39,390 bases of DNA from a virus: IMG/VR virus record IMGVR_UViG_3300022871_000506, positions 1 to 39,390 of that record; one strand, written 5' to 3'. Below are positions 1-39,390 of this stretch, piece after piece. Both the position numbers and the translations under genes were made by a program. How positions within the stretch are numbered: position 1 is the stretch's first letter; each line of letters begins with the position of its first letter. Below the pieces are notes generated by a model. The model searched no databases, was not told the DNA's origin, and saw only the letters and a program-made list of their open reading frames with translations.

Positions 1-551
1 AGACCCCTGTGTTGCTCTTAAACCATGTTTATGATGATCCTAGTGCAATGCATCCATCCAAGATTAAGAACTTCGGTGGTGGAAAGAAAGCTAGGTTCAT
101 GCCTAGGGTAGTTGTCCAATGTACTCATAAATTTGAAAAAGAAACTCCTTCTGGAGCACAAGATAAAAATGCTTTCTTCCAAGGTAATGCTCTTTCGTTC
201 TTTACATGTAAAACTAATAATGTTAGACCATTCCTGAATTGTACAATGACAAATAATTTCTTAGAGGTAGACGACCCCTTTGATGGTTTATTTGAAGTTG
301 CTGTTGGATATAAACTTATTGAACAAAGTGGACCACGTTATAAAGTTCCGCTGTACTCTGGAGATAAAAGTTGGTTCAAGAAAGAACTACTTAATGATAA
401 AAAAGTTAAAGACGAGATGTGGAAAATATTACTTCCTTTAGTTGATGAAAAAAGTAAAAAAGATTTGGCATTTACTTCTGAGGAATATGTCATTGAAGAA
501 CCGACCGAAGAAGATTTGAAAGAACTGAAAACATCAACTGAAAAAGAGTAA
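1..551 (+). CDS. uvsX: UvsX/RecA-like recombinase, C-terminal part (5' end outside window)
   Basis: The reading frame is open to the left edge, so this is the end of a longer gene; the GTG at position 9 is not taken as a start. The visible part begins with a strand like TPVLLLNH, followed by a Gly-Gly-Gly loop and a KKARF stretch. This matches the region of T4 UvsX after the Walker B strand, with the DNA-binding loop and C-terminal domain. UvsX forms filaments on single-stranded DNA and drives strand exchange in recombination-dependent replication. The helicase gp41 gene starts 6 bases after its stop, and uvsX also lies just upstream of gene 41 in T4, which supports the call. The last ~40 residues are acidic. 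Walker A cannot be checked because it lies outside the window. Confidence 0.8.
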   Translation, partial: TPVLLLNHVYDDPSAMHPSKIKNFGGGKKARFMPRVVVQCTHKFEKETPSGAQDKNAFFQGNALSFFTCKTNNVRPFLNCTMTNNFLEVDDPFDGLFEVAVGYKLIEQSGPRYKVPLYSGDKSWFKKELLNDKKVKDEMWKILLPLVDEKSKKDLAFTSEEYVIEEPTEEDLKELKTSTEKE

Positions 552-557
552 TCTACC

Positions 558-1949
558 ATGTATGAAATTACCTCGTTTAAGAATCAAGAGAAACCAGAAC
601 CAAATTTAGACTTACCTAATGATTATGTGGAAAGGTTGATACTAAAGAAATTTATGACTGATCCACAATATACGCCATTTATTGCTGAAAATTTTAAAGA
701 AGAGTATTTCGACAATAGTACTATTAAATGGGCTCTACATGTTGGTTCTAGGTATTACAAAGAATATAAAAGTATTCCACCTATGGAATTATTGACTAAC
801 TTATTAATTGGTTTAGGTAAAAACGAAGAAGCAAGTTTAGTTGCATCCTACGCAAATCTAAATGTAGAAGCTGATGATTTATTTATCCAGTCATCAATTA
901 AAGGATTCTATCAATCAAAAGCTTTTTTCTATTTGATTTTCTCCAATTCAGAAAAGATAATGCGAGATAGAACAGTAACGCCATATATTAATGAACTTCA
1001 AAGAATTTCTGGATTAGATTTCAATTTTGATTTAGGATTCAATTACTTTGAAAATATCGAAGAACATATCTTTGATTTAACTACACCAGAAAAAAGGTTG
1101 GATACTGGATATGAACAACTAAATAATCTATGCAATGGTGGATTTCCTGAAGATGGCAAATGTTTAATCGTTCTTATGGCACAAGCTGGTTTAGGTAAAT
1201 CTATGACTATGCACAATCTAGCTTCCAATATGATTCCTCTAGGTAAGAAAGTTCTAATTGTTTCCTTAGAGATGACTGAACAAATATACTCTCGAAGAAT
1301 ATCAGCAAACATGACTAAGCGGTGTATTGATTCTTTAGATGATGAAGATAATATTGATGCTATAAGAAAAAACGTTGAAAATATAAATACTATTGATGGT
1401 GCTGGATTAATTATTAAAGAATTTCCGCCAAGTGCATTACGAGCATTAACTTTAGGTAACTATATTGAAAGATTAATTTTGTCTGGATTCAAGCCGGATA
1501 TTATCTTTGTTGATTATTTAAACTTAATGATGCCGAATAATGCGGTTAATGGTGGTGGGAGTTATGAAAGAGTTGGTGATATAGCGAAAGAACTTAGAGC
1601 ACTTAGTTATATGTTTGAAATCCCAATTATTTCCGCTACGCAGAGCAATCGTGGCGGCTTTAATTCTTCAGACATAGATATGGAGAATATATCTGAATCG
1701 GCTCAGATAGCTCATCATGCGGATGCTCTGTTTGCTTTACATTCAGATATAGAAACAGCCCCGAATGATTTTTATTTAAAAGTATTAAAAAATAGGTTTG
1801 GTGGAAAAATTAACTCTCGGATACAATTTAATATGAACTATGATAATCTTAGATTAACTGAAATAGATTTTAATCGAAATCCTGAACCAGAACAACTAAC
1901 CGAAACCAATTCTCTAGTTGAAGATATAACGAAAGAATTAAGTATCTAA
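558..1949 (+). CDS. gp41: Replicative DNA helicase, DnaB family (T4 gp41-like)
   Basis: Hexameric 5'-3' helicase that unwinds the fork and partners with primase. The 463-residue length is close to T4 gp41 (about 475). The N-terminal ~180 residues are helical. The RecA-like motor domain carries Walker A AQAGLGKS at about residues 208-215 and a hydrophobic Walker B strand IIFVDYLNLM at about 314-323. The SATQSNRGG segment that follows fits DnaB motif H3/H4. The start ATG lies 6 bases after the uvsX stop, and the two are probably cotranscribed. The acidic tail is typical of the family. I see no intein or frameshift. Confidence 0.93.
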   Translation: MYEITSFKNQEKPEPNLDLPNDYVERLILKKFMTDPQYTPFIAENFKEEYFDNSTIKWALHVGSRYYKEYKSIPPMELLTNLLIGLGKNEEASLVASYANLNVEADDLFIQSSIKGFYQSKAFFYLIFSNSEKIMRDRTVTPYINELQRISGLDFNFDLGFNYFENIEEHIFDLTTPEKRLDTGYEQLNNLCNGGFPEDGKCLIVLMAQAGLGKSMTMHNLASNMIPLGKKVLIVSLEMTEQIYSRRISANMTKRCIDSLDDEDNIDAIRKNVENINTIDGAGLIIKEFPPSALRALTLGNYIERLILSGFKPDIIFVDYLNLMMPNNAVNGGGSYERVGDIAKELRALSYMFEIPIISATQSNRGGFNSSDIDMENISESAQIAHHADALFALHSDIETAPNDFYLKVLKNRFGGKINSRIQFNMNYDNLRLTEIDFNRNPEPEQLTETNSLVEDITKELSI

Positions 1950-1961
1950 AAGGAACCAAAA

Positions 1962-2531
1962 ATGTTATACACGATTGATGGTGATTTTCATACAGACATG
2001 TCAGAAGTAATAGATTCACCAGAAGTTAAATTGAGATTATTGCGGTATTTCGATTTACTACCAGAAGAAGAAGATCACGATGAGGAACTTGGTTTAGTTT
2101 TATTTAAGTTACTTAAATCAAAATCGGATGATATGAATAATGTTCTTAATTTAGTTGATGCAAATTTAGAAACAATTTATCGAGTTAGTTTTAATTTAAC
2201 ACCAGATAAATGGACATCTCGAATGATCAAAAAATCAATGAAAGAATATTCTAAGTATATTAAATCTGGTGGTAGAGTTGTTAATGAAATAGAACCAAGT
2301 GTAATAGAGATTCTCGAATTGAAGAAAAAATTAATTAAATACTTTAAATTAAAAATAACCAAAGATGAAGATCAAGATTTAAGTAATGATTTATTAAGTA
2401 AAATTGAGTGGTTAAAATTACAATCTAAAGCAACTAAGAATTTAATTTATAAAAAATTAGAAATTGAAGAAAAGGTTTTAGATAAATTAATTAAACATTT
2501 AGGTGAACTTAAAGAATCTTTTGGGGGTTAA
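1962..2531 (+). CDS. Uncharacterised phage protein downstream of helicase gp41
   Basis: I do not recognise this 189-residue protein. The first ~45 residues are acidic (a DLLPEEEDHDEE stretch); the rest is Lys/Leu/Ile-rich and predicted helical, with a coiled-coil-like C-terminal third. An AAGGAACC ribosome binding site lies about 10 bases before the ATG, and the gene begins 12 bases after gp41, so it is in the same transcription unit. A replication role is guilt by association only. Its stop overlaps the stop of the convergent gene on the other strand by 4 bases. Confidence 0.75.
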   Translation: MLYTIDGDFHTDMSEVIDSPEVKLRLLRYFDLLPEEEDHDEELGLVLFKLLKSKSDDMNNVLNLVDANLETIYRVSFNLTPDKWTSRMIKKSMKEYSKYIKSGGRVVNEIEPSVIEILELKKKLIKYFKLKITKDEDQDLSNDLLSKIEWLKLQSKATKNLIYKKLEIEEKVLDKLIKHLGELKESFGG

Positions 2532-2932
2532 AGAAACTCCATAAGACCTTCAATATGTTTGTACTCTAAATCCACAGCTTTCTCAACCATTCTAGTCAAA
2601 TTGTGGCTATCGGTGATATATAAAAAATCTTTATAAAATTCTATTAGTTTATTCTTCTGCTCTATTAATTTACTAACTATTTCATCATCACCATTTTCTT
2701 TATCTATTAAGGTAATATTTGCTAGATTAGTAAACTCTCTTTCTGATTTTGGAATTTCTACTTCTTTATTTTTAGCATACTTCATAATTTTATCTAAGAT
2801 GAGATCTTCCTGTTTAGCTATATTAGATAAAATTCGTTTCAGCTTAGGAGTTTCAACAGTTTCAACTAAATCCTCAAACTGTATAGCCATTAAAAGTTTA
2901 TTGCTTATTATTGTAAGGATATCTTTATTCAT
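2528..2932 (-). CDS. Small all-helical protein of unknown function
   Basis: 134 residues, almost entirely predicted helix, with regularly spaced Glu/Asp/Lys and an EYKHIE motif near the C-terminus. It looks like a four-helix bundle, but no metal-binding set is clear enough to call ferritin-like. It lies downstream of the two tail-fibre-like genes on the same strand and converges on the gp41 operon. An AGGT-like ribosome binding site precedes the ATG. I see no promoter of its own. Confidence 0.65.
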   Translation of the reverse strand: MNKDILTIISNKLLMAIQFEDLVETVETPKLKRILSNIAKQEDLILDKIMKYAKNKEVEIPKSEREFTNLANITLIDKENGDDEIVSKLIEQKNKLIEFYKDFLYITDSHNLTRMVEKAVDLEYKHIEGLMEFL

Positions 2933-2997
2933 AAAATTGTACCTGATAGGGTTACATCTGTAACTAATTTAATTACAATATACCCGATAAGTGATAA

Positions 2998-3552
2998 TTA
3001 TTCATAACTAGCTAAAATTTCAATTAACTGTGAAGTAGTTTTACTCTGCAAAGCAATTTTCTCATCAACAGCAGATTTTACTATTGAAGTTACTGTACTA
3101 TCGCCAAGTGAAACTAATCCAGATATATTATCAACATGAATATAATTTCCAGCAATATCAAGTAAATCTCTTCCACCTATTGATTGTCCAATCACATAAG
3201 CAGTTGCACCAGACATGTTATAAGCATATGCATCACCAATTAAGGGGAATATATTTTCTTCAAATGATAACCCAGAGGACAATTCAACCGAAGTTGCTTG
3301 GTCTATATTTGGGTATATGGCTTCAATTATTTCCTGTTTCTTGCTTGTGTCAATAACCCATTCATTGTTATCATTAAGTTTATGATATTTGGATGGTTTT
3401 TCTTTTATGTTTTTATTAATAATTGCATTATCTGGATTAAAATATTTTACTTTATTATATGTTGTAATTTGATTTCCTGAAATATTCATATCATCTGAAA
3501 CAGCGTTTAGAACTATTACATCGTTATTTAAAATTGCTTTTATCGTATCCAT
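2998..3552 (-). CDS. Putative tail-fibre-associated protein
   Basis: 184 residues. A mixed N-terminal part carries a WVID motif near residue 65. The C-terminal half has the broad pattern of tail-fibre assembly proteins (DUF4376-like): an alternating Asp/Asn-rich segment with VDNISGLVSLGDS followed by a helix. The sequence match is weak and made by eye. It follows the fibre-like gene at 3563-4192 by 10 bases and shares its late promoter, which supports a virion or fibre-assembly role. It could also be a structural fibre tip protein. Confidence 0.5.
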   Translation of the reverse strand: MDTIKAILNNDVIVLNAVSDDMNISGNQITTYNKVKYFNPDNAIINKNIKEKPSKYHKLNDNNEWVIDTSKKQEIIEAIYPNIDQATSVELSSGLSFEENIFPLIGDAYAYNMSGATAYVIGQSIGGRDLLDIAGNYIHVDNISGLVSLGDSTVTSIVKSAVDEKIALQSKTTSQLIEILASYE

Positions 3553-3562
3553 TTAAAACCCC

Positions 3563-4192
3563 CTAAAGTTTAATTGCGTGGAATAAGAAATTACTATCTG
3601 TTGCTAAACTAGCTCCCACGGATTGGTCTACATAAGTTATAATATTACTAGCGGTATTATTAGTGAAAATTCCTGTAGCCCCAGATAGCACATAATTATT
3701 AATTCCATCATTAACTGCGTAGGTGCTAACTTGCACAAATACAAGATAGCTTCCGCTGTCTGTAATGTTTAATTGATAATTTCCAGCAGAGTTTCTTGAT
3801 ACAGACCAATTCCCAGAACCCGCATTGGCTATTGAACCAGTCGAACCAGTAACAGCACCATATACAGATACACCAGATTGATTTTCAACCCAATCTGGAT
3901 TTTCTTCAGCACCTCTAGTTTCTAATACATATCCAGATGTTCCAGCATTCAGAGCAACCCAATTTGTTCCATTATAATAAACAATATCACCTTGAGTTCC
4001 TGATGGAAGAGAGATAATATCACCAACAGAATCTTCTAGTGTATCAACATCTCCAGATACGGTCATTAAATCTTCATATAAATCTAAGTCATTTGCTAAT
4101 AGCCGAGATGTTCCACGATTCAATACCTGATCCGTTGGATACTCAGAAGCATTAACTTTTACATCTGCTAAAGTTGGATAGGGTAAACTCAT
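3563..4192 (-). CDS. Putative tail fibre / receptor-binding structural protein
   Basis: 209 residues, rich in Gly, Ser, Thr and Asn, typical of beta-structured phage fibres. Residues ~60-100 contain a linker common in fibres (GDIVYYNGTNWVAL, then a G-T-S-G-Y-V-L segment). The C-terminal ~100 residues alternate as in a small beta-sandwich (C1q/TNF-like by pattern). The start is supported by AGGAAA 10 bases upstream and by a minus-strand late promoter box at 4233-4240. The stop is TAG. The gene would be made late with the virion proteins. Confidence 0.6.
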   Translation of the reverse strand: MSLPYPTLADVKVNASEYPTDQVLNRGTSRLLANDLDLYEDLMTVSGDVDTLEDSVGDIISLPSGTQGDIVYYNGTNWVALNAGTSGYVLETRGAEENPDWVENQSGVSVYGAVTGSTGSIANAGSGNWSVSRNSAGNYQLNITDSGSYLVFVQVSTYAVNDGINNYVLSGATGIFTNNTASNIITYVDQSVGASLATDSNFLFHAIKL

Positions 4193-4223
4193 AATTTTAT
4201 ATTTTCCTGTAAATTAATTTGTT

Positions 4224-4273
4224 CTTTTCTATTATTTATAAAAGTTTGTTCTTTTTTATAAATAATAGAAAAG
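4224..4273. repeat. 20-bp perfect inverted repeat holding two divergent late promoters
   Basis: Arms 4224-4243 and 4254-4273 are exact reverse complements, separated by 10 bases. Each arm contains a TATAAATA late promoter box, one firing left into the fibre-like genes and one firing right into tnpB copy 1. Confidence 0.85.
4233..4240 (-). promoter_or_regulatory. T4-type late promoter for fibre-like genes
   Basis: Reads TATAAATA on the minus strand, followed by the AATAGAAAAG stretch seen at other late promoters here. It lies 41 bases before the start of the fibre-like gene at 4192. Recognised by a gp55-type sigma factor in T4. Confidence 0.8.
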
Positions 4274-4350
4274 AGATGCTCTTCTAGTCCACATAAACTA
4301 GAAGACTCTGGTGAGAAAGTTTACCAGATGACATCTCTGTAATATTTATA
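4257..4350 (+). promoter_or_regulatory. Leader cassette 1: late promoter, three-way-junction RNA, inverse promoter box
   Basis: TATAAATA at 4257-4264. Stem P1 4272-4278 pairs with 4332-4338 (AGAGATG/CATCTCT). P2 4280-4288 pairs with 4297-4305 (9 bp). P3 4308-4312 pairs with 4323-4327 (CTGGT/ACCAG). The inverse box TATTTATA lies at 4343-4350. A late transcript should start within a few bases of P1, so its 5' end would be the folded junction. The two boxes can also pair with each other (9 bp, 4256-4264 with 4343-4351), closing a longer stem in any read-through RNA. tnpB starts at 4371. Four more copies exist in the window. Confidence 0.8.
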
Positions 4351-4370
4351 ATATAAGAGAAAGTAAACAA

Positions 4371-5579
4371 ATGTCAAGTAAAACTACAATTAAATCAACT
4401 AAGACTTCAATAAAATTTTCTAACACTAATAAGAAAAACACCATTAAAGAAATTATCTCTGAATATAAAAGAGTAATGAAAGAGTTTATTGACATTTTGT
4501 GGATCATTGATGATACACCAGATTTTATTAGTAAAAAAATATACTCACAAGTTGATTCGTGGTTCACTGCGGCTTTACTTCAAAATGCAGCTAGACAAGC
4601 ATCTGGTATAGTTAGACAGTGTAAGGGTAAACAAGTAAAAAGAAAATTTGTAATTAATAAACTTATTTCTGAAAATAAACTAAAGAGAGCTAGAAAACTT
4701 CAAAAAATATATGATGGTATTTCTATCTCTAAACCGAAACTAAATAATGTTGGATTAACATTAGGTGGTAGATTTGCCATAATGGATTTTGATAACCAAA
4801 CTTCATTTGATGGTTGGATTACTTTAAAATGTATTAGTAAAGATATACGATTGAAGATTCCATTCAAGAAAACTAAACACTTCAACAAACTATTATCTCT
4901 AGGAAAACTAAAGAGCGGAATTAGATTATCTAATAAAAATATAACTTTCATGTTTGATGTGCCCGAAATAAAAAAGAAATCAACGGGATCAACTTTAGGA
5001 ATAGATATTGGATTAAAAAATGTAATTAGTTGTTCCAATAGTCATATATCTAAAATAAACTCACATGGACATGACTTAAATTCAATCTGTTCTATTCTAG
5101 CTAGAAAGAAAGGAGAGAGTAAAGGATTCAAGAGAGCTCAAGCACACAGAACCAACTATATTAACTGGTCTATAAATCAGTTGAACTTAGATAAAGTAAA
5201 GCAAGTAAATATAGAAGAAATTAAATATTTAAGATATAAAAACAAAACATCGAAAAAATTAAGTCATTGGACTTACACAGACATCTTTGGCAAGATTGAA
5301 TCTTACTGTGAGGAACATGGTGTCCATGTTCTGAAAGTAAATCCAACTTATACCAGTCAACGTTGTAGTAACTGTGGATTTACTCGTAAAAGTAATCGTA
5401 AGGGAAAACTATTTAAATGCTCTGAATGTGGTTATACCACGGATGCAGATTTAAATGCTTCCATTAATATTTCTTTGAGGCTGAAACCTATATGGAAGAA
5501 GCAACGACTGAAACAAATGAATAGAGTAGGTTTCTATTGGTTAGTTGAGGGACAGGATTGTATAGTACCTGTTGTATAA
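4371..5579 (+). CDS. tnpB: TnpB-family RNA-guided nuclease (OrfB, IS605/IS607 type), copy 1
   Basis: 402 residues, the usual TnpB length. The RuvC-like catalytic set is complete: Asp in LGIDIGLKN (about residue 213), Glu in NIEEIKYL (about 281) and Asp in DADLNASIN (about 357-359). The inserted zinc ribbon is intact, CSNC (about 331) and CSEC (about 349). TnpB proteins cut DNA under guidance of an RNA made from the element's 3' end. Without a transposase, the expected outcome is homing: cutting an empty allele and being copied in by phage recombination. It is about 70-75% identical to copy 3 (36831-38042) by eye. The leader carries a late promoter. The ribosome binding site (AGAG) is weak. 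Confidence 0.9.
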   Translation: MSSKTTIKSTKTSIKFSNTNKKNTIKEIISEYKRVMKEFIDILWIIDDTPDFISKKIYSQVDSWFTAALLQNAARQASGIVRQCKGKQVKRKFVINKLISENKLKRARKLQKIYDGISISKPKLNNVGLTLGGRFAIMDFDNQTSFDGWITLKCISKDIRLKIPFKKTKHFNKLLSLGKLKSGIRLSNKNITFMFDVPEIKKKSTGSTLGIDIGLKNVISCSNSHISKINSHGHDLNSICSILARKKGESKGFKRAQAHRTNYINWSINQLNLDKVKQVNIEEIKYLRYKNKTSKKLSHWTYTDIFGKIESYCEEHGVHVLKVNPTYTSQRCSNCGFTRKSNRKGKLFKCSECGYTTDADLNASINISLRLKPIWKKQRLKQMNRVGFYWLVEGQDCIVPVV

Positions 5580-5580
5580 A
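5512..5580 (+). ncRNA. Possible omega-RNA scaffold overlapping the tnpB 3' end
   Basis: Two hairpins lie in the last codons: 5520-5524 with 5534-5538, part of a longer imperfect stem, and 5552-5556 with 5568-5572 (ACAGG/CCTGT). The same two hairpins occur at the same place in copy 3, where the first is a perfect 13-bp stem. TnpB guide RNAs are known to overlap the 3' end of the gene and end in a guide taken from the flank, so the guide here would start soon after 5580. The RNA itself is inferred. Confidence 0.45.
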
Positions 5581-5621
5581 AAATATATTTTATTTAAATA
5601 TATAACTATGGTCGCGCCAAT

Positions 5622-5629
5622 TATTTATA
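5622..5629 (-). promoter_or_regulatory. Minus-strand late promoter box facing the tnpB copy 1 3' end
   Basis: Reads TTTTATAAATAATTG on the minus strand, a good match to the late promoters here. If active it would transcribe antisense to tnpB. It may be a leftover of the fibre-gene promoter now found left of the element at 4233-4240. Confidence 0.45.
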
Positions 5630-5635
5630 AAATTT

Positions 5636-5666
5636 TTGACTTTTAAATTTTAAAGAGTATTATAAT
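5636..5666 (+). promoter_or_regulatory. Early (sigma70-type) promoter for the 5695 gene
   Basis: TTGACT at 5636-5641, 16-base spacer, TATTATAAT at 5658-5666, then AGTAACTAAC as at the other early promoters. AAGGAAAA precedes the ATG at 5695. Confidence 0.75.
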
Positions 5667-5694
5667 AGTAACTAACTATAAGGAAAATTAAAAT

Positions 5695-6012
5695 ATGATA
5701 AAATCGAGCTTTGATATTTTCAGTGATATTTTAACTAAGAAAAGTGGTGGAACTCTACATTTAGAGCCAGAATTTAATAAGATATGTAGTAACTTCATGT
5801 TATGTAGGATTGCAAGTATGCGTAACGAACTAACTCCACTAATAAGTATACTAAACAAATATCAGGGAAAGTGGACTCCCAAGCAAATGTATCTATTTTT
5901 GTTTAAGAATATAAAACAAACAAGCAATGTTTTTACCAAATACATCAAAAATCCTAAGAAAATAAAGGAGAAAACTAAACCGAAAAAAGAGGCTGGATTC
6001 ATATTGATTTAA
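5695..6012 (+). CDS. Possible clamp-loader A subunit (gp62-like)
   Basis: 105 residues, helical and basic. The central part, with a NFMLCRIASM segment, an N-K-Y-Q turn, then KQMYLFLF and a basic YIKNPKK, resembles the pattern of phage clamp-loader A subunits (gp62 family of marine T4-like phages), but this is a weak match by eye. gp62 works with gp44 to load the sliding clamp on DNA. No gp44 or gp45 gene is in the window to support it. The early promoter at 5636-5666 fits a replication role. Otherwise it is a small early protein of unknown function. Confidence 0.45.
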   Translation: MIKSSFDIFSDILTKKSGGTLHLEPEFNKICSNFMLCRIASMRNELTPLISILNKYQGKWTPKQMYLFLFKNIKQTSNVFTKYIKNPKKIKEKTKPKKEAGFILI

Positions 6013-6028
6013 AAACGTGAGCGAATTT

Positions 6029-6036
6029 TATAAATA
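6029..6036 (+). promoter_or_regulatory. T4-type late promoter for the 6060 gene
   Basis: TATAAATA followed by ATATAAAA, 24 bases before the ATG at 6060. Confidence 0.8.
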
Positions 6037-6059
6037 ATATAAAACAATTAGGTTTGTAA

Positions 6060-6896
6060 ATGGAAAAATCTAAAATTAAAAAAGAAGAAGCGATGCCAGC
6101 AACAACGTCTTCGGGTCCGATTATTAGTGCCGATCCGAGTTCGCCTGAGGCTGTTTTTACGCCAACTCGACAATCTTTAACCAAAAATAAGGACAAAAAG
6201 AAAATGGAAAAGTCAAAAGTGAAGTCAATCTGTGCTAAAGTTCTCAGCGAATCTGATGGTCAACTTGCTAGTATTTTGGAATCCGTTGAAAATTCTGATG
6301 GTGCTATCCTTGAAACAGAAAAAGTTTCTATGATTGCTGAATCTGTTGAAGAACAGGAAGCTAAAATTATTGAAGAAGCTAAGAAGAAAAAAGACGAAGA
6401 TGAAGATGGAAAAGAAATCGTCAAAGAAGCTTCCGAAGAAACTGAAACTGAAACTGAAGAAGTAGTTGAAGAAGCTAAAAAAGATGATGATAAAGTTGAA
6501 GACGTCAAAGAAGCTACTCCTAAAGAATTGAAAGATGCTTTGATGAAACTTATTGATGCCGCTGATGCCGCTAAAGCCATTCTTGGTCTTGGTGATGCAG
6601 TAGAAAAAGTTGAAGAATTTGAAGAAGAATTCATGGACGAAAAGAAAGAAACTGATGAAGAAACAATTTCTGAAGCTGGTGGAGATGATCTTAAAGCTCG
6701 TATCCGCAAACATCTTGAAAAGAAATCAACAATGAAAGAAAAAGTTTCTCAGCGTAAACGTAGACAAGTTATTAAAGAAGCTCGTACACGCATCAAGAAT
6801 CGTAAGCTGAAAAATATTAATGAATCTAGCAAACGTAAAGATACTGCTAAACTTATTAAAGAAAGCTTAAAAAAACGCTTGGCAAATAAGAAATAA
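6060..6896 (+). CDS. Acidic Lys/Glu-rich late protein, possible prohead core or internal head protein
   Basis: 278 residues with strong charge bias: a long Glu/Asp/Lys stretch in the middle (about residues 85-210) and a basic C-terminal ~70 residues. It is expressed from a late promoter. Such charge segregation occurs in phage scaffold, prohead core and internal head proteins, but I see no homologous motif or cleavage site I can name. The start is uncertain: MEKSKIKK at residue 1 is echoed by MEKSKVKS at residue 49 (ATG 6204), and the second ATG has the better ribosome binding site (AAGGACAAAAAGAAA). A shorter product from 6204 is plausible. A terminator follows at 6913. Confidence 0.6.
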   Translation: MEKSKIKKEEAMPATTSSGPIISADPSSPEAVFTPTRQSLTKNKDKKKMEKSKVKSICAKVLSESDGQLASILESVENSDGAILETEKVSMIAESVEEQEAKIIEEAKKKKDEDEDGKEIVKEASEETETETEEVVEEAKKDDDKVEDVKEATPKELKDALMKLIDAADAAKAILGLGDAVEKVEEFEEEFMDEKKETDEETISEAGGDDLKARIRKHLEKKSTMKEKVSQRKRRQVIKEARTRIKNRKLKNINESSKRKDTAKLIKESLKKRLANKK

Positions 6897-6912
6897 AGTA
6901 AAGTAGTTTTCC

Positions 6913-6961
6913 AAGTCAATAGTAGGATTTATTTTACTTTCTACTATTGACTTTTTCTTTA
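6913..6961 (+). terminator. Rho-independent terminator whose right arm is the next gene's -35 box
   Basis: A 13-bp perfect stem, 6913-6925 with 6941-6953, a 15-base loop, then TTTTCTTT. The right arm contains TTGACT (6947-6952), the -35 element of the promoter for the 6999 gene. Confidence 0.85.
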
Positions 6962-6974
6962 AACTTGGTATTAT
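6947..6974 (+). promoter_or_regulatory. Early promoter for the nucleotidyltransferase-like gene
   Basis: TTGACT at 6947-6952, 16-base spacer ending AAACTTGG, TATTAT at 6969-6974. TGG before the -10 makes it an extended -10 promoter. It is embedded in the preceding terminator. Confidence 0.85.
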
Positions 6975-6998
6975 AGAAGTAACTAACTGAGATTAAAA

Positions 6999-8198
6999 AT
7001 GCCAAAATTACCCGACAATGGAAAAAATACTGTAGCATTAATAGCTGGATCATTTCGACCACCGAATCATAATCAGTGGAAGATGATCCAGTATTACTCT
7101 GACATGTGTGATCATGTTGTTGTACTTGTATCCGATCCCCAGAATAAAAAAACCAAACATACCTATGCCGATGGTCGTGAAGCAACCGCAGAAAGTTCAG
7201 TTAACATTTTAAAAGTTTTTGCTAAAGATGCTGATGCCGATAATGTTGGTATTATGGTAAGTCCTATACCATCTCCAGTAAGAGCAGTCTATGGTGTAGT
7301 TGCTGGAGATTATATTAATATAGTTGGTGATTATTCTGGATGGAATGCAATTATTGGATCATTCAAAGACCCAGAAAATTGGGCTAGATGGGAACGTGTA
7401 GAACCATTCGCCACAGCCGTTAATCTATTAGACACTAAAAAATATTCATATCCCCGTAGTTACTCTGCTTCTAAAGTTGTTTCTGCAATACAGCGTAGAG
7501 ATAAAGGAACTAAACTAGAAAATGATGCAGATGCACTTCCTCCATTCTTATCTAATGATGCCAAAGCAGAAGTTCTATCAATGATTGGTTGGGATGATGT
7601 CGATGCTGTTGATGCTGGTGTTATGTATCTTGATAAAGAATCCGAAGAAAAAGCCAAAAAAACTGAACAGGATAAAAAAGATAGATCAGATAAAGCCCAT
7701 GTACAGACCGCTATTGATGATACCGACATTACAATTACCTATGATGGTGAAGTGGCTGTTATAGATGAAAACTTAGCTAACTTTGGAAATCTTATACCAG
7801 ATAATATTAAATCATTCAAAGATGATAATACTATTGATGTATATAAAATGGAAAGTAAATTATCTGACGAAGTTAAAAAATGGATAGAAAAACAAATAAA
7901 TGATGGTAAATTTGATCACTTAATTATCGAGGATGACAAAGATATGAAAAAAGATGAAGAAGAAACTGAAGAAGTTGTTGAAGAATCTGTAATTGAAGAA
8001 GCAAATGAATCTGATTATTACAAAAATCAATTGGATAAATTAGATGAAGAACCGAATGAATTTGAAATTAAAGTTAAATTCGTTGGATCTGCATCAAAAC
8101 ATCAAACAAACTATATGGATTTGAATGCTGAATCTATTCCAGCAATAATCGACTATCTTGAAAATTTATATGAAAAGTGGTACTATTCAAAAATTTAG
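6999..8198 (+). CDS. Nucleotidyltransferase-like protein with degenerate HxGH motif
   Basis: 399 residues. The N-terminal ~170 residues have the cytidylyltransferase/NMN adenylyltransferase fold pattern: AGSFRPPNHNQW at residues 16-27 corresponds to the family's GxFxPxHxGH, and a late SYSASKVVSAIQR corresponds to the ISxTxxR region. In the first motif both catalytic histidines appear replaced (Asn23 and Gln26; His24 is out of register) and the Gly is Asn25, so catalysis is doubtful. The remaining ~230 residues are acidic and unlike the family, with Glu/Asp-rich linkers resembling those of the 6060 protein and a small alpha/beta end domain. Early promoter; stop TAG. Function unknown; it may bind a nucleotide or serve structurally. 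Confidence 0.65.
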   Translation: MPKLPDNGKNTVALIAGSFRPPNHNQWKMIQYYSDMCDHVVVLVSDPQNKKTKHTYADGREATAESSVNILKVFAKDADADNVGIMVSPIPSPVRAVYGVVAGDYINIVGDYSGWNAIIGSFKDPENWARWERVEPFATAVNLLDTKKYSYPRSYSASKVVSAIQRRDKGTKLENDADALPPFLSNDAKAEVLSMIGWDDVDAVDAGVMYLDKESEEKAKKTEQDKKDRSDKAHVQTAIDDTDITITYDGEVAVIDENLANFGNLIPDNIKSFKDDNTIDVYKMESKLSDEVKKWIEKQINDGKFDHLIIEDDKDMKKDEEETEEVVEESVIEEANESDYYKNQLDKLDEEPNEFEIKVKFVGSASKHQTNYMDLNAESIPAIIDYLENLYEKWYYSKI

Positions 8199-8212
8199 TT
8201 TAAATTTATCTA

Positions 8213-8240
8213 TTGACTTTTTGGTTAAACTTGGTATTAT
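8213..8240 (+). promoter_or_regulatory. Early promoter for the small acidic genes
   Basis: TTGACT at 8213-8218, 16-base spacer ending AAACTTGG, TATTAT at 8235-8240, extended -10. A late promoter follows at 8258, so the operon can be read in both phases. Confidence 0.85.
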
Positions 8241-8257
8241 AATAGTAATCAATATTT

Positions 8258-8265
8258 TATAAATA
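8258..8265 (+). promoter_or_regulatory. T4-type late promoter for the small acidic genes
   Basis: TATAAATA followed by ATAAAAA, 36 bases before the ATG at 8301. Confidence 0.75.
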
Positions 8266-8300
8266 ATAAAAATAACTAATCCAATTTAAGGAATTTTAAA

Positions 8301-8609
8301 ATGAAAGTTAATATTGATGGCGAAATAACTAATGTTGATGAAGATTTATTTGTTGAAATATTTCAGGAAAATAGACCAGGCAATTTCAGTCTTAGTGGAT
8401 TATATGCACTATACCAATATTTTAATAAAAATGAACCAAACATGGAACTTGATGTTGTAAAAATAGCATCTAACTTTACTGAATTAGATGATTTAGAAGA
8501 AATAAAAAAAGCATATCCAGAAGTTGAAGATGTTAAATCCATCGAAGAATTAAAAAAATTAACTAAAGTTATTGAATTTAATGACGGAATAATTATTCAA
8601 GATATTTAA
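8301..8609 (+). CDS. Small acidic protein, paralogue of the 8998 gene
   Basis: 102 residues. It carries a family signature, RPGNFSLSGLYALYQY (about residues 26-41), an acidic middle, and a conserved end VIEFNDGIIIQDI. The 8998 protein shares the same layout (RPDNFS...GLYALFDYL and VIEFDGGIIIQDF). Proteins of this type are common in phages, but I know no function. AAGGAATT precedes the ATG, and both early and late promoters lie upstream. It may be a host-interaction or anti-host factor; this is inference from size, charge and early expression. Confidence 0.7.
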   Translation: MKVNIDGEITNVDEDLFVEIFQENRPGNFSLSGLYALYQYFNKNEPNMELDVVKIASNFTELDDLEEIKKAYPEVEDVKSIEELKKLTKVIEFNDGIIIQDI

Positions 8610-8643
8610 AATAGTTAACCAATCAAATTAAGGAATTACAGAA

Positions 8644-8979
8644 ATGGATATTACCAAAGAACAAGCTGAATCATTAAACGAAGAAATCCTAATTACAGAT
8701 TATTTATCTGAACTTAGCTTTGATGTTACTGAGAATATGACGGTTGAAAAAGTTGAAGAAGAATTAAATATCCTTATAGATGAACATGAAATTATTGGTT
8801 ATAGTCCAGCTATAGAATTTTTATCCAACGAAGATGCTAGTTTAACTGAAAGTTTAGAACTAGCATCTGAATATGGATTTGAAATTATTGGTTTAAATTC
8901 AGAAATTCTTGCAACTTTACTTATGCAAGATAGAATGCGAGATGATTTATCAAAATCCATTTTAAAAATATTTAAATAA
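8644..8979 (+). CDS. Small acidic protein of unknown function
   Basis: 111 residues, acidic, with a Glu-rich N-terminal helix and a NEDASLTESLELASEYGF segment near residue 60. It lies between two paralogous small genes in one operon, with AAGGAATT 9 bases before the ATG. It does not share their RP.NFS signature. Not recognised. Confidence 0.65.
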   Translation: MDITKEQAESLNEEILITDYLSELSFDVTENMTVEKVEEELNILIDEHEIIGYSPAIEFLSNEDASLTESLELASEYGFEIIGLNSEILATLLMQDRMRDDLSKSILKIFK

Positions 8980-8997
8980 AATAAGGAATTGTGAAAA

Positions 8998-9288
8998 ATG
9001 AAAATTGAAGTTTATAAAGATTTATTTGTTGAATTGTTTGAAGACACTCGTCCTGATAATTTTAGTCGTGGTGGGCTATATGCATTGTTTGATTATCTTG
9101 ATCGTCTTGAGGAAGATACTGGTGAAGACACTACATTAGATGTTATTGGTATATGTTCAGAATATTCAGAATATGAAAACATTGAAGAAATAAAAGATAA
9201 CTACAATGATGTTGACTCGCTTGAAGATTTACTTAACATGACATCAGTTATTGAATTTGATGGTGGGATTATTATTCAAGATTTTTAA
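8998..9288 (+). CDS. Small acidic protein, paralogue of the 8301 gene
   Basis: 96 residues with the signature RPDNFSRGGLYALFDYL, an acidic Asp/Glu/Thr stretch, TTLDVIGICSEYSEYE, and the end VIEFDGGIIIQDF. About half identical to the 8301 protein by eye, so a local duplication is likely, with the 8644 gene lying between the copies. AAGGAATTG precedes the start. Confidence 0.7.
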   Translation: MKIEVYKDLFVELFEDTRPDNFSRGGLYALFDYLDRLEEDTGEDTTLDVIGICSEYSEYENIEEIKDNYNDVDSLEDLLNMTSVIEFDGGIIIQDF

Positions 9289-9307
9289 TTAAACAAAGAG
9301 AGAAGAA

Positions 9308-10084
9308 ATGGAGAGAGTAGAAATTATAATTCCAACATTTGGTCAAGAATTATTCACGATTAAATGTTTAGAGAGTATTAAAAAGAATTCATCCTATACC
9401 CCATATATCTTATGGGTTGATAATGGAAGTACACCAGAATCACGTTCAGCCGTACTAGATGCTCTACAAAGTCTAGGACTTGATTATCTATCCATATTCA
9501 CAGAACATCGCTTAGGATTCGTTAAAGCAGTTAATTTGGCTATGTCTAAGATAACTACCGATTACTTCTGTATTCTAAACAATGATACTGAAGTATGTAA
9601 AAATTGGGATAAGAACCTAATTAATCCACTTAAAGAAAATGAAGATATTATTGCAAGTGGTCCACTAACTACCGAGAACACTTCACATCAGGATATTCTT
9701 AGAATGTCTGATAAACTTAAACCTTTAAGAAACATTAAACATGTTCTGTTAAAAACCAAAAACATAGAAACTAAGAGTGCCATACTAAGTTCTGTTTTTA
9801 ATAGTACCGAATTTATTGAAATGGAAAAACTAGCTTTCTTCTGTACTATATTTAAATCAGAAATAATTGATGATGTTGGAAAACTCGATGAACTATTCGG
9901 TGATGGATATTCTGATGATAATGATTATTGTGAACGAATTAAAAAACTTCATCTAAAAATGGTCTTAGTTCCATCTGTATATATTGAACATTACCATAGA
10001 AAAACATTTAGTAGTATATACACACAAAAAGAAATTAGTGAAATGATTCACGGTAACAGAGCTAAAATGAGGAATAAAAAATGA
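9308..10084 (+). CDS. Family 2 glycosyltransferase
   Basis: 258 residues, a GT-A fold. The N-terminal strand VEIIIPTFGQ, the loop WVDNGS (about 36-41) and the metal-site motif NNDTE (about 91-95) are typical of GT2 enzymes, which transfer a sugar from a nucleotide sugar. A DDNDYC motif near residue 205 fits the acceptor region. Its TGA stop overlaps the next ATG (ATGA at 10081-10084), so translation is coupled. It is first of four sugar-modification genes. Targets could be phage virion proteins, DNA or host surface glycans; the sequence does not decide. Confidence 0.85.
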   Translation: MERVEIIIPTFGQELFTIKCLESIKKNSSYTPYILWVDNGSTPESRSAVLDALQSLGLDYLSIFTEHRLGFVKAVNLAMSKITTDYFCILNNDTEVCKNWDKNLINPLKENEDIIASGPLTTENTSHQDILRMSDKLKPLRNIKHVLLKTKNIETKSAILSSVFNSTEFIEMEKLAFFCTIFKSEIIDDVGKLDELFGDGYSDDNDYCERIKKLHLKMVLVPSVYIEHYHRKTFSSIYTQKEISEMIHGNRAKMRNKK

Positions 10085-10812
10085 GTAATCCAAAAGTAGC
10101 AATAATAACTAGAACCATGAATAGATTAGAATATCTAACTAGATGTATAGCTGAAATTTATAGATTAGCTGATTATGATAATTATGACCATATAATTATA
10201 AATCAAAATAGTTCTGATGGAACAAAGGAATTTCTCCACTCTTTACTTGTAGAGGGTGTTTATAAATTAAAAGTCAAAAACAATGAGATAAATACTGGTG
10301 ATGCTGGTGGCATGAAAGATGGTTACGATATGTTACCATCTGATTGTAAATATGTAATGCAGTTTGATAGTGATTGTTATCCACTTGAACCAAGCTTCTT
10401 AAAACGTATTGTAAAGGTCATGGAAGCCGATGAAACTATTGGATTGCTTATGCTTAGGCGTGAGGGTGTATTTTCGGTTATAGCTCCACTAAAACGCAGT
10501 CTAATTAAAAAAGCTGGTGAGTGGTTGGCTGAAATAGATAAAGGAACATGTTGTACTATTATTAGAAAATCATTATTAGATAAAATTAATCTATGGTACA
10601 CAAAAGATAAAATCGGATGGGGCTTTAAAATATCAGAAGAAATCAGAAAACTTGGATTTAGAATAGTGAAAGCATGGAAGATTAAAGTTATGCACTCAGA
10701 TAATACTATAGGACAACTAGAAAGATACCCTATTTATTTTTCTCATAAGACAACTGGTGGAAGTAATTTTATTGAACTTGATTATAGCAAAATACAACCA
10801 AAGGACAAATAA
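10081..10812 (+). CDS. Glycosyltransferase-like protein, GT2 type
   Basis: 243 residues. Begins KVAIITRTMNR, with NQNSSDGT (about 41-48) and the metal-site FDSDCYP (about 95-101). The C-terminal half has conserved Trp and His residues expected in the acceptor domain (WGFKISEE, MHSDN). The start overlaps the previous stop, and the TAA stop overlaps the next ATG by one base (TAATG). Part of the glycosylation cluster 9308-12385. Confidence 0.8.
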   Translation: MSNPKVAIITRTMNRLEYLTRCIAEIYRLADYDNYDHIIINQNSSDGTKEFLHSLLVEGVYKLKVKNNEINTGDAGGMKDGYDMLPSDCKYVMQFDSDCYPLEPSFLKRIVKVMEADETIGLLMLRREGVFSVIAPLKRSLIKKAGEWLAEIDKGTCCTIIRKSLLDKINLWYTKDKIGWGFKISEEIRKLGFRIVKAWKIKVMHSDNTIGQLERYPIYFSHKTTGGSNFIELDYSKIQPKDK

Positions 10813-11315
10813 TGGAATTTATTACCCACGAAAATTTTCTCGAAATGCAAGTTAAAACCCCACTGTATTATTGTGATAAACGCTGGCTTTACTATTCGGA
10901 TGTAATTAACTTCATCAAAGAATATTTTCCAGATGCAAAAACTTCATTAGAGTTAGGTTGTTTAGATTTACCGATAGTTAAAAATTCTGCAACTATGGAT
11001 ATTGTTGATAACTCAAATCCAACCTATCTTATGGATGCAACTAAAACACCGTGGACTATGATTGAAGATAAACAATATGATGTATTTATTGGTTTACAGG
11101 TATTTGAACATCTTGGCGATTCACAAGTGGAAGTATTTAAAGAAGTTCAGCGAACATGTAAATATGCTGTATTAAGTTTTCCTTGGATGTGGCATTGTCC
11201 AGGAAATATACATCACATGATTTGTACACCACAAATTAAAGAGTGGACATGTGATCAGAAGCCAATACATTTTACTAAAAAAGGTTCAAGAATAATTTAT
11301 CTATTTAAATTTTAG
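10812..11315 (+). CDS. SAM-dependent methyltransferase-like protein
   Basis: 167 residues. A class I methyltransferase pattern: SLELGCLDLP (about 45-54) as the SAM-binding loop, DIVDN (about 61-65) as the second strand, YDVFIGLQVFEHL (about 94-106) as motif IV with the usual glutamate and histidine, then a Cys-Pro-Trp rich end. It is short for the family (usually 200-250), so the end domain is reduced. Translationally coupled to the flanking glycosyltransferases; it may methylate the sugar they add. Confidence 0.7.
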   Translation: MEFITHENFLEMQVKTPLYYCDKRWLYYSDVINFIKEYFPDAKTSLELGCLDLPIVKNSATMDIVDNSNPTYLMDATKTPWTMIEDKQYDVFIGLQVFEHLGDSQVEVFKEVQRTCKYAVLSFPWMWHCPGNIHHMICTPQIKEWTCDQKPIHFTKKGSRIIYLFKF

Positions 11316-11326
11316 GAGAGAAATTA

Positions 11327-12385
11327 ATGGGACATGTAGTTAAACTTTCCGATGAAGTTGTTGGAACAGAAATTATCCAAAAATTTATACCACAACATTC
11401 GGACTTAAAACAGATTAAATTAATGTGTGGAACATATATTAAAAATACTTTAAGTAATATTAAAGTATCGATAGTTAAAGGTGATTTAATTATATATAAC
11501 ACCACAATAAATTTATCAAATTGTGTTTATAATGAATATATCACTATAGATTGTAATATTAAATTAGAAAAAAATTCACTATATTCATTAGTAATTAGTG
11601 ATATAAATTCTTATCATGGTTCAACCACAACATCAAAACAAAGAAAACTAACAGAGAAGTTTTATTTATCTGTTAGTTGTCAATTTATCTATGAGTGTGA
11701 AAAATATAATAAACAATTAGCAAATAATTTAGGTAAAATTAGTATTATTATTCCAGTATATAATACATCAGGATATTTAACTAATCTTTTAAATTCTATA
11801 CAAGCACAAAGATATAATAACTATGAAATTATAATTGTTGATGATGGTTCAAAGAAAATAGATTTAATGAAAACTAGAAAAATAATACGAGAACATTCAC
11901 TAGATGTTACGCTATTGTGGAATAAATCAAATAAAGGTGCTCCACATGCCAGAAATAGGGGTTATGATAAATCAACTGGAGAGTATTTATTATTTTGTGA
12001 TTCTGATGTGATTATGAAACAATCTATGTTAGAGGAAATGATTAACAAAATACAACAAAATAAACAAGCTGATTGGATATATTGTGATTATCAATTAGGT
12101 GATAAAGTTCTTAGTTTCTGGGATTTTAATGCTAAAAAATTTCATAAAACAAATTGTTCTTCATCTATGTCTTTGATTCGTTCTTCAAAATTTCCTCGAT
12201 GGGATGAATCAATTAAGAAGTTGCAAGATTGGGATCTGTTTCTAACCATGTATGATGCTGGTTCGGTTGGAACTTGGATAAATGAAGTTCTATTTTTGGC
12301 GGCAGATAGACCAAATGGAATTACTAATAATAATAGTGTATCTGAGATGGATGCTAGAAGTATAGTTTTAAAAAAGCATAAGTAA
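11327..12385 (+). CDS. Two-domain glycosyltransferase: N-terminal beta domain plus GT2
   Basis: 352 residues. Residues ~1-125 look like a beta-sandwich module of the kind often attached to phage and bacterial glycosyltransferases. From about residue 137 a GT2 domain begins (KISIIIPVYN), with IIVDDGS (about 168-174), NKGAPHARNRG (about 205-215) and the metal-site CDSDV (about 224-228). LQDWDLFL near residue 300 is the usual catalytic-region ED/QD motif. A good AGGAGAG ribosome binding site precedes the ATG. Last gene of the cluster. Confidence 0.85.
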   Translation: MGHVVKLSDEVVGTEIIQKFIPQHSDLKQIKLMCGTYIKNTLSNIKVSIVKGDLIIYNTTINLSNCVYNEYITIDCNIKLEKNSLYSLVISDINSYHGSTTTSKQRKLTEKFYLSVSCQFIYECEKYNKQLANNLGKISIIIPVYNTSGYLTNLLNSIQAQRYNNYEIIIVDDGSKKIDLMKTRKIIREHSLDVTLLWNKSNKGAPHARNRGYDKSTGEYLLFCDSDVIMKQSMLEEMINKIQQNKQADWIYCDYQLGDKVLSFWDFNAKKFHKTNCSSSMSLIRSSKFPRWDESIKKLQDWDLFLTMYDAGSVGTWINEVLFLAADRPNGITNNNSVSEMDARSIVLKKHK

Positions 12386-12388
12386 TTT

Positions 12389-12396
12389 TATAAATA
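12389..12396 (+). promoter_or_regulatory. T4-type late promoter for two tiny genes
   Basis: TATAAATA followed by ATAGAAAAC, 38 bases before the ATG at 12434. Confidence 0.8.
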
Positions 12397-12433
12397 ATAG
12401 AAAACAACTAATTAATATAAGGATAAATTAATT

Positions 12434-12691
12434 ATGAAAGTTAAACAAATAGCACCAAACCAATTAGAAATCAATGCTGATGAATTTACCTATTTTCAAT
12501 CTTACGAAACGGTAATCGCTAAAGTAAATAACGATTCTGGTCAACTAACTTTAGATGAAGAAAAGTGAAACTACTCAGCAACCACAAGTAAATTCAGAAA
12601 TAGATTTACTGGATTAACTACTCAGGAAACAAAAGATGGAATTGAAGATGGTTCAATAGAACTTGACAATTTGAATAAAATAGGTGATTAA
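12434..12691 (+). pseudogene. Small phage protein interrupted by an in-frame TGA at a likely Trp codon
   Basis: An 86-codon frame from ATG 12434 to TAA 12689-12691 with a single TGA at codon 45 (12566-12568). After it the frame reads NYSATTSKFRNRFTG, and with Trp at the stop this would be the WNYS.TTSK.RN motif I associate with a common small phage protein family. The frame after the TGA runs exactly to the next gene's ATG and keeps a coding character. Either a nonsense mutation (TGG to TGA), a sequencing error, or stop-codon readthrough. TGA is used as a normal stop elsewhere in the window, so code reassignment is unlikely. Upstream are a late promoter and an AAGGATAA ribosome binding site. 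Confidence 0.7.
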
Positions 12692-12817
12692 ATGAAAGAT
12701 TTAGAAGACATAAGATGGGATATACTAGATGAAATTGACGAGTGTGAAGATAAGTTAAAAATCCTAAAAGAAGAATTGCGTGAAGTTGAATCTGACATCA
12801 GAAAACAAAATAACTAA
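12692..12817 (+). CDS. 41-residue coiled-coil microprotein
   Basis: ATG at 12692 directly follows the previous TAA. The product is highly charged (Glu/Asp/Lys) with Leu/Ile at heptad-like spacing, predicted as one long helix. It is followed 20 bases later by a strong terminator. Function unknown. It is supported by position, tight spacing and composition. Confidence 0.55.
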   Translation: MKDLEDIRWDILDEIDECEDKLKILKEELREVESDIRKQNN

Positions 12818-12837
12818 ATAGTTTCCCTCTCTCCTGT

Positions 12838-12878
12838 GGAGCCTAGTTGAAATTAAATTTCAACTAGGCTCCTTTTTT
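12838..12878 (+). terminator. Strong rho-independent terminator
   Basis: A perfect 16-bp stem (12838-12853 with 12857-12872), a 3-base loop and six T. It ends the plus-strand late unit; its T-tract overlaps the stop codon of the convergent endonuclease gene. Confidence 0.95.
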
Positions 12879-13836
12879 ATCTAATAGATGAATCTCTAAA
12901 ATCCTTAACTGTCAATCTAATTAATCTAATTCCATTATTTTTACAATAGTCGTTTTTTCTTTTATCGTGTATCAATAATCGTTCATAGTTCTTTTTTGGC
13001 ATAAACCACTCAACCCACTTAAAATGTTGTATACCATCACACTCAATAGCCACATTGTGATCCGGCAAATAAAAATCAAACATCAACAAACCACCACCAC
13101 AACCAACTAAACCATCAAAGGTCTTTTGTGGTTCAAAGTTCATACCCCGTTTAATGAGGTGGTTAGTCATAACTCGTTCCATGTGAGAATATTTACAGAC
13201 AGAACAACCTTTACCATTTATGTGATTGTTCATGTTTTGTTTGAAAAATCCATGTTCAGGACACCCTATCCATACTTTAGATTGTTGGTTTTTGAAATCT
13301 TCATGAACTCGTGAATAATCATATTTGTTGTTATGTGTTTCTTTGGCTTTGTTTATTGATGACTCTATACGCATGTTTAGTGGCTGTTTTACATTGGCGC
13401 AATGTTTACAATCCTTACCATTTATATGGTTATAAAATAATTGTTTAACCCAACCATGCACTGGACATCCTATCAACACTTCGGAGTGTTGATTTTTAAA
13501 GTTCTCGTGTACTCGTGAATAATCATATTTGTTATTGTGTTTTATTTTTGCTCTATTGATAGCTGAATTTAATCGATGTTCTAATGGTTGATTTGTATTA
13601 GTACACTTTGGACAATTGCCACCACCAATATTAGTGATTATTAATTGCTTATACCATCCATGTATTTTACACCCTATCCACACTTTAGATTGTTGGGTTT
13701 TAAAATCTTCGTGAACTCTGGAATAATCATACTTATCACCATGAACTTCTTTAGCTCTATTGATGGCATATTGTAATCTAATTTCAAGTGTGGCATACTG
13801 TGGTCGAGATTCTAGTGTAGTTTGTTTCTTTTTCAT
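12877..13836 (-). CDS. Homing endonuclease-like: zinc-finger repeats plus Vsr-like nuclease
   Basis: 319 residues. Three copies of a ~60-residue repeat (about 20-78, 85-143 and 150-205), each with KYDYSRVHE, an IGC..HG site and a C..C pair, are probably zinc-binding DNA-recognition modules (DUF723-like). The C-terminal ~100 residues form a Vsr/PD-(D/E)XK-type nuclease: FDFYLPDHNVAIECDG with the acidic pair, then a Q-H-F and an IRLIRLT strand. Such free-standing nucleases spread by cutting empty alleles. It lies between the sugar cluster and gp13, opposite to both. Its leader is cassette 4, nearly identical to that of tnpB copy 3. GGAAACC serves as ribosome binding site. Confidence 0.85.
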   Translation of the reverse strand: MKKKQTTLESRPQYATLEIRLQYAINRAKEVHGDKYDYSRVHEDFKTQQSKVWIGCKIHGWYKQLIITNIGGGNCPKCTNTNQPLEHRLNSAINRAKIKHNNKYDYSRVHENFKNQHSEVLIGCPVHGWVKQLFYNHINGKDCKHCANVKQPLNMRIESSINKAKETHNNKYDYSRVHEDFKNQQSKVWIGCPEHGFFKQNMNNHINGKGCSVCKYSHMERVMTNHLIKRGMNFEPQKTFDGLVGCGGGLLMFDFYLPDHNVAIECDGIQHFKWVEWFMPKKNYERLLIHDKRKNDYCKNNGIRLIRLTVKDFRDSSIR

Positions 13837-13846
13837 TGGTTTCCAT

Positions 13847-13944
13847 TATAAATAGTTATATGAGATGTTATTCTGGTAGAGTTTCCAACCAGAGTTCTTT
13901 AGTTATCCACAACTAAAGAACCATCTCTGTTTATATTATTTATA
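13847..13944 (-). promoter_or_regulatory. Leader cassette 4: late promoter, three-way-junction RNA, inverse promoter box
   Basis: On the minus strand: TATAAATA (13944-13937); P1 GAGATG (13927-13922) with CATCTC (13867-13862); P2 an 11-bp perfect stem (13921-13911 with 13904-13894); P3 CTGGT (13892-13888) with ACCAG (13877-13873); inverse box at 13854-13847. The endonuclease ATG follows at 13836. The stretch from the inverse box to the ATG differs from cassette 3 by about one base, although the downstream proteins are unrelated. Confidence 0.8.
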
Positions 13945-13959
13945 CTTTTCAGTAAATTT

Positions 13960-13967
13960 TATAAATA
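13960..13967 (+). promoter_or_regulatory. T4-type late promoter for gp13
   Basis: TATAAATA followed by ATAGAAAAG, 26 bases before the gp13 ATG. It stands back to back with the minus-strand late promoter at 13937-13944, forming an inverted repeat. Confidence 0.85.
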
Positions 13968-13992
13968 ATAGAAAAGAATTAAAGGATTATTT

Positions 13993-14760
13993 ATGAGTTA
14001 TGCAATTCACGACAACCAAATAACGACTAAAGATGGATTTAAAAGCTGGATTCTAAGAAAGCTTGGCTCTCCACTAATATCTGTTGAAATAACAGACGAT
14101 CAACTCACCGATTGTATTGATGATTCTATTTCTTTTTATGTAGAATATGCGGCAAATGACACTCAATTTTATGCTATATCATTTGCTGATTATACCGAGA
14201 ATATTGGAATTACTTTACCTAAGAATATAGTTGGAATAAGAGATTTAAATTCTAATGTAATTGGTCCAGGTGGTCAAGGTGCTGGTAAAATTGACAACTA
14301 CATGAATGACCTCTTAATGAATGGTGCGGTATCTTTCCCGATGTTTGGACGTGGTGGGGGTGGTGGTTGGCTTGGGTATGAACTATCCATGCAGTATCTT
14401 AATCTCTCTCAGAGGATGCTTGGGGGTGATTATGACTTTACCTTTAACTATAGAACAAGAAACCTCAAATTAATTCCAGATCCAGTAACCACAAGTAATG
14501 TTGAAAGTGGTTGGGCTGTTCTTCATGTTCTTTCTGTTGATGAAGATAGTGTTCAATATGGTGAAAATTGGGTTAAGCGAATGGCACTAGCTATAGCTAA
14601 AGTAACTCTTGGAACTATTAGAAGTAAATTTATGGACATGCACTTACCAGGGGGTGGAAGAATTGATACTGGAATTAGGGATGAGGGAATTAAAGAACGA
14701 GATGAATTACGAGAAGAATTATTAGATAAAAATCCAATAATTTCGATAATCAAAGCATAA
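13993..14760 (+). CDS. gp13: Neck protein (T4 gp13-like)
   Basis: Part of the ring that closes the filled head and connects it to the tail. 255 residues against about 309 in T4. The N-terminus has the family pattern, WILRKLGSPLISVEITDDQL followed by an acidic helix and YVEY. The C-terminus NWVKRMALAIAKVTLG, then MHLPGGGRIDTG and the REELLDKNP end, lines up closely with T4 gp13. A Gly-rich loop (GRGGGGG, near residue 118) replaces the longer T4 insert. AAAGGATT precedes the ATG, with a late promoter upstream. It is followed directly by the tail sheath gene, whereas in T4 genes 14-17 lie between. Confidence 0.9.
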   Translation: MSYAIHDNQITTKDGFKSWILRKLGSPLISVEITDDQLTDCIDDSISFYVEYAANDTQFYAISFADYTENIGITLPKNIVGIRDLNSNVIGPGGQGAGKIDNYMNDLLMNGAVSFPMFGRGGGGGWLGYELSMQYLNLSQRMLGGDYDFTFNYRTRNLKLIPDPVTTSNVESGWAVLHVLSVDEDSVQYGENWVKRMALAIAKVTLGTIRSKFMDMHLPGGGRIDTGIRDEGIKERDELREELLDKNPIISIIKA

Positions 14761-14773
14761 CTATTTTAAAAAT

Positions 14774-14781
14774 TATAAATA
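14774..14781 (+). promoter_or_regulatory. T4-type late promoter for the tail sheath gene
   Basis: TATAAATA followed by ATAGAAAAAG, 46 bases before the gp18 ATG. Confidence 0.85.
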
Positions 14782-14826
14782 ATAGAAAAAGAATATTTAC
14801 TAAAGTCAAAATAAGGAACATTAGAC

Positions 14827-17010
14827 ATGGCAATTAGAACAATCAATCATCCAGGTGTTGAAATCGTTGAAAGGGATTTATCTCAAGTCGCCGACACACT
14901 GGTTGGTACAGTTGTTATGATCACAGGTTACACTCAGAAGGGTCCAGTTAAAACTCCTATGATAGTATCAACCGAACAATCATATCTCGACATTTTTGGT
15001 ACACCCGAATCAGAAGCAGAATATTATCACTATCTGGCAGTTAAAGATACTATTGATAATCAAGGAACTGCTCTCGTTTGTAAGTTACCATATAATAATG
15101 TAAGCGATCAGAATTATAGAACAACTTTACTAAAATTCTCTACATCAGAATTGGTTTCTGGATTAAGTGCAACTAGTGATGCTGGTTACGCTAGTGAAGC
15201 TGGAACTCAATTTGATTATACAAATGCCTTTGAATTAACTTACGAAACCAATTATATTCCAACTTCTGCATATCAAGCTCTAGAAACAACTGGTGAATTT
15301 GTTGCCGTTGGTGATATTGCTGATTATCAGGATAAACATTTTGCTATAATTGATTATAATAAATCTATCGTTAGTGGTGAAGATGGTGATAATGGAATAT
15401 TTACTGTTATTGTTGACCCAGTTAAAGCTTTAATAGCTCAGAGGCTTTTAACTGATAGTGTCGGTAATGATACTATGGATATTGTTAATATTGTTAATAA
15501 AACAACTGTTGCTGGTGCTGTTACAACTGAAGTAGCTATTTCAGATTGGTTAGAGCCACTCTCAGGTGTTGTTTCTGGTTCTAGTATATCAGAAGACGTA
15601 GTTAGCCAATATCCAGCGTTTAACACTACTGTAGACAATAATGAAGTTGTTTTGAATAAAGACACAAGTCTTCATATTGGTGTTATAGTCTGTAGAGTAT
15701 TCTCAAATGAAAATACTGATGGAAAACCATCTATATCAATTGCTGAAGCACATGTTGGAAGTGTTTTAACTGAACGAGATAAAGTAACTGGACAAAGTAA
15801 TTTCATTTGTGATATTGTCAATACAAATTCAAATTACATTAAAATGTATAGAAATGAAGATAAGACTGCTGGATTACCATCAAATAAAGTTACTGATTTG
15901 ATTTATACAACCACTAATGAACACACTCTTACAAGTTTTGGTAGTGGTTCAGATACTAAATTAATTGAAGGTGGTCAAATTGTTTCAGAACTTGATAAAG
16001 TATATGCACAATTATCTGATATTGATAAACAACAAATCGATGTTTACTTGGATGGTGGATTAAGTTCTATCGCACAATTTACAGATGATAATGCTGGAAC
16101 CGGAACTGTGTATGACCCTATACATGATACTGATACTAATGATGTAACTATTACTTCATTAACTCAGATAGCTACTTGGGTTAATCTCGTTAGTGCCATT
16201 AATGGATTCTGTAAGAATACTCGTAGAGATTGTATATCTATTATTGATGCACCTAGACATTTTGCTCTAGTTGGTGATGCTAAAGTAGTTCGTTCAACTA
16301 ATCCAGATGTAAACTTTGATAATACTTTAGCTAAAAGAGTTCCTTTAATTTCGGCTGTTATGAATAACTCTTTTGAAGCTCCTTATGTCCACTGGCTTAG
16401 AACCACTAATAAATTTACTGGTGCTTTAATCTGGGTTCCTAATAGCTGTTTCATGGGTGGATTGTGTTGTAATGTTGACTTTAACTACAACTATTGGGAT
16501 GCTCCTTATGGTTTAGAACGTGGATTACTCTCAAATATTGTTGATGTTTCATTTGGAGTTACGGCTAAACAGGAAGATTTCTTATACAACAATAACTTAA
16601 ATTATGTTAAGAACTTTCCGATTGAAGGATTTGTTGTCTGGGGACAAAAGACCGGACAGAAACAGGCATCTGCTTATGATCGAATTAATGTTCGTAGAAT
16701 GGTTCTTCGTTTAGAGCGATATGTTTATCAAGCATGTCGTGGATTTGTTGGAAAAGTAAATAACACATTTACTCGTAGACAACTCTTAAGTATCATAGAA
16801 CCGGAATTTAAACGGGTTAAAGCCGCTGGTGGATTATATGATTATCTTCTAGTTTGTGATGATACAAATAATACATCTGATGTCATTGACCTTAATGAAT
16901 TGAAAGTTGGTGTTTATATCCAACCAGTTAAGGTTGCTGACTTCATTAGAGTAACTTTCTTTACTACTCGTACTGGAGTTAATTTTGAAGAATTAATTGG
17001 CACAATTTAA
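14827..17010 (+). CDS. gp18: Contractile tail sheath protein (T4 gp18-like)
   Basis: 727 residues (T4 gp18: 659). The N-terminus HPGVEIVERDLS and the following GTVVMITGYTQKGP are hallmarks of myovirus sheath subunits. The C-terminal ~280 residues (FCKNTRRDCISIIDAP..., later VKNFPIEGFVVWGQKT and NVRRMVLRLERYV) match the conserved sheath core that inserts into the neighbouring subunit. The middle part (about 120-420) is Thr/Ser/Asp-rich and variable, as expected for the surface-exposed domains. AAGGAAC precedes the ATG. It has its own late promoter and is followed by a terminator at 17033. Confidence 0.95.
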   Translation: MAIRTINHPGVEIVERDLSQVADTLVGTVVMITGYTQKGPVKTPMIVSTEQSYLDIFGTPESEAEYYHYLAVKDTIDNQGTALVCKLPYNNVSDQNYRTTLLKFSTSELVSGLSATSDAGYASEAGTQFDYTNAFELTYETNYIPTSAYQALETTGEFVAVGDIADYQDKHFAIIDYNKSIVSGEDGDNGIFTVIVDPVKALIAQRLLTDSVGNDTMDIVNIVNKTTVAGAVTTEVAISDWLEPLSGVVSGSSISEDVVSQYPAFNTTVDNNEVVLNKDTSLHIGVIVCRVFSNENTDGKPSISIAEAHVGSVLTERDKVTGQSNFICDIVNTNSNYIKMYRNEDKTAGLPSNKVTDLIYTTTNEHTLTSFGSGSDTKLIEGGQIVSELDKVYAQLSDIDKQQIDVYLDGGLSSIAQFTDDNAGTGTVYDPIHDTDTNDVTITSLTQIATWVNLVSAINGFCKNTRRDCISIIDAPRHFALVGDAKVVRSTNPDVNFDNTLAKRVPLISAVMNNSFEAPYVHWLRTTNKFTGALIWVPNSCFMGGLCCNVDFNYNYWDAPYGLERGLLSNIVDVSFGVTAKQEDFLYNNNLNYVKNFPIEGFVVWGQKTGQKQASAYDRINVRRMVLRLERYVYQACRGFVGKVNNTFTRRQLLSIIEPEFKRVKAAGGLYDYLLVCDDTNNTSDVIDLNELKVGVYIQPVKVADFIRVTFFTTRTGVNFEELIGTI

Positions 17011-17032
17011 AGTTGGTTTGATAGTAAAATAG

Positions 17033-17065
17033 CCCGAATGAAATATTTCATTCGGGATATTTTTT
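17033..17065 (+). terminator. Terminator between gp18 and the convergent early genes
   Basis: A 24-base perfect palindrome (17033-17056) followed by ATATTTTTT. It ends the gp18 transcript 22 bases after its stop and may also work for the minus-strand gene ending at 17064. Confidence 0.9.
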
Positions 17066-17711
17066 AGTCGTTTATAAATTTTACTTTATTAATTGATAAC
17101 TCAGAAAACTTATCTTTTCCGATAGTAAATGATTTGATCTTCCGTGTAAACATATTACGAATTTTTTCTTTTAAAATACTTTCTGGTGAAGAAACTTTAA
17201 CCTTTTCTGGAATTTCCTGACTTTCTTTAAGCAATTTACTTTTTTCTTCTTTGTAATATTGCTTTTCTACTAATAGTGAAAAATTAATATTACCTGTTTC
17301 GTTTTCAACATAAAGACCATTTTCCTTATCAGTTAATTGTGTTTTATTAGTGTTTTTGGTTTTAGGTGTCTGAATTGATTCTTTTAAAGAAACAACAGCT
17401 TCTTTAACTTCTTCTACACTATATTCAACATCAAAATGTTTTAGTGGACAAGAACGTTTTCTAGCATTAAATTCTTCTTTATCTTCATCGTAATAACAAT
17501 CACCTTCAATATGAATTGATGAAAAGTCATCTAATTCAATTGCATCATTTATTACCTGTATATTGAAATCTTTTAAATTTTCATAAGAACATCCAATTTG
17601 ACCAATCACGGATGAAACATTTCCTTTTTTATCAACATAATCGGTGATTCCTATATAAGAACCTGACGGAGCATGTTCAACGGCTTCTGCGATATCTGTA
17701 AAATTAAGCAT
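17064..17711 (-). CDS. Early protein of unknown function
   Basis: 215 residues. An N-terminal mixed domain (about 1-95) with GSYIGITDYVDKKG and an acidic YYDEDKEE turn, then a Lys/Glu-rich coiled region, and a basic end. Not recognised. It has its own strong early promoter (17745-17772) and a TTTGTTT-spaced AAGGAAAT ribosome binding site. It is the last minus-strand gene before the gp18 terminator. Confidence 0.7.
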   Translation of the reverse strand: MLNFTDIAEAVEHAPSGSYIGITDYVDKKGNVSSVIGQIGCSYENLKDFNIQVINDAIELDDFSSIHIEGDCYYDEDKEEFNARKRSCPLKHFDVEYSVEEVKEAVVSLKESIQTPKTKNTNKTQLTDKENGLYVENETGNINFSLLVEKQYYKEEKSKLLKESQEIPEKVKVSSPESILKEKIRNMFTRKIKSFTIGKDKFSELSINKVKFIND

Positions 17712-17744
17712 AATAAATTTCCTTTGTTTAGTTTGTTTACTCTT

Positions 17745-17772
17745 ATAATACCAAGTTTGACGGAAAAGTCAA
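17745..17772 (-). promoter_or_regulatory. Early promoter for the 17711 gene
   Basis: On the minus strand TTGACT (17772-17767), 16-base spacer ending AAACTTGG, TATTAT (17750-17745), extended -10. The spacer is almost identical to those at 6947 and 8213. Confidence 0.85.
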
Positions 17773-17815
17773 TAGCCGATTCATAAAAAATTATATTTCT
17801 TTTTATTTTATTATT

Positions 17816-18442
17816 TTAATCTTCCCAGTCATAAAACCCATTTTTATTCTTTTTACCCTTTACATAGTGGACATTGTTTTTATCATAACGATCTTTCTCA
17901 GAACATTTAATATCATCACAATCCAAATGTTCAAAATAACAATCTGTACAATATTGACAATAGCTAGGATTTTTAACGCATTTAACCCCAACCCATTTAC
18001 CATTATCATCCTCAACTGAGTCAATAGATCCAATAGATAATTCACCGGCAAATAAATAACCAGTATCTAATCTAACATTTTCTGGATTATATCTATTAAG
18101 AAGAACTTTCAATTTTTCCTGATTTTCTTCTGCACAGGCTAGTCGAATAATATATCGTCCAAATTTATCGACAATGTGATCCAAGAGAACATCAAATTTA
18201 TTTCTATAATAACCACGTGCACAATAGCCATCACCATCAATGGCATCTTTATGAATTTCAACGAAAACATCATCTGGACTAAATTTTACTAATTTTTCAC
18301 AATTCCAATGTTCTTCTGGATTAACAGTAACTCCATTATCACGAAGATATTGAATCATAGTGATTTCCTTATCATCATACTTTCCAACGAGTGCTTCTAC
18401 TAAAGATTGTTTTTCATCAAGTCTTAAATTACCTTTTTTCAT
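17816..18442 (-). CDS. Early Cys-rich protein of unknown function
   Basis: 208 residues. The C-terminal part carries clustered cysteines (C..C..C..C in YCQYCTDCYFEHLDCDD, about residues 160-176, plus one more), suggesting a zinc site. The N-terminal part is mixed alpha/beta. A HKDAIDGDGYCARGYYRNK stretch near residue 80 is distinctive but not known to me. AAGGAAGT ribosome binding site and an early promoter upstream. Confidence 0.65.
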   Translation of the reverse strand: MKKGNLRLDEKQSLVEALVGKYDDKEITMIQYLRDNGVTVNPEEHWNCEKLVKFSPDDVFVEIHKDAIDGDGYCARGYYRNKFDVLLDHIVDKFGRYIIRLACAEENQEKLKVLLNRYNPENVRLDTGYLFAGELSIGSIDSVEDDNGKWVGVKCVKNPSYCQYCTDCYFEHLDCDDIKCSEKDRYDKNNVHYVKGKKNKNGFYDWED

Positions 18443-18475
18443 TTTACTACTTCCTTTTGGTTAAAATTTACTATT

Positions 18476-18503
18476 ATAATACTACGTTAAATTCAAAAGC
18501 CAA
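18476..18503 (-). promoter_or_regulatory. Early promoter for the 18442 gene
   Basis: On the minus strand TTGGCT (18503-18498), 16-base spacer, TATTAT (18481-18476) followed by AATAGTAAA. The -35 is weaker than in the other early promoters. Confidence 0.65.
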
Positions 18504-18514
18504 ATTTATTTTCA

Positions 18515-18925
18515 TTAAAAATCTAATTCCATTTTCAGACACTTCTCTGAATTACTTATATCATAACCAAATCCAGCAATTATATATGTAACAATATCTT
18601 TCAGTCCATCTATAACCGCATATTGTTTTGTTATTTCTTTTTGAATTTGTTTTATTCTTGGATCTTTACTTGATGCTTCATTCTTTAAATGTTTTGGAAT
18701 TTGATCTGATGTTACAGTTTTATTCGTCTGGGTCTTAATATATGCTTTAACTAATATATCTTCAGCATCTTTTAATTTAGTTAATCTAGCTTTTTCTGAA
18801 TGATATATCCGTATCCACTTTAATTTTATCCCTGGACACTTTAACGCTTTTTCTTTAAGATTAATTTCTCTTAAAGTTATGTCTTCTTCTAATTCTATTA
18901 AATGTTTTTCTAATCTATCATTCAT
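18515..18925 (-). CDS. uvsY: Recombination mediator UvsY-like
   Basis: 136 residues, the same size as T4 UvsY (137). An N-terminal helix of the form L.EL.EDI followed by a KLKWIRIYHSEKARLTKL segment, a spacer, then a helix ending in GFGYDISNS match the UvsY pattern (Trp-containing basic helix, C-terminal helix ending in a G-F-x-I turn). UvsY loads UvsX onto single-stranded DNA covered by gp32. I choose the ATG at 18925 rather than 18946, because it overlaps the upstream stop as ATGAATGA. Consistent with uvsX at the left edge of the window. Confidence 0.7.
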   Translation of the reverse strand: MNDRLEKHLIELEEDITLREINLKEKALKCPGIKLKWIRIYHSEKARLTKLKDAEDILVKAYIKTQTNKTVTSDQIPKHLKNEASSKDPRIKQIQKEITKQYAVIDGLKDIVTYIIAGFGYDISNSEKCLKMELDF

Positions 18926-19445
18926 CCAATTTACCCTGTTTTTCAACTTCCGCTTTCATTTTTCTGAATTTATCAACCGCACTTTCTTGTGTATACGGAA
19001 CAACATCAATAGCATCATCAGTAGGAATTACTCCGCCATTTCTTTTAGCCTCTACAAGAGCTAAATCCATTTCATGTTTTCGTTCTTGTTGCTGTTGTCT
19101 AGCTTTAATTTTTAACTGTTCTAAAGCAATCTTTTGTTTAAAATCTAATTCTTTAGTATGTAACTTAATAAAGTCATTTGCTGTATTTCTAACTAAAGTC
19201 ATTACCGACGACATTCCAGAAAGAACCCCATCAGCTTCAATGTCCTGATATTCAAATTTGTTTATTAATTTTTCACCAGCATCTATTAGTTTATCTAATT
19301 TTTTATACACTTCGGTTAATTCAACTTCACCAGTTTCACCAGCAACAACTGGAGTATATTTAGAAATTTCGTTGAGATTATCTGGAATTAAAATCTCAGC
19401 ATCTTGTAATATATTATCTAGTTCATTTGGATCAAATTCACTCAT
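18918..19445 (-). CDS. gp16: Small terminase subunit-like protein (gp16-like)
   Basis: 175 residues from the ATG at 19445, which overlaps the upstream TGA (ATGAGTGA). An acidic N-terminus, then helices (about 75-125) with LVRNTANDFIKLHTKELDF and a Gln/Arg/Lys-rich stretch, and an acidic to basic end. Size and the central 'N.T...I.KLH....' helix pair resemble T4-type small terminases, which form rings that recognise DNA and stimulate the large terminase. The match is moderate and by eye; the large subunit gp17 is not in the window. Neighbours are UvsY and an unknown gene. Confidence 0.55.
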   Translation of the reverse strand: MSEFDPNELDNILQDAEILIPDNLNEISKYTPVVAGETGEVELTEVYKKLDKLIDAGEKLINKFEYQDIEADGVLSGMSSVMTLVRNTANDFIKLHTKELDFKQKIALEQLKIKARQQQQERKHEMDLALVEAKRNGGVIPTDDAIDVVPYTQESAVDKFRKMKAEVEKQGKLDE

Positions 19446-19974
19446 TTGGTTCTTCCTCAACTGGTGTCCACACTTTTACTTCAATTTCACATTTAGGAAT
19501 AACTTTTCCATCATTATCTAATGCCCTAGCTTCCATATCAACGTCTTCATGTTTTACATTTACCCAATCTAACTTCCATAGTTGAGTATTTTCTATCTTA
19601 AATTTTATTCCATTATTGGTAAATGTCTTAACATTAGTCTTATTAGTTAATTTTGGTTTTTCTTCAACTACCTTTTGTTCTTGTACTTCTGGAGCAACTT
19701 CATCAGTTACTTGCTGTTTAGTTACTTGCTGTTTAGCTTTTTTTACTGATTCAACAACGCCCTTTGGAAATTTTTCATTTAACATAATCATAGCATCATC
19801 TTTAACCCCATCGGCATCAGCACCAGAATATTCTCCCTCTGGACTATGACCAACAATAACCGCCTTTGGAAATGTTTTCCTAAAATGTTGAATAGATTGA
19901 AATGATCCACTATCTGTTATAATATCTGGAGTACCTTGAATAACCGTTATAATTTGATATTTTACAAAAACCAT
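19438..19974 (-). CDS. Protein of unknown function
   Basis: 178 residues. An N-terminal domain (about 1-75) with GTPDIITDSGSFQSIQHFRK and an Ala/Asp/Gly loop, a low-complexity Gln/Lys/Val/Glu linker containing QQVTKQQVTDE, and a C-terminal beta-rich part with two Trp. Not recognised. AAGGAAAA ribosome binding site; the TGA stop overlaps the next start. Confidence 0.65.
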   Translation of the reverse strand: MVFVKYQIITVIQGTPDIITDSGSFQSIQHFRKTFPKAVIVGHSPEGEYSGADADGVKDDAMIMLNEKFPKGVVESVKKAKQQVTKQQVTDEVAPEVQEQKVVEEKPKLTNKTNVKTFTNNGIKFKIENTQLWKLDWVNVKHEDVDMEARALDNDGKVIPKCEIEVKVWTPVEEEPNE

Positions 19975-19986
19975 TTAATTTTTTCC

Positions 19987-20505
19987 TTATTTTAGTATTA
20001 CGTTTTTTGGTATTTCTAACTTTATTCTATTAATTATAAATTTTGGAATTACTAAATCTCTTGGTATATCTAAGCTATTATTTCCATCTTGAATATATCT
20101 TGATGTATAATTATCTTTAAATGTAAATTGATTTAATTTTACGATAATTTTAAATATATCATGGACATCAACATTATCCACCTCCATTGATTTACAAAAT
20201 ACTCCACTTGCAATATATCTATCCATCTCAACTGACATAGAATGTCCATTAATACTTGAACAATAATTGGTTAAATTGTGATTTTTAAATGATCTCCAAT
20301 TTTCCTGTGGATGACAGCTTTTAATTATAATAGTTTTTTCATTAATCATATCATCAAAGTATTCCATGAATAATCTTTTAGTTTTATCACTTGGTGGTTG
20401 AAAGAATATTCCTCTATTTGTTTCAGCATAACTATTTGGATTCTCTAAAACTAATCTAAATAATGCTCTATCAACTAAATTTATAAACCATTCTATTTCA
20501 AACAT
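19987..20505 (-). CDS. Protein of unknown function
   Basis: 172 residues from ATG 20505. A TTG nine bases earlier is closer to the AAGGAAAT ribosome binding site and could be used instead. The product has aromatic-rich N- and C-terminal parts and SCHPQENWRSFKNHNL near residue 65. No known motif. It overlaps the end of the RuvC-like gene, so the two are translationally coupled. Confidence 0.65.
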   Translation of the reverse strand: MFEIEWFINLVDRALFRLVLENPNSYAETNRGIFFQPPSDKTKRLFMEYFDDMINEKTIIIKSCHPQENWRSFKNHNLTNYCSSINGHSMSVEMDRYIASGVFCKSMEVDNVDVHDIFKIIVKLNQFTFKDNYTSRYIQDGNNSLDIPRDLVIPKFIINRIKLEIPKNVILK

Positions 20506-21061
20506 TTGAGCCAAATTTCCTTATTTCTTGTTTTGGTTTTTTAACTTTCTGCTTCTCACCAAATTTTATTATTCCATCAATTACACACTTTCCAATATAT
20601 ATTCCATCAGCATCACCATGATCTGTTATTAACTTTTTATATTGTGGATATTCTTCAATTCCAAGTTTAGCACACTCTCGCTTTAATGCTTCACCACCGA
20701 ACCCCTTTAAATATCGCCTCTGCCACCTCTTAGAATCGATTACTAGATAATCTATACTAGATAACCCCAAAGCTATTATAGTGGCTTCAAACGCTCTTAA
20801 AGCTATCATAGACTGATTATATCGCTCTGGATTTGATAATGGTCTTTCCAAAACAGCAAAACAATTCTTATTGTACTTAGAAAACAAATCCAACAATTCA
20901 GTAAAATCTATCCTAGAAACATTATTTATTTCCTTAGTATAACTTTGCTGAACATAATGTGGAGTTAATATAAATTCAACTAACTCATCTCCAACAAAAA
21001 CTGATATAGTTCCTGTTGTGCCATTATCTATTCCAATCACAGTTTTTTGTTTTTTGTTCAT
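20498..21061 (-). CDS. RuvC-like Holliday junction resolvase
   Basis: 187 residues, the normal size of RuvC. RNase H-fold catalytic residues are visible: Asp12 in GIDNGTTG, Glu72 in VLERPLSNP, and the acidic cluster Asp147/Asp150/Asp152 in DHGDADGIYIG. It would cut branched DNA left by recombination or replication before packaging; T4 uses the unrelated gp49. A TTTGAT-17-TATAAT promoter (21096-21068) sits so close that the transcript would have almost no leader, and its -35 overlaps the left end of TnpB element 2. The stop is TGA. Confidence 0.85.
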   Translation of the reverse strand: MNKKQKTVIGIDNGTTGTISVFVGDELVEFILTPHYVQQSYTKEINNVSRIDFTELLDLFSKYNKNCFAVLERPLSNPERYNQSMIALRAFEATIIALGLSSIDYLVIDSKRWQRRYLKGFGGEALKRECAKLGIEEYPQYKKLITDHGDADGIYIGKCVIDGIIKFGEKQKVKKPKQEIRKFGSNV

Positions 21062-21093
21062 GATAATATTATACTACTTAAAAAGAGAAAATC

Positions 21094-21114
21094 AAATTTA
21101 TTTCAAAAACTTTC
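21094..21114. repeat. 21-bp left-end repeat of TnpB elements (copy a)
   Basis: Identical to 36694-36714 and, in both places, followed 8 bases later by the leader cassette's TATAAATA. It marks how far left the shared element sequence extends. Confidence 0.75.
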
Positions 21115-21122
21115 GCCTTTTT

Positions 21123-21216
21123 TATAAATAATAGAAAAAGAGGCTCTGTTAGTTGTATCAAACTAACAGACTCTGGTGAGAAACTTTACCAGATTAACCT
21201 CTCTGTAATATTTATA
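21123..21216 (+). promoter_or_regulatory. Leader cassette 2: late promoter, three-way-junction RNA, inverse promoter box
   Basis: TATAAATA 21123-21130; P1 21139-21143 with 21198-21202 (AGAGG/CCTCT); P2 21145-21154 with 21161-21170 (10 bp); P3 21173-21177 with 21188-21192 (CTGGT/ACCAG); inverse box 21209-21216. ATG at 21237. P1 and P2 differ in sequence from cassette 1 but keep pairing. Confidence 0.8.
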
Positions 21217-21236
21217 ATATAAGAGAAACTAAAGTA

Positions 21237-22844
21237 ATGTCAAGTAAATTAGTTAAAAAATCATATAGTTTTTATTCAAAAGAACTAAACTCCACCAAAA
21301 GAGAATTGCTCTACAAGAAAGCCATTGAACTAAGAGACTTTAGAAATCAAATCTCGCAAGAAGTTTGTTTAAACTTACCTAAGTTTGAAAAGATGTCTAA
21401 ATTTGATTGGATTAACCACTTTAGAACCAGACTGCCCAACTGTAGTAGTGCTGATATTAGTTGTACAATATCTGATGTCTTTATCAATTATCAAAATAAA
21501 ATAAATTCTTTCAGACAAAAAATATCATTTAAACTACAAAAATCTCTAGGGGTTAGATACTATAAGAAGAACCACAAACAACATAAGAAAGGTGATTTCC
21601 ATTCCCACGACATGACTTTTAGATATACTAGATTAACTAAAGTAATAACATATCTAGCTAGATATTACAATGATGGAATGCTAAATTGGTTAAAGAAAAA
21701 TAAAGATGTAGATGAAAAGAAGAAACAACTTAGAACTGATGCTTATAATCTATTGGTTAAATATGACCAGAGAATAATTAAACTAATTAAATCAAGAAGA
21801 CAAAGAGTTCTAAATAAATTAACTGAACATCCAATAGAGTTTAAATCTCTTTCCTTTAGGTCATATAATGAAATAACACAACCAATATTAGCGCAGAATA
21901 AAAATATTCATTCTAAATATAATTCATACATCACATTAGGAGCACAGAAAACTAAAGATGGCAAAATACATATTCCAGTTAAATTTGATGATAAACATCA
22001 TGGAACTATAGATGACTATAAAACCAAAGCAAAGAAAAATGACATTATTACAACTCCATATATAGTTTCTTTCCTCACTAATGGTTCTATTAGAATAACT
22101 TTAACCAAAGATATGCCGGATGAATCTATAACCAATAAACATAATTATATGGGAGTTGATGTCAATATTAAACATAATCTATTCTCCACATGTAGTGGAA
22201 CTGAAATAGATTATGACAGGAAGATATTTGATGGATATGTTAAATTCCTCAAGAGATTAGATAAAAAGAAACTCAACAAGAAGAAATATAATCAAGGTAG
22301 AGACCTCTCAAGAAATGACCAAACCAAATTTGATAAGTGGAAAATTAGAATAAAAGACACGTTAAAGAGAAAATCTAACGAATTAGTCAAAGAAGCGATT
22401 AAACAAAACAAAGATCATATTGTAATGGAAGATTTAAAATTAATGGGTAAGATGTACTCTAGGTCTAAAGAGTTCGATGGGTTTAAATATTCAAGACTAA
22501 TAAGATTACTCAACCTTAGTGATCTAAAAAATATAGTTACATCCATTGCTAATAAACATGGTTTACAAGTAAGTTTTGTTCAACCACACTACACAAGTCA
22601 AACCTGTAACAAGTGTGGTTGTATATCAAGAAGTAATAGAGTTACACAGGAGACGTTCTCCTGTGTCGATTGTGGGTCTTCATCTAATGCAGACACTCAT
22701 TCAGCTATTAACATAAGAGATAGGTTAGAAAGCTCTGAATTGAGATCTAGTTTATTAAATATGAAAAATGGTTTATATAGTCCTAAGAAAATGAAAAAGG
22801 AAACTATTAAATTTATTTTATATAATCACTACAGTTCTTTATAG
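21237..22844 (+). CDS. tnpB: Large TnpB-like / Cas12-like RuvC nuclease
   Basis: 535 residues, about 130 longer than ordinary TnpB, with most of the extra length in the N-terminal part. The RuvC residues are present: Asp in GVDVNIKHN (about 307), Glu in VMEDLKLMG (about 397) and Asp in NADTHSAINI (about 485). Zinc ribbon CNKC (about 456) and CVDC (about 476) intact. PHYTSQTCNKCG is the classic TnpB signature. It shares only this core with copies 1 and 3, yet carries the same leader cassette. A small hairpin (22833-22838 with 22843-22848) spans the stop codon. Probably an RNA-guided nuclease acting in homing. Confidence 0.88.
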   Translation: MSSKLVKKSYSFYSKELNSTKRELLYKKAIELRDFRNQISQEVCLNLPKFEKMSKFDWINHFRTRLPNCSSADISCTISDVFINYQNKINSFRQKISFKLQKSLGVRYYKKNHKQHKKGDFHSHDMTFRYTRLTKVITYLARYYNDGMLNWLKKNKDVDEKKKQLRTDAYNLLVKYDQRIIKLIKSRRQRVLNKLTEHPIEFKSLSFRSYNEITQPILAQNKNIHSKYNSYITLGAQKTKDGKIHIPVKFDDKHHGTIDDYKTKAKKNDIITTPYIVSFLTNGSIRITLTKDMPDESITNKHNYMGVDVNIKHNLFSTCSGTEIDYDRKIFDGYVKFLKRLDKKKLNKKKYNQGRDLSRNDQTKFDKWKIRIKDTLKRKSNELVKEAIKQNKDHIVMEDLKLMGKMYSRSKEFDGFKYSRLIRLLNLSDLKNIVTSIANKHGLQVSFVQPHYTSQTCNKCGCISRSNRVTQETFSCVDCGSSSNADTHSAINIRDRLESSELRSSLLNMKNGLYSPKKMKKETIKFILYNHYSSL

Positions 22845-22923
22845 AGCTGACAAAAAGAGTTTAACTTAGGTTATTCTTGATTTTAAGTGATTATTGTCAA
22901 TTCCGATGACGATTTTCTTTTTA

Positions 22924-23991
22924 TTATCCACAAACATCATCTAATAATTTATCTAAGTCTAATTCTTCTTCTGATTTTTGTTTAACTTCAACTTGAACAA
23001 CTGGTTCTTCTGCTTTATATTCAACACAACTATCTGAAACCGCTTTAGTTAAATCTTCATAATTATTTTTTTCTTCTATTGGACATTGTTCAACTACACC
23101 AGAACTTTCTGAAAATAGAACCACATCTTTCGTCGATTCGTTAATTATATTGGTAACTTCAACCGGAACATCTTTCATCTTAATTAATTTAGTATTACGC
23201 TTATATGCTTCAAACACTTCATTATCACTTTTAAGTAGTTTAGAAAGCATGGATAAATCAGCAATATACTTTGGTGCGGTCTTTGGTCCCATCTTTCTTG
23301 GTCTAACTGATGGAATAGAATCTGATGGATCTCCAGTTAAAATCTTAAAGTGTAAAAAATTTTCTGCGGTCTTATCAAATTCTATGGTCATCTTATGTTT
23401 CTTTTCTATCTTCTCATACATAAGTTCTAAAGATAATTCTGTTCCATCTGGATGAACTTGTTTAACTCTATCACCAAGAAGTGTACATATATCAAAATCA
23501 CCAGAAACATTAATCACCGAATCGCTAGTTTCAGTTAAAATTCTTTTAGTGAAATGATAAAGTAAATCATCACCCTCGGCAGAATCGACTTTGGCTATTT
23601 GCGATTTGTAATCCACACATTGTTTATTAATCCATTCTCGAACTGTTTCGTGGATTGGTTTCATATCAAATTTACGTTTTATCTTATCCCGATTTCCTTT
23701 ATATCCTTCAAATATTTCTTTTCTCCAAATTTCGTGTCTAGGACAATCAAAACAATAAATTACTTTTTCTCGTTTAATTATTGGACTTATTGAAGAAATT
23801 GCATTAAATAACTGATGGTCAAAGTAAGCTAACATCTCAGATTCAAATGTATCTATTTCCTCTATTGGATTAAAATCTTCTCCACACATCTCAGCATAAG
23901 CATCTTTATATTTAACGAAAGTTGCATGAGCTCCATAATTTAATAAAAACGAAACATCAACCAGAACCCAACAATTTTGATAATTGAACAT
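22924..23991 (-). CDS. rnh: RNase H / 5'-3' exonuclease of the FEN family (T4 Rnh-like)
   Basis: 355 residues (T4 RNase H: 305). Metal-binding acidic residues are in place: Asp12, Asp82 in CFDC, Glu139/Asp141/Asp142 in SAEGDDL, Asp165/Asp167 in SGDFDI, and Asp221/Asp224 in GDPSDSIP. The EGYKGNR segment (95-101) is the helical-arch region. It removes RNA primers from lagging-strand fragments. An acidic tail of ~50 residues is extra. The start overlaps the stop of the GroES-like gene by one base. Confidence 0.9.
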   Translation of the reverse strand: MFNYQNCWVLVDVSFLLNYGAHATFVKYKDAYAEMCGEDFNPIEEIDTFESEMLAYFDHQLFNAISSISPIIKREKVIYCFDCPRHEIWRKEIFEGYKGNRDKIKRKFDMKPIHETVREWINKQCVDYKSQIAKVDSAEGDDLLYHFTKRILTETSDSVINVSGDFDICTLLGDRVKQVHPDGTELSLELMYEKIEKKHKMTIEFDKTAENFLHFKILTGDPSDSIPSVRPRKMGPKTAPKYIADLSMLSKLLKSDNEVFEAYKRNTKLIKMKDVPVEVTNIINESTKDVVLFSESSGVVEQCPIEEKNNYEDLTKAVSDSCVEYKAEEPVVQVEVKQKSEEELDLDKLLDDVCG

Positions 23992-24635
23992 TATTTCTTC
24001 TCCTCTTCATTATCTCTATTATCCATAACAGCTAAAATATTTTCAACATTAGTTATATGAAATTCTGTATCATGTGAATACACTGAATAATAATCATAGA
24101 TAACTTTCATTCCAGCAGTTATTCCAGTTATCTTTTCCGCTTCTTCATTTATTCGACAGACTATTCCTCGGTTAGTTCTTACTATCTGTTGTTCTTCCAT
24201 ATATTTAGGAATATAAATTCCATTAACCAAATCAATTGGATGTGCTTTATCTGGATATATTCCAAGCTTCCGTCCAGTTACATGATCCAATCTAGTTTTT
24301 GGAATTGTGTAATATTTTACCGCACTTGTTTTCCTTTCAAAGTAATCTGTATTTGTTTCAGAAACATATTCACCACCCTCAACCATAGCTAATATTTGAT
24401 GATGTGGAACTATTGTAACATTTTGTCCATTATGTTTAAGTGTGGTTGTTGATCCAAGCCGCTCCATGACAATAATATCACCAATGTTTAAATCTGGATC
24501 ATTTGCAAGTAAACCTTTATTTATTATTCTTGCTATAACCTGTTCAGACTTGAATGAATCATCTGGAAGAAATATAGCTCCTTTTTTCTTCTCTACCATC
24601 ATTTCAACTAAATAAGTATCTCCAATAGAAATCAT
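23991..24635 (-). CDS. gp31: Co-chaperonin with two GroES-like domains (gp31-like role)
   Basis: 214 residues. Residues ~1-86 read as one GroES chain: a mobile-loop region around EKKKGAIFLPDD, GDIIVMERLG and the end ILAMVE. Residues ~105-205 repeat the pattern: NGIYIPKYMEE, a GIVCRI strand, GMKVIYDYYS and the end ILAVMD. T4 gp31 is a single-domain GroES substitute that lets host GroEL fold the capsid protein. A tandem version would make a ring with fewer chains. The tail is charged. Assigned by pattern, not alignment. It overlaps both neighbours by 1-4 bases. Confidence 0.7.
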   Translation of the reverse strand: MISIGDTYLVEMMVEKKKGAIFLPDDSFKSEQVIARIINKGLLANDPDLNIGDIIVMERLGSTTTLKHNGQNVTIVPHHQILAMVEGGEYVSETNTDYFERKTSAVKYYTIPKTRLDHVTGRKLGIYPDKAHPIDLVNGIYIPKYMEEQQIVRTNRGIVCRINEEAEKITGITAGMKVIYDYYSVYSHDTEFHITNVENILAVMDNRDNEEEKK

Positions 24636-24967
24636 ATTACATCCACCATTTCAAATTTTTCTAAAACTTTATCTATTTCTTCTTCATCTGTAACTTCTTT
24701 ATATGGTATACCAGAACCGAAATCATTAATTACTTCGTGGGTGTCGTCCAATTTCATTATGTTTTTAATTGCAACAATATCTTCTAAACAATAGCACCTA
24801 ACATGATATATGTTATTGTCAATTTCAATTTCGCTTTTTCTTAAACAAACATCTTTTCTTAATTTTTCATATAGTTCATCATCTACGTAATTATTTAAAA
24901 TTACGATATTCACTAATTCATTAATGATGTCTTCTTCTACGATTACTTCTCTTTTGTCGTTTTTCAT
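24632..24967 (-). CDS. Small acidic early protein of unknown function
   Basis: 111 residues, acidic, mostly helical, with two Cys in a VRCYCLED segment near residue 57. AAGGAAGAAGT ribosome binding site. Its TGA stop overlaps the GroES-like start. No recognised motif. Confidence 0.6.
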   Translation of the reverse strand: MKNDKREVIVEEDIINELVNIVILNNYVDDELYEKLRKDVCLRKSEIEIDNNIYHVRCYCLEDIVAIKNIMKLDDTHEVINDFGSGIPYKEVTDEEEIDKVLEKFEMVDVI

Positions 24968-24995
24968 TTTACTTCTTCCTTTTGGTTAATTATTG

Positions 24996-25598
24996 TTAAA
25001 AAATATAATTCTTTGCTTTAATGTATGCCACGATTTTTGATGTCCCATTATCTAATTCGACATCTCGTTCTTTCATTGCCTGTTTATCGTGTTTTACATT
25101 TTCAATATCTAATATAGGTTCTTTTCCATCAAAAGTCAAGAAATATTTGTAAGAATCTATAATGTCAAGAAATATTCCGTTAGATGGAATAAGTTTATTC
25201 TCAGCTAAAGTGAACAAATAATCTTCAAAGAACATAGTTTTAAGTTTAGTATTAAATCTAATATCTTTAGTTATCGCTCTATCAATAATAAACCAAGCTG
25301 GATTTGGTGAACGAACCGCAATAGCTGTTAATATATTACCAATGTCAACAGCAATTATTGGATTTGGTCTACTGAATACTCTATTGCAATTTGGAATAAA
25401 TTCGGAATAGGGATAGAAACAAATCGGTAATAAATATTTACTCATCAGGTCAATGTATTTTTTAACAACTTTATTATCATATTTCTGATCTACATTCCTA
25501 ATTAACAAATATCTTTTAGTTTCTTTATCCAGATATTCATTTAATTTTTCTGGAAGAGATTGATAATCTTCACCAGTATAAGTTTTTTCTACAATCAT
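24996..25598 (-). CDS. Early protein of unknown function
   Basis: 200 residues, with an apparent alpha/beta core (RYLLIRNVDQKY, PICFYPYSEF, IIAVDIGNILTAIAV). IAVDIGN resembles an ATPase or RNase H-like strand-turn, but partner motifs are missing, so I make no call. It starts within the stop of the upstream gene (ATGA). Confidence 0.6.
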   Translation of the reverse strand: MIVEKTYTGEDYQSLPEKLNEYLDKETKRYLLIRNVDQKYDNKVVKKYIDLMSKYLLPICFYPYSEFIPNCNRVFSRPNPIIAVDIGNILTAIAVRSPNPAWFIIDRAITKDIRFNTKLKTMFFEDYLFTLAENKLIPSNGIFLDIIDSYKYFLTFDGKEPILDIENVKHDKQAMKERDVELDNGTSKIVAYIKAKNYIF

Positions 25599-25924
25599 TT
25601 TTCTCGTTCCTTAACTACCCGATGGCTATTAATATCATCTATGTTATCCTGAAACATCTGTTTTAGAATATCAACATAATCAGAATTCTTAGAATATAAT
25701 CCAAGCATCCAAGCCAATTCTTCATTTTCCATCATACGACCCTCTTCATCGGTTAAATCACTTTCTACGATGAAACAGTCATTGTTCTTCTTAACCACCA
25801 CAGCACAGTCCCCAGGAAGCAATCTAAGCATCCTGTAACCAGCTACACTCCGAACATCCTGATCGTCTTTATTTCCAAAGATAGAAATAATTTTCAATAT
25901 TAAATTTCCAATTAATTTTTTCAT
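25595..25924 (-). CDS. Small early protein, possibly membrane-anchored
   Basis: 109 residues from ATG 25924, preferred over the GTG at 25936, which lies inside the glycosyltransferase end. The N-terminus KKLIGNLILKIISIFG is a short amphipathic or hydrophobic segment after two Lys, which could bind membrane. The rest is a soluble domain with YRMLRLLPGDCAVVVKK. Not recognised. Confidence 0.55.
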   Translation of the reverse strand: MKKLIGNLILKIISIFGNKDDQDVRSVAGYRMLRLLPGDCAVVVKKNNDCFIVESDLTDEEGRMMENEELAWMLGLYSKNSDYVDILKQMFQDNIDDINSHRVVKEREK

Positions 25925-25926
25925 TT

Positions 25927-27063
25927 TTAACGCCACCCGTTATTTTGGTTAATTTTAATTTTCATAGTTTTCTGATTTAACATAAATAGCTTCTTGTGAA
26001 TGTCTAAATTATCTTCAAGAAAATATCCATTCTTAGCATTTGAATCGCCATGCTCCACTATATCCCTCCCATGTTTAACTGTTTCTAAATAATTCTTCTT
26101 TGACTTCAAAATATAATCTATCTTCTTTTGTAAATCATTAGCTGTTATAAATCTATTATCAGTATATTTAGAATAACAAGCACACTCTTGAACTATTGAC
26201 GGTATACCTAAAGCCCATGATTCAACCAGCTTAATGTTACTTTTACATTGATTAAATAAATTATCTTGTAATGGAGCAACCCATAGATCATATCCTCGGT
26301 TAGCTATCTCTCTTGGATAATTATATACATCACATGGTGGATCTTTAAACACCTTACCATCTTTAAGTAAATCTTTTAACTGTAATGGTAATCCACCAAC
26401 AAAATGAAATTCATATTTCTTGATATTACTTCTTATCCAATCAATTATATGAGTAAAATCATCAACTCCATTATTTAGGTTTTTCAAATCAAAGTGATTA
26501 CTCCCACAGACAAAAGCTATTTTTGGTTTCTTCATATTATTATATCTAGTTTCTATTCTACCTATATCATAAGAATTTCCAATCCACCATTTTGGGACAT
26601 AATTGGGAACTGTTATAAAATTTTCTTTAGGTATTCTAAATATCTTCTGGTAATATTCTCCAAGTATATCTGTTGACACCGTAATAAAATCAGCTAATTT
26701 CATTATATCACCAAGTGCCTTAGTTCTATCAGCATTATATTGTGGTTTAGCTAAATTATAATTAGGCATATCAGTGTGGACTAGAACATCATCTATGTCA
26801 TAAATTAACCAGCTACCAAATGTATCATTGACCACTTTTAGTACACTTTTGATAAAATTAAGCTGATGAGCTGTACATTGTCGCTGAATCTTAATCATCC
26901 TAACATGTTGATAATATGTAACATTAGTTATCGGTATAAATGATTCAGAAGCTATGACGTTTCTGTGGTTAGCCATCATTGCCAACTTTGGGGTTACAAT
27001 GCGATAAAATCCACAGCCACCTGCATCTTCTGGAATCATCAAGGAATAAAATCTTTTAGCCAT
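25927..27063 (-). CDS. GT-B fold glycosyltransferase
   Basis: 378 residues. N-terminal Rossmann-like half with GGCGFYRIVTP and WLIYDIDDVL (about 85-94); C-terminal half with PKIAFVCGSNHF, FHFVGGLPLQL and the nucleotide-sugar region KLVESWALGIPSIV (about 279-292), as in GT1/GT4 enzymes. Its place among early DNA-metabolism genes raises the possibility that it glucosylates phage DNA, as T4 enzymes do, but no base-hydroxymethylating gene is in the window, so the target is open. The ATG overlaps the gp47 stop (TAATG). Confidence 0.75.
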   Translation of the reverse strand: MAKRFYSLMIPEDAGGCGFYRIVTPKLAMMANHRNVIASESFIPITNVTYYQHVRMIKIQRQCTAHQLNFIKSVLKVVNDTFGSWLIYDIDDVLVHTDMPNYNLAKPQYNADRTKALGDIMKLADFITVSTDILGEYYQKIFRIPKENFITVPNYVPKWWIGNSYDIGRIETRYNNMKKPKIAFVCGSNHFDLKNLNNGVDDFTHIIDWIRSNIKKYEFHFVGGLPLQLKDLLKDGKVFKDPPCDVYNYPREIANRGYDLWVAPLQDNLFNQCKSNIKLVESWALGIPSIVQECACYSKYTDNRFITANDLQKKIDYILKSKKNYLETVKHGRDIVEHGDSNAKNGYFLEDNLDIHKKLFMLNQKTMKIKINQNNGWR

Positions 27064-28136
27064 TAATTTATCTCCAACTTGTTACAATAAACATCCACCA
27101 ACTTTTCTAGTCTATCTATTTTTAAATTCTTAAATTTATCTTCCTTAATTAATCCTTTCATAAAAACTTTCATATAATAACTCTTAGATTTATTAGATAA
27201 CTCTTCCTTAAAATCTTCCATCTTAGAATTATCTAACATTACTATATCACTATATTCAACACCAACACCATTTGTTACTAGCTTCTCAATTTTGTTTATA
27301 ATTTCAAATAATTTATCATGAACAAATTCCCCATCCACTTCAACTTTTAAAAAATTATTTTTATGTCCAGATAATGTATTCTCCAAATCTTCTGGAACAA
27401 CTTCTAACATTTCAGAATATTTTAATTTAATAAACTTAGGAGAAACTTCATTCAGAATAAATTTATGATCTAAAGTTTCAAAGTCAATTAAATAGAATCC
27501 TTTATCTCTATCACAATCTGACCAATCATGTTGATAAGCACAACCAACTGAATGAATAATAGACTTATCATATTCATATTTTTCATGTATATGATAGTGT
27601 CCAGTAAAAATTAAATCAGAACACTTTGAAATATCCTTAGCATCATATCCATATCCAGAAGAAAATCCACTAGGTTGTCTTATTCCATTCATTTCAAAAT
27701 GACCTAATATCAAATCATATTTTTCTCCATCTTTAGGTCTAGTTGACCAAGGACATAATAAGATTTCTTTACCATCTAAAATTATCGTTTCTGATTTCTT
27801 TCTAATGATATGAAGATTTTTCTTCTTAGTTAATACAAGTGTACTAGTTAATTCGTTATTTCCGTTGTAATAGACATCGTGATTTCCAACAAGGAGATAA
27901 ACTTCCTTAAATGCTTTACATAGCTTCTTAACGCTTCTTTGAGCATATTCTATAGTCTTGACGTTTAAATCAAAGCGGTTGTGAAATAAATCACCTAAGA
28001 ACATACACACATCAAGATTACCTGATTTTTTACATTCTTTAATAATCCAATCTACACATGCTTCTGCATCTTCCAATCTATCACCATTATTCTTCTTTAA
28101 TCCAAAGTGGTGATCTGAAAATATCGCTCCTTTCAT
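27063..28136 (-). CDS. gp47: Recombination nuclease gp47 (SbcD/Mre11-like), copy B
   Basis: 357 residues (T4 gp47: 339). All calcineurin-type metal motifs are present: Asp8/His10 in SDHHFG, Gly48-Asp49 in LGDLFHN, Asn85-His86-Asp87 in GNHD, His146 in GHFEMN, and His180/His182 in TGHYHIH. With gp46 it resects DNA ends for recombination and degrades host DNA; gp46 is not in the window. Nearly identical to copy A in the first ~200 residues and more diverged in the C-terminal ~150. The ATG abuts the methyltransferase stop (TAAATG). Confidence 0.92.
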   Translation of the reverse strand: MKGAIFSDHHFGLKKNNGDRLEDAEACVDWIIKECKKSGNLDVCMFLGDLFHNRFDLNVKTIEYAQRSVKKLCKAFKEVYLLVGNHDVYYNGNNELTSTLVLTKKKNLHIIRKKSETIILDGKEILLCPWSTRPKDGEKYDLILGHFEMNGIRQPSGFSSGYGYDAKDISKCSDLIFTGHYHIHEKYEYDKSIIHSVGCAYQHDWSDCDRDKGFYLIDFETLDHKFILNEVSPKFIKLKYSEMLEVVPEDLENTLSGHKNNFLKVEVDGEFVHDKLFEIINKIEKLVTNGVGVEYSDIVMLDNSKMEDFKEELSNKSKSYYMKVFMKGLIKEDKFKNLKIDRLEKLVDVYCNKLEIN

Positions 28137-28877
28137 TTACTTCCCCAATCTTTGTTTGATTCTTTCAACTATTACATCACAATATTTTTGTTCTTTTTCC
28201 ATTAAAATATATTTCCTATTTGTGTTTATTGAAGCTATTCCAGTTGTACCACTTCCAGCACAATTATCTAAAACTATTTCATTTTCATTGGTATAAGTTT
28301 TTATTAAATATTCAAATAGAGCTACTGGTTTTTGTGTTGGATGTAATCCTCTAATTTTTGGTCTATTAAATTTTTGGATTGATTTGGGGTACGTATATTT
28401 TTCATTCCCAATATTATCACCCCGTATTATTGCATTACCTTTACTTTCCGTTGGATAATTTTTTCTATTATTTTTTCTTTTATTTTTTTCGTTTCTGATT
28501 TCCATTTGTGGATTAAATACACACTGTCCATTATAAAAAACACAAATATTTTCATGTCTTCGCATTATTTGTTTTTTAGCAAGAAATGGACTTGTTACAC
28601 TATCCTTTTCCCAAATAAGTTCATATTTAAACATTTTTACATTACTCATAACTAGAGCACTTGTAAAAGGTTGAGAAGCGGTCAATACGATTGCTCCATT
28701 CTCTTTTATGATTCTCTTATATTGCCACCATAAAGGCTCAAATGGAATCACCGAATCCCACCCACATGCAGTAGTTCCGTAGGGTAAATCGCAGAGTATC
28801 ATATCAATAGATTTATCATCTAATTTTTTCATCAATTCTAAACAATCACCGTGATATAGACTATTCAAATTTAACAT
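28137..28877 (-). CDS. DNA methyltransferase, beta-class N6-adenine or N4-cytosine
   Basis: 246 residues. Catalytic motif DLPYGTT (30-36; usual form D/N/S-PP-Y, here DLPY) comes before the SAM-binding motif LDNCAGSGTTG (about 203-213), the order of beta-class enzymes. No clear target-recognition domain beyond a basic Asn/Arg/Lys stretch (about 120-155). No restriction partner nearby, so it probably protects phage DNA or is a solitary enzyme. It lies exactly between two gp47 copies with no spare bases, as if inserted together with one of them. Confidence 0.88.
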   Translation of the reverse strand: MLNLNSLYHGDCLELMKKLDDKSIDMILCDLPYGTTACGWDSVIPFEPLWWQYKRIIKENGAIVLTASQPFTSALVMSNVKMFKYELIWEKDSVTSPFLAKKQIMRRHENICVFYNGQCVFNPQMEIRNEKNKRKNNRKNYPTESKGNAIIRGDNIGNEKYTYPKSIQKFNRPKIRGLHPTQKPVALFEYLIKTYTNENEIVLDNCAGSGTTGIASINTNRKYILMEKEQKYCDVIVERIKQRLGK

Positions 28878-29950
28878 TAACTTATCTCCAATTTTTCACA
28901 ATAAACATCAATATATTTATTTAATCTATCTAATTTTAAATTCTTAAATTTATCTTCTTTAACTAATTCTTTCATAAAAACTTTCATATAATATCTCTTA
29001 GATTTATTGGATAATTCCTCTTTTGAATCTTCCATCTTAGAATTATCCACCATTATTACATCACTATATTCAACCCCAACTCCATTAGCTACAAGTTTTT
29101 CAATCTTGTTTATAATTTCAAATAGTTTATCGTGAACAAATTCACCATCAACTTCAACTTTCAGAAAATTATTTTTATGTTTAGATAAAGTATTTTTTAA
29201 ATCTTCTGGAGCAACTTCCACCATTTCAGAATATTTCATCTTAACAAACTTAGGAGATACTTCATTCAACACAAATTTATAATCAAAAGTTTCAAAATCC
29301 ATTAAATAGAATCCTTTATCTCTATCACAATCTGACCAATCATGTTGATAAGCACAACCAACTGAATGAATAATAGACTTATCATATTCATATTTTTCAT
29401 GTATATGATAGTGTCCAGTAAAGATTAAATCAGAACACTTTGAAATATCCTTAGCATCATATTCACATCCAGAAGAAAATCCACTAGGTTGTCTTATTCC
29501 ATTCATTTCAAAATGCCCTAATATCATATCATATTTTTCTCCATCTTTAGGTCTAGTTGACCACGGACATAATAAAATTTCTTTACCATCTAAAATTATA
29601 GTTTCTGATTTTTTTCTAACAATATGAAGATTTTTCTTTTTAGTTAATACAAGTGTACTCGTTAGTTCATTATTTCCGTTATAATAGACATCGTGATTTC
29701 CAACAAGGAGATAAACCTCTTTAAATGCTTTACATAACTTCTTAACGCTTCTTTGAGCATATTCTATGGTCTTGACATTTAGATCAAAGCGATTGTGAAA
29801 TAAATCACCTAAGAACATACACACATCAAGATTACCCGATTTTTTACATTCTTCAATAATCCAATCTACACACGCTTCCGCATCTTCCAATCTATCACCA
29901 TTATTCTTCTTTAATCCGAAGTGGTGATCTGAAAATATTGCTCCTTTCAT
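28877..29950 (-). CDS. gp47: Recombination nuclease gp47 (SbcD/Mre11-like), copy A
   Basis: 357 residues with the same intact metal motifs as copy B (SDHHFG, LGDLFHN, GNHD, GHFEMN, TGHYHIH). About 90% identical to copy B overall, with few changes before residue 200 and about 27 after it. It ends in TAATG overlapping the methyltransferase start, the same junction copy B makes with the glycosyltransferase. Both copies look functional. AGAAGTAAAA lies before the ATG. Confidence 0.92.
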   Translation of the reverse strand: MKGAIFSDHHFGLKKNNGDRLEDAEACVDWIIEECKKSGNLDVCMFLGDLFHNRFDLNVKTIEYAQRSVKKLCKAFKEVYLLVGNHDVYYNGNNELTSTLVLTKKKNLHIVRKKSETIILDGKEILLCPWSTRPKDGEKYDMILGHFEMNGIRQPSGFSSGCEYDAKDISKCSDLIFTGHYHIHEKYEYDKSIIHSVGCAYQHDWSDCDRDKGFYLMDFETFDYKFVLNEVSPKFVKMKYSEMVEVAPEDLKNTLSKHKNNFLKVEVDGEFVHDKLFEIINKIEKLVANGVGVEYSDVIMVDNSKMEDSKEELSNKSKRYYMKVFMKELVKEDKFKNLKLDRLNKYIDVYCEKLEIS

Positions 29951-29972
29951 TTTTACTTCTCCGCTGTTTTAT

Positions 29973-30380
29973 TTAAAATCTTTCCTTATTTGTTTCATCT
30001 AGTTCACTATGTGGATCTAATTCAGACCAAGTAATATCTGCTAGAGTATCTTTAAAATGTGAATATTTCTTTTCCTTTGCTATCTTCTGTAAAAAACAAT
30101 GATAAGCTATCATATTCAAATATCCAAACTGATTCAAATGTTTGGATGTATCTATCCTATCTAAATACATAATCATCTTAGATATGGCATCAGATATAAA
30201 TTCTTCTTTAAATGTATAATTAATGTAACTTGGTCTTGATGCCAGTCCATTTGCTATCTTCATAAATATTATACCAAGTTCATCTGACATTTGTGTCCCT
30301 GGTGGTTTTTTTCTATGTTTATCTATCTCTTCTCGTATTTCAGCCGAACTAACATAATATTCTGTTCCTTTTTTTGCCAT
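29973..30380 (-). CDS. gp55: Late-transcription sigma factor gp55-like
   Basis: 135 residues (T4 gp55: 185). The central part aligns with T4 gp55: the DELGIIFMKIANGLASRPSY region, then FISDAISKMIMYLDRIDTSKH, FGYLNMIAYHCFLQKIAKEKK. These are the reduced region-2-like helices that melt the TATAAATA promoter. The C-terminal end is shorter than in T4; the clamp-binding hydrophobic tail (SLDFLYE in T4) is not evident here. Its presence agrees with the many TATAAATA boxes in the window. It is first in the long early operon and has its own early promoter. Confidence 0.85.
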   Translation of the reverse strand: MAKKGTEYYVSSAEIREEIDKHRKKPPGTQMSDELGIIFMKIANGLASRPSYINYTFKEEFISDAISKMIMYLDRIDTSKHLNQFGYLNMIAYHCFLQKIAKEKKYSHFKDTLADITWSELDPHSELDETNKERF

Positions 30381-30412
30381 AGTAATAGCCTTTCGTTATT
30401 GATTATATTATA

Positions 30413-30441
30413 AATATAACCGCAAACTACAGCAAAGTCAA
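30413..30441 (-). promoter_or_regulatory. Early promoter for gp55 and the downstream operon
   Basis: On the minus strand TTGACT (30441-30436), about 17-base spacer, TATATT (30418-30413). It lies 33 bases before the gp55 start. Confidence 0.7.
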
Positions 30442-30469
30442 ATATTTTTTACTTTATTTTTAAATTATT

Positions 30470-31150
30470 TTAAATCGTATTGATAATTCCCCGTAATCTA
30501 CTCTTACCAAACGATTCCATTATACTATTTTTGATTTCTTCATTTTCACTAAAATCAAATTCATAGTCGCTTATGAACTCTAGAGCTTTCTCACCAACTT
30601 GTATGTTTCTTCGATTAGGAAGAATCTGGTCATCTAAAGCTCTAATTTTTATATTTATTGCTTTTTCCAATAGATTATTCTTCGGAGTTTTCTTTATATG
30701 TTTGGATAACTTTTCTTTAAATTTCTTTAATTTCTTAACTTCTTTTTCTATTGCTGAAATCGTCATCTTAAAAGTTTCAATATCGTTCTTAACTTTCTGT
30801 TCAATAAGTTCTCTGGGGTCATCTAACATTTCTCGATCTAACATTCCACTGGTCATTCTATCGACATATTGAGAAAACAACGAAAATACGCCATCTAAAG
30901 CAACCCGTTCAATCTCATTTAGGTTACTGTGATATGCCCCTTCATCAAATTTCTTTCTTTCATCTGGATCAGTTAAGAGCTTAAATGACATTGAAATTTT
31001 CACAAATATATCATGTGATTCTTCACTTCCTTTATTTCTATCTGGATGGTGTTTCTTTGAAAGTTTCTTATATGCTTTCTTAATTTCTTCTTTGCTTGCG
31101 TTTTCATCAACCCCAAGAATCTCAAATGGATCAAAATCATCTTTTTTCAT
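30470..31150 (-). CDS. J-domain co-chaperone (DnaJ-like)
   Basis: 226 residues. The first ~70 form a complete J domain: FEILGVDENASKEEIKKAYK, then HPD at 35-37 in KKHHPDRNKG, and the helix ending in DPDERKKFDEG. The rest is helical (about 100-190 Lys-rich coiled region) without the Gly/Phe or zinc domains of true DnaJ. It would recruit host DnaK to a phage substrate through the C-terminal part. AGGAAAAT ribosome binding site; 12 bases downstream of the homing endonuclease gene. Confidence 0.88.
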   Translation of the reverse strand: MKKDDFDPFEILGVDENASKEEIKKAYKKLSKKHHPDRNKGSEESHDIFVKISMSFKLLTDPDERKKFDEGAYHSNLNEIERVALDGVFSLFSQYVDRMTSGMLDREMLDDPRELIEQKVKNDIETFKMTISAIEKEVKKLKKFKEKLSKHIKKTPKNNLLEKAINIKIRALDDQILPNRRNIQVGEKALEFISDYEFDFSENEEIKNSIMESFGKSRLRGIINTI

Positions 31151-31162
31151 ATTTTTATTTTC

Positions 31163-32473
31163 CTAATTATTTGAAACTAATTTATCTAAAACTTTACCAA
31201 ACTCCATAAGCGATAAATTATCTGGTGTTTTATATTTAGTTTCTGAAACTTTTATTAATTTTTTATTATTTTTTCTACACCATTCGTCTTTAATTGAATC
31301 ACGATGTTTTATTAATTCTAAATCAGTATACATAAATTGAACAAAATGTTGTGCTCCATTATATTCTACCAATATATCAAAATCTATTAGATAAAAATCA
31401 AAGCGAAGAACCATTATATTTTTACATGTATCAAACGTTTTTTGAAATTCATATTTTATATTTCTATCGGTTAACATCTTATCAACCTTTTTCTCATAAT
31501 ATGAACTTTTACATTTTGCACATCCTGTTTTATTAGTCATTAATGAGTTATATGTTATATTCCATTCATTTTTGCAAATCTTACAAATAACGGTTGATTT
31601 TTTTAATGCACTTTTATAAATAAATTTACTAAAATCAATATCTTCAAAATTCTTTTCTAATATAGCAATTGCTTCTTTCTGTGTTTTCTTTACGTTTCCA
31701 TAACAATTTATACATCTTTTACCGGCAACTAAACCACTATATGTTATTTTCCACTCTCTACCACATTTTTTGCATATAGCTATAGACCTTGAGCCTGTTG
31801 TTGTAAATTTAAATTTAGATAAATCAATATATTTTGAACATTTTTTATTTAATCGTTTTAGTGCTTCTTCTGGGTTTAATTTACAATTTTTAACACAATA
31901 TGGACATCCAGTTCCTTGTGATAATTTATCGGTACTGACCATCCATTCTTTTTTACATTTTTTACAAATAGCTGTTGATTTTTTATGGGTTCCCGTATAA
32001 ACAAATTTACTAAAATCTATGTTTGTTCTTTTCTTTATTATTTTTTCCATAGGACTTCTTTCTTGAATAGCCTTTATCTTTTTACAATTCGGACAACTGT
32101 TTATTGTTGACAATCTCACATAAACAGAACTCCATTTATTTTTGCATATAGTACATTCACATGAAATTATTGTTTTTTGTCCAACGTATTTGAATTTATC
32201 AAATTTAATTGTTGGAAATTTTTTCTCAAATCTTTCTCTAACTTCTTTTGTGGTTGGAATGTTGTTCTTACTGCATTTTGGACAACCAACACCATTGACC
32301 AAATGGGAAAATCTACCCAACCACTCAATTGGTGGGTTGTGTTTATGGCAAATGCAAATTGATTTATTTTTTGATGTGGTGTAAATATATTTACTAAAGT
32401 CTATATCACACCCATGGGTGTTTTGTAATCTTTTAATTGCTTCTTCTTGTGTTAATTTTATATTGTTTATCAT
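31163..32473 (-). CDS. Homing endonuclease-like: five zinc-finger repeats plus Vsr-like nuclease
   Basis: 436 residues. Five repeats of ~65 residues (starting near 8, 75, 140, 205 and 270), each with a FSK..Y..T pattern, an IC..C or IC..H pair, a Trp, and a closing C..C, suggesting zinc-bound DNA-recognition modules. The C-terminal ~110 residues form a nuclease domain with LRFDFYLIDFDILVEYNG and QHF, then KKLIKVSE. Unlike the other two such genes it has no leader cassette: it starts 12 bases after the Dda stop and is read with the early operon. AGGAAACA is its ribosome binding site. Confidence 0.83.
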   Translation of the reverse strand: MINNIKLTQEEAIKRLQNTHGCDIDFSKYIYTTSKNKSICICHKHNPPIEWLGRFSHLVNGVGCPKCSKNNIPTTKEVRERFEKKFPTIKFDKFKYVGQKTIISCECTICKNKWSSVYVRLSTINSCPNCKKIKAIQERSPMEKIIKKRTNIDFSKFVYTGTHKKSTAICKKCKKEWMVSTDKLSQGTGCPYCVKNCKLNPEEALKRLNKKCSKYIDLSKFKFTTTGSRSIAICKKCGREWKITYSGLVAGKRCINCYGNVKKTQKEAIAILEKNFEDIDFSKFIYKSALKKSTVICKICKNEWNITYNSLMTNKTGCAKCKSSYYEKKVDKMLTDRNIKYEFQKTFDTCKNIMVLRFDFYLIDFDILVEYNGAQHFVQFMYTDLELIKHRDSIKDEWCRKNNKKLIKVSETKYKTPDNLSLMEFGKVLDKLVSNN

Positions 32474-32485
32474 TGTTTCCTATTT

Positions 32486-33625
32486 TTAATTACACACCCA
32501 TGTGAGAAAAGACCTTGAGCGAGTTATTGATGTGTACAAAAATTTTCTACGAAACTCACTATCCCACCATCCGAACTGATCTGAATCATATAACAATACT
32601 TTATTAGCCTCTGCCCCCTGAAATTTATGTACAGATAAACAATATGAATAATCACAGAAAATTAAATCTGGTCTATACTCTCCTTTCTCAAATTTAAGCT
32701 TACTTATATTAATCGGATTATTAATTAGCTTAGATGAAATTAAACAACTCTGTACACCAGCATCGGGATTATCAACATCAAGATATTCAATGTTAAAATT
32801 ATTTCTAACTTTAGAACATGTAACTATTGCTATCTGCTGACCGTTGATGATAGTTTTATCTTTACTATTCTTAAGAAAAGTCATTCTATCGCCTCTGAGT
32901 GGATGTCCGACTTTACCCACTAATTCCCTATACTTTTCATTTAACCACACTCTAGTTGCGTTCTTACCTGCTAATATTTGATCATATTCAGTTATAGTGG
33001 ATATATCAAATTCTCTAGTATGAATCTTCTGAAAGTCTTTATTCTTACAAAATGGAATATTGACACCTTTACGAATCAATGTAGATAATTTAATAATTTC
33101 ATTATCCTCAGCTTGTCTACATATTGTTTCAAGTTTAGCATCTAATCTATCCTCAGCCATAAGATTAAATGAATCATTAATTGGGGGTAACTGACAATGA
33201 TCCCCATAAGCAATAATTGGAATATCGAATGACAACATATCTTCCCATATATCCTGCGGTATCATTGATGCTTCATCCACCACAATCAAATCACATTCTA
33301 TATCCGAGCTATCTTTTAATGTAAATTCATAAAACAATTGTTTAGTTTCTGGATCTACACCAGTTACAGTTTTATAAAGTAGCGAATGAACGGTTGAAGC
33401 TGGTATGCCTTTATTGTGAAGAACTCTAGCGGCTTTAGCTGTCGGAGCACAATACTTAACTTTAGGTTTACCTTTAAGATACTTTTCTAACTTTGAAGCT
33501 ATTGTGGTTTTACCTGTTCCAGCACAGCCTCCGAATAGAAAGTAATTCTTCTTTCCATTGCTATACCATTCAGACATGGCATCGACAACTTCTTTCTGAT
33601 CTTTCGTAAATTCAAATTTAGACAT
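32486..33625 (-). CDS. dda: Dda-like SF1 DNA helicase (RecD2 type)
   Basis: 379 residues (T4 Dda: 439). Walker A GGCAGTGKTT (32-41), motif Ia YCAPTAKAA, Walker B VVDEASM (near 117), motif III GDHCQLPP (near 142), and the C-terminal motifs SVHKFQGAE and FLYTSITRS (last 25 residues). Such helicases restart stalled forks, strip proteins from DNA and help origin-initiated replication. GAGAAG ribosome binding site. Confidence 0.92.
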   Translation of the reverse strand: MSKFEFTKDQKEVVDAMSEWYSNGKKNYFLFGGCAGTGKTTIASKLEKYLKGKPKVKYCAPTAKAARVLHNKGIPASTVHSLLYKTVTGVDPETKQLFYEFTLKDSSDIECDLIVVDEASMIPQDIWEDMLSFDIPIIAYGDHCQLPPINDSFNLMAEDRLDAKLETICRQAEDNEIIKLSTLIRKGVNIPFCKNKDFQKIHTREFDISTITEYDQILAGKNATRVWLNEKYRELVGKVGHPLRGDRMTFLKNSKDKTIINGQQIAIVTCSKVRNNFNIEYLDVDNPDAGVQSCLISSKLINNPINISKLKFEKGEYRPDLIFCDYSYCLSVHKFQGAEANKVLLYDSDQFGWWDSEFRRKFLYTSITRSRSFLTWVCN

Positions 33626-33641
33626 CGCTTCTCACTTTGTT

Positions 33642-34115
33642 TTATTGTATAATGTTTTTTATTATTTCGACATTTTCTTTAGATTTACTTATCCTAAATC
33701 GAAATACCCACCTAGCTTCTGAAAACTCAGTTGTATATTTAATTCCAAGTTCATTTAATTTATCAATAACATATTTATATTGTTCTTTTATTTTATTTTC
33801 ATTAGTATATAAAATAAAAATTCCAATTCCATAACTAGTTGGATAACAGTCTAAGATTTTATCATCCAACAAAATTTCAAAATATTTAGAGAAATCAATA
33901 TATAATTTATTAGAACTTATTTTATCCATTATATAATCAAAAGTCATTTCTTTTTTAGTTGCTTTAATAGTCTTCATTGCCAAAGTTGATTTATCAGTTA
34001 TTGTTATTTCATTTGCAGAATCTTTTGAATCATCTACCCAATTAATACTATTATAAAACGAATACATAAATCCAATATCTGTAAGTTTATCTAATGTTTC
34101 ATTTGATATATTCAT
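33642..34115 (-). CDS. Early protein of unknown function
   Basis: 157 residues, two-part alpha/beta, with ILDCYPTSYGIGIFILYTN around residue 90 and an RWVFRFRISKSKE strand near the end. Not recognised. It is first in the transcript leading to Dda. AAGGAATC ribosome binding site and a strong early promoter just upstream. Confidence 0.65.
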   Translation of the reverse strand: MNISNETLDKLTDIGFMYSFYNSINWVDDSKDSANEITITDKSTLAMKTIKATKKEMTFDYIMDKISSNKLYIDFSKYFEILLDDKILDCYPTSYGIGIFILYTNENKIKEQYKYVIDKLNELGIKYTTEFSEARWVFRFRISKSKENVEIIKNIIQ

Positions 34116-34145
34116 TTAATGATTCCTTTTGTTGGGGTTACTCTT

Positions 34146-34173
34146 ATAATACCCAGTTTAGTGGAAAAGTCAA
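34146..34173 (-). promoter_or_regulatory. Early promoter for the 34115 gene and dda
   Basis: On the minus strand TTGACT (34173-34168), 16-base spacer ending AAACTGGG, TATTAT (34151-34146) then AAGAGTAAC. Extended -10. Confidence 0.85.
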
Positions 34174-34214
34174 CAGTAGATGTAGATTAATTTTGAGAAA
34201 ACTTTCTCCAATTT

Positions 34215-34304
34215 TATAAATAAAGATGAGGTAAGGTCAAATGTTCGATGCACTTGACCACCACCAAGAATAAGAAAGGTGGTTGTCCCTCAATAATATT
34301 TATA
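34215..34304 (+). promoter_or_regulatory. Leader cassette 5: late promoter, three-way-junction RNA, inverse promoter box
   Basis: TATAAATA 34215-34222; P1 34227-34231 with 34288-34292 (TGAGG/CCTCA); P2 34235-34240 with 34254-34259 (GGTCAA/TTGACC); P3 34260-34265 with 34278-34283 (ACCACC/GGTGGT); inverse box 34297-34304. All three stems differ in sequence from cassettes 1-4 but keep the layout. The box pairing extends to 12 bp here (34211-34222 with 34297-34308). AAGGAT then ATG 34321. Confidence 0.75.
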
Positions 34305-34320
34305 GAATAAGGATAGTATT

Positions 34321-35445
34321 ATGTGTAATGTACCACGTTCCACCCGACTTGTCAAATTTATTTCAAAAGCAACCAAACTCCACAAAGGTAAATACGATTA
34401 CTCTCGAGTTCACGAAACATTTGAACGCAGTCGATCTATTGTTTTGATTGGTTGCCCAATACATGGTTGGTTTAAAACTACCCCCGGTCAACATTTAGTT
34501 AGCAAAGGGTGTAAAGAATGTATGCCGAGACGATGTTCAGTTGAACAAAGATGTAAAATTTTTATTGAAAAAGCAACTAAACTTCATAAGGGTAGATATG
34601 ACTACTCTCGTGTACATGAAACATTTAAAGACAGTTCTTCTAAAATTAAAATTGGATGTAACATACATGGATTTTTCACCACAACAACTGACATCCATTT
34701 ACAAGGCAGTGGATGTAAAGATTGTACCGTTAATAGAGGTTCACTTAAAACTCGATGTAATAATTTCATAACCAAAGCCAACAAAGTTCATAATAATAAG
34801 TATGGTTATATATTCGCTCATGTTCATTACTTTGATAAAAATAAAAAGATACCAATAATGTGTTGGAAACACGGCACGTTTGAAATACCACCAGCATCAC
34901 ACCTAAGGGGTGGAGGTTGCCCTAATTGCACTCACAACTGGGCTTCTGTTGAAATAAGAGCACAGAACTTTATTGATGAAGCCACCAGAGTCCATAGAGG
35001 TGCATATGAATATAAGCTATCAGATTACAAAAGTAACAGAGATATGATGAAAATATATTGTAAAGCATGTAAAAATGTATTTGAACAGGCAGCATACTCA
35101 CATCTCCGTGGATGTGGGTGTTCCATATGTAGTATGTCTAGCATGGAGTTAATTATATTTAATAGACTAAAAGAGAATAATATTAAACATGAATCAGAAA
35201 AATCATTCCCCGATTTAAGGGGTAAGAGTGGACGGAAGTTGAGATTTGATTTCTATTTACCAGACCACAACACCTGTATTGAGTGTGATGGGGAACAACA
35301 TTTTAAATGGGTGCCGGGTTTTATGACTAGACAGTCTTTTGATAAGTTACAGGAAAATGATAAAATTAAAGATAAATATTGTCATGACAATGGAATTAGA
35401 ATGATTAGATTAACTAAAGAGGACTTTAAGCCATCACGAAAATAG
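34321..35445 (+). CDS. Homing endonuclease-like: four zinc-finger repeats plus Vsr-like nuclease
   Basis: 374 residues. Four repeats of ~65 residues; the first two are canonical (KYDYSRVHE or RYDYSRVHE, then IGC..HG and C..C), while the third and fourth are more diverged (KYGYIFAHVHY; AYEYKLSDYK). The nuclease domain is in the last ~105 residues: LRFDFYLPDHNTCIECDG, QHFKWV, NGIRMIRLT. Closely related to the 12877-13836 protein, but in a different place. It lies between an early gene and gp4, and its 3' end overlaps that of gp4 by 12 bases. Confidence 0.85.
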   Translation: MCNVPRSTRLVKFISKATKLHKGKYDYSRVHETFERSRSIVLIGCPIHGWFKTTPGQHLVSKGCKECMPRRCSVEQRCKIFIEKATKLHKGRYDYSRVHETFKDSSSKIKIGCNIHGFFTTTTDIHLQGSGCKDCTVNRGSLKTRCNNFITKANKVHNNKYGYIFAHVHYFDKNKKIPIMCWKHGTFEIPPASHLRGGGCPNCTHNWASVEIRAQNFIDEATRVHRGAYEYKLSDYKSNRDMMKIYCKACKNVFEQAAYSHLRGCGCSICSMSSMELIIFNRLKENNIKHESEKSFPDLRGKSGRKLRFDFYLPDHNTCIECDGEQHFKWVPGFMTRQSFDKLQENDKIKDKYCHDNGIRMIRLTKEDFKPSRK

Positions 35446-35919
35446 ATTAGAACCTTTTTCTGTCCAAATGACAAACTTCCACCCTTTCTTTTCACAATAT
35501 GATTTTGCACTTCGCCACTTAGCCTGATTCCTGGCGTAATCTAAAATTTGATACATATAAGTTGCTCTGCTTTTTTTTCCTTTTTTCCCCCTCACCGGTA
35601 ATTGTGTTTGTGAGAATGGTTTTATTTCAGCAAGTAGAGTTACTGTTTTATCTGTTCTAACATCAATATATTGAATAAATAAATCTACTATATATTGATG
35701 AATAGAACCACCTCTAGTTGGGTCTGAATACGGTATTGAAATGGATTCTGAAGACCACTTAAGTACCTTATCACTCCTATCCAAAATCACGAAGCTTTTA
35801 CGTTCCCAAGAAGATCTCCACACAGCTATACCATTGTTACCAAGATACTTAGAAGTGTTTACTACATGATAAGTTCCCTGATGATATTTTTTCCCGTTCC
35901 TTGGACGACCTCTAGCCAT
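35434..35919 (-). CDS. gp4: Head completion nuclease gp4-like
   Basis: 161 residues (T4 gp4: 150). It starts like T4 gp4 with a basic RGRPRNGKKYHQGTYHVVN, then KYLG, WRSSWERK (Glu39), VLKWSSESISIPY, YIVDLF (Asp79) and AEIKPFSQT (Glu98, Lys100), a TnsA/PD-(D/E)XK-like set. gp4 trims or stabilises the packaged DNA end so that a tail can join. The stop is TGA, inside the convergent endonuclease gene. It follows the unknown 36576 gene by 1 base. Confidence 0.88.
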   Translation of the reverse strand: MARGRPRNGKKYHQGTYHVVNTSKYLGNNGIAVWRSSWERKSFVILDRSDKVLKWSSESISIPYSDPTRGGSIHQYIVDLFIQYIDVRTDKTVTLLAEIKPFSQTQLPVRGKKGKKSRATYMYQILDYARNQAKWRSAKSYCEKKGWKFVIWTEKGSNLFS

Positions 35920-36576
35920 TTAACTCACCATTTCAAATATTTTATCAAAATAAATTTTCTTAGATTCAGTCATCAAATCTAAAATATTATCGGCTTTAGG
36001 TAATGACTTTATCTTATATAAATAAAATGCTTTCTTCTTTTCACGCAAAATAATAACATATTCTTTACCATGATCAAGCATTTCACCCAAACCAACATTA
36101 CTAATCATTTTAGCTATCAGAGCTTTTAGTTTAAAGTGTCTGAAGAATATAGTTGATAATTTACTTATGTCGCCGTTAGTCCACGTTATAACACTATCAA
36201 TGGGGTACTCTCTAACCTCATCTAATATTGCTTGTCTATTTTTACTTTTAATATATCTATTTCTGGTATATACATCAAAGTTTGCTATTATAGTTTCAAC
36301 TAATGCTTCTGTATCAATGAAGTCTTTCCAATCTGTATCATACCTAATAGAATAATATATCACTTGTTGTTTATTGGTACGAAAATATTCATAGTATCTA
36401 TCTATACAGAAATCATAAGCTTGCTTTTTTGATTCAAATACAAAATAATTATCACCTTTTATTTCAAAAATATAACTATCTGTGTCTTGAACTCTGCCAG
36501 CTAATTTTGCATCAGTAGTATCAAATTCAAGTGCAATCGCATCTAAAATTTCATCTTTTCGTTCATCGGTCATCAT
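35920..36576 (-). CDS. Protein of unknown function paired with gp4
   Basis: 218 residues; two adjacent ATGs (36576 and 36573). A helical N-terminus DERKDEILDAIALEFDTTDA, then a domain with Tyr/Phe-rich strands (FVFESKKQAYDFCIDRYYEY), and a C-terminal beta-rich end. Not recognised. It has both an early (36658-36685) and a late (36606-36613) promoter. The first ~34 codons and the late promoter are duplicated at 38084-38224, on the other side of TnpB copy 3. Confidence 0.7.
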   Translation of the reverse strand: MMTDERKDEILDAIALEFDTTDAKLAGRVQDTDSYIFEIKGDNYFVFESKKQAYDFCIDRYYEYFRTNKQQVIYYSIRYDTDWKDFIDTEALVETIIANFDVYTRNRYIKSKNRQAILDEVREYPIDSVITWTNGDISKLSTIFFRHFKLKALIAKMISNVGLGEMLDHGKEYVIILREKKKAFYLYKIKSLPKADNILDLMTESKKIYFDKIFEMVS

Positions 36577-36605
36577 AAAATTATATTACCATTTTAGTTT
36601 TATAT

Positions 36606-36613
36606 TATTTATA
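36606..36613 (-). promoter_or_regulatory. T4-type late promoter for the 36576 gene and gp4
   Basis: TATAAATA on the minus strand, 29 bases before the start. Its surroundings match the duplicate at 38217-38224. Confidence 0.75.
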
Positions 36614-36657
36614 AATTAGATTGCCAAATTTATCCAAACTACATAATGAGTATTTAT

Positions 36658-36685
36658 ATAATACCATTTTGAACTAAAAAGTCAA
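36658..36685 (-). promoter_or_regulatory. Early promoter for the 36576 gene and gp4
   Basis: On the minus strand TTGACT (36685-36680), 16-base spacer, TATTAT (36663-36658), extended -10 (TGG). It lies just left of the TnpB copy 3 left end. Confidence 0.75.
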
Positions 36686-36693
36686 CCCCAAAT

Positions 36694-36714
36694 AAATTTA
36701 TTTCAAAAACTTTC
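36694..36714. repeat. 21-bp left-end repeat of TnpB elements (copy b)
   Basis: Identical to 21094-21114, at the same distance from the leader cassette. Confidence 0.75.
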
Positions 36715-36722
36715 CTCTTTTT

Positions 36723-36820
36723 TATAAATAGAAGTAAGAGATGCTTTCTTTAGCTCTATCAAACTAAAGAAACTCTGGTTGGAAGTAGTACCAGATTAAC
36801 ATCTCATAAAACTATTTATA
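36723..36820 (+). promoter_or_regulatory. Leader cassette 3: late promoter, three-way-junction RNA, inverse promoter box
   Basis: TATAAATA 36723-36730; P1 36738-36743 with 36800-36805 (GAGATG/CATCTC); P2 36745-36753 with 36764-36772 (9 bp); P3 36775-36779 with 36790-36794 (CTGGT/ACCAG); inverse box 36813-36820, then GGAAGC as ribosome binding site and ATG 36831. Confidence 0.8.
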
Positions 36821-36830
36821 ATGGAAGCAA

Positions 36831-38042
36831 ATGAAAAAGAAGAAATCTACAATTAAATCCACAAAGACTTCAATGAAGTTTTCAAATACTAATAAGAAAG
36901 ATGCCATCAAGAACATAATCTTTGAATACAAAAGAGTAATGGAAGAGTTTATTACTCTAATGTGGCTCATTGATGATTTAAAGCCTCTGGCAGACAAAGA
37001 ACTTACTTCACAGGTTTCAACATGGCTAAGTGCCAGAATGGTTCAGTGTGCCTCTAAACAAGCTTCTGGTATAGTTAGAGGAACTAGAAGAAAACAAGAG
37101 AAGAGATTATTTGTGATTGGAGAACTAATCAAAGAGAATAAACTAAAGAGAGCTAGAAAACTCCAGAAAATATATGATGAAGTTTCAATCTCTAAACCAA
37201 ACTTAAATAATGTTGAACCTGAATTGGATTCAAGGTTTGTTAAAATAGACTTAGATAATTCTACTTCCTTTGATGGGTGGATTGATTTGTGGTGTATTGG
37301 AAATAAATTAAAACTACAGATTCCATTCAAGAAAACTAAACACTTCAACAAACTACTAGCTCTAGGTGAACTAAAGAAAGGAATTAGATTGAGTTCAAAG
37401 AACATAACTTTTATGTTTGATATTCCAGAGGTAACTAAAAAAGATAGTGGAATTACTCTTGGAATAGATATAGGACTAAAGAATGTAATCTCCTGTTCTA
37501 ATAGTCATATATCTAAACCAAACCCACATGGACATGACTTAGATTCAATCTGCTCTATCTTAGCTAGAAAGAAAGGAGAGAGTAAAGGATTCAAGAGAGC
37601 TCAAGCACACAGAACCAACTATATTAACTGGGCAATTAACCAACTAAACTTGAGTGGTACTAAACAAATAAACATTGAAGCAATTAAAAATTTAAGATAT
37701 AAAAATAAGAGCTCAAGAAAATTAGCTCGCTGGACTTACACAGACATCTTTGGCAAGATTGAGAGTTACTGTGAGGAACATGGTGTCCATGTTCTAAAAG
37801 TAAACCCAACCTATACCTCACAAAGATGTTCAAACTGTGGATGGACTCGTAAAAGTAATAGAAAAGGAAAACTGTTTAAATGTGGTCAATGCTCATTAGA
37901 GTTAGATGCAGATTTAAACGCTTCCATTAATATTTCTTTAAAGCTGAAACCTATATGGAATAAGCAACGACTGAAACAAGCCAATAGAGTAGGTTTCTAT
38001 TGGCTTGTTGATGGACAGGATTCTATAGTACCTGTTGTATAA
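36831..38042 (+). CDS. tnpB: TnpB-family RNA-guided nuclease, copy 3
   Basis: 403 residues, closely related to copy 1 along its whole length. Catalytic Asp in LGIDIGLKN (about 214), Glu in NIEAIKNL (about 282) and Asp in LDADLNASIN (about 360) are intact; zinc ribbon CSNC and CGQC intact. The C-terminus GFYWLVDGQDSIVPVV is nearly identical to copy 1 even at the DNA level, probably because this DNA also encodes the guide RNA scaffold. Oriented opposite to all neighbours. Confidence 0.9.
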   Translation: MKKKKSTIKSTKTSMKFSNTNKKDAIKNIIFEYKRVMEEFITLMWLIDDLKPLADKELTSQVSTWLSARMVQCASKQASGIVRGTRRKQEKRLFVIGELIKENKLKRARKLQKIYDEVSISKPNLNNVEPELDSRFVKIDLDNSTSFDGWIDLWCIGNKLKLQIPFKKTKHFNKLLALGELKKGIRLSSKNITFMFDIPEVTKKDSGITLGIDIGLKNVISCSNSHISKPNPHGHDLDSICSILARKKGESKGFKRAQAHRTNYINWAINQLNLSGTKQINIEAIKNLRYKNKSSRKLARWTYTDIFGKIESYCEEHGVHVLKVNPTYTSQRCSNCGWTRKSNRKGKLFKCGQCSLELDADLNASINISLKLKPIWNKQRLKQANRVGFYWLVDGQDSIVPVV

Positions 38043-38045
38043 AGA
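37975..38045 (+). ncRNA. Possible omega-RNA scaffold overlapping the tnpB 3' end
   Basis: A perfect 13-bp stem, 37975-37987 with 37997-38009 (9-base loop), and a second hairpin 38015-38019 with 38031-38035, both inside the last codons. The same positions form hairpins in copy 1. This matches where TnpB guide RNAs are found in other systems; the guide would begin near 38045. Confidence 0.5.
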
Positions 38046-38083
38046 ACTAATTTGAACTTGAAGAAGTAGATTTTTCAATATTA

Positions 38084-38188
38084 TTAGTAACTATTAGTGT
38101 CTTGAACTCTGCCAGCTAATTTTGCATCGGTGGTGTCAAATTCCAGAGCAATCGCATCTAATATGTCATCTTTTCGTTCTTGATCCAT
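38084..38188 (-). pseudogene. Truncated copy of the 36576 gene (34 codons)
   Basis: ATG 38188 opens a frame reading DQERKDDILDAIALEFDT, then TDAKLAGRVQDTNSY and a stop. It matches the first ~36 residues of the 36576 protein with only a few changes. After SY the full gene continues with IFEIKG, whereas here a TAA follows and similarity fades toward the TnpB right end. It keeps a late promoter at 38217-38224. Probably the remnant of a gene cut by TnpB insertion, now replaced by the intact copy to the left. Confidence 0.75.
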
Positions 38189-38216
38189 TTATAAATAACC
38201 CGTTAAGTTTTTCTAT

Positions 38217-38224
38217 TATTTATA
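38217..38224 (-). promoter_or_regulatory. Late promoter of the truncated gene copy
   Basis: TATAAATA on the minus strand in the same context as 36606-36613 (flanked by ATTAGATT in both). Confidence 0.65.
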
Positions 38225-38231
38225 AATTAGA

Positions 38232-39390
38232 TTACTTCTTTTTGAATTTTAATATATGACTATATTCTCCAACTTCCCAATGATAGCTTGAACCAGCTTT
38301 AACACAGCCAACCTCTCTTAAGGCTTCACCAACCACCTGTTCATTGAATACTTTATGTTTATGTGATTGATTTGGTGTTTCTCCATGAGCTTTACAATAT
38401 TTAACATATTTTTCCTGATCTGGAAATACAAGAATCATAGTTCCATCAGATTTTAGTATGCGAGCAAATTCTTTAAGTATTGAAGCTGTATCTAAAAAGT
38501 CCTCAATCAAGTGGCTGGAATAAACCACATCAAACTGACCATCGTCTACGGGGATTCCTTTAGTTACATCACATGGAATATCAATAGTATAATTACTTCC
38601 ATCACCATACGGAATTTTTAAATCACATCCGAGAAAGTCATCTCTAATAATATCACCCCCGAACCCAATATCAATTCCACTACATTGTCCGTAAGGTGGA
38701 ATAAATTTAAGCATGTGTCTACGAACATTAGAAGTTTCTTTCCTCAGTCCAGTATTCGGGTGATTAATCTGCATCTTGACAATTTCTTCCGTTGTACATT
38801 CTTTATAATTTAGTTCACTAACCATCTTTAGAAGAATATCATCAACGAAGATAAAATTACCACCTTGTTCATAAGTCGTTAGATAAAAATCAAATGTGGA
38901 TAAATCATCAAACGATAAATCAAAATCGACAACTGGTAATTTAATCATAGGTGTAATTATCGGAATTTTATTTTCATATAATTTCATGTGGTCAAAGTAA
39001 CCAAGATTTGTACAAGTTGAACCATTAGTAAAATTACTGTAAGCAACTTTATTTCCCTGTTCAAGAGCATATATCATTTTACTAAAATAAGTTCTGTCAA
39101 ATACAACATCTTCATCGTAGAATAAAACATAATCTCCAGTTATTCTATTAAGGACATGATTTTTCAATTCATCGACTGTTGCTACATCACGTTTCATATA
39201 TATTGAAATTGGTAAAGGATAAGATTTAAGAAATGTTTTAGCTTCTTTAACCATAGCAAATTTTGACATCGAAGCTAAAACTTCAACATTCTTATAATTT
39301 TGATCTGAAATTGAATCCAGTTTAATTTTTAAGCTATCATCAAAATCTAAAATTGGTATTACAATTGATACTTTACCTGTACATGTAATA
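38232..39390 (-). CDS. Glycosyltransferase-methyltransferase fusion (5' end outside window)
   Basis: The frame is open to the right edge. Upstream of the internal ATG at 39269 it reads KVSIVIPILDFDDS and YKNVEVLASMSKF, the beginning of a GT2 domain, so the true start lies beyond the window and the ATG at 39269 is only an internal Met. The visible GT2 part includes YVLFYDEDVVFD, the metal site. From about the last 150 residues a class I methyltransferase follows: GIDIGFGGD as SAM loop, FDVVYSSHLIEDF as motif IV, ILKSDGTMILVFPD. Such fusions modify surface sugars. The stop is TAA. It resembles the 9308-12385 cluster in function. Confidence 0.8.
   Translation of the reverse strand, partial: ITCTGKVSIVIPILDFDDSLKIKLDSISDQNYKNVEVLASMSKFAMVKEAKTFLKSYPLPISIYMKRDVATVDELKNHVLNRITGDYVLFYDEDVVFDRTYFSKMIYALEQGNKVAYSNFTNGSTCTNLGYFDHMKLYENKIPIITPMIKLPVVDFDLSFDDLSTFDFYLTTYEQGGNFIFVDDILLKMVSELNYKECTTEEIVKMQINHPNTGLRKETSNVRRHMLKFIPPYGQCSGIDIGFGGDIIRDDFLGCDLKIPYGDGSNYTIDIPCDVTKGIPVDDGQFDVVYSSHLIEDFLDTASILKEFARILKSDGTMILVFPDQEKYVKYCKAHGETPNQSHKHKVFNEQVVGEALREVGCVKAGSSYHWEVGEYSHILKFKKK

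Follow-up and report, generated by a model that had tools for sequence, protein, structure and literature searches.

HEARO and other Rfam families are structured RNAs linked to nuclease genes, and the reRNA or omegaRNA of TnpB usually lies 3' of its gene. T4-type leader hairpins have been described for I-TevI, I-TevII, I-TevIII, segB and Aeh1 mobE, and for seg43(25) of Aeromonas phage 25; these RNA structures directly precede homing endonuclease genes of phages, and most have a late promoter positioned at them (PMC2988022). In IS10, the antisense RNA-OUT blocks ribosome binding, and the block is stronger at high copy number (PMC5006887). RNA-OUT and art200 of IS200 are both short opposite-strand RNAs complementary to the translation start region of a mobile-element gene (PMC5006887, PMC12594629).

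The window analysed here is the whole stretch of 39,390 nucleotides of IMG/VR virus record IMGVR_UViG_3300022871_000506, in which five nuclease genes carry a structured leader. TnpB-like proteins are encoded by three of these genes (PF07282, E 6e-15 to 6e-21) and DUF723/VSR-like homing endonucleases by the other two (phrog_559, E 4e-50 and 1e-70). The association with TnpB is shared with reRNA/omegaRNA, but the element lies on the 5' side and is found ahead of GIY-YIG, HNH and VSR-like genes as well. With the HEARO-type families it shares the pairing of a structured RNA and a nuclease gene, although none of them matches it at the gathering score. As in the I-TevI type, a late promoter box lies directly before the nuclease gene (TATAAATA in all five leaders), whereas the element is a three-way junction (TWJ) instead of a hairpin, has two facing boxes, and has a loop that copies the ribosome-binding site (SD). 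Like RNA-OUT, its predicted opposite-strand RNA would be complementary to the translation start region of the nuclease gene, over at least 7 nt in 25/33 and 23/29 elements of the two sets described below. RNA-OUT overlaps its target and is perfectly complementary to it over the first 35 nt, whereas here the complementarity is that of a 6-11 nt loop copy and the target is not overlapped, the convergent box sitting between the TWJ and the SD, upstream of the SD.

The preliminary description knew of no family of this form, and none was found in Rfam or in the open-access papers searched. Rfam 15 at the gathering threshold gave 0 matches in the window, and only a tmRNA in 13 element-bearing loci. 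In one of the loci (L226, 6945-7311), a tmRNA gene adjoins a homing endonuclease bearing the element. Among isolated phages, megablast with the first 12 kb of the window found nothing, and blastn returned short weak matches only, both for leader A and for one leader of the cis arrangement defined below. A model search of three phage regions (from a Campylobacter phage, a Tenacibaculum phage and a T-even phage) gave nothing convincing.

Five leaders enclosed by facing promoter boxes

The five leaders lie where they had first been placed, with TATAAATA at 4257, 21123, 36723 and 34215 on the plus strand (leaders A, B, C and D) and at 13944 on the minus strand (leader E), each followed by a TWJ, the SD and the ATG. 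The predicted energy of the TWJ is -19 to -28 kcal/mol, and the sequence versions of P1, P2 and P3 in the five leaders checked are those originally described. The sixth nuclease gene (31163-32473, minus strand) was searched for a leader of this kind, and none was found.

Two features had escaped the preliminary description. The first is TATTTATA, the late-promoter box on the opposite strand, which stands at the end of 5/5 leaders; the leader ends given earlier coincide exactly with this second box. As all five leaders end in an opposite-strand box, the TWJ is enclosed by two facing boxes. The second is that the P3 loop is a copy of the gene's own SD region, over 8, 8, 6, 7 and 7 nt in A, B, C, D and E, the repeated SD region standing after the second box.

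Leader A, for a TnpB gene at 4371-5579, has its late promoter box TATAAATA at 4257-4264 (+), its TWJ (P1 GAGATG/CATCTC, P2 and P3) at 4273-4337 (+), the P3-loop copy GAGAAAGT of the SD region at 4313-4320 (+), the convergent late promoter box at 4343-4350 on the minus strand, which is TATTTATA when read on the plus strand, and the SD-region copy GAGAAAGT at 4357-4364 (+). Leader B, for the TnpB gene at 21237-22844, has its box at 21123-21130 (+), TWJ at 21140-21201 (+), loop copy GAGAAACT at 21178-21185 (+), convergent box at 21209-21216 (-) and SD-region copy GAGAAACT at 21223-21230 (+). In leader C, for the TnpB gene at 36831-38042, the box is at 36723-36730 (+), the TWJ at 36738-36805 (+), the convergent box at 36813-36820 (-), and TGGAAG is found in the loop at 36780-36785 (+) and in the SD region at 36822-36827 (+).

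Leader D serves a VSR-like/DUF723-type homing endonuclease gene at 34321-35445. Its box is at 34215-34222 (+), its TWJ at 34227-34292 (+) and its convergent box at 34297-34304 (-), and GAATAAG is shared by the loop (34268-34274, +) and the SD region (34305-34311, +). Leader E serves a homing endonuclease gene at 12877-13836 and runs on the minus strand, with the late promoter box at 13937-13944 (-), the TWJ at 13862-13927 (-), TGGAAAC in the loop at 13881-13887 (-) and in the SD region at 13839-13845 (-), and the convergent box, TATAAATA on the plus strand, at 13847-13854 (+).

The TnpB genes were also compared with one another and with their relatives. Two of them are 90% identical at their 3' ends (5442-5590 and 37905-38053) and 69-83% identical over the gene bodies, a pattern that a guide-RNA scaffold reaching into the gene end would be expected to give. 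Relatives of TnpB at 35-51% identity on other viral contigs had no such leader within 250 bases before the gene, and a 535-aa TnpB used as a protein-scan query found no relative.

A covarying RNA family before mobile nuclease genes

The leaders are of two types. Leaders A, B, C and E together with two copies on contig L006 form type I, with P3 CTGGT/ACCAG or nearly so, and leader D is type II, with the core P1-TWA-P2-A(A)-P3-(c)TGTCC-P1'. Beyond the window, type I with a gene behind was found only in the two L006 copies. These lie together at 780-2105; behind the first come a short open frame and a glycosyltransferase-like gene, with no recognisable nuclease, and the second is without the TATTTATA box. 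A type I-like TWJ with both boxes and no gene behind (L071, 5410-5512) is perhaps an orphan left after nuclease loss.

Pattern scans of IMG/VR, which required only one of the two boxes, yielded many copies. Under constraint, 74 of them fold as a TWJ, a few of which look like chance (L257, L276, L305, L312 and L325 among them). Many matches to the first patterns were chance as well: L005 and L010 were coding sequence, and L114 had a tRNA-like fold. A type II covariance model was built from 19 sequences and gave 88 matches at E up to 1 among the fetched IMG/VR loci. With this model, up to 14 copies were also found in a single record, the largest such records reaching 405 kb. Leader D, itself one of the 19 training sequences, scored 42.4 bits (E 2e-7) as a member of this large family.

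The covariation first proposed from five leaders held in the larger family of leader D. In the type II alignment, 89.8% of cells were paired against 57.7% in shuffles, the covariation score was 0.631 against 0.155, and double-sided pair changes occupied 393 cells against 122, although these counts lean towards structure because the alignment was fitted to it. The signal collapses once partners are slid by one column. The element is probably a new Rfam family.

Nearly all copies directly precede a mobile nuclease gene (GIY-YIG, HNH, VSR-like or TnpB), in support of the link to mobile nucleases drawn from the window. A group of 48 downstream proteins gave Pfam matches to NUMOD3 (10), DUF7487 (8), GIY-YIG variants, the I-TevI DNA-binding domain, HNH and TnpB (OrfB_IS605), and their PHROGs matches were homing or HNH endonucleases (phrog_314 in 16, phrog_559 in 14). 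In L050 (8862-11694), a large-terminase gene is apparently fragmented; the ends of the fragments resemble split inteins, and the space separating two fragments contains a TWJ flanked by both boxes.

The elements sit about 15-40 nt ahead of start codons and occur in two arrangements. Strand F is defined as the one reading P1-TWA-...-TGTCC-P1', and strand R as the other. Elements in the anti arrangement have their gene on F and usually carry both facing boxes; those in the cis arrangement have it on R and mostly lack the gene-side box (21/24 elements). Among 23 anti elements picked by the left box alone, the convergent right box was exact in 20. Its spacing to P1 is 8.7 +- 2.7, and that of the sole upstream promoter of cis elements is 8.6 +- 2.3. 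In a 405 kb phage record (G013; copies L368 and L391-L394), GAATATATAA replaces TATAAATA, and in L393 and L394 it flanks both sides.

Since TATAAATA and TATTTATA are complementary, the boxes could instead serve as the arms of a switch of the kind established in T4-type homing endonucleases, I-TevI and mobE among them (PMC2988022, PMC3014915). In the read-through RNA, TATAAATA and the arm upstream of it would pair with TATTTATA and the SD, and late transcripts starting inside the hairpin would free the SD. When upstream sequence is included, the minimum-energy folds of A, C and D do show a longer stem, and this reading was initially favoured. It was dropped on a comparison with shuffled upstream arms, in which the predicted SD accessibility of the long transcript was not significantly below the control in any of 7 leaders (p 0.22-1.0), so that the hiding of the SD seen in the I-TevI type was not reproduced. 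The end bases of the two boxes also vary independently in record G002 (for example, GATAAATA with TATTTATA, and TATAAATA with TATTTATC), which is uncompensated variation and argues against the boxes being conserved through mutual pairing. The cis arrangement mostly lacks one of the two arms, and the loop copy of the SD is left unexplained. Such a switch is therefore quite unlikely.

A loop matched to the ribosome-binding site of its own gene

In the five window leaders and the two L006 copies, the match between the loop and its own SD averages 7.1 nt, against 5.0 in permutations (p 0.0004). In a first set of 33 anti elements, the longest identity between the second-hairpin loop and the element's own SD region averages 7.39 nt, against 4.09 for the SDs of other elements (z 15.9), and reaches at least 7 nt in 25/33 where 1.1 are expected; neither the first hairpin nor the complement mode shows such a signal in this set. 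A validation set of 29 elements, found by the covariance model, which holds neither SD nor boxes, gave 7.66 against 4.31 nt (z 14.6) and at least 7 nt in 23/29 where 1.3 are expected. There the loop-matching stretch ends at a median of 3 nt before the start codon. About a quarter of anti elements have a match below 7 nt.

In the cis arrangement the loop of hairpin 2 is complementary to the SD region instead (6.38 against 4.51, z 8.3). In several cis elements the SD sits inside ACCU-N6-AGGU, whose N6 complements the 6-nt loop of hairpin 2; by its sequence this is a kissing-loop design. The longest match seen is that of L389, a cis copy whose hairpins complement the SD region over 12 nt. An identical loop with the gene on F and a complementary loop with the gene on R mean that R carries the anti-SD loop in both cases. 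The two ARRANGEMENTS (anti, cis) are thus read under one rule, a predicted anti-SD loop on strand R.

A search of the anti mRNAs for a second stretch complementary to the SD found none upstream (p 0.37) and none within the gene's first 117 nt (p 0.26), and an intramolecular switch through another anti-SD copy was set aside. With no such stretch in the mRNA, an identical loop calls for a partner outside it. In the window, the anti-SD loop of the predicted antisense RNA is 86-100% unpaired, and the cognate antisense-SD duplexes have energies of -8 to -11 kcal/mol, cognate pairing being best for A, B and D. C and E are poorly separated from each other, and the anti-SD segment of C scores best on D. 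The cognate pairing is short, at 6-11 nt.

The partner might also be a protein. Repressors that bind two like sites are known, and a CsrA- or RegA-like dimer, or the nuclease itself, could bind both the loop and the SD of the mRNA; alternatively the mRNA-strand TWJ could itself shield the 5' end of the message. In-helix mismatches of the anti arrangement do lean to the mRNA strand (11 G-U against 4 A-C), so the fold of the mRNA may matter too. But the sequence shared by loop and SD varies by element and extends past GGA, which one fixed protein specificity cannot explain, and own-SD matches are far above matches to other SDs. A CsrA-type two-site repression was considered and rejected: the shared sequences differ, and a fixed GGA in both loop and SD is not what was found, several copies (A, B and D in the window) being without GGA. 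In the cis arrangement, moreover, the loop is complementary to the SD and not identical. An active mRNA-strand TWJ of this sort seems unlikely.

The pairing of the stems is close to strictly Watson-Crick on both strands, with 1.6% G-U and 3.2% A-C pairs. It may be that both RNAs must fold, or that there is a constraint on the DNA. In the latter case the TWJ would form as a cruciform or a folded single strand, with a part in recombination, replication or supercoiling control, and its repeats would be kept through template switching or gene conversion. The symmetry of the arrangement in both directions would suit this as well. However, a DNA-level function does not require the loop to match the SD, let alone by identity in the anti and by complementarity in the cis arrangement, and the elements lie close to start codons, at about 15-40 nt. 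A DNA-level role is very improbable.

A candidate brake on mobile nucleases

The best explanation, to which we give a probability of roughly 0.58, is that the leader serves phage mobile nucleases as a portable cassette for control by RNA, working as a dose-dependent brake either in antisense or in cis. A sequence able to form a TWJ on either strand would lie between two facing late promoters. From the outer promoter would come the nuclease mRNA, and from the convergent promoter beside the SD an antisense TWJ RNA with a folded part of about 70 nt. As the sense loop copies the SD region of the nuclease, the P3' loop of this antisense RNA would be its complement. We infer that both boxes are active as promoters, that the antisense RNA exists, and that this loop pairs in the cell with the SD in trans and represses by blocking ribosome binding. 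By analogy with RNA-OUT of IS10, the block would strengthen with dose as phage genome copies accumulate, so that nuclease output may be held down while the genomes multiply. In the cis arrangement, the working strand would be the mRNA leader, whose second hairpin loop would pair with its own SD region. One reading fits both arrangements: the working RNA would be whichever strand has the anti-SD loop, acting either as a leader that pairs with its own SD or as an antisense transcript of the convergent promoter. With only one working RNA strand, more G-U pairs would be expected than are seen, which counts against the model.

This changes the picture of a single sense-strand leader. The selected structure stands, and so, judging by the predicted late transcript, does its position at the very 5' end; there are two sequence types and two facing boxes, though, and the anti-SD loop is on the strand that is not the mRNA. 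Of the functions proposed earlier, translation control is the best fit, given the gene-by-gene match of the loop to the ribosome-binding site; protection of the message and protein binding fit less well. There is about an even chance that the element represents a new and widespread class of regulatory RNAs in phages: a single TWJ module with facing promoters would serve unrelated nuclease families, in antisense or in cis, and a loop evolved gene by gene to match the SD would make it an exchangeable, sequence-addressed dose brake.

The element bears on how phages tolerate the homing endonucleases and TnpB genes that they carry; one record has 14 copies of it. It would offer one common answer for unrelated nuclease families. 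It is also a sequence tag for finding mobile nucleases, and the family is a natural set of loop-SD pairs for RNA design. Altogether, a loop matched to its own ribosome-binding site gene by gene points to a previously undescribed RNA brake on the mobile nucleases of phages.
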